Shown here piece by piece: positions 1 to 60,554 of a stretch of DNA of 60,554 bases (within the stretch, counting starts at the first letter, position 1; the number at the start of each line of letters is the position of its first letter). Origin of the DNA: Burkholderiales bacterium (lineage in GTDB: Bacteria; Pseudomonadota; Gammaproteobacteria; Burkholderiales; Burkholderiaceae_C). The notes below the pieces were generated by a model. That model searched no databases, was not told the DNA's origin, and worked only from the letters and a program-made list of their open reading frames with translations. The DNA lies in the NCBI GenBank assembly GCA_025360385.1, contig JANYCG010000217.1, positions 1-60,554 on the forward strand, given 5' to 3'. Made by a program: the position numbers and the translations under genes.

Positions 1-622
1 CCCGCAGGGTCGGTCGGATGCCGGCCCGAAACAAGGCCTCGGACGCGTAAATGTTGCCAACCCCCACCACCACGTCCCCTGCCAGCAAAACCTGCTTGAC
101 AGCGGAGGTTCGAGCTTGCAGCCCGAGATAAAACGCATGCAGGTCAAAGCCGTTTTCAGCCGCGTCCGACAGCGGCTCCATCCCGAGTTTGCCCAATAAC
201 TTTTGTGCTTGTGGCGAATCCTCAGAGGGTGCATAGACCACTGCGCCAAAACGCCGAGGGTCTTTCAGGCGCAGTGTGCCGCAGCTGGTGACGAGATCAA
301 AATGGTCATGGGCACCTGCCAACGGCATCTTGTCAGCAAACGCCAGGCTGCCGGACATTCCCAGATGCACCATCAGCAAGCCGCGACTCAATCCATCGTC
401 CAAGTCCGTACCGTGAGTATGACCAGACTTGCGCGCAAGGTCGATCAGCAAATATTTCCCACGCCTGCGCACGTTGGCTATTTTCCAGCCCACCAGTTCG
501 GTCGGCGCACAGCCCAATGGCCAACGCAGGGGTTTACCCATTCGGCAGGACACGACCAGGGCACCCTTGATCCGATCAACAAAGCTAAGCCGGGTGACCT
601 CGACTTCTGGCAGTTCAGGCAT
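1..622 (-). CDS. mutM: Formamidopyrimidine-DNA glycosylase (partial, 3' end outside window)
   Basis: Bifunctional base-excision repair glycosylase/AP lyase that removes 8-oxoguanine and ring-opened purines. About 207 residues are present, against roughly 270 for the family. The protein begins [11 protein letters not shown], giving the catalytic Pro2 and Glu3. The beta-elimination lysine is visible near residue 56 in VRRRGKYL. The helix-two-turn-helix motif [10 protein letters not shown] lies near residues 186-195. The C-terminal zinc finger falls off the left edge of the window. The start is fixed by the mandatory N-terminal proline after Met. It is divergent from the TPR gene with an 80-nt gap. 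Confidence 0.96.
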
Positions 623-702
623 CTATTTACCCACCATTTGCAAATAATTAATTCGAGCTTGGATTATTATGGTTTCCCGTTGACCTTTAAAACCTCATTG
701 CC

Positions 703-2496
703 ATGCCGAACCCACACCTGCCATTGATTCGGCATGCCTTATCGGCCGCTGGCGCAATTGCCGTACTGCTCCTGGCCACAAGCGCCTCGTCATTTGCACA
801 GGGCAGCGCGAAACCCGATGGCGCGAACGCTGCCAGCGCCGACGCCCCCGACATAGCAACATCTACACTGGATGCAGAGTTGTTTTACCAACTCATGTTG
901 GGTGAACTCAACGTGTTTTCCGGCGAGGCGGGTGCCGGTTTTTCATTGATTCTGGATGCCGCCCGAAAAACGACCGACAGCAAACTGTTCGAGCGCGCTA
1001 TTTCGGTTGCCCTGCAAGGGCGTTCGGGCGAGTCTGCGCTGCAGGCGGCCAGGGCCTGGCGCCAGGCCCTGCCGGCCTCCAGGGAAGCCAACCGCTATGT
1101 TTTGCAGATCCTGATTGGGCTCAACCGCCTGGGCGAAGCTCAGGAGCCGCTCAAGCGCGATATTGCCACCATTGACCCCAAAGACCGGGCCAACGCCATT
1201 TTGGCCGCGCCGCGGTTTTTTGCCCGCGCGGCCGACAAAAAACTGGCCGCCACGACAGTGGAACAGGCTTTAGCTGACTACCTTGCCAACCCCACCTTAG
1301 GTGCGCAAGCCTGGACTGCTGTTGGGCGCATGCGTGGAGATGCAGGCGACACGGCGGGCCTGCTGGAGGCGGCCCGCCAGGCCCAGGCAATTGACCCGGC
1401 TTATGAAGGCGCGGCCATTCTTGCACTCAACCTGGTCAGACCCAAAACACCTATCGCCGAACAGATTGTGCGCAAGTATCTTGAGGGGAAACCGCTGACG
1501 GACGTGCGAATGGCCTATGCACGCGCCCTGCTGGATGGCCAGCGTTATGCCGATGCGATGGCGCAGCTTAAACTTGTCATCGACGAGCGCCCCGACCATG
1601 ACAGTGCCTGGCTGATTTTGGGTTCGCTCGAATTACAGGACAAGAAACCCCTGCTCGCCGAGAAATCTTTTTTGCGGCACATTGAATTGGCCGCTCAACC
1701 TGGCCGGTCTGCCAGCCCGGAAATGTCACGCGGCCTCGCACAAGCTCACCTGTCGCTGGCCCAGATTGCGGAACAAAAAGGCGACCTGACAGCGGCCGAG
1801 AAATGGCTTGCCAAGATTGAGAACGCGAACGAAATGGTCAGCGCTCAAAGCCGTCGGGCCGCCATACTGGCTCGCCAGGGCAAACTCGAGGAAGGCCGTA
1901 AGTTGTTGCGCAGCTTGCCCGAAAAAACACCTTCAGACGCCCGCATGAAAATAATGGCCGAGGTGCAATTGCTGCGCGACAACAAACAGTACAAGGCGGC
2001 TTACGATTTCCTGGCCGAAAAAACGAAATCTGGCCCTCCAGATTACGAATTGCTTTACGACCAGGCCATGCTGGCAGACAAAATAGGGCAAAGCGCTGAG
2101 ATGGAGCGCCTTTTGCGCCAAATCATCGCGGGCAAACCGGATTACCAGCACGCCTACAACGCGCTGGGTTACTCGCTTGCGGAGCGCAATTTGCGCCTGC
2201 CTGAGGCAAAAACGCTGATCCTCAAGGCCCTTGAATTCGCGCCCGACGATCCCTTCATCACCGACAGCCTGGGTTGGGTAGAGTTCCGCAGCGGCAACAC
2301 CACTGAGGCTTTGCGAATTCTGCAAACCGCCTTTACCGCAAGGCCCGACGCGGAAATCGCGGCCCATCTGGGCGAGGTCTTGTGGGTCAGCGGGCAACGC
2401 GACCAGGCGCTGGCAGTCTGGCGCGAAGGTTATGCGCTGAACGCTGAGAATGAAACCTTGCAAGAAACCCTCAAACGGCTGCGCGTGAAGCTGTGA
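703..2496 (+). CDS. Secreted tetratricopeptide-repeat protein
   Basis: A 597-residue protein with an N-terminal signal peptide (hydrophobic AGAIAVLLLATSASSFAQ, residues 17-33) followed almost entirely by TPR-like helical repeats. The clearest repeat runs are near residues 280-330 and 480-560 (for example YNALGYSLAERNLRLPEAK and DSLGWVEFRSGNTTEALRIL). It is probably a periplasmic or outer-membrane-associated scaffold. The stop codon overlaps the lolB start by 4 nt (GTGA), so the two are translationally coupled. A large TPR protein before lolB-ispE is a common betaproteobacterial arrangement, which suggests an envelope role, but no specific function can be assigned. Confidence 0.88.
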   Translation: MPNPHLPLIRHALSAAGAIAVLLLATSASSFAQGSAKPDGANAASADAPDIATSTLDAELFYQLMLGELNVFSGEAGAGFSLILDAARKTTDSKLFERAISVALQGRSGESALQAARAWRQALPASREANRYVLQILIGLNRLGEAQEPLKRDIATIDPKDRANAILAAPRFFARAADKKLAATTVEQALADYLANPTLGAQAWTAVGRMRGDAGDTAGLLEAARQAQAIDPAYEGAAILALNLVRPKTPIAEQIVRKYLEGKPLTDVRMAYARALLDGQRYADAMAQLKLVIDERPDHDSAWLILGSLELQDKKPLLAEKSFLRHIELAAQPGRSASPEMSRGLAQAHLSLAQIAEQKGDLTAAEKWLAKIENANEMVSAQSRRAAILARQGKLEEGRKLLRSLPEKTPSDARMKIMAEVQLLRDNKQYKAAYDFLAEKTKSGPPDYELLYDQAMLADKIGQSAEMERLLRQIIAGKPDYQHAYNALGYSLAERNLRLPEAKTLILKALEFAPDDPFITDSLGWVEFRSGNTTEALRILQTAFTARPDAEIAAHLGEVLWVSGQRDQALAVWREGYALNAENETLQETLKRLRVKL

Positions 2497-3074
2497 TTTG
2501 TTTGCGTTTGGGTTTGGGTTTGAGCCGGGTTTTTGGCCGTCTCGTATGCGCAGCAATTACTATAATTTTAATAGCTGGGTGCGCCCATGTCACAAGGACT
2601 TCTGGCATAAGCGGGGTAACGAATGGGTCGGCGATCGCCGTCAGCCAATATCGGGGGCGACTGGCGCTGAAACTCGACCCTTCCAACTCATCCTACCCAT
2701 CTAACTCAGCGGACGCACCCGTCCAGGGGCAGTCGTTTTTCGCCAGTTTTGAACTTTCGGGCCGCAGTGAAGCGGGTGAGTTAAATTTGTATTCGCCGCT
2801 TGGCAGCACACTGGCCAAGCTCAAATGGTCGCCCAGAATGGCCATCCTGGAATCCAGCGGCCGAACGCAAGAATTTGCCTCATTGAACGATATGGCTAAC
2901 CAGGTTACTGGCGCGGCCGTTCCCCTTGCCAGCCTATTTTCTTGGCTGGCAGGCGTTGACGCCACAGCGGCTGGTTGGGAGACCGATTTTTCGCAATTTT
3001 CCAATGGCAGGTTCACCGCACGCAGACTTGTTCCCTTGCCGGGTGCCGAGCTCAAAATCATTCTGGAGCAATGA
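2493..3074 (+). CDS. lolB: Outer-membrane lipoprotein insertion protein LolB
   Basis: Accepts lipoproteins from LolA and inserts them in the outer membrane. The 193-residue length fits LolB. The predicted lipobox LIAGC places the lipidated cysteine at about residue 30. The GTG start at 2493 overlaps the TPR stop and gives a complete lipoprotein signal peptide. The body carries LolB-like features (FFASFELSGRSEAGELNLYSPLGSTLAKL). Oddly, the hydrophobic core of the signal and the lipobox (ITIILIAGC) are encoded by a copy of the dispersed 44-bp repeat at 2559-2602. It is followed directly by ispE, so it belongs to the TPR-lolB-ispE operon. Confidence 0.9.
   Translation: MICLRLGLGLSRVFGRLVCAAITIILIAGCAHVTRTSGISGVTNGSAIAVSQYRGRLALKLDPSNSSYPSNSADAPVQGQSFFASFELSGRSEAGELNLYSPLGSTLAKLKWSPRMAILESSGRTQEFASLNDMANQVTGAAVPLASLFSWLAGVDATAAGWETDFSQFSNGRFTARRLVPLPGAELKIILEQ
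2559..2602 (+). repeat. Dispersed AT-rich repeat, copy 1 (inside lolB)
   Basis: Begins ACTATAATTTTAATAGCT and reaches AAGGACTTC exactly 35 nt after its start, the spacing shared by all eleven copies. It is read in frame within lolB and encodes the hydrophobic signal core and lipobox. This is one of the more diverged copies: the spacer after AGCT is GC-rich. The shared frame and fixed spacing are the main evidence that it is homologous. Confidence 0.65.
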
Positions 3075-3075
3075 A

Positions 3076-3981
3076 TTGAAGGCGATTTACGACGTCAGCG
3101 CGCCGGCAAAACTGAACCTGTTTTTACACATCACCGGCAGGCGTGCGGATGGTTACCACCTGCTTCAATCAGTTTTCATGCTGATCGACTGGTGCGACAC
3201 GCTGCATTTTGAAACTCGCCCGAATGGCCAGATTAGCCGCAGCGATGTGCTAGCGGCAAACCCGAATTCGACGATCGAGCGCTTGCCGCCAAACGACCTG
3301 ACCGTTCGCGCGGCCACAGCGCTCCAGGCAGCGACTGGTTGCACCAAGGGTGTTCATATCAGCATCAAAAAAAACATTCCGATTCAGGCTGGAATGGGCG
3401 GAGGCTCATCAGACGCGGCGTCCACACTTTTGGCGCTGAATCGCCTGTGGAGTCTGGATCTGCCGCTGCCTATGCTGGCGAAAATCGGCCTCAGGCTCGG
3501 CGCAGATGTGCCTTTTTTTTTGGGCGGCGGCAACGCCTGGATTGAAGGCATCGGCGAACAAGTCACACCGGTCACGCTGCCCGACGCGAATTTTTTGGTG
3601 GTCAAACCCGATTCAGGGATTGAAACGGCCAGAATTTTCTCGCATGCTGAACTCAAACGCAACACCGCAACTGCTATAATTTCAGGCTTTGCTGCAAACC
3701 CGTTTGAGTTCGGTAGCAATGATTTGCAAAGTGTTGCCCAGGGTTTGTGCCCGGGTGTTCTTCAGGCCGTCGAGTGGCTGGAGTCTCGGGGCCTGCATGG
3801 CCGCATGACGGGTTCTGGCAGCGCAGTGTTTGCACACCTGAAGGACAGTCGGCTGGCTGACAGTCTGGCGCAATTGCAAACTGATGTGCAAAGCGAACTG
3901 GGTAATCTGCCATTTTCTGGCAGAGTCTGCAGTAATTTGCAAACCCATCCACTTAGCGGATGGGCCCGCAGCGAAGTGTAA
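3076..3981 (+). CDS. ispE: 4-diphosphocytidyl-2-C-methyl-D-erythritol kinase
   Basis: ATP-dependent GHMP-family kinase of the methylerythritol phosphate isoprenoid pathway. The 301 residues include the substrate motif PAKLNLFLHITGRRADGYH near the N-terminus and the ATP-binding glycine loop PIQAGMGGGSSDAA near residues 97-110. The C-terminal GHMP motif is GRMTGSGSAVFA. I chose the TTG at 3076 because it has GGAG seven bases upstream and gives the standard N-terminus. Upstream in-frame starts would overlap lolB by 150 nt. The gene begins 1 nt after the lolB stop, in the same operon. Confidence 0.94.
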   Translation: MKAIYDVSAPAKLNLFLHITGRRADGYHLLQSVFMLIDWCDTLHFETRPNGQISRSDVLAANPNSTIERLPPNDLTVRAATALQAATGCTKGVHISIKKNIPIQAGMGGGSSDAASTLLALNRLWSLDLPLPMLAKIGLRLGADVPFFLGGGNAWIEGIGEQVTPVTLPDANFLVVKPDSGIETARIFSHAELKRNTATAIISGFAANPFEFGSNDLQSVAQGLCPGVLQAVEWLESRGLHGRMTGSGSAVFAHLKDSRLADSLAQLQTDVQSELGNLPFSGRVCSNLQTHPLSGWARSEV

Positions 3982-4032
3982 GTTGATGGTTGGCAGCCCA
4001 TGACACCTTGGTGTTTTGCTGCTGACCGGTGT

Positions 4033-4109
4033 AGGGGAGTCGCCAAGTTGGTTAAGGCACTGGATTTTGATTCCAGCATGCAAAGGTTCGAATCCTTTCT
4101 CCCCTGCCA
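4033..4109 (+). tRNA. tRNA-Gln (anticodon TTG)
   Basis: A 77-nt cloverleaf. The acceptor stem AGGGGAG pairs with CTCCCCT, followed by G and an encoded CCA. The anticodon stem CTGGA/TCCAG carries the loop TTTTGAT, giving anticodon TTG. The T arm is AAAGG-TTCGAAT-CCTTT. It lies between ispE and prs, the usual position in Burkholderiales. A tandem 16-bp repeat starts 2 nt after the CCA end. Confidence 0.97.
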
Positions 4110-4110
4110 A

Positions 4111-4174
4111 ATATTCGGACGTATAGATATTCGGACGTATAGATATTCGGACGTGTAGACATTCGGACGTATAG
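4111..4174 (+). repeat. Four tandem copies of a 16-bp unit
   Basis: Unit ATATTCGGACGTATAG occurs four times without spacers at 4111, 4127, 4143 and 4159. Copies 1 and 2 are identical, copy 3 has one change (GTGTAG) and copy 4 has one change (ACATTC). A fragment (ATGGATATTTGCGTATTCG) follows. The array begins 2 nt after the tRNA-Gln CCA and lies about 115 nt before prs. Each unit contains the 6-bp palindrome GACGTA/TACGTC-like core. The 16-nt period is not a codon multiple, so the array is not coding. Confidence 0.95.
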
Positions 4175-4289
4175 ATGGATATTTGCGTATTCGTGTTTGT
4201 TTCACTGGTTTTTTTCACTATTTTTCGCCCCGAACGGTATCTTGACTGACTGCCGTCTGATGCCATCCGAACCTTAAGCTGGAATTCTC

Positions 4290-5267
4290 ATGCAGGCTGC
4301 TCCGACCCCTGATTTCATGGTGTTTACCGGCAATGCCAACCCGGCCATGGCGGCAGATATTGCAAGGCACCTGAACATTTCACTCGGTGCTGCGTCAGTG
4401 GGCCGCTTTTCTGACGGCGAAGTCACAGTCGAAATCAATCAAAACGTTCGAGCCAGGGATGTTTTTGTGGTGCAAAGTACCTGCGCACCAACCAACGAAA
4501 ACCTGATGGAACTGCTCATCATGGTTGACGCCCTGAAACGCGCATCCGCCGAGCGCATCAGCGCGGTGATTCCCTATTTTGGCTATGCGCGGCAGGACCG
4601 CCGCCCGCGCTCCAGCCGTGTGCCAATCACCGCCAAAGTAGTCGCCAACATGCTGCAGGCGGTAGGTGTGGCCCGTGTGTTGACAATGGATTTGCACGCT
4701 GACCAGATTCAGGGGTTTTTCGACATTCCGGTGGACAACATTTACGCCTCGCCGGTTTTGCTCGGCGACGTGCGGCAAAAGAATTACGAAGACCTGATCG
4801 TGGTCTCGCCCGACGTAGGTGGCGTGGTGCGCGCCCGCGCGCTGGCCAAGCAGCTCAACTGTGACTTAGCCATCATTGACAAGCGCCGCCCCCGCGCCAA
4901 CGTCAGCGAGGTGATGCATGTCATCGGTGAAATTGAAGGGCGAAACTGCGTCATCATGGACGACATGATCGACACGGCCGGCACCCTGGTCAAGGCCGCT
5001 GAAGTGTTGAAGGAGCGCGGTGCCAAAAAAGTGTATGCCTATTGCACCCACGCTATTTTCTCCGGGCCTGCGATTGAACGCATCACCAATGGCCCGGCGC
5101 TGGACGAGGTCGTCGTCACCAACACCATCCCCTTGAGCGCCGCCGCCGCTCAATGCCAGAAAATCCGCCAGCTCACCGTAGCGCCACTGATCGCCGAGAC
5201 GATCCAGCGCATTGCCAAGGGTGAGTCGGTGATGAGTTTGTTTTCAGACCAGGAAAACCTTTTTTGA
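4290..5267 (+). CDS. prs: Ribose-phosphate pyrophosphokinase
   Basis: Makes PRPP from ribose 5-phosphate and ATP for purine, pyrimidine, NAD, His and Trp synthesis. At 325 residues it is slightly longer than typical (about 315) because of a short N-terminal extension. Visible motifs are the regulatory and catalytic loop [19 protein letters not shown] near residue 100 and the PRPP-binding loop [18 protein letters not shown] near residues 220-235. It is located downstream of tRNA-Gln and upstream of rplY on the same strand. Confidence 0.97.
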
Positions 5268-5273
5268 GGTGCC

Positions 5274-5299
5274 TACAAAATCTCTTTGGTGATTTTGTA
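5274..5299 (+). other. Inverted repeat between prs and rplY
   Basis: Perfect 9-bp arms TACAAAATC / GATTTTGTA separated by the 8-nt loop TCTTTGGT, starting 7 nt after the prs stop. It is AT-rich and lacks a following T run, so it is a weak terminator candidate at best. It may be an mRNA-processing or pause structure. The remaining gap to rplY (about 100 nt) shows only a reasonable ribosome-binding site (CAGGAG at 5392-5397). Confidence 0.55.
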
Positions 5300-5402
5300 A
5301 ACCCTGTTCTGAAGACATCGCCCGGCACCAGGCCAATTCCGGCCTGTTGCCTTTTTAAATCAGAGCCACACTGGTCGCGGTGGGTTCTTTCAGGAGTCAA
5401 TT

Positions 5403-6119
5403 ATGAAATTCGTCGCTTTTGAGCGCGCCAAGCAGGGTACGGGTGCGAGCCGCCGTCTCCGCATCACCGGTCGCACGCCCGGCATCGTTTACGGGGGCTC
5501 TGGCCAGCCCCAGCTGATCGAACTCGATCACAACGCCTTGTGGCACGCCCTCAAAAAGGAAGTGTTCCACTCCACCGTGCTCGACATGGAAATTGACGGC
5601 AAAGACAACAAGGTATTGCTGCGCGACGTGCAAATGCACCCGTTTCGGCAGTTGGTTTTGCACATTGACTTTCAGCGCGTCGACGCCACCACCCTGTTGC
5701 ACATGAAAGTGCCCTTGCATTACAGTGGCGACGAAAACTCACCGGCTGTCAAAACTGAGGGTTGCATCGCCAACCACGTGGTGACCGAGATCGAAATCAA
5801 GTGCCTGCCCGGCGACCTGCCCGAGTTTATTGCGGTGGACTTGAGCGGCCTGAAAAAAGGCGTATCGCTCCATTTGAACGACATCAAGCTGCCCAAGGGC
5901 GTGACGGCGGTGACACACGGCAAGAACAACCCGGTTTTGGTTTCCGTCGTGATGGTGGCAGGTGCCGAACCGGTTGCCGCCGACGCAGCCGCAAGTGCTC
6001 CCGCAGCGGGTGCGCCTGCTGCAAAAGCAGCAGCGCCAGCTACCAAGGCAGCGCCCGCCGCCAAAGCGGCTCCTGCCGCCAAAACGCCTGCAGCCAAAGC
6101 CCCGGCCGCCAAGAAATAA
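5403..6119 (+). CDS. rplY: 50S ribosomal protein L25/general stress protein Ctc
   Basis: Binds 5S rRNA in the large subunit. The 238-residue protein has the L25 N-terminal domain (residues 1-95), the Ctc-type C-terminal beta domain (about 96-185) and then a low-complexity tail of about 45 residues. The tail is made of A/K/P repeats such as [17 protein letters not shown]. The tail composition closely resembles that of the histone-H1-like protein encoded at 49356. The start has AGGAG seven bases upstream. It is followed by a strong terminator and then pth. Confidence 0.96.
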
Positions 6120-6162
6120 AGCGGCGACAAAGACGCACGGCGCGCCATCGGGCACCCGTGTC

Positions 6163-6192
6163 AACGGCCCACTTCAGTGGGCCGTTTTCGTT
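6163..6192 (+). terminator. Rho-independent terminator after rplY
   Basis: The stem AACGGCCCACT / AGTGGGCCGTT (11-bp complementary arms around TC) is followed by TTCGTTT. It lies 44 nt after rplY and 20 nt before pth, so the downstream genes probably need their own promoter or readthrough. Confidence 0.85.
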
Positions 6193-6211
6193 TGATGCGC
6201 ATAATTTCACC

Positions 6212-6877
6212 ATGATCAAACTTTTCGTGGGGCTGGGCAACCCTGGTCCGGATTACGCAGCCACGCGCCATAACGCCGGCTTTTGGTGCCTCGACGCCAT
6301 CGCGCACAGCCTGGGCGCCACACCGACCATGGACAAATCCCACCATGGAATGATCGCGCGGACGATGGGTCAAAAGCAGACCATTTGGCTGTTGAAGCCT
6401 CAGACCTTCATGAATTTGTCGGGCAAATCAGTGGCTTCGCTGGCCCGGTTTTTCAAAATCGCCCCCGACGAAATTTTGGTCATGTATGACGAGCTGGATA
6501 TTGTTCCCGGCGAAGTCAAATTGAAGCTTGGCGCAAGCCGCGGTACCCACAATGGCCTGCGCGACATTTTCGACCAGCTTGGCACCGGCGACTATTGGCG
6601 CTTGCGTATTGGCATTGGTCATCCGGGCGTGAAAGCCGAGGTCTTGAATTGGGTTTTAAAGAAACCTTCGCTCGACCACCGCATCGCCATCGACCAGTGC
6701 ATAGACCGCGCAGTCAAAGCCCTGCCATTGCTGATTGACGGCGACATGGAAAAAGCTACCATGCTGCTGCACACCAGCAAACCGCCCCGGCCCAAGCCGG
6801 ACAGGCCAGACAGACTGGACAAGCCAGCACAGCCACCCGCAAACCCCCCAATGATTTTGGAGCCAAAAAATGATTGA
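6212..6877 (+). CDS. pth: Peptidyl-tRNA hydrolase
   Basis: Recycles peptidyl-tRNA released from stalled ribosomes. At 221 residues it is longer than the usual 190-195 because of a proline-rich tail ([20 protein letters not shown]). The N-terminus [12 protein letters not shown] and the catalytic-histidine motif TRHNAGF (His near residue 20) are intact, as are FMNLSG and VMYDELD. The Met at 6212 gives the canonical start. The long open frame reading in from upstream is only the rplY region in another frame. Its last 8 nt overlap the DUF4124-like gene. Confidence 0.97.
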
Positions 6878-7310
6878 CCGCTTTTTAATTGTTACATTTT
6901 TAGTAGCTACATATTCATTATCCACAGGGACTTTGGCCCAAACTGTCTACAAGTGTGGCAATAACTACAGCCAGGCACCCTGCCCTGGCGGCAGCCCGGT
7001 TGACACCGCTGATGCGCGCTCGTCAGAGCAGAAAAATCGGGCTGACAGCGCCAATAAACAAAGCGCCAAAACGGCTGATGCGATGGAGAAATCCCGCCTG
7101 GCGCAAGACAGTCGCAATCTGGCAGGCAATCGTGCAGGCGCCACCATCATCGCCGCGCCGGCTCCTATGCCGGATGCCGCGCCTGAGCAACCCAAGGTCA
7201 TAGGCAAAAAGAAAAAAGGAAAGCCGGAGTTTTTCACAGCGCAGGAACCCGGTGCGAAAAAGCCGAAAAAGACAAAAAAAAATACGACTTCAAAAACGGC
7301 AGAAAAATAA
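6870..7310 (+). CDS. DUF4124-like secreted protein
   Basis: A 146-residue protein with a signal peptide ending at TLAQ (about residue 24). A short Cys-containing module [16 protein letters not shown] is typical of DUF4124 proteins, and a highly charged Lys-rich C-terminus follows. Function is unknown. The start overlaps the pth stop by 8 nt, which suggests coupling. The signal sequence ([18 protein letters not shown]) is encoded by copy 2 of the dispersed repeat. The gene ends 1 nt from the convergent ferredoxin stop. Confidence 0.8.
6891..6934 (+). repeat. Dispersed AT-rich repeat, copy 2 (inside DUF4124-like gene)
   Basis: Begins GTTACATTTTTAGTAGCTAC and reaches AGGGACTTT exactly 35 nt after its start. 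It is read in the same frame as the copies in lolB, the M16 gene and miaB. It supplies the hydrophobic core of the signal peptide. Confidence 0.8.
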
Positions 7311-7311
7311 G

Positions 7312-7614
<303 letters not shown>

Positions 7615-7628
7615 TTACCACTTCGTCA

Positions 7629-8579
7629 ATGGGCTTGTTCCTCCTCAAACGTTTTGCCACCTTGATCGGCACGCTGATCGGGGCTTCGGTTCTCGTCTTT
7701 TTGGTGCTGGAAATCCTGCCCGGCGACGCGGCCATGATCCTGATGGGTCCAGATGCCGCACCCGACGCGGTACGCGCCTTGGCGGTCAAACTGGGGCTGG
7801 ACCAGCCGCCCCTGGCGCGTTACTTTCATTGGGTGGTCGGCATGTTGACGCTGGATCTGGGCAACAGTTACACCTACAGTTCCCCGGTGCTGGACTTGAT
7901 ACTGGAGCGCCTGACCTTGACCGCGCCGCTGGCTTTGATGGCCATGGCCCTCACGGTTGTTTTGGCCCTGGCCTCGGGCGTTTATGCGGCGTCCAACCAC
8001 AACAAGGCCGGTGACGTGTCCTTGATGGGCCTAACCCAGATCGGCATTGCCATTCCAAACTTCTGGTTTGCGATTCTGCTGATCCTGCTCTTCTCCGTCC
8101 ACTTGCAATGGTTTTCCGCGGGCGGATTTTCCGGCTGGTCTGACGAGCCGCTACAGGCCTTCAAGTCCTTGCTCTTGCCCGCCGTGTCGCTGGCGGTCGT
8201 GCAGTCGGCCATCCTGGCCCGTATCACCCGCTCGGCAGTGTTGGAGGTGCTGCGAGAAGACTTCGTGCGCACCGCCAGGGCCAAAGGCCTGTCCCGGCGC
8301 GCCACGGTCTGGCGGCACGTATTGCGCAATGCCATGATCCCTGTCATCACCGTGATGGGTTTGCAATTTGCTGAACTGCTGGCCGGCACCATCGTGGTCG
8401 AAAACGTTTTTTACCTGCCTGGCCTCGGCCGCCTGATTTTTCAGGCCATTTCTAACCGAGACTTGATCGTGGTGCGCAACTGCGTGATGTTGCTGGCCAC
8501 CATGGTGGTGGTGGTGAATTTTGTAGTGGACGTGTTGTATGCGGTGATTGATCCACGGGTCAAGGCGAGTGACATATGA
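7629..8579 (+). CDS. Peptide/nickel-type ABC transporter permease (DppB-like)
   Basis: First inner-membrane permease of a binding-protein-dependent importer, 316 residues. The N-terminus MGLFLLKRFATLIGTLIGAS is the classic first membrane helix of DppB/GsiC proteins and LPGDAA follows it. The EAA loop (RTARAKGLSRRATVWRHVLRNA) contacts the ATPase. I chose ATG 7629 over the upstream TTG because it gives the family N-terminus. It overlaps the next gene by 4 nt. The transported solute cannot be read from the sequence. Confidence 0.92.
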   Translation: MGLFLLKRFATLIGTLIGASVLVFLVLEILPGDAAMILMGPDAAPDAVRALAVKLGLDQPPLARYFHWVVGMLTLDLGNSYTYSSPVLDLILERLTLTAPLALMAMALTVVLALASGVYAASNHNKAGDVSLMGLTQIGIAIPNFWFAILLILLFSVHLQWFSAGGFSGWSDEPLQAFKSLLLPAVSLAVVQSAILARITRSAVLEVLREDFVRTARAKGLSRRATVWRHVLRNAMIPVITVMGLQFAELLAGTIVVENVFYLPGLGRLIFQAISNRDLIVVRNCVMLLATMVVVVNFVVDVLYAVIDPRVKASDI

Positions 8580-9472
8580 GTGCGCCAGGCAGCCGGTACA
8601 TGGGCACTGCTGAGCCTGCTGCTGCAGCAAAAGAGGCAAACGCTTTCTGGCACCGCTGTTTGAAGCACCGCAGTTTCACCATCGGCGCTGCGCTCACGCT
8701 TTTGTTGGTGGCCGCCGCCCTGCTGTCCCTGGTGTGGACACCCTGGTCGCCTTATGAAATCGACATGGCGCTCAAGCTCAAGCCGCCCACGGCTAGCCAC
8801 TGGCTAGGCACCGATCCGTTTGGCCGCGACGTATCGTCGCTGCTGCTGGTGGGCGCGCGTAATTCAATTCTGGTGGGTGCCATCGCCGTCAGCATTGGCC
8901 TGGTCGTCGGGGGTGGCCTGGGCTTGCTTGCGGCCGCCCGGCGGGGCTGGGTCGAGGAATTGATCATGCGCCTGGCAGACTTCACCTTCGCGTTTCCGGC
9001 GATCCTATCGGCCATCATGATGACGGCCGTGTTTGGCGCAGGCATTGTCAACTCCATCATCGCCATCGGCATCTTCAACATCCCGAATTTCGCCCGCATC
9101 ACGCGGGCCAGCGCCAATGCGGTGTGGGCACGCGAGTTCGTGCTGGCGGCCCGGGCCTGCGGCAAAGGGCCTTGGGCCATCACGTTCGAGCACATCCTAC
9201 CCAATATTTCATCGGTATTGATCGTTCAAATCACCATCCGTTTTGCCATTGCCATTCTGGCCGAGGCCGCGTTGTCTTACCTGGGCCTGGGCACCCAGCC
9301 GCCGCAACCATCCTGGGGGCGAATGCTCGCTGAAGCGCAGACATTGTTGTTTCAGGCGCCCTTGCTTGCGGTGTTTCCAGGTCTTGCAATTGTGCTGGCC
9401 GTGCTGGGCCTAAATTTGCTGGGTGATGGCCTACGCGACCTGATGGACCCACGCCTGGTCCGCCAACGCTGA
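8576..9472 (+). CDS. Peptide/nickel-type ABC transporter permease (DppC-like)
   Basis: Second permease, 298 residues. A cytoplasmic N-terminus precedes the first helix (ALTLLLVAAALLSLVW), then comes the DppC-family periplasmic motif HWLGTDPFGRDV. The EAA-type loop EFVLAARACGKGPWAITFEHILPN is present, and the C-terminus NLLGDGLRDLMDPRL is typical. The start overlaps the DppB-like stop (ATGA). The 37-nt gap to the ATPase gene contains a short GTCCAC direct repeat (three units near 9473-9490). Confidence 0.93.
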   Translation: MSAPGSRYMGTAEPAAAAKEANAFWHRCLKHRSFTIGAALTLLLVAAALLSLVWTPWSPYEIDMALKLKPPTASHWLGTDPFGRDVSSLLLVGARNSILVGAIAVSIGLVVGGGLGLLAAARRGWVEELIMRLADFTFAFPAILSAIMMTAVFGAGIVNSIIAIGIFNIPNFARITRASANAVWAREFVLAARACGKGPWAITFEHILPNISSVLIVQITIRFAIAILAEAALSYLGLGTQPPQPSWGRMLAEAQTLLFQAPLLAVFPGLAIVLAVLGLNLLGDGLRDLMDPRLVRQR

Positions 9473-9509
9473 CGTCCACGTCCACGTCCACCATGCCGCC
9501 GACTGAAAC

Positions 9510-10505
9510 ATGCCTATTCTTGACGTCAACCAACTGAGCGTGCAATTGCAAACCTCCCGCGGGCCGGCGCTGGCTGTGCGTGACCTGAGCTTTACTCTCG
9601 AAAAAGGAGCTACTTTGGGCCTGGTTGGAGAATCCGGTTGTGGCAAATCCATCACCGCGCTGGCGGTTCTGGGGTTGTTGCCTGAGAACGCAGTGGTCAG
9701 CGGCAGCATCCGTCTGGACGGCGTTGAACTGGTCGGGCTGGGCGAAGACGCCCTGTGCCGTTTGCGCGGCAGCCGCATCGGCATGATTTTCCAGGAGCCC
9801 ATGACCGCCTTAAACCCGGTGCACAGCATAGGCCGCCAGGTGGCCGAGCCGCTTCGCCTGCACCGGGACACATCGCCTGAAGACGCACGCAGGCAAGCCA
9901 TCGCCTTGCTGGACCGTGTCGGCATCCCCAATGCGGCGGGCCGGTTTGACGCCTACCCCCACCAGTTTTCTGGCGGGCAGCGCCAGCGCATCACCATCGC
10001 CATGGCGCTGGCCTGCAACCCCGACATCCTGATTGCCGACGAGCCGACCACGGCCCTCGATGTCACGGTTCAGGGCCAAGTCCTGCGCCTCATCAGCGAG
10101 CTGGTTCAGGAGCGCGGCATGGGCCTGATCCTGATCTCGCATGATCTGGGGGTGATCGCGCAAAACGTCTCGCGCATGATGGTGATGTATGGCGGGAGCG
10201 TGGTTGAAAGCGGTCCCACGAAAGCGGTGTTCACCCACCGCGCCCATCCCTACACCCGTGGCCTTTTTGGGGCGCGGCCGCAACTGGGTGCGGCGCGGGG
10301 CGCACGCCTGGTCACCATCCCGGGCAGCGTGCCTGAGCTGGTTGACTTGCCGCCGGGTTGCCGCTTTGAAGGCCGTTGTCACTACGCGGTGGCGCAATGC
10401 GCAAACCAAGCACCCGCGCCAACACAGCTAAGTAGCGGACATTGCGCCAGCTGTTTCCAACTCGCCCAGATTGCGCTTGAAGCGACACCCAAGGCGCCTG
10501 CATGA
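9510..10505 (+). CDS. Peptide-type ABC transporter ATP-binding protein (DppD-like)
   Basis: A 331-residue cytoplasmic ATPase. Walker A is GESGCGKS near residue 43, the signature is FSGGQRQR near residue 155, and Walker B is [13 protein letters not shown]. The C-terminal oligopeptide/dipeptide domain with the [10 protein letters not shown] motif and further cysteines is present. It overlaps the DppF-like gene by 4 nt (ATGA). With the DppF-like partner it would form the ATPase heterodimer. Confidence 0.94.
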
Positions 10506-11311
10506 CGATGCCGCTGCTGCAAATTGAAGCGGTCACACGCCACTACGCCCTGCCGCGCGAGCATCTGTGGCGCGCTGCGCCCTCGGTGCAGGCCGTGTCT
10601 GGCATCAGCCTGACAGTTCATGCAGGCAAGAGCTTGGGCCTGGTCGGTGAATCCGGCTCGGGCAAGTCGACTTTGGCGCGCCTCGCCATTGGGCTGGAGA
10701 AGCCGGACCAGGGCCGCGTCTGCATCCTCGGGCAAGACCTGGCGCTGCTCAAGCCAGCGGCCCTGCGGCGCGCGCGGCGCGATTTCCAGATGGTGTTTCA
10801 AGACCCCTACGGCTCGCTTGACCCACGCCAAAAAATCGCCACGATCGTGGCCGAGCCGCTGGCCGCTTTGGGCGCCATCAGTGCGGCCCAATTGCGCTCA
10901 CAGGCACACGAGGTGTTGCTGTCGGTGGGCTTACGCCAAACCGACCTGGACAAATACCCGCATGAATTCTCGGGTGGCCAGCGCCAGCGCATCGCCATTG
11001 CCCGGGCGCTGATCACCCGTCCGAAACTGATCGTCGCCGATGAACCTGTCAGCGCCCTGGACGTCTCAGTGCAGGCCCAAGTGCTCAACCTGATGCAAGA
11101 CCTGCAACAGCAGTTTGGCGTGACCTATCTGCTGATCAGCCACGACCTGGCTGTGGTCAACCATTTGTGTGATGACGTGGCCGTGATGTTTCAAGGCAAG
11201 GTGGTTGAACAGGGCTCGCCTGAGGAACTGTTCAACCACGCCCAGCACCCTTACACGCAGACCTTGCTTGCGGCTGTGCCACGGCTCGATGCACTCGCAG
11301 GCGCACTTTGA
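10502..11311 (+). CDS. Peptide-type ABC transporter ATP-binding protein (DppF-like)
   Basis: A 269-residue ATPase. Walker A is GESGSGKST near residue 46, the signature is FSGGQRQR and Walker B is KLIVADEPVSALD. At 269 residues it stops just after the ABC core (TLLAAVPRLDALAGAL) and lacks the C-terminal oligopeptide domain of full DppF/OppF proteins. That is common in some subfamilies. The binding-protein gene follows after 54 nt. Confidence 0.93.
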   Translation: MTMPLLQIEAVTRHYALPREHLWRAAPSVQAVSGISLTVHAGKSLGLVGESGSGKSTLARLAIGLEKPDQGRVCILGQDLALLKPAALRRARRDFQMVFQDPYGSLDPRQKIATIVAEPLAALGAISAAQLRSQAHEVLLSVGLRQTDLDKYPHEFSGGQRQRIAIARALITRPKLIVADEPVSALDVSVQAQVLNLMQDLQQQFGVTYLLISHDLAVVNHLCDDVAVMFQGKVVEQGSPEELFNHAQHPYTQTLLAAVPRLDALAGAL

Positions 11312-11365
11312 ACACTTGCCTGGTTAGTGCTATCGTCTGATCTCTTTCTCCAACAGGAACCCGCC

Positions 11366-12862
11366 ATGCTGAAACGCCGAAACGTATTGACCACCTCCGC
11401 CGCCAGCGCAGTCCTGGCGTCTTTGCCCCTGACCGCGCTGGCGCAAGGCAAAAAAGACAGCCTCGTGATCGGCATGACGCTGGAGCCCACGCCGGGGCTT
11501 GATCCCACTGGGGGCGCTGCGTCGTCCATTGCCGAGATCACGCATTACAACGTGTTTGAAACCCTGACCAAAATCAACAGCGACGGCACAGTGTCACCCT
11601 TGCTGGCGGAAAAATGGGAAATCTCACCCGACCTCAAAACCTATACCTTCACACTGAGAAAAGGTGTCAAGTTTCAAAACGGCGAAGCCTTCAACGCCCA
11701 AAGCGCAAAGTACTCGTTTGAGCGGGCTGCCGGTGAAAAAAGCACCAACAAGGACAAACGCACTTTTGCCAGCATGGAAAGCGTCGCCGCCATCGACGAC
11801 CAGACCCTGGTTGTCATCAACAAGGAGCTTGACCCGGACTTCTTGTTCCTGATGGGGCAGGCCACCGCCATCATGGTGGAGCCCAAAAGCGTTGACACCA
11901 ATGCCACCAAACCCGTCGGCACTGGCCCCTACAAACTTGACGTGTGGAACAAGGGTTCGTCGGTCAGCCTGGTCAAATGGGACGGCTACCGCAACGCGGC
12001 GCAGGTCAAGCTGAAAAAAGTCACTTTCCGCTTCATCAGCGACCCGGCCGCCCAGGTGGCAGCCCTGCTGGCCGGTGACATCGATGCCTTCCCGCGCGTC
12101 ACGCCACGCAGTGTGGCGCAGTTCAAAAACAATGCCAAGTTCCAGGTGCTGGTCAGTGGCTCCCGCGCCAAAACCATTTTGGCGATGAACAACAAAAAGG
12201 CCCCGCTCAATGACGTGCGGGTACGCCGCGCCATCGCCGCCGCAATTGACCGCAAGGCCGTGATTGAGGGCGCAGGTGATGGTTATGGAGCCCCCATCGG
12301 TAGCCACTATGTGCCCGGCGGCTTCGGCTTTGTGGACACCACGGGCATCAACCCCTTCAACGTTGAAAAAGCCAAGGCCCTGCTGGCGGAAGCGGGCATC
12401 AAAACGCCGCTGGAACTTTCGCTCAAACTGCCGCCGCCGCCCTATGCACGCCAGGGCGGCGAGGTGATTGCGGCGCAACTGGCCAAGGTTGGCATCATCG
12501 CCAAAATTGAGAACGTCGAATGGGCGCAGTGGCTCAGTGGCACTTACACCAACAAAAATTACGACCTGACCATCATCTCGCACGTGGAGCCCTTCGATTT
12601 GGGCAACTTCGCCAAGAAAGACTACTACTGGGGTTACGACTCACCCGCGTTCAATACGCTGTTCGACCAGATCAAAAACAGCCCGCGCCCAGCCGACCGC
12701 GCCAAACTGCTGGGCGACGCACAGCGCATGCTGGCCAATGAAGCGGTGCACGGCTTTTTGTACCAGCCGCAGTGGATTTCACTGGCCAACAAAAACCTCA
12801 AGGGCCTGTGGAAAGACATGCCGATTTTTGTCAACGATTTAGCCGCTTTGTCTTGGGGCTGA
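11366..12862 (+). CDS. ABC transporter periplasmic substrate-binding protein (SBP family 5)
   Basis: A 498-residue exported binding protein of the DppA/OppA type. The signal peptide is MLKRRNVLTTSAASAVLASL...ALAQ; the RR at residues 4-5 weakly resembles a Tat motif. Family 5 motifs are SPLLAEKWEISPDLKTYTF and FTLRKGVKFQNGEAF. ATG 11366 is chosen because AGGA lies upstream and the signal peptide starts there. The stop overlaps the amidase start (TGATG). Ligand is unknown; peptides, amides or glutathione-like molecules are plausible. Confidence 0.93.
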   Translation: MLKRRNVLTTSAASAVLASLPLTALAQGKKDSLVIGMTLEPTPGLDPTGGAASSIAEITHYNVFETLTKINSDGTVSPLLAEKWEISPDLKTYTFTLRKGVKFQNGEAFNAQSAKYSFERAAGEKSTNKDKRTFASMESVAAIDDQTLVVINKELDPDFLFLMGQATAIMVEPKSVDTNATKPVGTGPYKLDVWNKGSSVSLVKWDGYRNAAQVKLKKVTFRFISDPAAQVAALLAGDIDAFPRVTPRSVAQFKNNAKFQVLVSGSRAKTILAMNNKKAPLNDVRVRRAIAAAIDRKAVIEGAGDGYGAPIGSHYVPGGFGFVDTTGINPFNVEKAKALLAEAGIKTPLELSLKLPPPPYARQGGEVIAAQLAKVGIIAKIENVEWAQWLSGTYTNKNYDLTIISHVEPFDLGNFAKKDYYWGYDSPAFNTLFDQIKNSPRPADRAKLLGDAQRMLANEAVHGFLYQPQWISLANKNLKGLWKDMPIFVNDLAALSWG

Positions 12863-14274
12863 TGGGAATAAAAATGGCCTTGCATGACCTCGGCGCTCCT
12901 GAATTGCTGCGGGCCTACCGAACCCGCGAGCTGTCGCCGGTCGAAGTCACCCAGGCGGTTCTGCGCCACATCGACCTGTGGGAGCCGCATATCCACGCAA
13001 GCTATCTGCTGCGCCCAGAGCTGGCGCTGGCGCAGGCCAGAGCCTCTGAGGCGCGCTGGCTCAAAGGCCAGCCTTGCTCCCTGCTGGACGGAGTTCCCGT
13101 CACCATCAAGGACAACATCAGCACGCTGGGAGACCCCACACCCGTGGGCACGGCGGCATCCGCACTGACACCTGCCGCAGCGGACGCGCCACCTGCCGCG
13201 CGCATGCGTGAAGCCGGTGCCGTGATGGTCTGCAAAACGACGATGCCCGATTTCGGCATGTTGTCCAGCGGCCTGTCGACCTTTCACGCGCTGGCCCGCA
13301 ACCCCTGGGATTTGTGCAAAACCCCGGGCGGCTCCAGCGCCGGGGCTGGCGCGGCGGCGGCTGCGGGGTACGGGCCCTTGCACATCGGCACGGACATAGG
13401 CGGCTCGGTGCGTCTGCCCGCAAGCTGGTGCGGCATTTTTGGCCTCAAGCCCAGCCTGGGCCGCATCCCCATCGACCCGCCCTACACAGGGCGCGCAGCA
13501 GGCCCCATGACCCGCACCGTGGCCGATGCCGCGTTGATGATGCAGGTACTGTCGCTGCCCGATGCACGCGACAGCATGAGCCTGCCCTACCAGGCCATCC
13601 CCTGGACCCATGCAGACCATGGCGTCGAATTTTTGCGTGGCAAACGCATCGGCCTGCTGCTGAATGCCGGGTGTGGTCTTGCGGTTGAACCCGAGGTGAA
13701 AACGGCCATTGAGGCCGCTGCAAAATTGTTCGAGCAGGCCGGGGCCATTGTTGAGCCGATGCCGCCCTTTTTCACCCCCGCCATGCTCGACGGGATGGAC
13801 CATGCCTGGCGGATGCGCGCCTTGACTGACCTGGCCGCACTGGCACCTGCCGTGCGGGCCAAAGTCCTGCCCTACATCGCCCAGTGGGCCGAAAGTGCCC
13901 AAGTCATGACGGGGCCACAAACCTTTGCCGCCAGCAGCCAGTTCCACGCCACACGGGTCGCCACCGTGCGGGCGTGCAGCAGTTATGATTTTGTGATCTC
14001 GCCCACGTCGGCCATCCCTGCTTTTGCGGCTGAGCTGCCGACGCCCACCGACAACCCGCTCAAAGGCATGGAGCACATTGCGTTTACGGTGCCCCACAAC
14101 ATGTCGGAGCAGCCCGCCGCCAGCATCAACTGCGGCTACACCACCAGCGGCCTGCCCATTGGTTTGCAGATCGCAGGCCAGCGTTTTGATGACCTGGGCG
14201 TGTTACAGGTGTCGCGGGCGTTTGAGCTGTTGCGCCCGCCGCAACGGCCCTGGCCGCAGCTTCCCGTGAATTGA
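12862..14274 (+). CDS. Amidase signature (AS) family hydrolase
   Basis: About 470 residues. The Ser-cisSer-Lys triad is readable: Lys in VTIKDNIS (near residue 80), the glycine/serine-rich stretch PGGSSAGAGAAAAAGY (cis-Ser), and GTDIGGSVRLPAS (nucleophile Ser). The AS family includes general amidases, GatA and allophanate hydrolases. The location directly after a complete peptide-type importer suggests hydrolysis of an imported amide. The start is either ATG 12862 (overlapping the upstream stop) or ATG 12874. Confidence 0.9.
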   Translation: MGIKMALHDLGAPELLRAYRTRELSPVEVTQAVLRHIDLWEPHIHASYLLRPELALAQARASEARWLKGQPCSLLDGVPVTIKDNISTLGDPTPVGTAASALTPAAADAPPAARMREAGAVMVCKTTMPDFGMLSSGLSTFHALARNPWDLCKTPGGSSAGAGAAAAAGYGPLHIGTDIGGSVRLPASWCGIFGLKPSLGRIPIDPPYTGRAAGPMTRTVADAALMMQVLSLPDARDSMSLPYQAIPWTHADHGVEFLRGKRIGLLLNAGCGLAVEPEVKTAIEAAAKLFEQAGAIVEPMPPFFTPAMLDGMDHAWRMRALTDLAALAPAVRAKVLPYIAQWAESAQVMTGPQTFAASSQFHATRVATVRACSSYDFVISPTSAIPAFAAELPTPTDNPLKGMEHIAFTVPHNMSEQPAASINCGYTTSGLPIGLQIAGQRFDDLGVLQVSRAFELLRPPQRPWPQLPVN

Positions 14275-14290
14275 CGCGGGGCACCCGGCC

Positions 14291-15532
14291 GTGTTGACCG
14301 ACAGCCTTGGCAATGCCGTCACCCTGCGCGATGCTGCTGCGCTGCCAGCGGTCAACGACTTTGTCGAAGGCATCGTCAGTTGCGAAGCGCGCGTGGCGAA
14401 CATTCTCAAGCTGGCCGATACCGATGCCAGCCCCATCGTGCAGGCCTATTGCGCGGCCTTGCACATGTTTGCCGAATCGCGCAGCGCCCCCGCCAACGCC
14501 AAAGCGTATTCAGACCGCGCCAGTCAGGCCGCCAATTCAGGCGACACAACGCCCCGCGAACGGCGCTTCATTGCCAGCATCGCGGCCTGGGTGGCCGGTG
14601 ACACGGCTCGGGCCATTGCCTTGCATGAGGAGCAGGCCCTGGCCTTCCCGCGCGACCTGGCCTCGCTCAAACTCGGGCAATACCACCTGTTCAACCGTGG
14701 CGATTCACCCGGCCTGTTGCGCCTCGCGCTGACCGCCATGCCCGGTGCCGGCGATGTGGCGTATCTGCACGGCATGGCGGCATTTGGTTTTGAACAATGC
14801 CACCAGCTTGACACGGCAGAACAATCAGCCCGCCAAGCCATGCGCCTGTGCCGCCATGCCGATGCCAGCCTAGACCAAAAAGAACCCTGGGCCCACCATG
14901 CGCTGGCCCACGTCATGCTGACGCAGGGGCGCATGCAGGAGGGCCACGGCTTCATGGCCGCCGTAAGCCCCACCTGGACCGGGCTGAACTCCTTCATGTT
15001 CACCCACAACTGGTGGCACCAGGCGCTGTTTGCCATTGAGCTGCGTGAGTTTGATGAGGCCCTGGGTGTGTACGACGGGCGGGTGTGGGGCGTGGTCAAA
15101 ACTTATTCGCAAGACCAGGTGAATGCCATTTCACTGCTGTCGCGGCTGGAACTGAGGGGGGTTGATGTGGGTGGCCGCTGGCAAGACGTCGCCAGCCATG
15201 TCGCCACCCGCCTTGACGACCAGGTGCTGCCGTTTCTGGATTTGCATTACCTCTATGCCCTGGCCCGGGCTGGGCGCAGCGAGGCAGACCGCCTGCTGCA
15301 AAACATCACCCGACACGCACGCGCCACCCAGGCCAGCCAGCCCTGCTGGCAACAAGTCGCCCTGCCCGCCGCAACCGGCTTGCTGGCCCATGCCAGGGGT
15401 CAATTCAAGCGGTGTGCCGACGCGTTGGGCGCTGCCCTGCCGCAGCTTGAAGCCATCGGCGGCAGCCACGCACAGCGCGACTGGTTTGTGCAATTGCAAG
15501 CAGACGCCGTGTTGCGCCAGCGCCAGTCATAG
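14291..15532 (+). CDS. TTC38-like tetratricopeptide protein
   Basis: A 413-residue protein resembling the TTC38 family. It carries HGMAAFGFEQCHQLDTAEQS, then WAHHALAHVMLTQGRMQEG and HNWWHQALFAIELREFDEAL, the conserved His/Trp-rich TPR signature. No signal peptide is visible, so it is cytoplasmic. The GTG at 14291 is the only reasonable upstream start and lies 16 nt after the amidase stop. Biochemical role is unknown; bacterial homologues often sit beside amidases or hydrolases. Confidence 0.8.
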   Translation: MLTDSLGNAVTLRDAAALPAVNDFVEGIVSCEARVANILKLADTDASPIVQAYCAALHMFAESRSAPANAKAYSDRASQAANSGDTTPRERRFIASIAAWVAGDTARAIALHEEQALAFPRDLASLKLGQYHLFNRGDSPGLLRLALTAMPGAGDVAYLHGMAAFGFEQCHQLDTAEQSARQAMRLCRHADASLDQKEPWAHHALAHVMLTQGRMQEGHGFMAAVSPTWTGLNSFMFTHNWWHQALFAIELREFDEALGVYDGRVWGVVKTYSQDQVNAISLLSRLELRGVDVGGRWQDVASHVATRLDDQVLPFLDLHYLYALARAGRSEADRLLQNITRHARATQASQPCWQQVALPAATGLLAHARGQFKRCADALGAALPQLEAIGGSHAQRDWFVQLQADAVLRQRQS

Positions 15533-15540
15533 GCACCGCC

Positions 15541-16251
15541 ATGCCCCAGCTCATCCTGCTGCCGGGCCTGGCGTCCAACACCGTGATGTGGCGGCATCAA
15601 CTGGCCGCCCTGCCTTCCCACCTGAACACAGCCGTCACGGACGTCCATGGCCGATTTCAAAGCGTCCAGGCCATGGCCCAGGCACTGCTGGACGAGCACC
15701 CGGGCGACCTGATCCTGTGCGGGGCCTCCATGGGCGGCTTCCTGGCAATGGAGGTGGTGCGTCAGGCCCCCAAACGCATCAAGGGCCTGGCGCTGCTGGG
15801 CACCAATGCGCGGCCCGAAACCGACGACATGCGCCAACTGCGTGAAGGCGCTATCCGCTTTTTTGAGCAGGACCGGGCGCTGGAGGTGTTGCGCTTCAAC
15901 TTGCCGATGGCGTTTCACCCCAGCCGTGCCGATGACTTGGCCCTGCTGCAAACCTACCTTGATTTTGTGATGGACGCCGGTGCACAGCAGTTGATTCAGC
16001 AAAACCGCGCCTTGATGGCCCGGCCAGATGCACGCCTGCACTTGGGTCAGGTGGCTTGCCCCACGCTGGTGATGGTGGGCGACGCAGACCAGCTGACCCC
16101 GCCCGACTGTTCGCGTGAGATTGCGGCCTTGATTGCGCAGGCGGAGCTGGTCGTCGTGGCGCAATGCGGCCACATGCTGACGATGGAACAACCCGCTGTG
16201 GTGACGCAGGCGCTGCTGGGCTGGCTAAACCGCCTCCAAAACCAGTTATAG
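15541..16251 (+). CDS. Alpha/beta hydrolase
   Basis: A 236-residue alpha/beta hydrolase fold protein. The nucleophile elbow is LCGASMGGF (Ser near residue 64). The acid is probably the Asp in VMVGDADQLTPP and the histidine is in QCGHMLTMEQP. It starts 8 nt after the TTC38-like gene and closes the ABC-amidase operon. Substrate unknown; an ester or amide is plausible. A dispersed repeat copy lies 14 nt downstream. Confidence 0.88.
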   Translation: MPQLILLPGLASNTVMWRHQLAALPSHLNTAVTDVHGRFQSVQAMAQALLDEHPGDLILCGASMGGFLAMEVVRQAPKRIKGLALLGTNARPETDDMRQLREGAIRFFEQDRALEVLRFNLPMAFHPSRADDLALLQTYLDFVMDAGAQQLIQQNRALMARPDARLHLGQVACPTLVMVGDADQLTPPDCSREIAALIAQAELVVVAQCGHMLTMEQPAVVTQALLGWLNRLQNQL

Positions 16252-16265
16252 AGACAAAACAGGCC

Positions 16266-16309
16266 AAAGTTCCCGTCAATGTTGCATAGTTAACTATATT
16301 TAATATAGC
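16266..16309 (-). repeat. Dispersed AT-rich repeat, copy 3
   Basis: Read on the minus strand it starts GCTATATTAAATATAGTTAA and reaches GGGAACTTTGGCC 35 nt after its start. It fills the convergent gap between the hydrolase and coaD. The frame used by the coding copies is open here and would read AILNIVNYATLTGTLA. Confidence 0.93.
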
Positions 16310-16315
16310 ATTCAA

Positions 16316-16819
16316 TTAGTCCTTGGGCAGACTTTTCACCTTGTCCAGCAAGCGCAGATGCACCAGCGGTGAGACAAACTTCTCCACCTCGCCGCCCAGC
16401 ATGGCAATCTCCCGCACGAAGGTGCTGCTGACAAATTGGTATTTGTCGCTGGGCGTCAAAAACACGGTTTCCACATCGGGCATCAGGCTACGGTTCATGC
16501 CGGCGAGCTGGAACTCATAGTCAAAATCCGTCACCGCACGCAAGCCCCGCACCACCGCCTTGGCGCCACGCGCAACGACAAAATCACGCAGCAGGCCGTT
16601 GTAGCTGTCAACCTCGATCTGGGGGTTGCCCTTGGCCACTTCCCGCACCATGGCCAGCCGCTCGTCCAACGAAAACAGCGCATTTTTTTTGTGGTGCCCC
16701 GCCGCGACCGCCACGATGACGCGGTCAAACAGCTGCAAGGCCCGCCGCACAATCTCTTCATGGCCGCGCGTGAGCGGGTCAAAAGTTCCGGGGTAAACCG
16801 CAATCACGTTGTTGGCCAT
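16316..16819 (-). CDS. coaD: Phosphopantetheine adenylyltransferase
   Basis: Fourth step of coenzyme A synthesis from pantothenate, transferring AMP from ATP to 4'-phosphopantetheine. The 167 residues match the family length. The nucleotidyltransferase motif YPGTFDPLTRGHEEI and the loop VRGLRAVTDFDYE are present. The second nucleotide motif is FVSSTFVREIAMLGG. The gene runs toward a dispersed repeat and the convergent hydrolase. The next gene upstream on the strand is rsmD, after 145 nt. Confidence 0.96.
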   Translation of the reverse strand: MANNVIAVYPGTFDPLTRGHEEIVRRALQLFDRVIVAVAAGHHKKNALFSLDERLAMVREVAKGNPQIEVDSYNGLLRDFVVARGAKAVVRGLRAVTDFDYEFQLAGMNRSLMPDVETVFLTPSDKYQFVSSTFVREIAMLGGEVEKFVSPLVHLRLLDKVKSLPKD

Positions 16820-16964
16820 GGTCTTTTGTCCTTTGGGTTTGTTGGGCGAGCCTGATGCGCCGCATTATGCAGCGCCGGGCACGAGCGCCCTGGCAAGGGA
16901 CGCGTGACCCGTTCCAGGCTTCAGCCGGACGGCGGAATTTCTGGTTTAGGCCATACAAGAGCCG

Positions 16965-17600
16965 TCACACCGGATTGGCAATCGGTGTGAGCAGGTGGGC
17001 GTGCACGGCCCCCGCTTTCAAATGCCGACGCACCGCCAAGCCGGACGCCTGCAATTTCTCATCCGTCCATTGAACCGGCGCTTCAAGGTAGACAAAGCCC
17101 TGTGCAGCCACTGCGCGGCCGGCCGCCTGCAAGCCCACATCGTACACAGTGGAATCAAATGGCGGGTCAAGGAACACGAGTTCCATGCTGGCGGCGTCCA
17201 ACTGTTTGAGCGCCGCTACACCGTCCCCCCGCAAGACCTGAACGGCATTGGCCTGCAATTGGATCTGTGTTCGCTTGAGCTGCGCCACCAAGGCGCTGTC
17301 GTGCTCCACCAGGCGCACCTCCTTCGCACCGCGTGATGCGGCCTCAAAACCCAGCACGCCCGTGCCGGCAAATGCGTCAATGCAGCGCCAGCCGGTCAGG
17401 TCTTGCCCCAGCCAGTTGAACAGCGTCTCGCGCACTCGGTCTGGCGTGGGCCGCAGCCCGGGCTTGTCGGCAACCTTGAGCTTGGTGCGTTTCCACTGCC
17501 CGCCAATGATGCGGATTTGGTGGGCCAGGGGGCTCGCAGAACGGGCTGGTTTTTCGGGACGGACAGGTTTGCGGGTCAGCTCAGTTTTGACTTGTTTCAT
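16965..17600 (-). CDS. rsmD: 16S rRNA (guanine966-N2)-methyltransferase RsmD
   Basis: SAM-dependent rRNA methyltransferase of about 211 residues. It has RIIGGQWKRTKLKV at the N-terminus, the SAM motif CIDAFAGTGVLGFEAASRGA, and the catalytic DPPF in VFLDPPFDS. ATG 17600 (MKQVKTEL) is preferred over an ATG 36 nt upstream, which would leave only 9 nt to the M16 gene. rsmD-coaD order is widespread. Confidence 0.93.
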   Translation of the reverse strand: MKQVKTELTRKPVRPEKPARSASPLAHQIRIIGGQWKRTKLKVADKPGLRPTPDRVRETLFNWLGQDLTGWRCIDAFAGTGVLGFEAASRGAKEVRLVEHDSALVAQLKRTQIQLQANAVQVLRGDGVAALKQLDAASMELVFLDPPFDSTVYDVGLQAAGRAVAAQGFVYLEAPVQWTDEKLQASGLAVRRHLKAGAVHAHLLTPIANPV

Positions 17601-17645
17601 CGGCAAAGCATATCGCACCGCCGGCACCAGCCGCAAACCCGTGGT

Positions 17646-19043
17646 TCACTTCCCGCCCACCACGACGGTGACCATGCGCTCAGGTTGCAGCTTGCGGGCA
17701 AACGCGGCGCGGATATCGGCCAGGCTGACTTTGCCGACCTCACGCGTCCAGGTGTCCAGGTAGTCCAGCGGCAGCTTGTTCCAGCCGATGGCGGCCACGT
17801 TGTCGAGCAGCTTGCCGTTGCTGTCGATGCGCAGTGCAAAACCGCCGATCAGATTGTCTTTGGCCGCTTGCAATTCTGACTCGGTGGGACCTTCGGCTAC
17901 AAACTTTTGCAAGACCTCGCGCGACACGGCCACGGCCTGCTTGGCCTGGTCGGGTCGGGTCTGCAAACCGATGGTGAACGCGCCTGCATGCAGGGCGGGC
18001 GAGAAGTAGCTGTACACGCTGTAACTCAGGCCGCGTTTTTCGCGTACCTCGGTGGTCAGGCGCGAGACAAATCCGCCACCGCCCAAAATGTAGTTGCCCA
18101 CCGTCAGGGCAAAGTAGTCCGGGTCGTCCCGTTTAAAGCCGGGCTGGCCAATCAAGACTTGGGCCTGGGCCGATTCAAACGGCACATTTTCTTCTTTGCC
18201 TTGTGACAGCGGCGCAATTTCAGGCACAGCCGCCCAGGGCGTGCAGCCAGTGGTCAGGGCCGACATGGACGGCAGCGGCTTCACCAGCGACAGCAGTTGC
18301 GTGACCAGGGCATCCGCCTGCGCCCGGTTGACGGCCCCCACAATCGTCACCAGCGCGCGGCAAGGTTTGACCACACTGGCGTGCAAGGCCTTCATGTCGT
18401 CCACGCTGATATTGGCCAGTGTGCCTTCCGTCACTTCATACCCATAAGGATGCGTGCCATACACGGCGGCCGAAAACAGCTTGTCGGCCACTGTGGCGGC
18501 GCGTGTGTTGGACTCTTTGATGCTGGCCACCAGGCGCTGGCGGTCGCGTTGCCACACGTCTTGGGGGAACGACGGCTCGCCCAGCTGGCGGGCGGCCAGG
18601 GCCAGCACTTTGGGCAAGATGTCGGGGAAGGTGAGGCTGCGCAAAGAAAAACTCATGCGGTCTGAGCTGGCGCTGCCGCCAAACGAGGCACCCAGGTCAG
18701 CCCAGCTTTCGCCCAGGGCGTTTTCATCGAGCCCGGGCTGGGTCGAATTGGCCAACACGCCCTGGGTAGACAGGCTGGCGGTGACGCTGGCCAGGCCGAT
18801 TTTGTCGATGGGGTCGCGCCGGGCGCCTGCATCAAAATCAATCTTGACATCGACCATGGGAATGGCCGGGTTCTGCACCAGGTAGATGCGTGTGCCCGAG
18901 GCTTGCGTCCACTGGACCACCGGGATGCCCGCCAGCGCAAATTGAGAGGAAAAAAGACCAAATGTTCCCGTCAATATTACATACCTAGCTATTTTTAAAA
19001 TAGCAATCGAAATTTCAAACCATGCAGCGCGTTGCGATGTCAT
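17646..19043 (-). CDS. M16 peptidase-like protein without the zinc motif
   Basis: A 465-residue exported M16-fold protein. The position where active M16 enzymes have HxxEH reads GLASVTASLSTQG, so the zinc site is missing and this is probably the non-catalytic partner. The later M16 features (VVKPCRALVTIVGAV, GGGGFVSRLTTEVREKRGLSYS) are kept. The start at 19043 has AGGAGG five bases upstream. The signal sequence (ISIAILKIARYVILTGTF) is encoded by copy 4 of the dispersed repeat. It lies 67 nt after the active M16 gene. Confidence 0.9.
   Translation of the reverse strand: MTSQRAAWFEISIAILKIARYVILTGTFGLFSSQFALAGIPVVQWTQASGTRIYLVQNPAIPMVDVKIDFDAGARRDPIDKIGLASVTASLSTQGVLANSTQPGLDENALGESWADLGASFGGSASSDRMSFSLRSLTFPDILPKVLALAARQLGEPSFPQDVWQRDRQRLVASIKESNTRAATVADKLFSAAVYGTHPYGYEVTEGTLANISVDDMKALHASVVKPCRALVTIVGAVNRAQADALVTQLLSLVKPLPSMSALTTGCTPWAAVPEIAPLSQGKEENVPFESAQAQVLIGQPGFKRDDPDYFALTVGNYILGGGGFVSRLTTEVREKRGLSYSVYSYFSPALHAGAFTIGLQTRPDQAKQAVAVSREVLQKFVAEGPTESELQAAKDNLIGGFALRIDSNGKLLDNVAAIGWNKLPLDYLDTWTREVGKVSLADIRAAFARKLQPERMVTVVVGGK
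18961..19004 (-). repeat. Dispersed AT-rich repeat, copy 4 (inside M16-like gene)
   Basis: On the minus strand: GCTATTTTAAAAATAGCTAG, then GGGAACATTTGG beginning 35 nt from the start. The first 17 nt form a palindrome with 8-bp arms (GCTATTTT/AAAATAGC). Read as codons it gives AILKIARYVILTGTF, the signal-peptide core of the M16-like protein. This is among the copies closest to consensus. Confidence 0.95.
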
Positions 19044-19060
19044 GAGGCCTCCTGAGCGTG

Positions 19061-19094
19061 CGTTGTGCGGTGTGCGTTGGCGTTGTGCGGTGTG
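19061..19094. repeat. Short GT-rich direct repeat between the M16 genes
   Basis: The 14-mer CGTTGTGCGGTGTG occurs at 19061-19074 and 19081-19094 (20-bp period), with degenerate GTGT continuation to about 19104. It lies in the 67-nt gap between the two M16 genes, just upstream of the second gene's ribosome-binding site. Confidence 0.75.
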
Positions 19095-19110
19095 TGGTGT
19101 GCGGGCCATG

Positions 19111-20571
19111 TCAATGTCGTGAACCCGGCAATGGTGGCCTTGCCTTGCGCGACTTGTCAACGGGCTGGGGCCGCAAAATGCCGGCCGTGAGTTGGTCGTC
19201 GCCAAAATATTGAGCGGCCACCGCCTTGACTTGTTCTGCCGTGACCTTGCGCAACTGCGCGATCAGGCGCTCACCGGCATCCAGCGGCAGGCCCTGCACC
19301 CAGTTGGCACCCAGGTTGCGCGCTTGGTTAAAGACCGAGTCCAGTTTGTACACCTCACTGGCCACCCATTGGGTTTTGACGCGGTTCAGCTCCGCCTCAC
19401 TCACGCCGTCGCGGGCGATGCGTGCCACCTGCGCACGCAAGGCTGCTTCAAGCTGTTCGGGCGGTTTGCCCGCAGCAGGCACGCCGCTGAGCATGAACAC
19501 TTGCGGCCCGCGACCCCACAGGCCGTTGTAAGACCCGGCGCTGTCCGCCACCCTGTCCTGCCCTTGCGTCAGCGTGCGGTCCAGCCGCGCCCCGCTGTAG
19601 CCGTCCAGCACAGCAGACAACACCGTCAGGGCCAGGGCGTCGCCATCCGCACCAGCCAGCGCCGCGTTGTCGCCGGCAGCGCCGACCGACATCAGGCTTG
19701 GCACCTTGAAGGCCAGCGACACGTAGGCTTGTTCGGCCGCTGCCTTGAAGTCAATCCGGCGCAGGCCCGTCTGGGCCGGCTCCAGCCTGGGTTTGCGCGG
19801 CGGCACGGCCCGCGCGGGAATGGCACCATAGTATTTTTCAGCCAGTTGCCGCACGGTGGCCATGTCAACATCACCCGCAATCACCACAGCGGCATTGGCT
19901 GGCACATACCAGGTTTTGAAGAACTCACGGGCATCGGCCGGTGTGAGGGAGTCCAGGTCGCTCATCCAGCCCACAACCGGTCGCCGGTACGGAGACGCTA
20001 CAAAAACAGCAGCATTCAACGCTTCATTCATCAGAGCTCTTGGGCTGTCTTCAGTGCGCATGCGGCGCTCTTCTTTGACCACTTCGAGCTCTTTGCGGAA
20101 CTCGTCGTCGCTCCACTGGTTGGTGGCAAACCGGTCCGCTTCGAGCCGCATCACGTCTTCGAGCCGGTTGGATGGAATCTGCTGGTAATAACCGGTGTAG
20201 TCCTTGCCCGTGAAGGCATTTTCGCGCCCACCCAGGGCCGCCACCTGGCGTGAAAATTCGCCCGGCTTCAAAGTCGCCGTGCCCTTGAACATCATGTGCT
20301 CCAGCACATGCGCCACGCCCGAGGCCCCGTCCACCTCATCCATGGCGCCCACGCGCACCCACACCATGTGCACGGCCGTGGGGGCGCGGCGGTCGGCCTG
20401 GACGATCACCGTCATGCCGTTGGCCAGGGTGAACTGCTCGGCCTTGGGGCTGGGTTGGGCTTGGCCGGGCACCTGTGCCTCAACTTGACCCTGAGCCTGC
20501 AAGCTGGCCCCCCAAAAAAGTGAAGCCAGGGCCAGGGACGTCGCGCGCAGAAGGGTCATGTGTCGTTTCAT
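19111..20571 (-). CDS. M16 family zinc metallopeptidase
   Basis: A 486-residue exported insulinase-type peptidase. It has a signal peptide (TLLRATSLALASLFWGASLQAQ) and the inverted zinc motif HVLEH in AHVLEHMMFKGT near residue 80. The downstream Glu region EVVKEERRMRTEDSPR contains the third ligand. The start MKRHMTLL at 20571 is chosen for its signal peptide. It is paired with the zinc-less M16 protein, which fits known bacterial M16 heterodimers. It is divergent from ftsY with only about 29 nt between starts. Confidence 0.92.
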   Translation of the reverse strand: MKRHMTLLRATSLALASLFWGASLQAQGQVEAQVPGQAQPSPKAEQFTLANGMTVIVQADRRAPTAVHMVWVRVGAMDEVDGASGVAHVLEHMMFKGTATLKPGEFSRQVAALGGRENAFTGKDYTGYYQQIPSNRLEDVMRLEADRFATNQWSDDEFRKELEVVKEERRMRTEDSPRALMNEALNAAVFVASPYRRPVVGWMSDLDSLTPADAREFFKTWYVPANAAVVIAGDVDMATVRQLAEKYYGAIPARAVPPRKPRLEPAQTGLRRIDFKAAAEQAYVSLAFKVPSLMSVGAAGDNAALAGADGDALALTVLSAVLDGYSGARLDRTLTQGQDRVADSAGSYNGLWGRGPQVFMLSGVPAAGKPPEQLEAALRAQVARIARDGVSEAELNRVKTQWVASEVYKLDSVFNQARNLGANWVQGLPLDAGERLIAQLRKVTAEQVKAVAAQYFGDDQLTAGILRPQPVDKSRKARPPLPGSRH

Positions 20572-20600
20572 AGAATGCTCTGATTCTAAGAATGACACCA

Positions 20601-21710
20601 ATGTTCAGCTTTTTCAAAAAAAAATTTCCCCCAACGGTGCCGGCCGTCGACTTGCCCGTTGCTGCGGCTGCCGGCACGACCGCTGCGCCAGCCTTGGCAC
20701 CCAGTGCGGCCAGCCAACCCAGGCCCGCACCTGTCGGCACAGGTGGCTCATTCATTGGCCGTGCGCTGGTCACGCCCATCGCCATTCCAGAGCCCGCCCT
20801 GATTGCGCCAGAGCGTCAAAAATGGCTGGCTAAACTCAAGGCCGGCCTGGGCAAAACCGCCAACAGCATTTCCGGCGTGTTTGGCGGCACGCAGATCAAC
20901 GAAGACTTGTACGAAGACCTCGAAGCCGCGCTCCTGATGGCCGACACCGGGGTGCCCGCCACCGAATTCCTGCTGGCAGAACTGCGCCGCAAAGTGGCCA
21001 GCAGTGGCATCACTCACCCAGTGGCGCTGAGAAACGTGCTTGTCAATGCCCTGACCGACGTGCTGACGCCGCTTGAAAAGCCGCTGGTCATCGGCCAGCA
21101 CAAACCCACAGTCATCATGGTGGTGGGCGTGAATGGCGCGGGCAAAACCACCTCCATCGGCAAGTTGACACGGCATCTGGCCGAAGGCGGCGCCAGTGTG
21201 CTGCTGGCCGCTGCGGACACCTTTCGCGCGGCCGCGCGCGAGCAGCTCACCGTGTGGGCGGACAGAAACACGGTCGAGATCATCAGCCAAGAAGGCGGCG
21301 ACCCGGCCGCCGTGAGTTTTGATGCCGTCAGCGCGGGCAAGGCACGCGGCAAAGACGTGGTGCTGGTCGACACCGCTGGACGTTTGCCAACCCAGATCCA
21401 CCTGATGGAAGAGTTGAAAAAAATCAAGCGCGTGATTCAAAAAGCAGACCCCACTGCGCCCCATGAAGTGTTGCTGGTGATCGACGGCAACACCGGGCAA
21501 AACGCGTTGGGCCAGGTCAAGGCGTTTGACGATGCCCTGCAACTCACCGGCCTGATCGTGACCAAACTCGATGGAACGGCCAAGGGCGGCGTGTTGGCGG
21601 CGATTGCGCGGGCCCGGCCGATTCCGGTGTACTTCATCGGGGTTGGCGAAAAACTCGAAGAGCTTGAGACATTCAGCGCCCATGAGTTCTCCCAGGCTCT
21701 GCTGGCGTAA
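20601..21710 (+). CDS. ftsY: Signal recognition particle receptor FtsY
   Basis: SRP-dependent GTPase that docks ribosome-nascent chain complexes at the inner membrane and pairs with Ffh (encoded at 38030). The G domain has GVNGAGKTTSIGKL, DTAGRLPTQ and TKLDGTAKGG. The N-terminal region before the NG domain is short and Pro/Ala-rich (about 70 residues) instead of the long acidic domain of E. coli. It begins with a basic stretch, MFSFFKKKFPP. ATG 20592 (three codons earlier) is an alternative start. Confidence 0.95.
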   Translation: MFSFFKKKFPPTVPAVDLPVAAAAGTTAAPALAPSAASQPRPAPVGTGGSFIGRALVTPIAIPEPALIAPERQKWLAKLKAGLGKTANSISGVFGGTQINEDLYEDLEAALLMADTGVPATEFLLAELRRKVASSGITHPVALRNVLVNALTDVLTPLEKPLVIGQHKPTVIMVVGVNGAGKTTSIGKLTRHLAEGGASVLLAAADTFRAAAREQLTVWADRNTVEIISQEGGDPAAVSFDAVSAGKARGKDVVLVDTAGRLPTQIHLMEELKKIKRVIQKADPTAPHEVLLVIDGNTGQNALGQVKAFDDALQLTGLIVTKLDGTAKGGVLAAIARARPIPVYFIGVGEKLEELETFSAHEFSQALLA

Positions 21711-21777
21711 GCGCCCTTGTGTAAGAATTGCCTCGCCCACGCGACCCACGTCATCCACCTCTTTCACCACCACTTCC

Positions 21778-22980
21778 ATGAACCTCAAGCTCTCGCGCCG
21801 AAAAGCCCTGGCCCTTGTCGCCGCCACCAGCGCCACCTCCATTTTTGCCCAAACCAGCACGACGTGGTCTGCTATTGAATCTAAAGCACGCGGCCAGACC
21901 GTGTACTTCAACGCCTGGGCTGGCAGCGAACGCATCAACGCCTACTTGCAGTGGGCGGGTGCCCAGGTGTTGCAGCGTTACGGCGTGCGGCTGGAACATG
22001 TCAAGGTGACGGACACGGCCGATGTCGTCAAACGCGTGCGGGGTGAGAAATCAGCAGGCAAGTTGCAGGACGGCACAGTTGACCTGGTCTGGATCAATGG
22101 TGAAAACTTTTTGGCGATGAAGCGCGAGACCATGCTGTTCGGCCCGTTTGCGCAAGGCTTGCCCAATTTCCAGTACGTCGACGTGGTCGGCAAACCCACC
22201 ACACGGATTGATTTTGCCGAACCCGTTGAAGGCCTGGAATCCCCCTGGGGCATGGCCCAGTTGACGTTTTATGCAGACAGCAAACGGGTGCCCTCGCCGC
22301 CGAAAAGCATGGCGGCCCTGCTCGAATTTGCCAAGGCCAACCCAGGGCGGGTCACTTACCCGCGCCCGCCGAATTTCCATGGCACCACATTTGTCAAACA
22401 GGCGATGGTGGAGCTCAACCCGGACCGAAGCGCGTTGTACCAACCCTACACACCCGAAGCGCTGGCCAAAGCCGCTGCGCCGCTGTGGGTCTACCTGGAC
22501 GCGCTGCACCCACACCTGTGGCGCAACGGCAAGCAGTTTGTGCAGAACAACGGGGCCATGCGCCAGATGATGAGTGACGGAGAACTGATGCTGGGTTTTA
22601 CCTTCAACCCCAACGAAGCCGCGAATGAAATCGCTGCCAATCGTCTGGTGGAAAGCGTAGTCAGCTTTCAATTCGATAGCGGAACGATTGGCAACACACA
22701 CTTCCTGGCGATTCCCTTCAATGCCAAGGCCAAAGAAGCCGCCCAGGTGCTGGCCAACTTCATGCTCTCGCCCGAGGCCCAGGCGCGCAAGGCTGACATC
22801 ACCCAATGGGGCGATGCGACGGTGCTGGCATTGGACAAATTGCCCCCGTCCGAGCGCGAGCGTTTTGCCGCTAAACCTGCGCCTGGCCAGGTGGCCCGGT
22901 TTGCGCCAACCATTCCGGAGCCGCATGGCAGCTGGGTCGATCCGCTGGAGAAAGAATGGCTCAAGCGTTACGGCCAGTAG
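21778..22980 (+). CDS. YnjB-like ABC transporter substrate-binding protein (orphan)
   Basis: A 400-residue exported binding protein with signal peptide SRRKALALVAATSATSIFAQ. It resembles the E. coli YnjB family: KARGQTVYFNAWAGSERINAYL near the mature N-terminus, then VDLVWINGENF. These are class I solute-binding proteins of thiamine/iron/spermidine-type importers. No partner permease or ATPase is adjacent. It starts 67 nt after ftsY on the same strand, probably from its own promoter. Ligand unknown. Confidence 0.85.
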   Translation: MNLKLSRRKALALVAATSATSIFAQTSTTWSAIESKARGQTVYFNAWAGSERINAYLQWAGAQVLQRYGVRLEHVKVTDTADVVKRVRGEKSAGKLQDGTVDLVWINGENFLAMKRETMLFGPFAQGLPNFQYVDVVGKPTTRIDFAEPVEGLESPWGMAQLTFYADSKRVPSPPKSMAALLEFAKANPGRVTYPRPPNFHGTTFVKQAMVELNPDRSALYQPYTPEALAKAAAPLWVYLDALHPHLWRNGKQFVQNNGAMRQMMSDGELMLGFTFNPNEAANEIAANRLVESVVSFQFDSGTIGNTHFLAIPFNAKAKEAAQVLANFMLSPEAQARKADITQWGDATVLALDKLPPSERERFAAKPAPGQVARFAPTIPEPHGSWVDPLEKEWLKRYGQ

Positions 22981-22998
22981 CTGCCGGAGCCTTGCAAG

Positions 22999-23820
22999 TC
23001 AGCGTTGCGGCGGCGGCCCAGCCACGCAGGAACCTGCAAACATCACGCGCCCATTGTTGCCAATCAAAGTGGCCTCGGCGGTGGCGCGGTCAATCGTCCA
23101 ACGGGCGGCACCGCTGCCAAAACTGATCTCGGTGTCGCTGACTTTGCCTGAGCTCAGCCATTGTTTGTCGACCGCCACCACTTTTTCTGAATCGCTGAAA
23201 CGCACCTCGACGTCTTCACGCGTTGCCGACGCGCCGTCAGGCCGCAAATCACACAGGGCGCTGCGCAAATCGGCCGGGCCGCCGTGGGCAAAAAGCGACT
23301 GGGCAATTTGCGCCGCCTGCGCCGGGCGCTGGCTGCTGGTGCAGGCAAATTCAGCCACCGCGCGGCTGGCATCCAAGGTGGCAAGTGGCAAAAAATTGAC
23401 CGCCACAGCTGCTGGATGACCGGCCAATGCGGCGTTGGCCGCAGCTGCACGCGCCCGCATCGAGGCACCCTGAGCCGTCAAGTCAAAGGGCGTTGCAGCG
23501 CGTGACAGAGTCGCCAGGCGCATGGGCCATTCACAGTCGGCCAAGAAATGGCTGTAATGCGGCGGCGTGATGGGTGCGCCAGCGCTCACCCGCAGCTGGA
23601 TGCCCGAAACAAAACGGCTGCCCACGGGAATGAGCGACAGTGGGTCAACGCCGAAGAGCCCGTCGTCAATGCGCTGCACCAGTTGCACGCCCTTGGCATA
23701 TCCGCCTGAAGGTGCCGAACCCGGCATGGGCGACGCCGCCGTTTGGGCCAACACAGCGGTCTGCGCAAAGGCCATGAGAGTCACGGCAAACCGGCGTGTT
23801 GGGATGGGCAAGCGTTTCAA
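22999..23820 (-). CDS. Secreted protein of unknown function
   Basis: About 273 residues with a likely signal peptide (FAVTLMAFAQTAVLAQ) and no motif I recognise. It contains Cys residues (ADCEWPM, FACTSS, ALCDLRPD, GSCVAG) that could form disulfides in the periplasm. The start is uncertain: TTG 23820 gives a compact signal peptide, TTG 23856 is also open, and an ATG at 23775 would cut the signal. It is convergent with the binding-protein gene (18-nt gap) and divergent from the carboxylesterase. Confidence 0.65.
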   Translation of the reverse strand: MKRLPIPTRRFAVTLMAFAQTAVLAQTAASPMPGSAPSGGYAKGVQLVQRIDDGLFGVDPLSLIPVGSRFVSGIQLRVSAGAPITPPHYSHFLADCEWPMRLATLSRAATPFDLTAQGASMRARAAAANAALAGHPAAVAVNFLPLATLDASRAVAEFACTSSQRPAQAAQIAQSLFAHGGPADLRSALCDLRPDGASATREDVEVRFSDSEKVVAVDKQWLSSGKVSDTEISFGSGAARWTIDRATAEATLIGNNGRVMFAGSCVAGPPPQR

Positions 23821-23930
23821 GTCGTGAATCAGAAAGTGAGGCGGTGACGCCGACAATTTCAGCCGATTTTAGGGGCTCTGGCACAATTCACTGCGCCGCG
23901 ATTCCATTCACCCATCTGCCCTCAAATTCC

Positions 23931-24599
23931 ATGTCTACCCTGTTGCCCAGCGTTCAAATCGAAACCGCCCCCAACCCCGCCGCTGCCGTCATCTGGCTGC
24001 ATGGCCTGGGAGCCGATGGCAACGACTTTGCCGGCCTGGTGCCCGAGCTGGATTTGGCCGCTTGCCTGCCGATTCGCTTCATCTTCCCGCACGCGCCAAG
24101 TATTCCTGTCACCCTGAACAATGGGTATGTGATGCCTGCCTGGTACGACATTCTGGGCACTCAGTTGCAGCGGGTGGAAGACGACGCCGGCATCCGCAAA
24201 TCAGCCGCACAAGTTGAAGCCCTGATTGCCGACCAGGTGGCCAAAGGCATCGACGCGTCGCGCATTGCTCTGGCGGGTTTTTCGCAGGGTTGCGCGATGG
24301 CGCTGCACACGGGCCTGCGCCATGCCAACCGCCTGGCCGGCATCATGGCGCTGTCAGGTTATTTGCCGCTGGCCGACAGCGTGGCCCAAGAGCGCAGTGG
24401 TGCCAACCAGGCCACGCCCATCTTCATGGCGCATGGCGTGCAAGACCCGATGATTGTCTTGAACCGCGCTGAAGCGTCGCGCGATGCGCTGGTCAAGCTG
24501 GGTTACCCGGTGCAGTGGCACACCTACCCTATGCCACACAGCGTGCACCCTCAAGAGATTGCAGACATTTCACTGTTTTTGAAGGCGGTTTTGAAGTAA
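23931..24599 (+). CDS. Carboxylesterase/phospholipase (alpha/beta hydrolase)
   Basis: A 222-residue cytoplasmic esterase of the carboxylesterase II (EstB/APT1-like) family. It has VIWLHGLGADGNDF near the N-terminus and the nucleophile elbow LAGFSQGCAM (Ser near residue 115). The Asp is in AHGVQDPMI and the His in YPMPHSVHP. It hydrolyses short acyl esters. Met 23931 gives the canonical N-terminus. A dispersed repeat copy begins 38 nt downstream. Confidence 0.92.
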   Translation: MSTLLPSVQIETAPNPAAAVIWLHGLGADGNDFAGLVPELDLAACLPIRFIFPHAPSIPVTLNNGYVMPAWYDILGTQLQRVEDDAGIRKSAAQVEALIADQVAKGIDASRIALAGFSQGCAMALHTGLRHANRLAGIMALSGYLPLADSVAQERSGANQATPIFMAHGVQDPMIVLNRAEASRDALVKLGYPVQWHTYPMPHSVHPQEIADISLFLKAVLK

Positions 24600-24637
24600 G
24601 GGGCGCAAGCCTGAACCTCACTTGTCTATTCAAAATT

Positions 24638-24681
24638 GCTATATTAAAAATAGCTAACTATGTAACACTGATAGGGACATT
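24638..24681 (+). repeat. Dispersed AT-rich repeat, copy 5
   Basis: GCTATATTAAAAATAGCTAA, then AGGGACATTCGTC beginning 35 nt from the start. It is intergenic between the carboxylesterase and the 3' end of boxA. In the frame used by coding copies it is open and would read AILKIANYVTLIGTF, nearly identical to the M16 signal core. Confidence 0.95.
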
Positions 24682-24762
24682 CGTCACTTTTTACTCTCAA
24701 GCGGCAGGGTGAACCTGAAAAACAGCCTGACGCCGTCCGAACCCAAACTCAAACCCAAGCCG

Positions 24763-26049
24763 TCAATACGTCTCCAGATGCAGGCGGCCTTCTTTTTTGA
24801 GTGACGCTCCGAGCGCCTGCCAGTCCAGTCCCGCCGCTTGCGCGATGTCTTTCAGAGCCAGCACCACGCCTTCTTCCATGCTTTTGAGGCCACACACGTA
24901 GATGAAGGTGTTGGGGCTGTCAAGCAATGGCGCCAGATCAGCCGCGCGTTCTCGCATCACGTCTTGCACGTAGCGCTTGGGTGCGCCGGGCGTGCGTGAG
25001 AAGGCAAAATTGTTGTCGATGAAGTCTTTGGGCAAGCTTTGCAGGGGGCCGAAATACGGCAGGTCTTCTTTGGTTCTGGCGCCAAAAAATAGCATCAACT
25101 TGCCGCCTTCAAATTTGCCGGATTGGCGCAGGCGCCGGCGCCATTCTGTCATGGCGCGCATGGGCGCGCTGCCAGTGCCGGTGCAGATCATCACGACATT
25201 GCTCTTGGGGTGGTTCGGCATCAAAAAGCTCACGCCAAATGGACCAATCACCTGCACTTTGTCGCCTACTTGAAGGTCGCACATGAAGTTGCTGGCAACA
25301 CCCCGCACCGGTTTTCCGCTGTGGTCTTCGAGCACGCGCTTGATGGTGAGCGACAGGTTGTTGTAACCGGGGCGTTCACCATTGCGCGGGCTGGCAATGG
25401 AGTACTGGCGTGCATGATGCGCCTTGCCTGTGCTGTCTTGCCCAGGCGCAATGATGCCGATCGACTGGCCTTCCAGCACAGGAAAAGGCAGGTTGCCAAA
25501 GTCGAGCACCACATGGTGGGTGTCGTAATCGCGCCCCACTTCAGTCACCCGCACATTGCCGCTGACGGTGGCGGTGATGGATTTCTCTGCGGCCTTGGGC
25601 CCGTACAGATTGGTGTAGGCGTGGGCGGCCGACCAGGGTGGCAGCAGGGCACCGTATTGGGCGCTTGAGAACGCGGTGTCGCCTGCCGTTTCAGTTGCTG
25701 CGTGAAGCGGTGCGCCAGCTTCAACCGCAGCCAACGCATCCGCGTCGATGCCGGCAGCCGCCAAGTCATCGGCGCTTAATTCAGCGGGCAGTTCGTCCCA
25801 GGTCAACTGTTCTGCAGTCGAATACGCCATCACCCGGGGCATGCCGCGCCAGTTGTCGATAGACCCGGTGGGGCAAGGCGAAATGCAGTCCATGCAGGCG
25901 TTGCACTTGGCCGCGTCCACCACGTAGTTGCGGTCGTCATGCGTGATGGCCCCCACCGGGCAAATCGCCTCGCAGGTGTTGCAACGGATGCAGATTTCCG
26001 GGTCGATCAGGTGCTGTTTGATAACAGCCGATTCAGCCAGGGCGTTCAT
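24763..26049 (-). CDS. boxA: Benzoyl-CoA 2,3-epoxidase, reductase component BoxA
   Basis: Passes electrons from NADPH to BoxB for epoxidation of benzoyl-CoA in the aerobic CoA-dependent benzoate pathway. The 428 residues comprise an N-terminal 2[4Fe-4S] ferredoxin domain ([12 protein letters not shown] and [12 protein letters not shown], residues 20-60), a variable linker and a C-terminal FNR-like FAD/NADPH module. That module shows RQYSIAS and the NADPH motif [11 protein letters not shown]. The gene is last in the boxC-boxB-boxA order, separated from boxB by 133 nt that hold a strong hairpin. Confidence 0.95.
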
Positions 26050-26101
26050 GGATGTCTCCTGCGAATTGTGTTTTGGGTTTCAACGGCCTAGCAAAAAAGA
26101 A

Positions 26102-26148
26102 TGGCGGGTTGAGAGGCAGGGCAAAGACCTGTCCCGTCGAACCCGCCA
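26102..26148 (-). terminator. Terminator-like hairpin between boxB and boxA
   Basis: On the transcribed (minus) strand, TGGCGGGTT pairs perfectly with AACCCGCCA across a 29-nt loop. The loop contains its own pairing (GGACAGG/CCTGCC). The stem is followed at once by TTCTTTTTT. This looks like an intrinsic terminator or a processed stabilising hairpin. It would lower boxA transcript relative to boxB. Confidence 0.6.
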
Positions 26149-26182
26149 GGATATTCCGGCGGCAAAGCCGTCCGATATAACT

Positions 26183-27610
26183 TCAGTTAAAGCGGACGTA
26201 TTCGAAGTCTACAGGCTGTTTGTTGATGCCCATATTGGGTGGCGCGATCCAGTTGGCAAACTGACCCGGCTCCACCACCCGGCCCATCAGGCTGGCAACG
26301 AAGGCGAAGTCTTCTCGCGATGGCAGCCATTTGTCCTTGTTGGTGGCCCATTCGGCCTCTGCCACCACCCGGCCATCGGGCGAGACCTTGACCTGGGACA
26401 AAGCACCGATGTTGCGGTGGAAAGCCTTGTGCGGCACCGTCAGGCGATGCGGCAGGCCGGCCTTTTCTAGCACCTTGTTCCAACGGCCCACACCGGCCAT
26501 GGAGTCCTTGATGAAGTCGTCTCGCAACACCTCGTTCAGGGCGTTGAGCATGGGCACTTCTTTTTCGACCAACTGGCCGCCCACGACTTCGAGCACCTTG
26601 TAGGTTTGGCCTTTGAGGACGTGGTCGTCGTCGCGTTTGCCCTCTTCGTAGCGGCCCTTGAGGCCAGAGCTGTAAAAAGTTGCGGCGTTGCTGGACTGGT
26701 CGGCGCCAAACAGGTCAATCGTCACGCTGTAGTGGAAGTTGACGTAACGCTGCAAGGTCTCCAGATCAATCACGCCCGCGCCGCGCAAAGTCGCTGGGTC
26801 ATCGGTCTTCAGGGTGTTAATGGCCTGCGCCGTGCGCTGGATCACGCGGGAGACGCCGGACTCGCCGACAAACATGTGGTGCGCCTCTTCCGTCAGCATG
26901 AACTTGGTGGTGCGCGCCAGCGGGTCAAACGCGCTTTCAGCCAGGGCTGCGAGCTGGAACTTGCCATCGCGGTCGGTAAAGTACGTGAACATGAAAAACG
27001 CCAACCAGTCCGGCGTGGCTTCATTGAAGGCGCCCAGGATGCGCGGATTGTTCTCGTCGCCGCTGCGCCGCTCCAGCAAGGCACCGGCTTCTTCACGGCC
27101 ATCGCGGCCAAAGTGTTTTTGCAAGAGGTACACCATGGCCCACAAATGGCGGCCTTCTTCAACGTTGATCTGGAACAGGTTGCGCAGGTCGTACATGCTG
27201 GGCGCCGTCAGGCCGAGGTGGCGCTGCTGCTCCACCGAAGCCGGTTCGGTGTCCCCCTGCGTGACGATGATGCGGCGCAAATTGGCGCGGTGTTCGCCGG
27301 GCACGTCTTGCCAGACTTTCTCTCCTTTGTGGTCGCCAAAATGCACATCACGGTCAGCCGACCCCGGATTCAGGAACACGCCCCAGCGGTAGTCGCGCAT
27401 CTTGACGTGGCCAAACTGGGCCCAGCCCTGCGGGTCCACACTGACTGCGGTGCGCAGGTAGACCTCGCTGTCGGTGGAGCCCACCGGGCCGACATCGTCC
27501 CACCAGTTGATGAAACTCGGTTGCCATTGCTCCAGCGCACGTTGCAGCGTGCGGTCTTCTGCGAGATTGACGTTGTTGGGGATTTTTTCGCTGTAGTTGA
27601 TGGTGGACAT
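26183..27610 (-). CDS. boxB: Benzoyl-CoA 2,3-epoxidase, oxygenase component BoxB
   Basis: Diiron oxygenase that epoxidises benzoyl-CoA with electrons from BoxA. The 475 residues match characterised BoxB proteins. The carboxylate/histidine iron ligands include the EExxH motif LTEEAHHMFVGESG and an upstream helix with NVEEGRHLWAMVYLL. The start MSTINYSEKIPNNVNL is preceded by GGAG. It lies 56 nt after boxC. Confidence 0.96.
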   Translation of the reverse strand: MSTINYSEKIPNNVNLAEDRTLQRALEQWQPSFINWWDDVGPVGSTDSEVYLRTAVSVDPQGWAQFGHVKMRDYRWGVFLNPGSADRDVHFGDHKGEKVWQDVPGEHRANLRRIIVTQGDTEPASVEQQRHLGLTAPSMYDLRNLFQINVEEGRHLWAMVYLLQKHFGRDGREEAGALLERRSGDENNPRILGAFNEATPDWLAFFMFTYFTDRDGKFQLAALAESAFDPLARTTKFMLTEEAHHMFVGESGVSRVIQRTAQAINTLKTDDPATLRGAGVIDLETLQRYVNFHYSVTIDLFGADQSSNAATFYSSGLKGRYEEGKRDDDHVLKGQTYKVLEVVGGQLVEKEVPMLNALNEVLRDDFIKDSMAGVGRWNKVLEKAGLPHRLTVPHKAFHRNIGALSQVKVSPDGRVVAEAEWATNKDKWLPSREDFAFVASLMGRVVEPGQFANWIAPPNMGINKQPVDFEYVRFN

Positions 27611-27666
27611 TGTGGGCTCCTGAAAGTTGAAATGAATTTGCGCAGACTGAATTGACGCGGGTTGGG

Positions 27667-29358
27667 CTAAACGCGGTTCCAGTCGAACTGTGCCTTGTCG
27701 CCCTTGCCGTAAACCTTGAGGGCACCTTTTTCACCGACGGCGTTGGGCCGCTGGAAGATCCAGTTTTGCCAGGCCGTGAGGCGGCCAAAAATGCGCGTGG
27801 CCATGGTCTCCTGGCTGTTGAACCGCAGGTTGGCTTCCAAGCCCGTCAGCGCATCAGGCGACATGGCGGCGCGTTCTTCAAGGCAAATGCGCACTTCGTC
27901 GGCCCAGTCAATGTCGTCCGGGTTGCTGGTGACCAGGCCGAGGGCAAACGCCGCATCGGCATCCAGCGCCTTGCCGGCCTGTGCCCTAACGGCGTCCAAC
28001 GCAGGCGCTTCGTTGTAAAAACGCCGACCCAGGCGGCTCTCGCCGGTGGCCATGGGGTAGATCCCAAAGTTGACATCGGCGACCGTGATGGTCGGCGCTT
28101 TGACCGCGTCGTCTGGCAGCGCCAGCATGTAGATTCGGTCGCAGGCCAGGGCCAGTTCCAGAAAGCTGCCTGCAAAACAGCTGCCTTCATCGACCAGCGC
28201 GAACAGGCTGCGCGACGACACATCCAGGCGGCTGAAGGTGCGGCGCAGCAGGCCAGTGGTTTCACGCACCAGCCAGTGCCCTTGGTGGGCCAGCAAAGTG
28301 GCATCCATGGCCAGCACGACCGCCGCGTCACCCTGGGTTTTGACCAGCCAGGTGCCAATGTCCAGCTCGTTGGTGCGCATCGACAAAATGGCGTCTTCCA
28401 GTTCACGCGCCAGCGTCAGCGGATACCAGGCGGCTCCGGCGGCTTCAATGCCCGCAATGTCGGTGGCCTGGACGCCCGTGGGTGCTTTGACGGTGAATGT
28501 GGCATTGCGTTTGGCGCGGTCAATCTCAACGTTGACATGGCTGTAACGCAGGGCATCGGGCTCGATGCTGCGGCCCAGGGGGGCCAAGGCGACGCCGACG
28601 CCGTTGGCGGGGCGGTCGCTTTTTTCAGCCAGTTGCAAGGCACGTTCCTGCACCTTGGCGGCGAACACAGCGGGCTTGGCAATGGCATCGACCAGGCGCC
28701 AATCGACGGCTTTCTGGCCGCGCACGCCTTCAACGCTGGTGCAAAAAATGTCCGCCAGGTCGTGGCGTACGTGGCGTTTGTCGGTGACGCGTGTCAGGCC
28801 GCCAGTGCCGGGCAACACGCCCAGCAAGGGCACCTCGGGCAGGCTCACTGCGCTGGCGCGGTCGTCCACCAAAATAATTTCATCACAGGCCAGAGCCACT
28901 TCGTAACCGCCCCCAGCGCAGGCGCCGTTCACGGCCGCCAAAAACTTCAGACCTGAATATTTGGAGGAGTCTTCAAGACCATTGCGCGTCTCATTGGTGA
29001 ATTTGCAAAAATTTACCTTCCAGGCGTGGCTGGAAACACCCAGCATGAAGATGTTGGCACCCGAACAAAACACCTTTTCTTTGGCGCTGGTCAACACCAC
29101 GGTACGCACTTCGGGGTGTTCAAAACGCACGCGATTCAGCGCGTCATTAAATTCAATGTCCACGCCCAGGTCATAACTGTTGAGCTTGAGTTTGTAGCCG
29201 GGGCGCAGGCCGGCGTTTTCGTCAAAATCAGCCGACAGGGTGGCCACCGGGCCGTTGAACTTCAACTTCCAGTGGCGGTATTGGCTGGGGTCGGTCTGGT
29301 ATTCCACACGAGGCGCGGTGTTGCCGGGGGTGATGACAGGGTTCTGGGCGGTGGTCAT
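27667..29358 (-). CDS. boxC: 2,3-Epoxybenzoyl-CoA dihydrolase BoxC
   Basis: Crotonase-superfamily enzyme that opens epoxybenzoyl-CoA hydrolytically, giving 3,4-dehydroadipyl-CoA semialdehyde and formate. The 563 residues include the crotonase oxyanion segments KEKVFCSGANIFMLG and AVNGACAGGGYEVALACD near residues 95-165. The gene is first in the boxC-boxB-boxA unit. It has GGAG before the start and a near-consensus promoter overlapped by a BoxR-type operator upstream. Confidence 0.96.
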   Translation of the reverse strand: MTTAQNPVITPGNTAPRVEYQTDPSQYRHWKLKFNGPVATLSADFDENAGLRPGYKLKLNSYDLGVDIEFNDALNRVRFEHPEVRTVVLTSAKEKVFCSGANIFMLGVSSHAWKVNFCKFTNETRNGLEDSSKYSGLKFLAAVNGACAGGGYEVALACDEIILVDDRASAVSLPEVPLLGVLPGTGGLTRVTDKRHVRHDLADIFCTSVEGVRGQKAVDWRLVDAIAKPAVFAAKVQERALQLAEKSDRPANGVGVALAPLGRSIEPDALRYSHVNVEIDRAKRNATFTVKAPTGVQATDIAGIEAAGAAWYPLTLARELEDAILSMRTNELDIGTWLVKTQGDAAVVLAMDATLLAHQGHWLVRETTGLLRRTFSRLDVSSRSLFALVDEGSCFAGSFLELALACDRIYMLALPDDAVKAPTITVADVNFGIYPMATGESRLGRRFYNEAPALDAVRAQAGKALDADAAFALGLVTSNPDDIDWADEVRICLEERAAMSPDALTGLEANLRFNSQETMATRIFGRLTAWQNWIFQRPNAVGEKGALKVYGKGDKAQFDWNRV

Positions 29359-29376
29359 TGAGTCTCCTCAGGTTAA

Positions 29377-29390
29377 TGCATAAAAATGCA
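29377..29390 (-). promoter_or_regulatory. BoxR-type operator 1 (TGCA-N6-TGCA) in the boxC leader
   Basis: TGCATAAAAATGCA, a TGCA-N6-TGCA palindrome, lies 19 nt upstream of the boxC start codon and just downstream of the predicted transcription start. BzdR/BoxR regulators of Azoarcus bind TGCA-containing repeats of this form (established knowledge, recalled). A roadblock role for this site is inference. Confidence 0.75.
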
Positions 29391-29410
29391 TGTTTTGTTG
29401 TCGGAATAAA

Positions 29411-29441
29411 TGCATTATAATGCTTTTTTGACAAATGTCAA
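29411..29441 (-). promoter_or_regulatory. Predicted boxC sigma-70 promoter with overlapping BoxR operator
   Basis: On the minus strand a TTGACA (29436-29441) and a TATAAT (29414-29419) are exactly 16 bp apart. The -10 is embedded in TGCATTATAATGCT (29411-29424), a second TGCA-N6-TGCA-like site with one mismatch in the outer half. The -35 sits in the palindrome TTTGACATTTGTCAAA. Repressor binding here would block RNA polymerase directly. Confidence 0.8.
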
Positions 29442-29531
29442 AGTTTGTTCAAATTTATTCCATGAAATCCAACGCCGCCGACCCCATGAGTCCGGGTGAT
29501 CGAAGGCCGCGAGCAGTGATCCAGAGCTTCC

Positions 29532-30443
29532 TCATGGATTGCGGGCGGCCAGCACCAGTGCTTCCAAGGCCGCAAAATTATCGGCAAGCGTCTGGCCCGA
29601 TGTGTCCAGGGTCAACCCCGCCTTGCCATACATGGGCGCACGGCTGGCGAGGATGCGTTTAAGGTCTTCCATTGCCTCTTTGTTGCCCGCCATTGGGCGC
29701 AAATCACCTTGGGTGACGACGCGTTGCATGTGTTCCTCGGGCGAGGCTTTCAACCACACTGTCAGGCATTCAGACAGCAGCAATTTGAAGGTGGCAGGGT
29801 CGGACGCCATGCCGCCTGGCGTGGCGATGACGGCATCGGGATAGAGCCCCACCACCTCCTCCAAAGCGCGGCGCTCATACCGCCGGTAAGCCGCCTGCCC
29901 CAACAGGTTTTGAATTTCGGTGGCCGAACAGCCGGCCAGACGTTCTACCTCCCGCGTCAATTCAATAAATGGCACGCCCAGGGCATCCGCAAGCAATTGG
30001 CCCAGGCTGCTTTTGCCGGCCCCGCGCAGGCCGATCAGGGCGATGCGCCGCTGGCGGGTGGCCAAGCTGCCGGCTTCGCCAAACAGCTCGGCCAAGGCCA
30101 GCCGCGCCCGGGCCAACTCGTCCTCCGTGCGGCCGTCGAGCAAGGCCCCGATCAGTTGGCGCTCGGGTGTTGAACTCAACTCATCAGACAGCAGTTGCGG
30201 CAGGGCGCAATCAAGCGCCTGCGCCACTTGCGCCAGAATCACCACCGAGGCATTGCCAAGGCCCATCTCCAGATTGGCCAGGTGGCGCTCCGATACGCCC
30301 GAGCTTTGCGCCAGCACTTTGCGCGTCATGCCCTTGCGTGCGCGCAGCAGGCGCACCCGTTCGCCCAGGCTGGCCAGCAAGGGGTCCCGCGCGGGCGTCA
30401 ATGCGGAGGTTTTGGCAGGTGTGGTCTGAAGCGTCGGTTTCAT
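29532..30443 (-). CDS. boxR: BoxR-type transcriptional regulator (XRE HTH + shikimate kinase-like domain)
   Basis: Repressor of the box genes that responds to benzoyl-CoA. The 303-residue protein has an XRE helix-turn-helix at about residues 26-85 (LGERVRLLRARKGMTRKVLA ... SERHLANLEMGLGNAS). A shikimate-kinase-like domain follows, with P-loop GLRGAGKSSLGQLLADALG near residue 143 and IELTREVERLAG. This fusion is diagnostic of BzdR/BoxR. An operator-like palindrome touches its start codon, implying autoregulation. It is divergent from the alcohol dehydrogenase. Confidence 0.94.
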   Translation of the reverse strand: MKPTLQTTPAKTSALTPARDPLLASLGERVRLLRARKGMTRKVLAQSSGVSERHLANLEMGLGNASVVILAQVAQALDCALPQLLSDELSSTPERQLIGALLDGRTEDELARARLALAELFGEAGSLATRQRRIALIGLRGAGKSSLGQLLADALGVPFIELTREVERLAGCSATEIQNLLGQAAYRRYERRALEEVVGLYPDAVIATPGGMASDPATFKLLLSECLTVWLKASPEEHMQRVVTQGDLRPMAGNKEAMEDLKRILASRAPMYGKAGLTLDTSGQTLADNFAALEALVLAARNP

Positions 30444-30446
30444 TTA

Positions 30447-30460
30447 TGCAGTTTAATGCA
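30447..30460 (-). promoter_or_regulatory. BoxR-type operator 3 at the boxR start
   Basis: TGCAGTTTAATGCA (TGCA-N6-TGCA) lies 4-17 nt upstream of the boxR ATG, within the 211-nt boxR/alcohol-dehydrogenase divergent region. The match to the two sites at boxC suggests BoxR autorepression, possibly also affecting the divergent gene. Confidence 0.72.
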
Positions 30461-30654
30461 TCATCTCATCAACCCACATTGGCGCTGGCGTTTTTACTTG
30501 CCTGAATGGGCCGCCCGCCAAACCCTGGATGGGTCGGCACGCTAAGCGATGCGTCGCCCGATTGACTGCCATTGCCAGTCTGGCCTGTGCAATTTGATTA
30601 CCATTGACGTGAAAGGTGGCACTACCATCGCCACTACAACCATCGGAGAAAGCC

Positions 30655-31704
30655 ATGCTGAGTTACCTGGTCGAAGAATTTGGTCAACCCCTTGCCAAGG
30701 TGCTGCGCGACACCCCAACGCCGGTCGGTACCGAGGTGGTGGTGCGGGTCTCGAGTTGCGGCGTCTGCCATAGCGACGTGCATTTGCACGATGGTTATTT
30801 CGACCTGGGCGGCGGTAACAAAGTGGACCTGACCCGCTCAATGCAGCTGCCCCGCGCCATGGGCCATGAAATCGCAGGCAAAGTAGTTGCCTATGGGCCG
30901 GACGCAGTGGGTGTTGCCGTGGGCGACCTGCGCGTTGTTTACCCCTGGATTGGCTGCGGCGCCTGTGCCATTTGCAAAAGTGGCGATGAGCAGCTGTGTG
31001 GCGCACCGCGCAACCTCGGCATTGGGCGCGACGGCGGTTTTGCCGACCACGTGCTGGTGCCGCATCCGCGTTACCTGCTGGACTATGCGTCGCTCAACGA
31101 CGACCAAGCCTGCACCTACGCGTGCAGCGGCCTGACGGCGTATGGCGCTCTTAAAAAAGTAGCCAACCTGAATACAGGCGACACCTTGCTGGTGATCGGC
31201 GCAGGCGGCGTGGGACTCAACGGCATCCGTCTGGGCAAAAAACTTTACCCCAATGCCAGCATCATCGTGGCCGAGCTTGACAAAGGCAAATGGGATTTGG
31301 CCACCGCGGCGGGCGCAAGCCAGGTGATTGACCCAAGCGCCGACGGCGCACTCAAAACGCTGCTGAAACAAACCGGCGGGGTGATTGCCGCTATCGACTT
31401 TGTCGGCGCCGGCAGCACGTTTGAATTTGGTTTTGGCGCTTTGCGCAAGGGTGGAAAACTGGTCTGCGTGGGCCTGTTTGGCGGCAACACGGTGTTGGCC
31501 CCCGCCATGGTGACCATGAAGGCCGTCACCATCGTGGGCTCCTACGTTGGCAATTTGGCGGACCTGAAAGAACTGTTGGCCATTGCGAAAGACGCCAACC
31601 TGCCCGATTTGCCGCTGACCACCCAACCCCTGTCAGAGGCCAACCAGGCGGTCGTGGATTTGAAAGCCGGTCGGATCAAAGGGCGAACGATTCTGAAGCC
31701 TTGA
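30655..31704 (+). CDS. Zinc-dependent medium-chain alcohol dehydrogenase
   Basis: A 349-residue NAD(P)-dependent MDR enzyme. Catalytic zinc ligands are in CGVCHSDVH and MGHEIAG. The structural zinc lobe GCGACAICKSGDEQLC is intact, and the Rossmann motif is VIGAGGVGLNGI. ATG 30655 has GGAGA upstream. It is divergent from boxR. Substrate is unknown; a role in aromatic-acid catabolism is suggested only by location. It is not BoxD, which is an aldehyde dehydrogenase. Confidence 0.88.
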   Translation: MLSYLVEEFGQPLAKVLRDTPTPVGTEVVVRVSSCGVCHSDVHLHDGYFDLGGGNKVDLTRSMQLPRAMGHEIAGKVVAYGPDAVGVAVGDLRVVYPWIGCGACAICKSGDEQLCGAPRNLGIGRDGGFADHVLVPHPRYLLDYASLNDDQACTYACSGLTAYGALKKVANLNTGDTLLVIGAGGVGLNGIRLGKKLYPNASIIVAELDKGKWDLATAAGASQVIDPSADGALKTLLKQTGGVIAAIDFVGAGSTFEFGFGALRKGGKLVCVGLFGGNTVLAPAMVTMKAVTIVGSYVGNLADLKELLAIAKDANLPDLPLTTQPLSEANQAVVDLKAGRIKGRTILKP

Positions 31705-31732
31705 ATTGGCGCCAGCCACCACCCGCTCCCAT

Positions 31733-32734
31733 TCACTGCTGCGGAATCCCCTTGGTCACGGGCCCCCACAGCGCCAGTTCTTTCGCAGTGCGCTCAGCCA
31801 GCATTTGCGGCGGACCGCTCCACACGTCATAACCCTGCTCGGTCAGTTTGGCTTTGAGCTCGTCGCTGGCCAGCGCCTTGACCGTGGCGGCGTTGTAGCG
31901 ACCAAGCAGCTCGGGCGGCAATTTGGCCGGGCCAAAAATGCCAAACCACCCACCCACGTCGTAGTCGGGCACGCCAGCTTCACGCATGGTTGGCACCTCG
32001 GGCATGGAGGCATTGCGTTCGCGCGAGGTCACTGCCACGGCGCGCACCCGGCCAGAGGCAACATAGCCGCGCGCCGTGCTGATGATGTCGAACATCATGT
32101 TGATCTGTCCGCCAATCACGTCCGTCATGGCCGGCGCGTTGCCTTTGTAGGGCACGTGGGTCATTTCAGTGCCGGTGCGCAAGGCCAGCAACTCAGCACT
32201 CAAATGATTGCTGGCCCCGATGCCCGCCGAACCGTAAGCGACTTTGCCGGGGTTGGCTTTGGCAAACGCCACCAGCTCTGGCACGGTTTTCAAAGGCTGA
32301 TCTTTGTTGACCACCAGCACATTGGTGTAACTCACGATGGGGGCCACCGCAACCAGGTCTTTGATCGGGTCAAACGGCATGGCCTTGAGCAAATGCGGTG
32401 TGATGGTCATGGTCGGGCTGGCCGAAAAAAACAACAAAGCCCCGTTGGGCGCCGACTTGGCCACCGCATCTCCCCCCAAGGCGCCAGCCGCGCCAGGGCG
32501 GTTTTCGACCACCACAGTTTGCCCGAGTTCCCGCGCAAGATGCGGCGCGAACAGGCGCGCCGTGGTGTCAACCGGGCCGCCTGCCGCATAACCGACGACG
32601 AGTTTGATGATTTGAGTGTTGCTCTGACTGGTGTTTTGGGCCTGGGCTGGTGCGCACAATGCGACACCCAAACCCAAGGCAGATCCCAAGACGGTCGACA
32701 AAGCGCCCCATAAACCGCAGGTTGACTGTTTCAT
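31733..32734 (-). CDS. Bug/TctC-type tripartite tricarboxylate transporter binding protein
   Basis: A 333-residue periplasmic binding protein with a signal peptide ending APAQAQ. Bug family features are IKLVVGYAAGGPVDTTARL, VVENRPGAAG, and YGSAGIGASNHLSAELL. Bug proteins are strongly expanded in Comamonadaceae and Bordetella, mostly as orphans without TctA/TctB, as here. They bind carboxylic or aromatic acids, so an aromatic-acid ligand is plausible from context. GTG 32746 is an alternative start. Confidence 0.9.
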   Translation of the reverse strand: MKQSTCGLWGALSTVLGSALGLGVALCAPAQAQNTSQSNTQIIKLVVGYAAGGPVDTTARLFAPHLARELGQTVVVENRPGAAGALGGDAVAKSAPNGALLFFSASPTMTITPHLLKAMPFDPIKDLVAVAPIVSYTNVLVVNKDQPLKTVPELVAFAKANPGKVAYGSAGIGASNHLSAELLALRTGTEMTHVPYKGNAPAMTDVIGGQINMMFDIISTARGYVASGRVRAVAVTSRERNASMPEVPTMREAGVPDYDVGGWFGIFGPAKLPPELLGRYNAATVKALASDELKAKLTEQGYDVWSGPPQMLAERTAKELALWGPVTKGIPQQ

Positions 32735-32760
32735 GGCAGTTTTCACCTCAAATATGACGA

Positions 32761-32803
32761 AAGTTCCTGTTGATGATCAATAGTTAGCTATCTATTAAAT
32801 AGT
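32761..32803 (-). repeat. Dispersed AT-rich repeat, copy 6
   Basis: Minus strand: ACTATTTAATAGATAGCTAA, then AGGAACTTTCGTC beginning 35 nt from the start. It occupies the gap between the SDR gene's 3' end and the Bug gene's 5' end. The frame used by coding copies is closed by TAA here. Coordinates may be off by one base. Confidence 0.9.
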
Positions 32804-32811
32804 GAGTGCCA

Positions 32812-33741
32812 TCAAACCGGATCCCAAAAAAACACGTCCGCCGAGCGATCCAACGGGTAATAACTGGCCTTCAGCGCGGGCAAGGCGTGATTCAGGATGG
32901 TCTCGGGCGTCCAGCCGTCCGAGCGCTGCACACTGCGCACCGGGCGAGGCTGACTCATCAAAAAGATTTCGTTGTTTCGCACTGCAAACACCTGGCCATT
33001 GGTGTCAGCGGCCGCGTCCGAGGCCAGGCACACCGCCAGCGGCGCAATTTTGGCTGGCGTCATTTGTTTGATTTTTTCGACCCGTGCCGCCTGCGCCGGC
33101 GTGTCAGTCGGGATCGAACCAATCATGCGGCTCCAGGCAAACGGCGCAATGCAATTGCTGCGCACATTGAATTTGAGCATGTCCAAAGCAATCGATTTAG
33201 ACAGCGCCATGATGCCCAGCTTGGCCGCCGAATAATTGGCCTGGCCGAAGTTGCCCACAAGGCCCGAGGTGGACGTCATGTGAACATAACAACCGCTGCT
33301 TTGCTCCTTGAAATGGGTGGCCGCAGCGCGGCTCACGTGGTAGGCCCCGTACAGATGCACCTTGATGACGGCATCCCATTCGTCCACGCTCATTTTGTGG
33401 AAGAAGCGGTCACGCAGAATGCCCGCGTTGTTGACCACCACGTCGATGCGGCCAAAAGAATCGAGCGCGTTTTGGATAATTTTGCCAGCCGACAGAGCTT
33501 CCGAGACGCTGTCGGTGTTGGCCGCCGCCTCGCCGCCCAGCGCCTTGATTTCATTCACCACCGACTGGGCTGGCCCGTCGTTATGCCCTTCACCTGCCAC
33601 CGAAGCGCCAATATCATTGACCACCACTTTGGCGCCTTCCCGCGCAAACGCCAGCGCGAAGTCGCGCCCGATGCCGCCGCCCGCCCCGGTGATGACGACG
33701 ACTTTGCCTTCAACCATTCTGTTTTGCCCCGGTTTGTCCAT
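32812..33741 (-). CDS. Short-chain dehydrogenase (MFE-2/3-hydroxyacyl-CoA dehydrogenase-like)
   Basis: A 309-residue SDR. The nucleotide motif is VITGAGGGIGRDFALAF, followed by VVVNDIG and VNNAGILRDR. The catalytic triad Ser-Tyr-Lys is visible in HMTSTSGLVGNFGQANYSAAK. VVNDIG with RDRFFHKMSVDEWD is typical of peroxisomal multifunctional-enzyme-type 3-hydroxyacyl-CoA dehydrogenases. Located near an acyl-CoA dehydrogenase, it probably acts in beta-oxidation of a CoA thioester, possibly from the box pathway. Confidence 0.88.
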   Translation of the reverse strand: MDKPGQNRMVEGKVVVITGAGGGIGRDFALAFAREGAKVVVNDIGASVAGEGHNDGPAQSVVNEIKALGGEAAANTDSVSEALSAGKIIQNALDSFGRIDVVVNNAGILRDRFFHKMSVDEWDAVIKVHLYGAYHVSRAAATHFKEQSSGCYVHMTSTSGLVGNFGQANYSAAKLGIMALSKSIALDMLKFNVRSNCIAPFAWSRMIGSIPTDTPAQAARVEKIKQMTPAKIAPLAVCLASDAAADTNGQVFAVRNNEIFLMSQPRPVRSVQRSDGWTPETILNHALPALKASYYPLDRSADVFFWDPV

Positions 33742-34027
33742 AGCTGCTCCGTGTGTTGGTTTGCCGATCGCTGTTACAGCTCACAGTTTATGGGCATTTC
33801 CTCAATCCATGACGCCTGCCGTGGCTGCACACGGCGGGCATAAATGATGAGCACCCATGGATTCACCGCCACGCTGCCAGAATACGACAAGATTGCAGGT
33901 TTGGGCCGACGTCGACGCGCCAACATTCAGGGGTGAAATGCATGAACCGTTCGCCCTGAGTCTGATTGAAGGTGTCGCCCGCCTCAACCCGAACAGAACT
34001 TGAGATGTCCCTGGGGTGTATCAATCC
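33742..34027. other. 286-nt gap between SDR and acyl-CoA dehydrogenase
   Basis: No convincing gene. The plus strand has a 48-codon open frame at 33857-34003 ending EMHEPFALSLIEGVARLNP. It has normal codon usage and might be a remnant, but I recognise no family. Otherwise the region should hold the SDR promoter reading leftward. Confidence 0.4.
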
Positions 34028-35179
34028 TTACAGCCCGCGTGAAATCAACTCCCGCATCACTTCGCTGGTGCCGCCGTAGATGCGGCTGACGCGGGTGTCG
34101 ACGTAGGCGCGGCAGATCGGGTACTCCATCATGTAACCGTAGCCGCCGTAAAGCTGCAACATCTCGTCGAGCGACTTGCCCAGCTCTTCGGTGCAATACA
34201 GCTTGGCGATGGCGGCTTCTTCCAGCGTCAACTTGCGCTTCAAATGCTCTGCCAGGTAAGCGTCCACCATCATACGCATCGCGGTGGCGCGGGCCTTGAT
34301 GTCTGCCAGCTTGAACTTGGTGTTCTGGAACTCGAACACCGGCTTGCCGAATACCATGCGCTCTTTGGTGTACCGAATGGTCTCGGCCAGCATGGCCTCC
34401 ATCTTGGCGGCGCTGGCCACGGCGATGATGAAGCGCTCTTGCGCCAGCTCTTTCATCAAATAGGCAAAGCCCATGCCTTCTTCCCCCAGGAGGTTGCTCA
34501 CGGGAACACGGACGTCCTCAAAAAACAGCTCCGCCGTGTCGGACGCCTGCTGGCCCATTTTTTCCAGCTTGCGACCTTTTTTGAAACCCTTCCGGTCGGC
34601 CTCCACCAAAATCAGCGAGGTGCCTTTGGCCCCCAACTCGGGCATGGTTTTGGCCACCACCACCACCAGGTCGCAGTTGAGGCCATTCGAGATGAAGGTC
34701 TTGGAACCGTTGATGACGTAGTCGTCCCCGTCGCGCAACGCTGTGGTCCGGATCGCCTTCAAATCGCTGCCCGCGCCCGGCTCACTCATGGCAATTGCCA
34801 GGATCACCTCGCCGCTGGCCGCTTTAGGCAACCATTTGGCCTTTTGCGCCGCCGTGCCCAGGCGCTGGATGTAAGGCGCAATGATGTCCGAATGCAGATA
34901 GAACCCGGGGCCGCTGATATTGGACGTGGCCATCTCTTCGATCAACACGGCGCAGTGGCCAAAGTCCCCGCCTGCGCCGCCCCATTCTTCGGCAATCGCC
35001 GAGCACAAGAGGCCCGCGCGCCCGGCCTTGAGCCAAGTCTCGCGATCGACCCGGCCCGCCTTGTCCCACTCTGCCTGGCGCGGGCTGCATTCGGTAGCGA
35101 TAAAACGGCGCACCGTCTCGCGGTACTGTTCATGGTCGTCACGAAAGACGGTGCGGGGAAAGGTCAAAACGCTGGTCAT
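34028..35179 (-). CDS. Acyl-CoA dehydrogenase (LCAD-like)
   Basis: A 383-residue FAD-dependent enzyme. It has the flavin/substrate motif AIAMSEPGAGSDLKAIRTTA and the C-terminal QLYGGYGYMMEYPICRAYVD...IYGGTSEVM. Where MCAD-type enzymes have catalytic Glu (YEGTS) this has Gly (YGGTS), as in mammalian LCAD. In that clade the base lies earlier, near the helix that here reads MLAETIRYTKERM, so Glu in LAET is the candidate. Substrate unknown; context suggests CoA-ester catabolism. Confidence 0.92.
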   Translation of the reverse strand: MTSVLTFPRTVFRDDHEQYRETVRRFIATECSPRQAEWDKAGRVDRETWLKAGRAGLLCSAIAEEWGGAGGDFGHCAVLIEEMATSNISGPGFYLHSDIIAPYIQRLGTAAQKAKWLPKAASGEVILAIAMSEPGAGSDLKAIRTTALRDGDDYVINGSKTFISNGLNCDLVVVVAKTMPELGAKGTSLILVEADRKGFKKGRKLEKMGQQASDTAELFFEDVRVPVSNLLGEEGMGFAYLMKELAQERFIIAVASAAKMEAMLAETIRYTKERMVFGKPVFEFQNTKFKLADIKARATAMRMMVDAYLAEHLKRKLTLEEAAIAKLYCTEELGKSLDEMLQLYGGYGYMMEYPICRAYVDTRVSRIYGGTSEVMRELISRGL

Positions 35180-35324
35180 GGGGCACTTTCAAAGTGGGGT
35201 TTTTTAGGCGGTGTGCACGGGGTCAAGCCAGTTTAACGGCAGTCCTGCCCAGTCCATGTCACCCAGAACACCGCATTCCAAGCCCATGATTTACAATGAG
35301 TTTTTCAGCCTCTGGACAAACACC

Positions 35325-35843
35325 ATGAACCGCTGCAAGCGCCAGCCACTGGCATCTGCCTTATTGTTTCCGGCCTTGGCCGTCGCCACGTTCTGCGGAC
35401 TGCCTGCCGCGACGGCCCAAAGCCTGACCGACGAGCAGATCCAGGCGCAAATCCGGGCCCAGTCCCAAAGCCAGCCCCTGCCCCAAATTGGCCTGCGGCA
35501 ATTTCCGACGGCGGCCAAACGCGGCATTCTGGAGCTGCAAAATCCGCCCGAGGTGCTGATCAACGGCCAGCCCCAAAGGCTCTCTCCCGGTGCACGCATC
35601 CGCGACGCCAGCAACCTGCTGATCGTGTCGTCCCAATTGATGGGGCGCAAGCTGGTGGTCAACTACCTGCCCAATGCCCAAGGCGAAGTCCAAGAGGTTT
35701 GGCTGTTGAACCGGAACGAAGCCCAGGAAGTGCGGGAGGGCTCCGGCGCTATCACCAATTACAACATCGGGCCCAGCGCTGACGCCCCCAAGCGCGACGA
35801 CGGCAAAACGCCGTTTGACCAATTGCCCAAATTCAAAAACTGA
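35325..35843 (+). CDS. Secreted protein of unknown function
   Basis: A 172-residue protein with signal peptide SALLFPALAVATFCGLPAATAQ. The mature part has a Gln-rich start (DEQIQAQIRAQSQSQPLPQ), then a compact beta-like region (VLINGQPQRLSPGARIRDASNLL ... LVVNYLPNAQGEVQEVWLL). The last part looks like a small periplasmic domain conserved before miaB in related bacteria, by recollection. It is divergent from the acyl-CoA dehydrogenase. Confidence 0.75.
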   Translation: MNRCKRQPLASALLFPALAVATFCGLPAATAQSLTDEQIQAQIRAQSQSQPLPQIGLRQFPTAAKRGILELQNPPEVLINGQPQRLSPGARIRDASNLLIVSSQLMGRKLVVNYLPNAQGEVQEVWLLNRNEAQEVREGSGAITNYNIGPSADAPKRDDGKTPFDQLPKFKN

Positions 35844-35944
35844 ACCGGCAAATTGAAGCCACAATTTGCCTCGGCTATTGGCAATATATTAGCATTTATT
35901 TTTTAAATAACTTTTATTGTTAGATATTATTTAATATTTCCAAT

Positions 35945-35988
35945 AAAGTTCCCACAAATATTAAAAAGTTAGATATCTATTTAATAGC
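35945..35988 (-). repeat. Dispersed AT-rich repeat, copy 7
   Basis: Minus strand: GCTATTAAATAGATATCTAA, then GGGAACTTTATTGG 35 nt from the start. It lies in the AT-rich gap before miaB. The adjoining bases (about 35895-35942) contain a second degenerate 5' half (AATATTAAATAATATCTAAC), suggesting a partial tandem copy. The whole 35862-36025 gap is far lower in GC than its surroundings and must also carry the miaB promoter. Confidence 0.88.
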
Positions 35989-36025
35989 ATACTTTGTTAA
36001 TAAATCAATTTAAAATACATAATTT

Positions 36026-37486
36026 ATGAGTACAAAATCTAAAAAAGTATTCATCAAGACCTTCGGTTGCCAGATGAACGAGTACGACTCGGGCAAGATG
36101 GTCGATGTGATGCGCGCCGCAGAGGGCTACGAGCCGACCCAAAATGTCGACGAAGCCGACCTGGTGCTGTTCAACACCTGCTCGGTGCGTGAAAAAGCCC
36201 AAGAAAAGGTGTTCTCTGACCTCGGACGGGTCAAGCACCTTAAGGCCAAAGGCGTTTTGATCGGCGTGGGCGGCTGCGTGGCCAGCCAGGAGGGCGCCGA
36301 CATCATTGCGCGGGCACCGTACGTGGACGTCGTGTTCGGCCCGCAAACCTTGCACCGCCTGCCGGATTTGCTGCGCGAACAGCGGCGCACCGCACAGTCC
36401 CAGGTGGACATCCGCTTCCCGGAGATCGAAAAGTTCGACCACCTGCCACCGGCCAAAGTCGAGGGTGCCACCGCCTTCGTGAGCATCATGGAAGGCTGCT
36501 CCAAATATTGCAGCTACTGCGTCGTGCCCTACACCCGCGGCGAAGAAGTCAGCCGCCCATTTGAAGACGTGCTGGTCGAGGTGGCAGGCCTGGCGGACCA
36601 AGGCGTCAAAGAGGTCACGCTGCTGGGGCAAAACGTCAACGCTTACCGCGCGCCGCTGCAATCGCAAGGCCCAAAAACGATAGCTGTCTATGCAGAAAAC
36701 ACAAGGACACCAGGCCAGTTTGGCGCTGAAATGGCCGATTTCGCCACCTTGCTTTCGTATGTGGCCGACATCCCCGGCGTTGAGCGCATCCGATACACCA
36801 CCAGCCACCCCAACGAGTTCACGCCGTCGCTGATTGCCGCGTACGAAAAAATCCCCAAACTGGTGAGCCACCTGCATTTGCCAGTGCAACACGGCAGCGA
36901 CCGGATTTTGATGGCCATGAAACGTGGCTACACCGCCATGGAGTACAAAAGCACCATCCGCAAACTGCGCGCCATCCGCCCTGATATGGCCATCAGCAGC
37001 GACTTCATCGTCGGTTTTCCCGGTGAGACCGACGAAGACTTTGGCAAGATGATGAAGCTGATTGATGATGTGGGCTTTGACAACTCCTTCAGCTTCATCT
37101 TCAGTCCGCGCCCGGGCACGCCAGCGGCCAATTTGCCGGACGAGACGCCGCATGACGTCAAACTGGCCCGCCTGCATCAGGTGCAGCGCGCCATTGACGC
37201 CAACATGAAGCGGATTTCCGAGACCATGCAAGGCTCGGTGCAGCGCATTCTGGTCGAAGGCGCCGCCAAACGCGATTCGAACGAGCTGATGGGCCGTACC
37301 GAATGCAACCGCGCCGTCAATTTTTCCGGGCCCGCGCGGCTGATTGGGCAAATGGTGGACGTGCGGGTGTCAGAAGCGCGCAATTACTCCTTGCGTGGCG
37401 AGGTGCTGGCAACCCAGGAGTCTGCAAGCGCCAACACCAGCAACCCAAAAGCCACCGCGACAGGCGTGAACAAACTCATGGCCTGA
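36026..37486 (+). CDS. miaB: tRNA-2-methylthio-N6-dimethylallyladenosine synthase MiaB
   Basis: Radical-SAM methylthiotransferase acting on i6A37 of tRNAs. The 486 residues include the UPF0004 cluster cysteines ([24 protein letters not shown]) and the radical-SAM motif [16 protein letters not shown] near residue 160. A C-terminal TRAM domain follows. Between GQNVNAYRA and DFATLL there are about 17 more residues than in E. coli MiaB ([20 protein letters not shown] region). That insert is encoded by copy 8 of the dispersed repeat. The start region is very AT-rich. Confidence 0.95.
36668..36711 (+). repeat. Dispersed AT-rich repeat, copy 8 (inside miaB)
   Basis: A diverged copy. The 5' part is GGCCCAAAAACGATAGCTGT and AAGGACACC begins 35 nt from its start. 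The AGCT-to-core distance equals that in the other copies. It is read in the same frame as copies 1, 2 and 4 (ATA GCT codons aligned) and coincides with an insertion relative to other MiaB proteins. Confidence 0.6.
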
Positions 37487-37512
37487 ACAACTGGCCTGTT
37501 GAAATTTTCAAT

Positions 37513-37556
37513 GCTACTGTTTTAATAACAAGCTATTGAGTATTCACGGGGACATA
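37513..37556 (+). repeat. Dispersed AT-rich repeat, copy 9
   Basis: GCTACTGTTTTAATAACAAG, then GGGGACATATGACG 35 nt from the start. It lies in the convergent gap between miaB and the RidA gene. The internal palindrome is weaker here, but length and 3' core are preserved. Confidence 0.85.
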
Positions 37557-37597
37557 TGACGAAAATCATCACTACCCAGTGCAAATTCATGACAAAA

Positions 37598-37990
37598 TCA
37601 AGCTTGACCGCTTGAGCGCAGCGCCGTCACTTCAATCTCAATCTTCATGCGCGGGTCCAGCAAGCCGGCAGAAATCATCATGGAGGCTGGCGGTGCGTCA
37701 GCAAAGTAGCGGCGCAGCACCGGCCAGCAGCGTTCAAACTGGCTGGCGTCGGGCAACACATAGGTCACCCGGACGACGTCTTTCAGGCTTGACCCAGCTT
37801 GTTGCAACGCGGCGTCGATGTTCTTCAAACTCTGTTCGGCCTGTTGGACGATATCGTCCGAGATGGTCATGTTGGCGTAGTCAAAACCAGTGGTGCCCGA
37901 GACAAAAATCCAGTCGCCGGCCACCACCGCCCGGCAATAGCCGATCTGCGCCTCAAAGGTGGAACCCGAACTGATCCTGACTCTGTTCAT
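37598..37990 (-). CDS. RidA family protein
   Basis: A 130-residue YjgF/YER057c/UK114-fold protein. RidA members hydrolyse reactive enamine/imine intermediates from PLP enzymes. Visible features are SGSTFEAQIGYCRAVVAGDWIFVSGTTG and the C-terminal MMISAGLLDPRMKIEIEVTA. The usual substrate-binding Arg (RxxxxV near residue 105) is replaced around PRMKIEIEV, so it may belong to a divergent RidA subgroup. ATG 37990 has GGAG about seven bases upstream; GTG 37996 is an alternative. Confidence 0.87.
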   Translation of the reverse strand: MNRVRISSGSTFEAQIGYCRAVVAGDWIFVSGTTGFDYANMTISDDIVQQAEQSLKNIDAALQQAGSSLKDVVRVTYVLPDASQFERCWPVLRRYFADAPPASMMISAGLLDPRMKIEIEVTALRSSGQA

Positions 37991-38029
37991 AGACACTCTC
38001 CAATGGATTTCAAACAGCCTGCAGCCACT

Positions 38030-39415
38030 TCAAAACGGCATCTTGGGCATGCCCTTGATGCCCCCGCCCATTCCACCCATCCCGCCCATGCGTTTCATCA
38101 TCTTCATCATGCCGCCGCCCTTCATCTTTTTCATCATGTCCTGCATCTGCTCAAACTCTTTGAGCATGCGGTTGACCTCCTGAACTTGCACGCCCGCGCC
38201 AGCGGCAATGCGGCGTTTGCGGGTGGCCTTGATCAGCTCGGGTTTGCGCCGCTCCAAGGGTGTCATGCTGTAGATGATGCCTTCTTTGCGTTTGATGTCC
38301 TTCTCGGCCCTGTCCATGTCCACCTGGCCGGCTTTGGCCGCCATGGCTGCGGGCAATTTGTCCATCAGGCTGGACAAGCCGCCCATCTGTTTCATTTGCT
38401 GAATCTGGCCCAAGAAGTCGGTCAGGTCAAAACCCGCGCCGCTTTTGACCTTGGCGGCGAGTTTTTGCGCGGCCGCCATGTCGAGGCCGGCCGTGACTTG
38501 CTCCACCAGCGCCAGGATGTCGCCCATGCCCAGAATGCGCCCAGCATGGCGCTCGGCGTCAAACACCTCCAGGCCGTCGATCTTTTCGCTCGTGCCCGAG
38601 AACTTGATCGGGGCCCCGGTGATCTGCCGCACCGACAGCGCCGCGCCGCCGCGTGAATCACCGTCGGTTTTGGTCAAAATGATGCCCGTCAGCGGCAGGG
38701 CGTCCTTGAAGGCTTTGGCGGTGTTGACCGCATCCTGGCCCTGCATGGCATCGACCACAAACAGGGTCTCGACCGGGTTGAGCGCCGCGTGCAAGGCCTT
38801 GATTTCACGCATCAAGGCTTCGTCAATCGCCAGCCGGCCAGCGGTGTCAACCAGCAACACGTCAAAGTAATGTTTGCGGGCGTAATCAAGCGCAGCCAAG
38901 GCAATGTCCACCGGCTTTTGGTCTGGCGTGCTGGGGAACCACTCGGCGCCGGCTTGCGCCGTGACGGTTTTAAGCTGCTCGATGGCGGCCGGGCGGTACA
39001 CGTCACCTGACACGGTGAGCACCTTCTTTTTGCGCTTCTCGATCAAGTACTTGGCCAGTTTGGCGGTGGTGGTGGTCTTGCCAGCGCCTTGCAAGCCGGC
39101 CATCAAAATCACGGCGGGCGGCTGGGCATTGAGGTTGATGTCACTCACGCCTTCACCCATGGTGGCGGCCAGCTCGCGGCTGACGATGCCCACCAACACC
39201 TGGCCGGGTTGCAGGGATCCCAAGACTTCCTGGCCCATGGCCTTGTCCTTGACGCGGGCGATGAAGTCGCGCACCACCGGCAGAGCCACGTCAGCCTCCA
39301 GCAGGGCCATGCGCACTTCGCGCAGCATGTCGGCCACGTTGGCCTCGGTGATGCGAGCCTGACCCCGCAGGCCTTTGACCACGCGGGAGAGTTTGTCGGA
39401 AAGAGCTGAGGCCAT
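38030..39415 (-). CDS. ffh: Signal recognition particle protein Ffh
   Basis: GTPase subunit of SRP that binds signal sequences and 4.5S RNA. The 461 residues include GLQGAGKTTTTAKLAKYL near residue 108, DTAGRLAID and TKTDGDSRGGAALS in the G domain. The methionine-rich M domain contains RKRRIAAGAGVQVQEVNRML and ends with GGMMKMMKRMGGMGGM. It is divergent from the cytochrome c assembly gene. Its receptor FtsY is encoded at 20601. Confidence 0.97.
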   Translation of the reverse strand: MASALSDKLSRVVKGLRGQARITEANVADMLREVRMALLEADVALPVVRDFIARVKDKAMGQEVLGSLQPGQVLVGIVSRELAATMGEGVSDINLNAQPPAVILMAGLQGAGKTTTTAKLAKYLIEKRKKKVLTVSGDVYRPAAIEQLKTVTAQAGAEWFPSTPDQKPVDIALAALDYARKHYFDVLLVDTAGRLAIDEALMREIKALHAALNPVETLFVVDAMQGQDAVNTAKAFKDALPLTGIILTKTDGDSRGGAALSVRQITGAPIKFSGTSEKIDGLEVFDAERHAGRILGMGDILALVEQVTAGLDMAAAQKLAAKVKSGAGFDLTDFLGQIQQMKQMGGLSSLMDKLPAAMAAKAGQVDMDRAEKDIKRKEGIIYSMTPLERRKPELIKATRKRRIAAGAGVQVQEVNRMLKEFEQMQDMMKKMKGGGMMKMMKRMGGMGGMGGGIKGMPKMPF

Positions 39416-39521
39416 GGCGGAGTTGTCTGGCAGGGCATGCCAGTTGGGTTGAGAGTTGGGTCGGGAGTTGAGTTGCGACGGGAGGTGCAGAAAATCCAGC
39501 GCGAAACGCTAAACTCAGGCC

Positions 39522-40325
39522 ATGATTTTACCCAGCGCTGATTTGGCCAGTGTTTCACTTGGCGCTGGCGCCGCCCTGGCGTACGCCGCGACGGCGCTGG
39601 CGTCGCCACGCTTGAGCCCAGCGACCATCCGCCGCCTGTTGGTGCTGGCCTGGCTGATACACGCTATGGCCATTGCCTGGGCCTTGATGGCCAGCCCGCC
39701 GCGCTTCGGTTTTGGGCCGGCCCTGTCAGTCACGGTTTGGCTGGTGGCCACTGTCTATGCGATCGAGATCATTTATTACCCGCAGTTGCAAACGCAATGG
39801 ACCCTGTCGGCACTGGGTGCCGTGGCGGTTCTGCTGGCGCTGGTGTTCCCAGGTGGGCAATTGCACGCCAGCGCCTCGTTGTGGCTGCCATTGCACTGGG
39901 CGCTTGGCATTGCCTCTTATGGCCTGTTTGGCGTGGCAGTGGCGCATGGCTGGTTCATGACGCGGGCTGAAGGACGTATCCGCGTCGCCGACAACCCCGA
40001 CAGCGGCCTGCCACTGTTGACGCTGGAGCGGCTGACCTTTCGTTTTGTCGGTGCAGGTTTTGTCTTGCTGTCCGCCACGCTGGCGGTGGCCCTGCTGTTT
40101 GGCGACCAGTTGTATGGCGTGCGAACCGGCTGGAAGTGGGATCACAAAACTGTGTTTTCACTGCTGTCCTGGTTGACCTTTGCCGTGTTGTTGCTGGGGC
40201 GACGGCTGTTTGGTTGGCGCGGCCAAGTGGCCGTGCGGGTGTTGTACATCGGCGCGGGCCTGCTGCTGATGGCTTATGTCGGCTCGCGTTTTGTGCTGGA
40301 AGTGATTTTGAGGCGCAGCCTGTGA
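39522..40325 (+). CDS. Cytochrome c assembly family membrane protein (YpjD/CcsA-like)
   Basis: A 267-residue integral membrane protein with about eight hydrophobic helices. It carries the family motif WKWDHKTVFSLLSWL near residue 205, plus His residues (LPLHWALGIASYGLF) that could ligate heme. YpjD/HemX-type proteins resemble CcsA but their function is unsettled. The stop overlaps the next gene by 4 nt (GTGA). The neighbourhood ffh / ypjD-like / pilS-pilR is common in betaproteobacteria. Confidence 0.9.
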   Translation: MILPSADLASVSLGAGAALAYAATALASPRLSPATIRRLLVLAWLIHAMAIAWALMASPPRFGFGPALSVTVWLVATVYAIEIIYYPQLQTQWTLSALGAVAVLLALVFPGGQLHASASLWLPLHWALGIASYGLFGVAVAHGWFMTRAEGRIRVADNPDSGLPLLTLERLTFRFVGAGFVLLSATLAVALLFGDQLYGVRTGWKWDHKTVFSLLSWLTFAVLLLGRRLFGWRGQVAVRVLYIGAGLLLMAYVGSRFVLEVILRRSL

Positions 40326-40585
40326 AGCTGGCCCTGATTTTGATCGCCGTGCTGGTCGGCATCTGGCTGTTTAAAACCGGCCGCCGCGTCGATCCGCCGG
40401 ACGACAAAAGCCGCGGCCCGGCGCCGGGGCACGGTCCAGGCGGCACCGGCAAACCGGCGCCGAATTTGGCGCTGGAGATGGTTCGTTGCCAGCACTGCGA
40501 TTTGCATCTGCCCAAAGCGGAATCGATTGAGGGCCAACGTGGCGTGTATTGCAGCGAAGCCCACCGCAAACAGGCGGAGCGCTGA
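40322..40585 (+). CDS. PP0621-type small zinc-ribbon-like protein
   Basis: An 87-residue protein with one N-terminal membrane helix (LALILIAVLVGIWLF), a Gly/Pro linker, and a C-terminal module MVRCQHCDLHLPKAE ... GVYCSEAHRKQ. That module looks like a Cys/His metal site of the PP0621 family. The GTG start overlaps the upstream stop and pilS starts directly after its stop, so all three are one operon. The function of the family is unknown. Confidence 0.85.
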   Translation: MKLALILIAVLVGIWLFKTGRRVDPPDDKSRGPAPGHGPGGTGKPAPNLALEMVRCQHCDLHLPKAESIEGQRGVYCSEAHRKQAER

Positions 40586-42319
40586 ATGAAGGGCGACTCG
40601 ACGGCGGTTGACGCCTTTGCGCCGTCCGCCTTTTTCGCCGACCACGAGGCCAGTTTCAACGCAGGTTTTGACGGACCCGACGCCCTGGCAGCAACCCACT
40701 TGCAGGCCAGCGGCGAGTTCGAGCGACTTTGGCGCGCCTTTATGGCGGCGCGTTTCGTTCTGGGCCTGCTGCTGCTGTTTTTGCAGGGCACGCTGGAACT
40801 TCTTAGCCAGACCCTCAACCCGCGGCTGCTGCTGGTATGCGGCGCCTACTGTGTAGCGGCGCTGGCGGTTTTGTGGTTCGCGCAACCCCGGCGGTATGGC
40901 CGCACCTTCAACCCGCAGTGGGCGTCCACCATTGGTGTTGATTTGCTGGCCTACACCCTGTTGCAGTTTCTACAGGCGGGTGTCATCAACTACGCGCCCC
41001 TGTTCGTCTTGCCGGTTCTGATGGCCGCAATTTTAGGGTCCTTGTGGCTGGCGCTTGGCACAGCCGCCAGCGTCAGCCTGTTGCTGTTGGCGCACTCGGC
41101 GTGGCTGGCGCTCCAGTTGCCGCAAAACCAGGCCACCCAGTTTGCCCAGTCGGCCTTGACGGGCACGGGCTGTTTTGTGATTGCGTTTTTGGCCAACCAG
41201 TTGTCGGTGCGGCTGGCGTCCGAGGAGCAACGCTCACGCCTCAACCAGCTTGCCGCCCGGGTGCAGCGCCAGGTCAATGAACTCGTGATTGAGTCGCTCA
41301 GCGAAGGCATTCTGGTGGTAGACAAAACCGGGCGAGTGCGCGCCGCCAACCCGGCGGCCCGCTTGCTGCTTGGCGTCACAACCTCCAGGCCAGACTTTGC
41401 CTTCAGCCTGGACTCCGAAGTGGGCTGGGCCGAGTTGTCTACTTTGGCGCGCCAAAGTTTTTTGCAAGGGGGCGCAGAGCGGGCCAACCTCACCATCCAC
41501 CACCCAAGCCAGGGGCTGCGCCGGCTGCAGGCCCACACGCGCCTGACGCAGGCCAGGGCCACCGGCGAAGAAAGTCTGTGTGTGATGTTCCTGCAGGACC
41601 AACGTGAACTGGAAGCCCGCATCCGCTCTGACAAACTCGCTAGCATGGGGCGCATGTCTGCTGCAGTGGCCCACGAAATCCGCAACCCTTTGGCCGCCAT
41701 CACCCAAGCCAATGCCTTGCTGGACGAAGACACCACCGACCCACGGCACAAAAGGCTCACCCAGATGGTGGCGCAAAACGCCAGTCGACTCGGAAGAATC
41801 GTCGATGAGGTGCTGAACCTGTCCCGCATCCAGCACCCCGAAAATGCGGTGACCTTGCAGCACATGGCCTTGAGCGAATCGGTGGCCCGGATTTTCCGGG
41901 ACTGGACAGTGCAGACAGGCAGCGCACATTTAGCCCGGATCGAGCTGCTCAACATCGACGTTGAAGTGGCCTTTGAAAGCGAGCATCTGCGCCGGGTCAT
42001 GATCAACCTGCTGGACAATGCGCGGCGCTTCGCCAGCGGGCATCCGGCGGGAATCCAGGTCCGGGTCGACCGCGACAGCGCAGAGCAGGGGCAAGTGGCA
42101 GTCTGGAGTGATGGTTTGCCGCTGGAACCATCGGTTGAACGGCATTTGTTTGAACCATTTTTTTCGTCCGAAAGCCGCTCCTCGGGACTTGGTATGTACA
42201 TCTGCCGCGAATTGTGTGAAGGCCATGGCGCTGGCATCGTGTACCGACGCACCCGCCGCACGCTGGCCGGCGTTGACACCGAAGGCAACGAGTTTTGCGT
42301 CACTTTCCGGACAAAATAA
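40586..42319 (+). CDS. pilS: Type IV pilus sensor histidine kinase PilS
   Basis: A 577-residue inner-membrane kinase controlling pilin transcription with PilR. About six membrane helices span residues 50-210. A PAS-like domain follows (SLSEGILVVDKTGRVRAANPAA, about 235-330). The phosphoacceptor box is AVAHEIRNPLAAI with His near residue 361. The ATPase domain has INLLDNARRFA and SSGLGMYICREL. It is encoded directly after the PP0621-type gene and 10 nt before pilR. Confidence 0.94.
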   Translation: MKGDSTAVDAFAPSAFFADHEASFNAGFDGPDALAATHLQASGEFERLWRAFMAARFVLGLLLLFLQGTLELLSQTLNPRLLLVCGAYCVAALAVLWFAQPRRYGRTFNPQWASTIGVDLLAYTLLQFLQAGVINYAPLFVLPVLMAAILGSLWLALGTAASVSLLLLAHSAWLALQLPQNQATQFAQSALTGTGCFVIAFLANQLSVRLASEEQRSRLNQLAARVQRQVNELVIESLSEGILVVDKTGRVRAANPAARLLLGVTTSRPDFAFSLDSEVGWAELSTLARQSFLQGGAERANLTIHHPSQGLRRLQAHTRLTQARATGEESLCVMFLQDQRELEARIRSDKLASMGRMSAAVAHEIRNPLAAITQANALLDEDTTDPRHKRLTQMVAQNASRLGRIVDEVLNLSRIQHPENAVTLQHMALSESVARIFRDWTVQTGSAHLARIELLNIDVEVAFESEHLRRVMINLLDNARRFASGHPAGIQVRVDRDSAEQGQVAVWSDGLPLEPSVERHLFEPFFSSESRSSGLGMYICRELCEGHGAGIVYRRTRRTLAGVDTEGNEFCVTFRTK

Positions 42320-42329
42320 GGCCTTAACC

Positions 42330-43862
42330 ATGCCAAGCGCCTCCCCATCGCAAATCTGCCGCATTCTGGTCGTCGACGACGAGCCCGATTTGCGCACGCT
42401 GTACGAACTGACCCTATTGCGTGAAGGGTTTCGGGTTGAGGCGGCTGCCAGCGTGCAGGAAGCCCGCCAGGTGCTTAGCCGCCAGCAGTTTGAAGTCGTC
42501 ATCACCGACATGCGCCTGCCCGATGGCATGGGACTGCAATTGCTGAATGACATCAAGGTGGAGCAGCGCAACGAACGTTGCGTTGTCATCACCGCTTATG
42601 GCTCCGCTGAAAACGCGGTCGAGTCGCTCAAGGCGGGGGCCTTTGACTACCTGACCAAGCCGGTTGACCTGAAGCAGTTTCGCGCCGTCATCGCGTCAGC
42701 TGCGCAGGCTGCATTGCAAGCCCCCGCGTCTCAGTCCTACCGACAGCCCATCGTGCCAAACGGCAAAGATTCACGCCCCCGGGGGGCATCCAGCCAGGGC
42801 CTGCTTGAATCCGGGGACGCGGCTTTGCAACGCCTGGTGGGTGATTCGGCGGTGATGACCCAAGTCAAGGAACGGATTGCCAAAGTGGCTAGAAGCATGG
42901 CGCCAGTCCTGGTGCGGGGCGAGACGGGCACCGGCAAAGAACTGGCGGCCAAGGCCCTGCATGCCAACAGCCACCGCTGGGCCGGCCCGATGGTGGCCGT
43001 CAATTGCAGCGCCATTCCTGAAAATCTTCTGGAGAGCGAATTTTTTGGCGCCAAGAAAGGCGCCTACACAGGGGCAGTCAAAGACCGGATCGGGTTCTTT
43101 CAAGCGGCATCGGGCGGCACTTTGTTTCTGGATGAAATTGGCGACCTTCCCCTGTCAATGCAGTCCAAACTTTTACGGGCGATCCAGGAGCGCAGCGTTC
43201 GTCCGGTAGGTGCCACAGCGGAAGAAAATGTCGATGTCAGGCTGGTCAGTGCGACCCACCGCGATCTGGCCAGGGACGTGCAAAGCGGGCGGTTTCGGCA
43301 GGATCTCTATTACCGGCTCAACGTGATAGAAATTTACATTCCTGCACTGCGCGATCGCATTGAAGATTTGCCCTTGTTGTGCGAGGCCTTGCTCAAAGGC
43401 ATCGCGGCGCAAGCAGGCATTGAACCTGTGCGGATGTCCCGTTTGATGCTCGAACAGCTCATGGCGCAACCTCTGGTGGGCAACGTCAGGGAACTGGAAA
43501 ACCTGTTGCACCGTGCAGTCGCCTTGTGTGATTCTGACGAGCTTGAAATTGATTTGGGACACGACCAAACTCTGCCGACTCCGATGGCGGACGATGTTCT
43601 GCCGACCACGCAGCCGGCGTCGTTGGGTGCGCTGACAGTGGCCGCCCAGGATGGCATTCCACCCGACTTGCAGGAGCATCTGGACAAGCAGGAGCGGGAC
43701 ATCCTGGCAAGGACGTTGCTGGAGACAGGGTACAACCGAACCGCGGCAGCCACGCGGCTCGGCCTGAGTCTGCGCCAGATTCGATATCGCATCGCGCGAT
43801 TGGGCATTGATGTGCCACACGGCGTTGACGCCAGCGCCGACACCCGTGACGATGCCGCCTGA
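42330..43862 (+). CDS. pilR: Sigma-54-dependent response regulator PilR
   Basis: A 510-residue NtrC-family activator. The receiver domain (residues 1-120) has the acidic pocket VVDDEP, the phosphoacceptor Asp in VVITDMRLPDG, and the Lys in YLTKPVD. The AAA+ domain has Walker A GETGTGKE, the GAYTGA sigma-54 loop (KKGAYTGAVKDR) and LFLDEIGDLP. A Fis-type HTH lies at the C-terminus (YNRTAAATRLGLSLRQIRYR). It overlaps ampD by 11 nt. Confidence 0.95.
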   Translation: MPSASPSQICRILVVDDEPDLRTLYELTLLREGFRVEAAASVQEARQVLSRQQFEVVITDMRLPDGMGLQLLNDIKVEQRNERCVVITAYGSAENAVESLKAGAFDYLTKPVDLKQFRAVIASAAQAALQAPASQSYRQPIVPNGKDSRPRGASSQGLLESGDAALQRLVGDSAVMTQVKERIAKVARSMAPVLVRGETGTGKELAAKALHANSHRWAGPMVAVNCSAIPENLLESEFFGAKKGAYTGAVKDRIGFFQAASGGTLFLDEIGDLPLSMQSKLLRAIQERSVRPVGATAEENVDVRLVSATHRDLARDVQSGRFRQDLYYRLNVIEIYIPALRDRIEDLPLLCEALLKGIAAQAGIEPVRMSRLMLEQLMAQPLVGNVRELENLLHRAVALCDSDELEIDLGHDQTLPTPMADDVLPTTQPASLGALTVAAQDGIPPDLQEHLDKQERDILARTLLETGYNRTAAATRLGLSLRQIRYRIARLGIDVPHGVDASADTRDDAA

Positions 43863-44448
43863 AAAACGGACTATTGCGCCCGATGCGCTGCCTGTGTGGC
43901 AGGCTGGCTGGTATCACTTCGCGCGGCGAGTGGATTCACCCAACTATGGGCCAAGGCCCGCATTGGCCCAAATTGACCTCATCGTGATCCATTCAATCAG
44001 TCTGCCACCAGGGCAGTATGGCGGCGACGACGTAGAGCGGCTGTTCACCAACCAGCTGGACTGGTGTCAGCATCCTTATTTCCAGCAGATCAAGGAATTG
44101 CAGGTGTCGGCGCATTTTTATGTGCGCCGCAACGGTGAGTTGCTGCAATTCGTCAGTTGTGACGACCGCGCCTGGCACGCCGGCGCGTCGCTTTATCGCG
44201 GTCGGAACAATTGCAACGACGACTCGATTGGCATTGAACTGGAAGGGGTCGAAGGGCAAAGTTTTGAGGCCGCTCAGTACGAGACCCTGATTGCAGTTTG
44301 CGCGAGCCTGGCGCAGCACTATCCGGTGCGCCACGTCGCTGGCCATGAACACATTGCGCCAGGACGCAAGGCGGATCCGGGAAGCGGCTTCAACTGGGTT
44401 TTATTGCAACAGTCGCTGGCCTGGCCTGATCAGTATTTTCCCGAATAA
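43852..44448 (+). CDS. ampD: 1,6-anhydro-N-acetylmuramyl-L-alanine amidase AmpD
   Basis: Cytoplasmic zinc amidase that cleaves anhydro-muropeptides in cell-wall recycling. The 198 residues lack a signal peptide, as expected for AmpD. Zinc ligands are visible in IVIHSISLP, in CDDRAWHAGAS, and in GHEHIAPGRKADPG, which also contains the catalytic region. ATG 43852 overlaps the pilR stop by 11 nt. The next 350 nt are the nrdA regulatory region. Confidence 0.95.
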   Translation: MPPEKRTIAPDALPVWQAGWYHFARRVDSPNYGPRPALAQIDLIVIHSISLPPGQYGGDDVERLFTNQLDWCQHPYFQQIKELQVSAHFYVRRNGELLQFVSCDDRAWHAGASLYRGRNNCNDDSIGIELEGVEGQSFEAAQYETLIAVCASLAQHYPVRHVAGHEHIAPGRKADPGSGFNWVLLQQSLAWPDQYFPE

Positions 44449-44667
44449 CTCGCATACACCTTGGCCGGTTTTACAACTGAATCGGCGTGAATGCCGGCCA
44501 TCCGCCGAACGCCCGGCAGTGCCACAAAGTCCCAATAACAAAGGCCCGCACCGGCGCGCTGAAGGCTGCATGCGGCTTGCGCAATGAAACAGTCGCACAG
44601 GCCTTATGGGCAATAGATTTTTTGCGATATAACCTGCACCGCGCCACATGACAAGAAGACTGCCAGT

Positions 44668-44715
44668 ACACTACCTGTAGTGCCTTGCACTGGATTCACA
44701 CACCATATATAGTGT
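44668..44715 (+). promoter_or_regulatory. Double NrdR box on the nrdA promoter
   Basis: Two 16-bp NrdR-like boxes, ACACTACCTGTAGTGC (44668-44683) and ACACCATATATAGTGT (44700-44715), start 32 bp apart, about three helical turns. They overlap a plausible promoter, TTGCAC (44685-44690) and TATAGT (44708-44713) with 17-bp spacing. NrdR represses ribonucleotide reductase genes when dATP is high. The rest of the 44449-44799 gap shows only a weak inverted repeat TGGCCGG/CCGGCCA after ampD. Confidence 0.9.
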
Positions 44716-44799
44716 GTTCTGGGTTGGCGAACAGGCTGCGAGCGATCACTCGGCCCCAATGAATTAAAACTGAACCCTCTTGCCGGAGTCAAAGAAAAA

Positions 44800-47778
44800 A
44801 TGCAAATTACAAGCAACATACCAACCGCCTTGGCCAGCCGAGCCCAAGCCCGGCCTGCGGTCGGCGCATCACCCGCAATGTCAGTCAACGCACTCGAGCA
44901 TTACCAGATCATCCGGCGCAATGGCGGCGTGGTGGCCTTTGAACCCAACAAGATCGCCGTGGCCATGATGAAGGCCTTTCTGGCGGTGCATGGCACCCAG
45001 GGCGCCGCGTCTGCCAGTGTGCGTGAAATGGTTGACGGGTTGACCCAGGCCGTGATCCGGGCATTGGTACGCTCACGTCCTGGTGGCGGCACGTTTCACA
45101 TTGAAGATGTGCAAGACCAGGTGGAACTCGGCCTGATGCGCGCGGGCCATCACGAAATTGCGCGCGCCTACGTGTTGTACCGTGAAAAACGCAGCCAGGA
45201 ACGCGTGAAAGTTGTGGCTCAAGAGGCCCCAAAACTGCCCCTGTTGCACGCCATGGACGCAGGTCGGCGCATTGTGCTGGACTTGAATCACCTCAAAGGC
45301 TTGATTACCTCAGCCTGCGCCGGACTGGGCGCCGATGTCAAGCCAGATCCCATCATGGCCGAAACCATGCGCAACCTTTACGACGGCGTGCCAATGGACG
45401 AAGTCTACAAAGCCTCCGTTCTCGCTGCGCGCACCCTGATTGAAAAAGACCCTGACTACACCTATGCCACCGCCCGCCTGCTATTTCACACCATTGCCAA
45501 GGAAGTGCTCGGCAAAGAGGTGAGCCAGGCTGAGATGAGCCAAGCCTATGTGGACTACTTTCCGGAGTTCATCAAAAAAGGCGTCACCAACGAGCTGCTG
45601 GATGAAAAACTCCAGCAGTTTGATTTGAAACGCCTGGGACTGGCGCTCAAGGCGGACCGCGATTTGAAATTTGACTACCTCGGTTTGCAAACCCTCTACG
45701 ACCGTTATTTTTTGCACGTGGGCAAATCGCGCATTGAATTGCCGCAGGCGTTTTTCATGCGGGTGGCGATGGGCCTGTCGCTCAATGAAATCGACCGCGA
45801 GGCGCGCGCCATCGAGTTTTATGAAGTGCTCTCCAGTTTCGACTTCATGTCCAGCACGCCGACACTGTTCAACAGCGGCACCCTGCGCTCACAACTGTCC
45901 AGCTGTTATTTGACGACTGTCCCGGACGACCTGGATGGCATCTACGAATCGATCAAAGAAAACGCCCTGCTGTCGAAATTTGCCGGTGGGCTGGGCAACG
46001 ACTGGACCCGCGTGCGGGCGCTTGGCAGCCACATCAAAGGCACCAACGGCGAGTCCCAAGGCGTGGTGCCCTTCCTCAAGGTAGTCAACGACACGGCAGT
46101 TGCGGTGAACCAGGGCGGCAAACGCAAAGGCGCGGTTTGCACCTATCTCGAAACCTGGCATCTCGACATCGAGGAGTTTCTGGAACTGCGCAAAAACACG
46201 GGCGATGACCGCAGGCGCACCCATGACATGAACACGGCCAACTGGATCCCTGATCTGTTCATGCGCCGCGTCATGGAAAAAGGCCAATGGACCCTGTTCT
46301 CGCCCAGCAATGTGCCAGACTTGCACGACAAATTCGGCGCCGATTTTGAACGGGCCTACGTCGCCTATGAAGAAAAAGCCTCGCGCGGCGAAATCAAGCC
46401 CGCGCGCACGCTTCAGGCGGCAGACCTGTGGCGCAAGATGCTCACTATGCTGTTTGAAACCGGCCATCCGTGGATCACCTTCAAGGATGCCTGCAACGTA
46501 CGCTCACCTCAGCAGCATGTGGGTGTCGTGCATTCATCCAACCTGTGCACCGAGATCACACTGAATACCAGCGACACCGAAACGGCCGTCTGCAATCTCG
46601 GGTCAGTCAACCTGTTACAGCACTTGATGGACGTCCCACAGGGCGATGCCAGTGGCGCTTTGAAGGTGCTGGATCATCACAAGCTGCAAAAGACCATCAC
46701 GACGGCCATGCGCATGCTCGACAACGTGATTGACATTAATTATTACGCCGTCAAGAAAGCCCGCGACTCCAACATGCGCCACCGCCCAGTCGGTCTTGGC
46801 GTCATGGCTTTCCAGGACAGCCTCTACGAACTTCGCATTCCCTATGCGAGCGATGAAGCGCTTGCTTTCGCCGACCAGTCGATGGAAGCGATTTGTTATT
46901 ACGCCTACCAGGCCTCCACTGAGCTAGCCCGCGAACGTGGCCAGTATTCAAGTTACAAAGGATCTCTTTGGGATCAAGGCATCTTGCCAATCGACACACT
47001 GGCCCTGCTTGAAAAGGAACGTGGCGGTTATGTTGAGGTGGATCGGTCTTCAACCCTTGACTGGGATGCCCTGCGCCAAAAAATCGCACGGGACGGCATG
47101 CGCAATTCCAATTGTGTGGCAATTGCCCCCACAGCGACCATCTCCAACATCATCGGGGTCGATGCATCGATCGAGCCGTGTTTTGGAAACCTGTCGGTCA
47201 AATCCAATTTGTCTGGCGAGTTCACCATCATCAACGGCAAGCTTGTCCGTGACCTCAAACGTCTGGGGCTTTGGGACGACGTGATGGTGATGGACTTGAA
47301 ACACTTTGATGGCTCCTTGAGTCCAATCGATCGTGTGCCGGCCGACATCAAGGCGCTTTATGCGACCGCCTTTGAAGTGGAAACCCGTTGGCTGGTGGAA
47401 GCGGCAGCGCGCCGCCAAAAATGGATTGACCAAGCCCAATCTCTCAACATTTATATGGCTGGCGCTTCGGGCAAAAAACTTGATGACACCTACAAACTGG
47501 CTTGGGTTCGTGGCCTGAAAACCACCTACTACCTTCGCACCATGTCAGCCACTCACGCTGAAAAATCCACGGTGTCTTCTGGTCGGATGAATGCCGTGTC
47601 GTCAGGCCATGGCGACGGGCCGATGGTTCACGGCAAGAGCCTTGGCAATAAAAATTCAATGAGCGCGCTGGATGTGGCGGCCGCTGCGGCAATTCAGCAA
47701 ATGGAGATGGCGACCCATGCCGCCACCGACATTAAATTTTGCGGCGTTGATGACCCAACATGCGAGTCGTGCCAGTGA
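44800..47778 (+). CDS. nrdA: Ribonucleoside-diphosphate reductase, alpha subunit (class Ia)
   Basis: Catalytic subunit making deoxyribonucleotides. At 992 residues it is longer than E. coli NrdA (761) because of an N-terminal extension and a longer middle. An N-terminal ATP-cone (YQIIRRNGGVVAFEPNKIAVAMMKAF, from about residue 35) gives dATP feedback control. Substrate-site segments include STPTLFNSGTLRSQLSSCYL, SSNLCTEITLN and ANWIPDLFM. The C-terminal tail CGVDDPTCESCQ carries the redox cysteines. It is followed by nrdB after 176 nt. Confidence 0.96.
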   Translation: MQITSNIPTALASRAQARPAVGASPAMSVNALEHYQIIRRNGGVVAFEPNKIAVAMMKAFLAVHGTQGAASASVREMVDGLTQAVIRALVRSRPGGGTFHIEDVQDQVELGLMRAGHHEIARAYVLYREKRSQERVKVVAQEAPKLPLLHAMDAGRRIVLDLNHLKGLITSACAGLGADVKPDPIMAETMRNLYDGVPMDEVYKASVLAARTLIEKDPDYTYATARLLFHTIAKEVLGKEVSQAEMSQAYVDYFPEFIKKGVTNELLDEKLQQFDLKRLGLALKADRDLKFDYLGLQTLYDRYFLHVGKSRIELPQAFFMRVAMGLSLNEIDREARAIEFYEVLSSFDFMSSTPTLFNSGTLRSQLSSCYLTTVPDDLDGIYESIKENALLSKFAGGLGNDWTRVRALGSHIKGTNGESQGVVPFLKVVNDTAVAVNQGGKRKGAVCTYLETWHLDIEEFLELRKNTGDDRRRTHDMNTANWIPDLFMRRVMEKGQWTLFSPSNVPDLHDKFGADFERAYVAYEEKASRGEIKPARTLQAADLWRKMLTMLFETGHPWITFKDACNVRSPQQHVGVVHSSNLCTEITLNTSDTETAVCNLGSVNLLQHLMDVPQGDASGALKVLDHHKLQKTITTAMRMLDNVIDINYYAVKKARDSNMRHRPVGLGVMAFQDSLYELRIPYASDEALAFADQSMEAICYYAYQASTELARERGQYSSYKGSLWDQGILPIDTLALLEKERGGYVEVDRSSTLDWDALRQKIARDGMRNSNCVAIAPTATISNIIGVDASIEPCFGNLSVKSNLSGEFTIINGKLVRDLKRLGLWDDVMVMDLKHFDGSLSPIDRVPADIKALYATAFEVETRWLVEAAARRQKWIDQAQSLNIYMAGASGKKLDDTYKLAWVRGLKTTYYLRTMSATHAEKSTVSSGRMNAVSSGHGDGPMVHGKSLGNKNSMSALDVAAAAAIQQMEMATHAATDIKFCGVDDPTCESCQ

Positions 47779-47891
47779 GCGCCATGCAGGCCATTGCAAG
47801 ATTGCTGGGCGCAGGCATTCGACCGGTATGAGGCGGCAAAACTTGACAATCAATTCGATAGCGATGCAATTGAACAACACAACGCGCCGAT

Positions 47892-47921
47892 GAAATGAAT
47901 GATTGCTTTTCAATTCATTTC
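47892..47921. other. Inverted repeat in the nrdA-nrdB gap
   Basis: Perfect 9-bp arms GAAATGAAT / ATTCATTTC with a 12-nt loop, ending 33 nt before the nrdB start. It is AT-rich and has no T run of terminator type. It may be an operator or an mRNA element setting nrdA:nrdB ratio. The rest of the 176-nt gap holds a TTGACA-like hexamer near 47843 but no convincing -10. Confidence 0.5.
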
Positions 47922-47954
47922 TCTGCTCTGATAATCTGCTAACTGGAACTATTT

Positions 47955-49172
47955 ATGTTGACCTGGGACGAAGAAATCAAGCCCACTCCGAATCTGCAAT
48001 CCGCACACGGCTCCCACGCAAGCCGTATGGTTCCCTTACCCCAAATTGTTGGCCATCCCGCCGTGACGACGCGTGTGCTTGACGACGGCGCCGTCGTTGG
48101 CGTTGGGGTGCCGCCTGATGCGGCTCCTCTTTCCCGCAACAGCGCAGTTGCTCCGCGCCGGGTCAACGCAGCAGACAAACGCATCATCAACGGCAAGACC
48201 GATGTCAACCAGTTGGTGCCGTTCAAGTACAAATGGGCCTGGGAGAAATACCTCGCAAGTTGCGCCAATCACTGGATGCCCCAAGAAGTCAACATGACGC
48301 GGGACATCGCGTTGTGGAAAGATCCAAATGGTCTGACCGAAGACGAACGGCGCATCGTCAAACGCAACCTTGGCTTTTTCGTCACGGCTGATTCATTGGC
48401 CGCCAACAACATCGTGTTGGGCACCTACCGCCACATCACGGCGCCCGAGTGCCGTCAGTTCTTGTTGCGCCAGGCTTTTGAAGAGGCCATCCACACCCAC
48501 GCCTACCAGTACATTGTCGAGTCGCTCGGCCTGGATGAGAGCGAGATCTTCAACGCTTATAACGAAGTCAAGTCCATTCGTGACAAGGACGAGTTCCTGC
48601 TGCCGTTTATCGCAGCCATCATGGATCCGCATTTCCACACGGGCACCCCTCAAACCGACCAGACACTTCTGAAGTCGCTGATCGTTTTTGCCTGCTTGAT
48701 GGAAGGCTTGTTCTTCTATGTCGGATTTACCCAGATTTTGGCTCTGGGCCGCCAAAACAAGATGACCGGCGCGGCGGAACAATACCAATACATCCTGCGT
48801 GACGAATCCATGCATTGCAATTTTGGCATTGACCTGATCAATCAGCTCAAGGCTGAAAACCCGATGTTGTGGACTACTGAATTCAAATCCGAAATTCGTG
48901 CCTTGTTTGAGCAAGCCGTTGAACTCGAATACCGTTACGCTGAAGACACCATGCCACGCGGTGTTCTTGGCATGAACGCGTCAATGTTCAAAGGCTACCT
49001 TCGCTACATTGCCAACCGCCGCGCCACACAGATTGGCTTGGAAGCGCTTTACCCCAATGAAGAGAATCCATTTCCCTGGATGAGCGAGATGATTGACCTC
49101 AAGAAAGAGCGCAATTTCTTTGAAACCCGCGTGATTGAATACCAGTCTGGCGGAGCCCTTTCCTGGGATTGA
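47955..49172 (+). CDS. nrdB: Ribonucleoside-diphosphate reductase, beta subunit (class Ia)
   Basis: Radical-generating subunit for NrdA. The 405 residues keep the diiron site. Asp is in NMTRDIALW, the Glu-x2-His-x3-Tyr set is in [13 protein letters not shown] (Tyr is the radical site), Glu is in CLMEGLFFY, and Glu/His in [11 protein letters not shown]. The first about 75 residues form a variable, Val/Pro-rich extension before the conserved [15 protein letters not shown]. Presence of the tyrosine marks class Ia and not Ic. Confidence 0.96.
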
Positions 49173-49220
49173 GTTTTTGATGTTGAAAAAAATGATTTCT
49201 AGATTGATGCAAATTGCCTA

Positions 49221-49321
49221 TGGTGCCGAAGGGCACGGCAGCAGTTTGCTCACCCGAGTTCATGGTGCTGGGCAATTGCCCAACACCATGAATCGCTTCA
49301 TGCACTCCAACTCGCATGAAG
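49221..49321 (+). other. Cluster of stem-loops upstream of the histone-H1-like gene
   Basis: Three consecutive inverted repeats lie between nrdB and the H1-like gene. GTGCC/GGCAC is at about 49223-49236. A 30-bp palindrome at 49261-49290 has arms CATGGTGCTGGGCAA / TTGCCCAACACCATG with one mismatch. CTTCATGC/GCATGAAG is at 49296-49321. None is followed by a T run. They probably form a structured leader or the nrdB mRNA 3' end. No protein-coding signal is evident. Confidence 0.6.
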
Positions 49322-49355
49322 TGCTCTTTGTTAATTGATCAAGGAGAAAACTGAA

Positions 49356-49802
49356 ATGGCAACTGCAACAAAACCGGCCGCAAAAAAGGCCGCTCCCGCG
49401 AAGAAAGCTGCACCAGCAAAAAAAGCTGCACCAGCGAAAAAGGCTCCTGCTAAAAAGGCAGCCGTGAAGAAAGCCGCTCCGGCCAAAAAGGCGCCTGCCA
49501 AAAAAGCTGCCGCCAAGAAAGGCGCTCCGGCCAAAAAAGCGCCTGCCAAAAAAGCCGCCGCCAAGAAAGCCGCTCCAGCTAAAAAAGCCGCCGCCAAAAA
49601 AGCGCCTGCCAAAAAAGCTGCTGCTGCCAAAAAGCCCGCTGCCAAAAAGCCAGCCGCCAAGAAAGCAGCCAAAAAGCCGGCTGCGAAGAAAGCCGCGAAA
49701 GCACCCGCTGCGAAAGCAGCGCCCGCACCCGCTGCTGCTGCGGCTCAGACCACTCTGAACCCGCAGGCCGCCTGGCCGTTTCCAACGGCCACCAAGCCGT
49801 AA
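49356..49802 (+). CDS. Histone H1-like nucleoid protein
   Basis: A 148-residue, extremely Lys/Ala/Pro-rich protein of KKAAPAKKA-type repeats (residues 5-130). It ends in a non-repetitive tail TTLNPQAAWPFPTATKP, a tail seen in Burkholderiales histone-H1-like proteins. It should bind DNA nonspecifically and compact the nucleoid. ATG 49356 has AAGGAG nine bases upstream. A strong terminator follows. The repeat tract is prone to length variation. Confidence 0.9.
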   Translation: MATATKPAAKKAAPAKKAAPAKKAAPAKKAPAKKAAVKKAAPAKKAPAKKAAAKKGAPAKKAPAKKAAAKKAAPAKKAAAKKAPAKKAAAAKKPAAKKPAAKKAAKKPAAKKAAKAPAAKAAPAPAAAAAQTTLNPQAAWPFPTATKP

Positions 49803-49821
49803 AACGCTGGCGGTATGGTTA

Positions 49822-49856
49822 AAAGCCCGATGTCGAAAGACCTCGGGCTTTTTTAT
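49822..49856 (+). terminator. Rho-independent terminator after the H1-like gene
   Basis: AAAGCCCGA pairs with TCGGGCTTT across a 12-nt loop and runs into TTTTTTAT. It lies 20 nt after the stop codon. Copy 10 of the dispersed repeat begins directly afterwards. Confidence 0.92.
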
Positions 49857-49858
49857 TT

Positions 49859-49902
49859 GCTATTAATAATTAAGCAAACAACTCAATATTAACGGGGACA
49901 TT
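49859..49902 (+). repeat. Dispersed AT-rich repeat, copy 10
   Basis: GCTATTAATAATTAAGCAAA, then GGGGACATTGACG 35 nt from its start. It lies between the H1-gene terminator and the convergent DUF3426 gene. The 5' palindrome is degraded but length and 3' core are intact. Confidence 0.85.
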
Positions 49903-49920
49903 GACGCGTTTTTTATCTCT

Positions 49921-50952
49921 CTAAGGATAAAACGCCAATACCCGGTATCCAGACACCCGGTCAGCGCCTGCACCGGGCCTCAGGTTGATCATCATGTTGC
50001 CCGACCATTCTGAATCAGCCAAAATCGTGCTGCCCGCCGGCATGAATTCAGACAGCGCGACCACGCGCCTTATGACGGCTTGATCTTGTGAATCCGTCAA
50101 TGTCATTTCAAGCGCGGGCGCTGCCAAATCATAAGGGGCAGAGTTTTTAAGCACCACACTCAAGCGATATGTGTCCAGGCGGATTTTGGCAAAGCTGGAG
50201 GCATCGATAGTGATTGCATCAATTTGCCGAAATGGTGAAACCTTGCAATTGAGCGGCCGGCAAGCCGACACGATCCACGCCCGTGCGCTGGGGTACAGCG
50301 CCGCAATCCGGTCGCGCTCATGCAGCAAAATTTGAAATGCCAACCCACCAGTCAGCGCAATGGCCACCAGGCACAACACAGCCTTGACCGATCGGCGCAT
50401 CCAGATTGACTGCGTTTGCCCTTGCTTGATAAACGATATTTCAGGGGCCTGTATGCCGCTGTCGGTGGCCTCGTCCTTCGCTGACCCTGCATCAGACAAA
50501 GCCGGCGCCGCGTCAAGCCAAGGGTCCTGGAACTGGCCTGCTGTGCCAGGATGAGTCTGAGCTGATGCGGCCGGATCTGCGCCTAGCTGGGTTTCCTCAG
50601 CCGCCACCGGGCCGGTGCGAACGCCATTCACCTTGGCGGGCACATTGGACATGTTTGCAGCAAAGCCTGTCGCTGCAAGGTCCGCCGCGACGACATTGAC
50701 ACCTGCCAGGTCGCCCCTCGATTCCGCAAAATCGGCAACAACCGACTCCGACGGCGCGTCCACCATCACCATTGGCGGCAGCGCTGAATCAGATGACAGC
50801 ATTGCCGCCTGCGGATTCAACAGCAATTGCGCAGAGGCGTCAAAAATTTCGGCACATTGCCCACAACGCACCCAGCCTTGCGAAATTCGCAATTGGTCGG
50901 GCACGACCCGAAACGCGGTTTTGCAGGCCGGGCAACGTGTAATGAGGCTCAT
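49921..50952 (-). CDS. DUF3426 protein with MJ0042-type zinc ribbon
   Basis: A 343-residue protein. The N-terminal zinc ribbon MSLITRCPACKTAFRV ... VRCGQC is followed by a long low-complexity linker. One membrane helix (SVKAVLCLVAIALTGGLAF, about residues 180-200) precedes a C-terminal DUF3426 domain (LRPGAGADRVSGYRVLAFYP end). The ribbon faces the cytoplasm. ATG 50952 gives the canonical zinc-ribbon start. It is downstream of accB-accC-prmA on the same strand. Function unknown. Confidence 0.88.
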   Translation of the reverse strand: MSLITRCPACKTAFRVVPDQLRISQGWVRCGQCAEIFDASAQLLLNPQAAMLSSDSALPPMVMVDAPSESVVADFAESRGDLAGVNVVAADLAATGFAANMSNVPAKVNGVRTGPVAAEETQLGADPAASAQTHPGTAGQFQDPWLDAAPALSDAGSAKDEATDSGIQAPEISFIKQGQTQSIWMRRSVKAVLCLVAIALTGGLAFQILLHERDRIAALYPSARAWIVSACRPLNCKVSPFRQIDAITIDASSFAKIRLDTYRLSVVLKNSAPYDLAAPALEMTLTDSQDQAVIRRVVALSEFMPAGSTILADSEWSGNMMINLRPGAGADRVSGYRVLAFYP

Positions 50953-51074
50953 AGACAAGTCATTGTAAAACGCCACCATCGCCGATCAGTCAATCAAAGT
51001 CAGAACAGTGCCTGGCGTCGCCACCGTGACGAACGCCAACGCAGGCCGATTCCGTGGCAGCGCCAAGCTCACGC

Positions 51075-51962
51075 TTAGAGCGTGGTCGTCATCAAGATCC
51101 AGCCGTCTTCGGAATCGCTCACCGCAAGCGGTGCGTAAGGGCGATAGGCATCTTTCAACTCGTCGGCCTGGCGTTCAAGAATGCCAGCCAGCACCAAAGA
51201 CCCACCGGACGCTACCCGTGCGCACAACAAGGGGGCCAGCAGCTTGAGTGGCGTCGCCAGAATGTTCGCCAGCACCGTCTGGTATTGCCCGCTAATTTGG
51301 TCCGGCAAGCCAACATTGAGTGCAACCCGATTGGCGCTGGCATTTTGCAGCGTCGACCCAACAGCCGCTGGGTCAATATCCACCGCGTCAACATCAACGG
51401 CACCGAACATTGCGGCGCCAATGGCCAAAATGCCGGAGCCGCAGCCATAGTCCAGCACACGCTTGCCCAGACCCGCCTTGCCCTGCCTAGCGATCCAGCG
51501 CAGGCACATGCGCGTGGTGGGATGGGTTCCGGTGCCAAACGCCAGGCCAGGATCCAGACGAATGATGGTTTTGGCATCAGCTGGCGGTTCATGCCAACTT
51601 GGCACGATCCAGAAATCTGCCGTGATATCCACTGGGCTGAACTGCGACTGCGTCAGCCGCACCCAATCCTGTTCTGGAACCGCATGGATGCCCACCAGCT
51701 TGCTGTCTGCAAAAAAATCTTGCGCGGACAACAATTGCGCGGCGTCCTTAGCCAATGCCTCAGTCGCATACAACGCCACCACGCGTGAACGTTGCCAGCC
51801 GTCCTGCGGCGGCGGCATCCCGGGCTCACCAAACAAGGCCTGTTCCGCCTCAGTCTGCGCATCAGCATCCTCCACGCTGACACTCAGGGCATCCAGCGCA
51901 TCCAGCGCATCGCTGATGGCTTCAACCCGCTCTTGTGGGCAAATCAGGCTAAGTTCGTGCAT
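51075..51962 (-). CDS. prmA: Ribosomal protein L11 methyltransferase
   Basis: Trimethylates ribosomal protein L11. The 295 residues have an N-terminal substrate-recognition domain and a SAM-binding domain with GLAFGTGTHPTTRMCL and VLDYGCGSGILAIGAAMFGA. The NANILA-type motif VLANILATPLKLLAPLL is also seen. The N-terminal part contains a small in-frame ALDALDALS repeat from a direct GCATCCAGC repeat. It is 14 nt from accC and 122 nt from the DUF3426 gene. Confidence 0.95.
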   Translation of the reverse strand: MHELSLICPQERVEAISDALDALDALSVSVEDADAQTEAEQALFGEPGMPPPQDGWQRSRVVALYATEALAKDAAQLLSAQDFFADSKLVGIHAVPEQDWVRLTQSQFSPVDITADFWIVPSWHEPPADAKTIIRLDPGLAFGTGTHPTTRMCLRWIARQGKAGLGKRVLDYGCGSGILAIGAAMFGAVDVDAVDIDPAAVGSTLQNASANRVALNVGLPDQISGQYQTVLANILATPLKLLAPLLCARVASGGSLVLAGILERQADELKDAYRPYAPLAVSDSEDGWILMTTTL

Positions 51963-51976
51963 GCATCAGGGCCGCG

Positions 51977-53326
51977 TCACCGTTTGTGGTGCTCGAGCCA
52001 TTCTTCCAGGTAATGGATGTTGGTGCCGCCCGACATGAATTTTGCGTCCACCATCAATTCGCGGTGCAGCGCGATATTGGTGTTGATGCCCTCCACCACC
52101 GTCTCGCCCAGGGCGGTGCGCATCCGGGCCAGGGCTTGGTCGCGGGTGTCGCCGTGCACAATGATTTTGCCAATCATCGAGTCGTAATTGGACGGCACAA
52201 AGTAATTCGTGTACACGTGGGAGTCGACGCGCACGCCGGGTCCCCCTGGCGGATGCCACATCGTGATGCGCCCAGGCGAGGGTGTGAACTTATACGGATC
52301 CTCGGCGTTGATCCGGCATTCAATGGCATGGCCCCGGATTTCAATCTGGCGTTGGGTAAACGGCAATTTTTCACCGGCCGCAACAAGGATTTGGGTTTTG
52401 ACAATGTCCACGCCGGTGACCCACTCTGTCACCGGGTGCTCCACCTGAACCCGGGTGTTCATTTCAATGAAATAAAACTCACCGTTTTCAAACAAAAACT
52501 CAAAGGTGCCGGCCCCCCGATAACCAATCTTTTTACAAGCCGCAACACAGCGCTCACCAATGCGTTCAATCAACTTGCGTGCAATGCCGGGCGCGGGCGC
52601 TTCTTCGATAATTTTTTGATGCCGACGCTGCATGGAGCAGTCCCGCTCCCCCAGATAAACCGCATTTTTGTGTTTGTCCGCCATGATCTGAATTTCGATA
52701 TGACGCGGATTTTGCAGAAATTTCTCAAGGTAAACCGCGGCGTTGCCAAACGCTGCCCCGGCCTCAGCCTTGGTCATCTGCACGGCGTTGATCAAGGCCG
52801 CCTCCGTATGGACGACCCGCATGCCACGCCCGCCGCCCCCGCCAGCGGCCTTGATGATGACGGGATAACCCACCGCTTTGGCGATCTTGCGGATTTGCGC
52901 CGGGTCATCCGGCAACTCACCTTCGGAGCCGGGCACACAAGGCACGCCCGCCTTGATCATGGCCTGCTTGGCTGACACTTTGTCGCCCATGATGCGGATC
53001 GACTCGGGCGTCGGGCCAATGAACTGAAAGCCGCTTTTTTCAACCCGTTCAGCAAAACCTGCGTTTTCACTCAAAAACCCGTATCCAGGGTGGATGGCTT
53101 CCGCATCAGTCACTTCTGCCGCAGAAATAATTGCCGGCATATTGAGGTAACTTTGCGCCGAAGGCGCCGGGCCAATGCAGACGGCCTCATCGGCCAGCCG
53201 GATGTATTTGGCCTCGCGGTCGGCTTCGGAATACACCATCACGGCCTTAATGCCCAGCTCGCGGCAGGCACGCTGAATGCGCAAAGCAATCTCGCCTCGG
53301 TTGGCGATCAGAATTTTTTTAAACAT
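51977..53326 (-). CDS. accC: Acetyl-CoA carboxylase, biotin carboxylase subunit
   Basis: Carboxylates the biotin on AccB with bicarbonate and ATP for fatty-acid synthesis. The 449 residues include [20 protein letters not shown] and the ATP-grasp glycine loop [16 protein letters not shown]. The catalytic segments [17 protein letters not shown] and [18 protein letters not shown] are intact. It begins 14 nt after accB. Confidence 0.97.
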
Positions 53327-53340
53327 ATCCGGGCGCGTCT

Positions 53341-53808
53341 TCAGGCGACTTCAAACAAGGGCTGTCCGTATTCAACCGCCTCGCCGTTTTCGCACAAAAT
53401 CCGGCTGACAGTACCGCTGTGGTCAGACTCAATTTCGTTGAGGATTTTCATCGCTTCAATGATGCAAATCGTCTCGCCCGCCTTAACAACTTGCCCGATT
53501 TCGACGAAGGCTTTCGCGCCAGGCGATGCGCTGCGGTAAAAGGTGCCGACCATGGGTGATTTGACGACTTGGTTCGGGTTGGCAACCGGCGTGGCGACGA
53601 CATCCGCTGACACAGCCACTTGTGGTGCAACCGGTGCCGGGGCTGACGCAGCCTGATACGCCTGGGCCATACCCTGGCCCCCTATCGCGCCGCCACCGTA
53701 GCCACCCTTGACGATGCGGACTTTTCCTTCAGCTTCTGTGATTTCCAGCTCTGAGACGTTCGAGTCAGACACCAGATCAATCAATGTTTTGAGTTTGCGC
53801 AAGTCCAT
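53341..53808 (-). CDS. accB: Acetyl-CoA carboxylase, biotin carboxyl carrier protein
   Basis: A 155-residue biotin carrier. The C-terminal biotinyl domain has [12 protein letters not shown] with the biotinylated Lys near residue 120. The Pro/Ala/Val linker ([17 protein letters not shown]) separates it from the N-terminal domain. The usual Met after the biotin Lys neighbourhood (EAMKLMNEI) is Ile-Leu here, a mild variation. It is first in accB-accC-prmA. The 217-nt upstream gap is AT-rich near 53820-53890 and should hold the promoter. Confidence 0.96.
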
Positions 53809-54025
53809 AGTGTCTCCAACGTTTAATTAAAGTTTGCCAAACTAAGTCAAAAGAGACCATTTGGTATTTATCTTCATTTATCGTTCAGAATTTTAACCTA
53901 TTGCGATGATGCTTCAATCCATCGGAGGATCTGGCACGGCCAACACCAAGTGCCGTGCATCCACACGGATTTGCTGAGCTCATCCAGAGCCGAATCAAAG
54001 CTGCATCAAGCTCCGGTCGGGCCGC

Positions 54026-54709
54026 TCACCTCAACTCCGACCAGATTCGCAAATCTTCCGCGCTGACTCGACCCATTTTACGGTGCAACAGCGCCCCGCT
54101 GCCGCCCACAATCACCGTGAATGGCAATGCGCCCGCCAAATTGCCCATCGCTTTGCTCATTTCCATGCCCGCCAGGCCAGCCATTCCAATCGGAAAACTC
54201 AGCGGCATTTTGAACAAAAAAGCATTCACCGGTTTGACCTGGTCTACAGCAATTCCCAGAACTTGCCAGCCATTGCGCCTATTTTCTTGATAAAACTTGT
54301 CAATTAACGGCAATTCGTCAACACACGGCGGACACCAGGTGGCCCAAAAATTGAGCAGCAGCGGTTTCCCGCGCAAGGCCGCAAGCTGGATTGCTGCGCC
54401 GCTGGGCGCCTCCAACGTCGTGTTCCAAAAATCACTCAGTGGCCCGGTGTCTGACATCTTGTCCGGCGACGCGCCCGAGTCGCCGGCCGGGACAAAAGGG
54501 CTCGAAGCGGCTGGCGACTGCCCGTCGGCTTGCCGCGTGCGCCACGACAGACTTGCCCCGACTGCCGCCGCCGCAATGCCAACCCCACCCAGCACCCAAC
54601 GGCGAGAGCGCACCGCACCCATCGGAAAAGAAGCTGGCGGATCCACCACTGGCGACGGCTCGGACTCACCTTGGCGCAGTTGGGACGGTGGCGCAGTATC
54701 CGGCGGCAT
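54026..54709 (-). CDS. TlpA-like membrane-anchored thioredoxin-fold protein
   Basis: A 227-residue protein with an N-terminal membrane anchor (RSRRWVLGGVGIAAAAVGASL, about residues 34-55) and a periplasmic thioredoxin-like domain. The redox motif is NFWATWCPPCVDELP (Cys-Pro-Pro-Cys) and the cis-Pro is in ALPFTVIV. TlpA/ResA-type proteins reduce periplasmic disulfides, for example in cytochrome c maturation. The start is uncertain: ATG 54709 has a weak ribosome-binding site and an internal MGAVRSRRW is possible. Confidence 0.88.
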   Translation of the reverse strand: MPPDTAPPSQLRQGESEPSPVVDPPASFPMGAVRSRRWVLGGVGIAAAAVGASLSWRTRQADGQSPAASSPFVPAGDSGASPDKMSDTGPLSDFWNTTLEAPSGAAIQLAALRGKPLLLNFWATWCPPCVDELPLIDKFYQENRRNGWQVLGIAVDQVKPVNAFLFKMPLSFPIGMAGLAGMEMSKAMGNLAGALPFTVIVGGSGALLHRKMGRVSAEDLRIWSELR

Positions 54710-54803
54710 GGCTAGATAGTGCCTTTAAAAACCACGATGGGCATTTTCATCATTCAGGACACCCGTTTTTGCTACGGGCAAATGATCGGCAATTTTTCAT
54801 TTT

Positions 54804-55403
54804 TTAACAATTAACGACTTCAGACCGCAAAAGGACGTCTAATGCCGCCAGATTTCCTCTTCGTGAAAAACCAGATTTATCCGCCTTCAGGGCACCACGC
54901 AGGTCGTCATAGTCATAAATCATCAAGTGAACCCCGACATGCTCTTGCAGCGTTTTGCAAAAGTCTTGAATACTCAACGCGTCGACCGGTTCACCGGTAA
55001 AACCCGTTACCGTTTGCGTTGAAAAGTTGATTCTTTCGTCGATCAAGGCGATTTCAGCAGATTTCGAGTCGTCACAAAACAGCTGGAGGTAAACGTCGTT
55101 GCGCCGCGTCGCCGTGCCGCGCCAGACCGCCCCGCCCAGATGGGGCCGAAACAGCGCCAGCCGCAACATCCAACGGCGCGCCAATTCGCGCAAGGCCCGC
55201 AATTCGGCGGGCTGGGTGCCGGCGCAAAACAGCTCCAAATAATCACGCACTTCCGCCTCAATGTCCTCATTGCCAGGCAAACCCGAACGGCGCATGGCAC
55301 CCAGTTGTTTGGCGGCGCGGTGCTTGGCAGGGCCATATTCAAGCCCCTCCTCGACGATAAGTCGGGCGGCACACGCGGCAATTTCTGAGGTGGCGGTATC
55401 CAT
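54804..55403 (-). CDS. Conserved protein of unknown function (possible divergent nucleotidyltransferase fold)
   Basis: About 199 residues with no signal peptide. The most ordered stretch reads GGAVWRGTATRRNDVYLQLF followed by DDSKSAEIALIDERI. This loosely recalls the Gly...Asp core of pol-beta-type nucleotidyltransferases, but the second acidic residue is Tyr, so activity is doubtful. It is divergent from mpl; this pairing is familiar from related genomes. ATG 55403 is preferred over TTG 55412. Function is not assigned. Confidence 0.6.
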   Translation of the reverse strand: MDTATSEIAACAARLIVEEGLEYGPAKHRAAKQLGAMRRSGLPGNEDIEAEVRDYLELFCAGTQPAELRALRELARRWMLRLALFRPHLGGAVWRGTATRRNDVYLQLFCDDSKSAEIALIDERINFSTQTVTGFTGEPVDALSIQDFCKTLQEHVGVHLMIYDYDDLRGALKADKSGFSRRGNLAALDVLLRSEVVNC

Positions 55404-55412
55404 GGGTGGCAA

Positions 55413-55708
55413 TTCGGCTTGGGTGCTGCGGTGGATTGTCGGTTAAAACGGCGCTTCAAAGCGCTTTTTTGAGCGTTGATTTGACGCATAATTTCGAACA
55501 TCCAAAGCGTAAATCGATTCAAATAGCTCCCAAAAAATACAAAAATAATTTAATTAACTTATAAAATTTATCGACTGTATTAAAATCGTTGAAAAATCCC
55601 ACGGTTGTTATTTTTCAAGCTATATTAATTATAATAATACTGCCTAAAAATTAGGCTTAATGCATTTTTAATAAAAATTAAACGTAGATAAAATTTACAT
55701 TTGTAAAA
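55413..55708. other. AT-rich intergenic region upstream of mpl
   Basis: A 296-nt gap. From about 55500 to 55708 it is strikingly AT-rich (runs such as AATAATTTAATTAACTTATA and TTAATTATAATAATACTG) in an otherwise GC-rich neighbourhood. It should carry divergent promoters. It contains GCTATATTAATTATAATAAT followed about 35 nt later by GGCTTAATGC, a possible decayed repeat copy. The hairpin CCTAAAAATTAGG lies at about 55643-55655. Confidence 0.6.
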
Positions 55709-57259
55709 ATGCACATTCATATTCTCGGTATTTGCGGAACCTTCATGGGTGGCCTGGCCGCCCTGGCGCGCGAGGCCGGCCACAAAGTCACCGGCTGCGA
55801 CGCAGGGGTCTACCCGCCCATGAGCGACCAATTGCGCGCCCTTGGCATCGACCTGATCGAAGGCTTCGGCGCGGAACAGTTGGCCCTGAAACCGGACGTG
55901 TACGTGGTAGGCAACGTCGTGAGCCGCGCACGCCTGCCCGACGGCTCTCCCAAGTTTCCCTCGATGGAAGCCATCATGGCGGCGGGCCTACCCTATACCA
56001 GCGGGCCACAATGGCTGGCCGAGCACATCCTGCAAGGCCGCCACGTGCTGGCCGTGGCCGGAACTCACGGCAAAACCACGACCACCGCCATGTTGACCTG
56101 GATTCTGGATTCGGCGGGTTTGCAGCCGGGCTTCCTCGTCGGGGGCGTTCCGCTGAATTTCGGCGTCTCGGCACGAATGGGCGATTGTGGAGGAGAGTCT
56201 TCGCGCCGGGCCGCCCCAAGCGACAATGCGGCCCGCTCGGGAGGCAGGAATCCACACGAAGCGGGCGACCGTGGGGGCTATTTCGTTATTGAAGCAGACG
56301 AGTACGACACCGCCTTCTTCGACAAACGCAGCAAGTTCGTGCACTACCGCCCTCGGACCGCCGTGCTGAACAACCTCGAATTCGACCATGCCGACATCTT
56401 TGACGACTTGGCGCAGATCGAGCGGCAGTTCCACCATCTGGTGCGGACTGTGCCGGGTCAATTTTTCGACGGGTCGTCCCTGGAAAACTTAGCCACCTCG
56501 GGGGGCAGCGAACCACACGCAGTGGGGAGCGTGGGGGCTGGGTCGGGGCGAATCGTCGTCAATGGCCTAGAGGAAAGCCTGCAGCGGGTTTTGTCCCAGG
56601 GTTGCTGGAGCGAAGTCCGCAGCTTCGGCACCACAGTGAGCGACTTTGCCGCCCTCGGCGACGCCAGCGACTTCATCGTGCAGGTCAAAGGCCTGCAAAC
56701 CGGAACCGTGAAGTGGGCCCTGACGGGCGTACACAACCAGCTCAACGCGCTGGCGGCCATTGCGGCGGCAGACCACGTCGGCGTGCCAGTTGGGGTAGCC
56801 TGCCGGGCGCTGGAAAGCTTCCAGAACGTCAAGCGCCGCATGGAAGTGTGTGGGCGCGTCGGTGCCGGGCCGCGTGCCATCACGGTCTACGACGACTTCG
56901 CCCACCACCCCACCGCCATCCGCACCACCGTGGACGGCCTGCGCAAAACCCTGCAAAGCGGCCAACGCATTCTGGCCGTGTTCGAGCCGCGCAGCAATAC
57001 CATGAAGCTCGGTGCCATGAAGGCGCAACTCCCCTGGAGCCTTGAAAGCGCCGACCTGGCCTTTTGCCACGGCGGTGGTTTGGGCTGGGACGCGGCTGAG
57101 GCGCTGGCCCCCATGGGCACGCGGGCGCAGGTTGCCACCAGCATCGACGCGCTGGTGGCTCAAGTCAAAGCTGCTGCGCAGCCGGGTGACCACATCGTGT
57201 GCATGAGCAACGGCGGCTTTGGCGGTGTGCATGCCAAGCTGTTGGCGGCGCTGGGGTAG
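55709..57259 (+). CDS. mpl: UDP-N-acetylmuramate:L-alanyl-gamma-D-glutamyl-meso-diaminopimelate ligase
   Basis: Murein-recycling Mur ligase that attaches recovered tripeptide to UDP-MurNAc. The N-terminus MHIHILGICGTFMGGLAALA and the ATP loop AVAGTHGKTTTTAML (near residue 120) are intact, as are VIEADEYDTAFFDKRSKF and YDDFAHHPTAI. At 516 residues it exceeds E. coli Mpl (457) by about 60. The excess is two low-complexity Gly/Ser/Arg-rich inserts near residues 159-190 and 253-278. Both carry a related GC-rich repeat in the same frame. Confidence 0.94.
   Translation: MHIHILGICGTFMGGLAALAREAGHKVTGCDAGVYPPMSDQLRALGIDLIEGFGAEQLALKPDVYVVGNVVSRARLPDGSPKFPSMEAIMAAGLPYTSGPQWLAEHILQGRHVLAVAGTHGKTTTTAMLTWILDSAGLQPGFLVGGVPLNFGVSARMGDCGGESSRRAAPSDNAARSGGRNPHEAGDRGGYFVIEADEYDTAFFDKRSKFVHYRPRTAVLNNLEFDHADIFDDLAQIERQFHHLVRTVPGQFFDGSSLENLATSGGSEPHAVGSVGAGSGRIVVNGLEESLQRVLSQGCWSEVRSFGTTVSDFAALGDASDFIVQVKGLQTGTVKWALTGVHNQLNALAAIAAADHVGVPVGVACRALESFQNVKRRMEVCGRVGAGPRAITVYDDFAHHPTAIRTTVDGLRKTLQSGQRILAVFEPRSNTMKLGAMKAQLPWSLESADLAFCHGGGLGWDAAEALAPMGTRAQVATSIDALVAQVKAAAQPGDHIVCMSNGGFGGVHAKLLAALG
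56236..56279 (+). repeat. GC-rich repeat, copy A (in-frame insert in mpl)
   Basis: About 44 nt beginning CTCGGGAGGCAGGAATCCAC and ending CGTGGGGGCT. It matches the copy at 56497 over most of its length with a one-base length difference. It encodes SGGRNPHEAGDRGG between GVSAR and YFVIEADEY, where other Mpl proteins have a short loop. Confidence 0.85.
56497..56539 (+). repeat. GC-rich repeat, copy B (in-frame insert in mpl)
   Basis: About 43 nt beginning CTCGGGGGGCAGCGAACCAC and ending CGTGGGGGCT, parallel to copy A. It encodes SGGSEPHAVGSVGA, starting in the same frame as copy A, inside a second insert between LVRTVPGQ and RIVVNG. Confidence 0.85.
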
Positions 57260-57692
57260 GTTTGTGGGTTGCTGCTTCGTTCTGATGTTGCTGGGTCGCT
57301 TTGGATAGTGGTTGTAGGTCATGACTTTGGCCAACATCGGCTGGTTGCGGCACCGGGTCAACTTGGGCTGGCTGATGGGCCACCCGCGGAGTTGGCAAAA
57401 CGTTCCCGGCAATAAAATTCCCCGCCCTGATTCAACCCAGCAAACCGCACACACACCGCAATTTCAACCCACCGCAAAACCGCTCGTGCCAGCGACCGCG
57501 CAAGGCGCTACAGTCGGGCTTTGACGCTTTCAGCAAGACCAGACAGTGTCTTGCCATGGGCCTGGTTGCCACATCCCGCCACCCAGGCGGGGTCGCCGCC
57601 CATTCGGTGGATCGTTTTGTCGTCGCCGTGCCCGAAATTTCGTCGCCAGCCAGGAGCATCCGGCCACCGCATGACACGCGGCGCGGGACGGC
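57260..57692. other. 433-nt convergent gap without a confident gene
   Basis: Lies between the convergent ends of mpl and the hydrolase. Several short open frames exist. The most protein-like is on the minus strand at 57508-57729 (RMGGDPAWVAGCGNQAHGKTL), but it overlaps the hydrolase stop and I recognise no family. No clear terminator or repeat copy is seen. It may hold a decayed gene. Confidence 0.4.
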
Positions 57693-58652
57693 TCAGGCTG
57701 CCAACGCGGCCTGAAGTTCCGCTGCGCACAGACGCACAGCCGCGTTCGCCTCAGTCATGACGCGGCCCATGGTGATGAAACCGTGGATCTGGCGCTCAAA
57801 ACACACGTAACTCGTCTTGACGCCGCTAGTTGCGAGCTTGTCGGCGTACAGATGCCCTTCGTCGCGCAGCGGATCGAAGCCGGCGGTCAGCACCAAGGCG
57901 GGCGGCAAGTCTTTGTGGCTGACCGCCAGCAAAGGCGAGGCGCGCCAGTCGTCGTGTACAGCGGCGTTTTGGCCGGTGTAATGGCCCTGGAAGTAGGCCA
58001 TAGTGGCCTGCTCCAGCATGTAGCCTTTGCCGTTGGTGGCGATGGACGGCGTGAGCTGGCGCATGTCCACCGCCGGATAAATAAGCAACTGGAAGCGAAT
58101 GGCCAAATCGCCTGCGCCGTTTTCCGTTGAATCACGCACAAGCAGGGCGATCACTGCCGCCAGGTTGCCGCCTGCACTGTCGCCGCCCACGGCGATGCGG
58201 GCGGGGTCGATGCGCAGGGCAGCGGCATTGGCATGCACCCAGCGGGTGGCGGCCAGACAGTCGTCCACCGCAGCGGGGAACACCGCCTCGGGGGCCAGGC
58301 GGTAGTGCACGGCGATGATGGCGCAACCCGAGGCATTGGCCAGCTGGCGGCACAACACATCGTGGGTGTCCAGGTCGCCGATCACCCACCCGCCACCGTG
58401 GAAGTACACCAGCACAGGCAGCACTTGCCCGGCCTCACTGCCGGCGGGCCGGTAGTGGCGCAGCGGCACCGCGCCTGCGGGTCCGGTCGCAGCAATGTCT
58501 TGCGCCAGGGCCACCGGCGGCGGCTCCGGCTGCGTGACAGCGCGGCGCTCCACGAACATCTGGCGGGCCTGCACGGCTGCCAAGGTGTGCGCGGGCGGAA
58601 TGCCGCGCTGGGCCATTAAATCAAGTAGAAACCGGGCTTCAGGGTGCAACAT
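57693..58652 (-). CDS. Hormone-sensitive-lipase-family alpha/beta hydrolase
   Basis: A 319-residue esterase of family IV. The oxyanion motif HGGGWVIGD is near residue 85, the nucleophile elbow GGDSAGGNLAAV near residue 155, the Asp in TAGFDPLRDEG near 255, and the His in ERQIHGFITM. It is cytoplasmic and likely acts on short acyl esters. Dispersed repeat copy 11 sits 4 nt upstream of its start codon, so the repeat overlaps the promoter or leader. Confidence 0.93.
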   Translation of the reverse strand: MLHPEARFLLDLMAQRGIPPAHTLAAVQARQMFVERRAVTQPEPPPVALAQDIAATGPAGAVPLRHYRPAGSEAGQVLPVLVYFHGGGWVIGDLDTHDVLCRQLANASGCAIIAVHYRLAPEAVFPAAVDDCLAATRWVHANAAALRIDPARIAVGGDSAGGNLAAVIALLVRDSTENGAGDLAIRFQLLIYPAVDMRQLTPSIATNGKGYMLEQATMAYFQGHYTGQNAAVHDDWRASPLLAVSHKDLPPALVLTAGFDPLRDEGHLYADKLATSGVKTSYVCFERQIHGFITMGRVMTEANAAVRLCAAELQAALAA

Positions 58653-58656
58653 ATTT

Positions 58657-58700
58657 ACTACCTTTTTTATAGCTAACTATTCATATCCCACAGGAAAAAA
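58657..58700 (+). repeat. Dispersed AT-rich repeat, copy 11
   Basis: ACTACCTTTTTTATAGCTAA, then CACAGGAAAAAACG; the AGG core begins 35 nt from the start. The AGCTAACTATTCATAT centre matches consensus well, though the 3' end (GGAAAAA) has diverged. It lies between the 5' end of the hydrolase and the 3' end of aroG. Confidence 0.8.
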
Positions 58701-58799
58701 CGAAACTTTGACTAGGCGACTCGACAACAAACGGCCTTCAGGCGCCCCAACCAAGCACTGCGGCCACCCCAACTGCCGCTTAAGTGGGCCGTCCCCAGT

Positions 58800-59951
58800 C
58801 TACAACCCGCGCCGTGTTTTGACCGCCCCGCTCAGCACATCCAGCACCTTGAGCGAATCCTCCCAGCCCAGGCACGCATCCGTGATGCTTTTGCCATATT
58901 CCAGTTGCGCAGCGTCGTCCTGGCCCGGGGTGAATTTTTGCGCCCCACCCACCAGATGGCTTTCAACCATCACGCCAAAGACGCTGTTTGAGCCGCCTTT
59001 GACCTGCTCTGCGATGTCCCGCGCCACGTCGATTTGCCGCTCATGCTGTTTGCTGCTGTTGGCGTGGCTGCAATCGACCATCAAGGTCGCCGGCAATTTG
59101 GCTTGTGTCAATCCAGCGCAGGCTGCCGCCACACTCGCCGCGTCGTAATTGGGCGTTTTGCCGCCGCGCAAAATCACGTGGCAGTCCTTGTTGCCATGGG
59201 TCTGCACAATCGCGACCTGGCCGTTTTTGTGGACTGACAAAAAGTGGTGCCCGCCAGCCGCAGCCTGAATCGCGTCCGTGGCAATCTTGATGTTGCCATC
59301 GGTGCCGTTTTTGAAGCCGATGGGCGCCGACAAACCCGAGGCCAGTTCACGGTGCACCTGGCTTTCGGTCGTGCGCGCGCCAATCGCGCCCCAGGCAATC
59401 AGGTCGCCCAGGTATTGCGGCGAGATCACGTCCAGAAATTCACTCCCCGCCGGCAGGCCCAGGCGGTTGATGTCGATCAGCAACTGGCGGGCGATGCGCA
59501 GGCCCTCGTCAATGCGGAAGGTTTCATCCAGATACGGGTCGTTGATCAGCCCTTTCCAGCCCACCGTGGAGCGCGGCTTCTCGAAGTAGACACGCATCAC
59601 GATCTCCAACGTGCCAGCATATTTGTCGCGCTGCACCTTGAGCTTGCGTGCGTACGCCAGCGCGGCCGCCGGATCATGGATCGAACATGGGCCGATCACC
59701 ACCAGCATGCGGTCATCCTTGCCCGCCATGATGTCCTTGATGTGGTGACGGGTCTCGCTGATCAGGCCTTCCACCGGCGTGCCACTGATCGGAAAAAACC
59801 GGATCAAATGTTCAGGTGGCGGCAACACGGTGATGTCCTTGATGCGTTCATCGTCAGTGCGGCTGGTGCGGTCGCTGACGTGCGGCTGGCGGCGCACAAG
59901 CGGGTTGGCATGCCAGGCACCTTCGGAGGTTGGGGAATGCTGTGGGTTCAT
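58800..59951 (-). CDS. aroG: 3-Deoxy-7-phosphoheptulonate synthase (DAHP synthase, AroG type)
   Basis: First enzyme of the shikimate pathway, condensing PEP and erythrose 4-phosphate. The 383 residues form a class I DAHP synthase: MLVVIGPCSIHDP near residue 85, FEKPRSTVGWKGLINDP, SVHKNGQVAIVQTHGNKDCH, and MVDCSHANSSKQ. It is preceded on the same strand by an aromatic-residue leader peptide and an intrinsic terminator. It is therefore probably attenuated by Phe/Tyr/Trp-tRNA charging in addition to allosteric feedback. Confidence 0.96.
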   Translation of the reverse strand: MNPQHSPTSEGAWHANPLVRRQPHVSDRTSRTDDERIKDITVLPPPEHLIRFFPISGTPVEGLISETRHHIKDIMAGKDDRMLVVIGPCSIHDPAAALAYARKLKVQRDKYAGTLEIVMRVYFEKPRSTVGWKGLINDPYLDETFRIDEGLRIARQLLIDINRLGLPAGSEFLDVISPQYLGDLIAWGAIGARTTESQVHRELASGLSAPIGFKNGTDGNIKIATDAIQAAAGGHHFLSVHKNGQVAIVQTHGNKDCHVILRGGKTPNYDAASVAAACAGLTQAKLPATLMVDCSHANSSKQHERQIDVARDIAEQVKGGSNSVFGVMVESHLVGGAQKFTPGQDDAAQLEYGKSITDACLGWEDSLKVLDVLSGAVKTRRGL

Positions 59952-59986
59952 GCTGCGGCTCCTTCAGGTTGGATCAATGAAAATGG

Positions 59987-60016
59987 CAAAAAAAAACCGC
60001 CGAAAGTTCGGCGGTT
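59987..60016 (-). terminator. Attenuator terminator before aroG
   Basis: On the minus strand AACCGCCGAA pairs with TTCGGCGGTT (10-bp arms around CT) and is followed by a run of eight or more T. It lies 36 nt before the aroG start and 25 nt after the leader-peptide stop. The upstream GGCGGTT (within 60061-60070) can pair with the AACCGCC arm as an antiterminator. Confidence 0.9.
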
Positions 60017-60040
60017 GGTGTGGAGACTGGCTGGGCTTTT

Positions 60041-60118
60041 TCAGCGACGCTCAATTCTCTCAACCGCCTGGGGGCGTGAGATCCAAAAGTAGCTAAAGAA
60101 AAAGCACAAGCGAGTCAT
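60041..60118 (-). CDS. aroG leader peptide (aromatic attenuator)
   Basis: A 25-residue open frame beginning MTRLCFFFSYFWISRP. Seven of residues 6-12 are Phe, Phe, Phe, Ser, Tyr, Phe, Trp. It ends 25 nt before an intrinsic terminator that precedes aroG. Stalling at the aromatic codons would cover CGCC just downstream (in CACGCCCCC). That frees GGCGGTT to pair with the terminator's first arm. The ribosome-binding site is weak (TAAAG). Confidence 0.85.
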   Translation of the reverse strand: MTRLCFFFSYFWISRPQAVERIERR

Positions 60119-60311
60119 GGGTTGACTTTAGCACAAGCGCCAAAGCCACTGCGCTCACCACTTCGCTCACAAAAGCCAATGCGCTCTTGAGTGAATCCAT
60201 TTGCGCACGTCAGACCAAACACCCACAACCGTGATGCACAGGACGGCCCATTCATCCGTGCTGCCTCGGCTGCTGGCGCACCCTATTCAGGCGCACAACG
60301 ATCAAGCGCGT

Positions 60312-60554
60312 TCAGGCCGTTCCACCCACCGTCAAGCCATCAATTCGCAGCGTCGGCTGGCCTACACCCACGGGCACGCTTTGGCCTTCTTTGCCACAGG
60401 TGCCCACGCCGCCGTCGAGCTTCATGTCGTTGCCTATCATGCTCACTTTTTTGAGGCATTCCGGGCCGCTGCCGACCAGGGTGGCACCTTTCACCGGGTA
60501 CAAGATTTTGCCGTTCTCCACCCAATAGGCCTCGCTGGCCGAGAAGACAAACTT
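60312..60554 (-). CDS. tldD: Metalloprotease TldD (partial, C-terminal end)
   Basis: The last 80 residues of TldD, part of the TldD/TldE zinc protease that processes microcin/CcdA-type substrates. The conserved C-terminus is clear: [39 protein letters not shown], and [14 protein letters not shown]. The 5' part lies beyond the right edge. The 190-nt gap to the aroG leader should hold the aroG promoter. It also contains a 12-bp tandem pair (GTGAGCGAAGTG GTGAGCGCAGTG on the minus strand, near 60148-60173). Confidence 0.95.

Follow-up and report, generated by a model that had tools for sequence, protein, structure and literature searches.

A probable leader-peptide transcription attenuator upstream of aroG in Burkholderiales

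Organization of the aroG locus

The window, i.e. the whole 60,554-nucleotide stretch of Burkholderiales DNA that was analyzed, carries a type I DAHP synthase gene, aroG, on its minus strand. Between aroG and the end of the upstream gene tldD lie a short reading frame rich in aromatic codons and an intrinsic terminator. The features of this region are given below from upstream to downstream.

60312-60554, minus strand: end of the upstream tldD, on the same strand as aroG
60125..60133, minus strand: extended -10 element TGCTAAAGT, with 6 nt between its end and the leader ATG
60041..60118, minus strand: leader peptide ORF MTRLCFFFSYFWISRPQAVERIERR, 25 codons from ATG, then TGA, without a Shine-Dalgarno sequence
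60083..60103, minus strand: aromatic codon run F-F-F-S-Y-F-W, inside the leader ORF
60089-60091, minus strand: Tyr codon, codon 6 upstream of GGCGG (-6)
60086-60088, minus strand: Phe codon, codon 5 upstream of GGCGG (-5)
60083-60085, minus strand: Trp codon, codon 4 upstream of GGCGG (-4)
60058..60081, minus strand: protector hairpin TCTCACGCC / GGCGGTTGAGA, present in the minimum free energy structure of the window's ribosome-free leader RNA
60061..60068, minus strand: antiterminator 5' strand (segment B) GGCGGTTG, within the leader ORF and including a repeat of the 3' arm of the terminator
60010..60017, minus strand: antiterminator 3' strand (segment C) CAACCGCC, common to the terminator's 5' arm
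59988..60016, minus strand: intrinsic terminator with a 9-bp stem, a 4-nt loop and a T run
59959..59964, minus strand: aroG Shine-Dalgarno sequence AAGGAG (read from the sequence)
58800..59951, minus strand: aroG, type I DAHP synthase, 383 amino acids (TIGR00034, 524.7 bits, and PF00793)

The 25-codon ORF with an FFFSYFW run that a first-pass annotation had placed upstream of aroG was confirmed at 60118..60041 of the minus strand. The same annotation described a perfect intrinsic terminator with a 10-bp stem. The terminator is indeed present before aroG; however, its stem comprises 9 bp, because a 10-bp stem would leave a 2-nt loop. The stem region, 60016..59995, reads AACCGCCGA-ACTT-TCGGCGGTT and is followed by 7 more T. 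When the window was searched for ORFs of 10–60 codons with at least six Phe, Trp or Tyr residues in 8 codons, a cut-off chosen after the leader ORF was known, the leader ORF alone was returned, and 10 first-order Markov sequences as long as the window contained none. The 161-nt leader region folds with a z score of -3.07, and the leader RNA from the ATG to the T run with a z score of -4.53. Comparison of positions 58500-60554 with Rfam 15 yielded four matches with E values up to 5, all below the gathering score, and identity with a known Rfam element was rejected. Downstream of aroG, positions 57693-58652 of the minus strand encode a hormone-sensitive-lipase-like esterase (NCBIfam LipP1, 372 bits).

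AroG is the sole DAHP synthase detected in the genome (TIGR00034), the assembly of which consists of 337 contigs and is 98.28% complete. No type II DAHP synthase (PF01474) was found in this assembly either. A second PF00793 match in the genome was rejected as a second DAHP synthase; it looks like what we take to be KdsA, beside a presumed CTP synthase. The highest-scoring solved relatives of AroG are Phe-sensitive DAHP synthases. Two AroG matches are present in many of the listed genomes of the window's family.

Conservation, distribution and start of the leader

Loci for comparison were chosen on AroG protein similarity alone. The 110 loci comprise 80 that are the best of at least 591 AroG matches in genome contigs, 29 that are the best matches among the 246 family genomes having one, and the window's own copy; because all are best AroG matches, the sample is weighted toward close AroG relatives. 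The aromatic run and the terminator were sought in these relatives and both are kept in 94 of the 110 loci, where an aromatic ORF and then a CCGCC..GGCGG-T terminator lie ahead of aroG. The family loci among the best matches have both in 29 of 29 cases. In L024 the ORF was set by hand, since its best stretch of 10 has 4 aromatic residues and the cut-off was 5; in L044 the terminator was admitted under a slightly looser T-run pattern. The 94 rows include one duplicate, which leaves 93 distinct rows, 88 of them with an exact GGCGG. Typical leaders are MTSAKFYFAYFWFSSATGGREIFA (Polaromonas), MSAKFYFYFFWHLKPLADREG (Caballeronia), MFARHFFTAYFYFSNSNPKAVE (Janthinobacterium) and MILTSTRYYFWFYGYPMPLAEVGARS (Dyella). 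The leader of L024 (Comamonadaceae bacterium 2PF) has drifted to MRTTVRYHFWHFHIQHLTGAGVANA, which is His-rich besides being aromatic, with the terminator and the extended -10 element kept; this leader may respond to a different amino acid mix.

The element is absent from 16 of the 110 AroG-selected loci. These are L005, whose upstream sequence is lost at a contig end, three Polynucleobacter loci (L030, L033 and L034) together with a similar contig (L070), two Cupriavidus loci (L037 and L041), and L048, L050, L051, L053, L055, L072, L075, L077 and L081. Two of the Polynucleobacter loci and the similar contig (L030, L033 and L070) have no leader, yet a tldD-like coding end was recognized by eye upstream. 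In the same three loci a TAAAAT box lies just ahead of a possible aroG start, and because the box adjoins the start, aroG itself may be leaderless there.

A covariance model searched against the window's own genome recovered its own element with an E value of 1.3e-14, followed by a match with E = 0.685. The latter was rejected as a second copy, as no AroG was found in its locus by tblastn; its neighbors are presumably ribosomal protein S20 and argD. Across the order, 65 of 250 genomes match the model at E ≤0.01 in a search that used filters that lose weak matches. AroG lies downstream in 30 of the 30 best order-wide loci, the window included. Across the class, 14 of 321 genomes match, three of them in the window's family, and four matches outside the order have AroG downstream (L143-L146). 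Spread beyond AroG was rejected, the candidates being seven weak class matches (L147-L153, E ≥3.5e-4) without AroG in the locus.

Forty AroG upstream regions from 29 other families were also inspected. They were picked from the AroG matches listed (195 of the 250 genomes had one), and where a genome has multiple AroG genes the copy inspected may not be the regulated one. Outside the window's GTDB family, nine of these 40 regions scored with an aromatic ORF and a terminator, and eight look genuine; L172 was rejected as the ninth, its stem lying inside the ORF. Within the window's family the element is usual; elsewhere its occurrence is patchy. In L172 and L191, from two genomes of GTDB family f28, aroG is preceded by another kind of aromatic frame (RGAFVFYWPLFWQ and LGAFCFYWHLFWN), and the usual terminator does not follow it. 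These frames are possibly leaders that were independently built or that do not act through a terminator.

The 30 nt that precede the leader ATG contain the motif TGnTAnAnT in 67 of the 93 distinct loci, 66 of them with a gap of 6–9 nt to the ATG, compared with 3 of 2770 background windows; the motif was derived from the same sequences in which it was counted. A simple scan did not find a full sigma-70 promoter in the window, and no -35 box was recognized. GGAG, GAGG or AGGA at -18 to -4 of the leader ATG is found in 0 of the 93 distinct loci, and a looser set of Shine-Dalgarno motifs flagged one leader, L069. Ahead of aroG, a different and more permissive Shine-Dalgarno-plus-start pattern is present in 80 of the 93 loci. 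Since the extended -10 element ends 6–9 nt before the ATG in 66 loci, transcripts there are predicted to start at or beside the AUG, and this spacing points to a probably leaderless mRNA in these loci, most of which are Comamonadaceae-like. Among the remaining 26 loci, L046 and L108 have a -10-like box equally far from the ATG, seven show nothing clear, and 17 Burkholderia- or Oxalobacteraceae-type leaders have TATAAA or TATAGT 25–47 nt upstream instead. With the -10-like box at that distance, the latter leaders should have a 5' UTR. Shine-Dalgarno motifs are also missing in these leaders.

Codon geometry and alternative RNA pairings

The terminator's 3' arm has GGCGG as its core, and the leader ORF carries a further copy of this motif in 89 of the 94 loci; the five leaders without an exact copy hold near variants (L003, L024, L084, L090 and L094). 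The distance from GGCGG to the terminator's CCGCC is 38–59 nt. In the 89 leaders it is read in frame 0 in 49, in frame 2 in 39 and in frame 1 in 1, and is translated, for example, as Gly-Gly, Ala-Val or Leu-Ala. Codon -5 from GGCGG is aromatic in 89 of 89 leaders (Phe 66, Trp 21, Tyr 2) and codon -6 in 88 of 89 (Tyr 49, Phe 37, Trp 2). Counted from the ATG, no position is aromatic in more than 93% of the 88 distinct rows; the aromatic residues are more constant relative to GGCGG than relative to the ATG. Order-level leaders with an exact GGCGG that were not used to derive the rule, all of which had been picked for an aromatic ORF, are aromatic at -5/-6 in 7 of 7 cases. L155 carries GGCGA, not GGCGG, and was left out of this test.

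Three competing pairings, a protector, an antiterminator and a terminator, had been noted in the first-pass annotation. All three exist, and the antiterminator pairing survives lineage changes. The protector pairing CGCC/GGCG belongs to a longer hairpin, TCTCACGCC/GGCGGTTGAGA (60081..60058). The antiterminator of the window joins GGCGGTTG (60068..60061) to CAACCGCC (60017..60010) over 8 bp. Covariation was counted on alignment A1, which has 93 rows. The B:C antiterminator has 86.8% of its cells paired and 18 both-side changes, which 0 of 500 shuffles reach, and slid controls have 17.8–62.5% of cells paired and at most 7 both-side cells. The number of B:C pairs with a both-side change is 2, which is not unusual (353 of 500 shuffles), and the signal comes mostly from one column pair (C-G 60, U-A 14, U-G 5, A-U 2, unpaired 12 of 93). 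The C-side column of this pair covaries in turn with the terminator's 3' arm, segment D (G-C 69, A-U 20, U-A 2, unpaired 2). In the outer helix of the protector, 86.6% of the A1 cells are paired, with 12 both-side changes and 0 of 500 shuffles reaching that. A control slid by +2 has 16 both-side changes and thus exceeds the protector, so that the support for the protector is pairing, not covariation.

The RNA of the window, folded up to segment C without a ribosome, forms the protector and a helix between the 5' part of the ORF and the B-C interval, and no antiterminator (probability 0.003). RNA that lacks the first 12 codons folds into the antiterminator at -23.8 kcal/mol (z -3.46) while the protector strand is still present, and the antiterminator is unchanged when that strand is removed as well. 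Removal of B leads to formation of the terminator. The protector hairpin alone has an energy of -9.7 kcal/mol. Because the protector loses to the antiterminator at equilibrium when the 5' part of the ORF is gone, it would act only by forming first, a kinetic effect, or together with the helix of the ORF 5' part.

Ribosome positions were simulated on 88 transcripts, each folded as far as the C arm while the stretch that a ribosome was assumed to cover was kept open; this footprint ran from ~18 nt ahead of the first base of the A-site codon to 12 nt beyond it. The mean antiterminator probability over the 88 rows is 0.41 with no ribosome. With the A site at -10, -7, -6 and -5 it is 0.88, 0.96, 0.978 and 0.975, respectively, and closer to B it falls to 0.91 at -4, 0.603 at -3, 0.057 at -2 and 0 on B. 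Either -5 or -6 lies within 0.02 of the row's best probability in 85 of 88 rows. The upstream side is shallow: the probability is at least 0.9 at both -5 and -10 in 67 of 88 rows, and more than 0.1 is lost by -10 in only 15. In the window, an A site anywhere from the second codon to Ile-13 gives a probability of 1.00. Since the folding drops off sharply only downstream, -5/-6 are about the last stall codons that leave B free, and the modeled preference for them over earlier codons is weak at equilibrium. The stop codon of the window's leader is 8 codons past B, and a ribosome placed there leaves B free (0.97; mean 0.31 over the 88 rows). The off state must therefore rest on timing, and RNA polymerase should reach D while the ribosome still covers B.

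All 88 distinct rows have Phe at -5/-6, compared with 51 that have Tyr and 23 that have Trp there. Over the wider span from -4 to -7, 82 of the 88 rows include Tyr and 68 include Trp, and anywhere in the leader Phe is found in 88, Tyr in 87 and Trp in 73, with no Trp codon in 15. Burkholderiales leaders typically have 5–8 aromatic residues within ten, often including Trp. Judged from these codons, Phe appears to be the common signal and Tyr a near-universal one, while Trp appears lineage-dependent and dispensable. The earlier suggestion that all three aromatic amino acids may be sensed is thus borne out only in part: Phe codons are universal and Tyr codons nearly so, but 15 of 88 leaders have no Trp codon. 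TTT accounts for 64% of the Phe codons in leaders (267/415) versus 18% in aroG bodies (134/748). The third base is A or T in 33% of the non-aromatic leader codons versus 15% of all aroG body codons; since the non-aromatic codons are A/T-rich too, part of the TTT excess is regional composition.

Proposed mechanism, alternatives and related systems

With the anatomy, conservation, alternative pairings and last-codon geometry described above, the element is very probably a ribosome-mediated transcription attenuator of aroG of the classical leader-peptide type. The first-pass proposal of a leader-peptide attenuator upstream of aroG is thereby supported, by conservation in 94 of 110 loci and by mutually exclusive pairings. 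We infer the start site, translation, stalling, termination and amino-acid response to be as follows. Transcription would begin at or beside the leader ATG. An undelayed ribosome would cover segment B, C would pair with D, and RNA polymerase would halt before aroG. Low charged tRNA-Phe (probably also tRNA-Tyr, and tRNA-Trp in many species) would stall the ribosome in the aromatic run, with its footprint ending just short of B. Segment B, left free, would then pair with C, so that no terminator forms and aroG is transcribed.

The terminator might merely end transcription of tldD, the last part of which (60312-60554) precedes it on the minus strand, with the aromatic ORF a chance frame. This is scarcely credible given that the ORF is unique in the window, that 94 of 110 loci keep it with little variation in its distance to the terminator, that the extended -10 element directly precedes the leader ATG in 66 of 93 loci, and that the terminator arm is copied within the ORF. 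The ORF might instead encode a functional small membrane-like peptide rather than regulate aroG, and its sequence is indeed conserved and its middle hydrophobic. However, the part that follows the aromatic run is read in varying frames relative to the RNA element (GGCGG in 49, 39 and 1 leaders), the aromatic residues track GGCGG better than the ATG, AroG lies downstream in 30 of the 30 best model matches, and the peptide has no Pfam or NCBIfam match, all of which makes this account very unlikely. A hydrophobic aromatic peptide ahead of a terminator would also be compatible with a TnaC-like device, which stalls because the nascent chain detects a free amino acid inside the ribosome tunnel and not because charged tRNA is lacking. 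Arrest peptides generally require specific residues, whereas Phe, Trp and Tyr interchange at -5 (66, 21 and 2) and the surroundings vary. In addition, induction by the amino acid would have the wrong sign for a biosynthetic gene, and we consider a TnaC-like device highly improbable.

Within the charged-tRNA attenuator, the preferred reading, the amino acids that count may be fewer than the codons present. In a narrower version the element is a phenylalanine attenuator, in which only uncharged tRNA-Phe counts and codons for Tyr and Trp are tolerated without contributing, and we give it nearly an even chance. It is consistent with the occurrence at -5/-6 of Phe in 88 of 88 rows versus 51 for Tyr and 23 for Trp, with the 15 of 88 leaders without Trp, and with the Phe sensitivity of the best-scoring solved relatives of the enzyme. 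The C. glutamicum aroR leader (Phe-Tyr-Phe) reportedly answers Phe, not Tyr, limitation (PMC11802643). However, tolerance would predict fewer Tyr and Trp codons than the leaders contain (in 87 and 73 of 88, respectively). Moreover, as no second DAHP synthase was detected, sensing of all end products would make sense here, an argument that matters less in the family genomes with two AroG matches. In the broader reading the element is a leaderless, order-wide sensor, in which a shortage of any of Phe, Tyr and Trp stalls the ribosome in the same few codons, and the residue in each slot shifts by lineage while the distance of the slot from the RNA element is fixed. We offer this reading tentatively, as somewhat less likely than not. 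If it holds, a single switch on the first step of the shikimate pathway would read three end products and would fill in Burkholderiales the role that TyrR and TrpR have for the E. coli isoenzymes.

The enterobacterial pheA (pheL) and trp (trpL) attenuators combine cognate codons with a protector, an antiterminator and a terminator. The Burkholderiales element appears to share this logic, and differs in the gene and in its mixed aromatic codons. In E. coli, aroF and aroH are controlled by TyrR and TrpR, which are reported to be conserved among many gammaproteobacteria but missing from other classes (PMC5343134). The closest precedent is the aroR-aroF attenuator of C. glutamicum (Neshat et al. 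2014, as cited in PMC11802643; predicted in PMC4046766), where the AroR leader contains Phe-Tyr-Phe, Phe limitation reportedly raises transcription and Tyr availability has no effect (PMC11802643 and PMC4046766). Both systems have a leader with Phe and Tyr codons before a DAHP synthase gene. Unlike the actinobacterial attenuator, the Burkholderiales element has a GGCGG-based switch and often Trp, and the likeness that we claim is functional. The Vibrio aroA-tyrA operon, with predicted attenuators (Merino database, PMC1173090 Table 7), is also a DAHP synthase operon and differs in being gammaproteobacterial. That table, of attenuators linked to tyrA, contains no betaproteobacterial aroG entry, and the main text of a genome-wide attenuator screen (PMC2965389) contains no DAHP, heptulosonate or phosphate aldolase. 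No account of a leader peptide or attenuator ahead of aroG in betaproteobacteria was found in the full texts searched, among which subscription papers are few, so that absence is not proof. The element is probably a new, widely conserved and hitherto undescribed member of the classical leader-peptide attenuators.

As such it is a likely regulator of the shikimate entry step in a large order that includes Burkholderia, Variovorax, Acidovorax, Janthinobacterium and their relatives, for whose aroG regulation no described mechanism was found in the texts searched. It presents a measurable rule, as aromatic codons are kept most strictly at set positions relative to the antiterminator strand. Its leader ORFs, without a Shine-Dalgarno sequence, are likely to be overlooked by gene finders. 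The probable leaderless start would provide a compact test of ribosome loading on a nascent RNA end in time for termination, and the element could potentially be used for engineering the production of aromatic compounds in these hosts.

The distinctive points of the element are its mixed aromatic codons and its likely leaderless start. Sinorhizobium meliloti trpL (rnTrpL) is a leaderless attenuator whose transcript starts at the ATG; it differs in reading Trp only and in its gene, trpE, and trans functions have been shown for S. meliloti (PMC7298713). The mycobacterial poly-Cys attenuators, described as leaderless in the title of Canestrari et al. 2020 (referenced in PMC9031893), are likewise leaderless short ORFs, and differ in reading cysteine and in belonging to actinobacteria.
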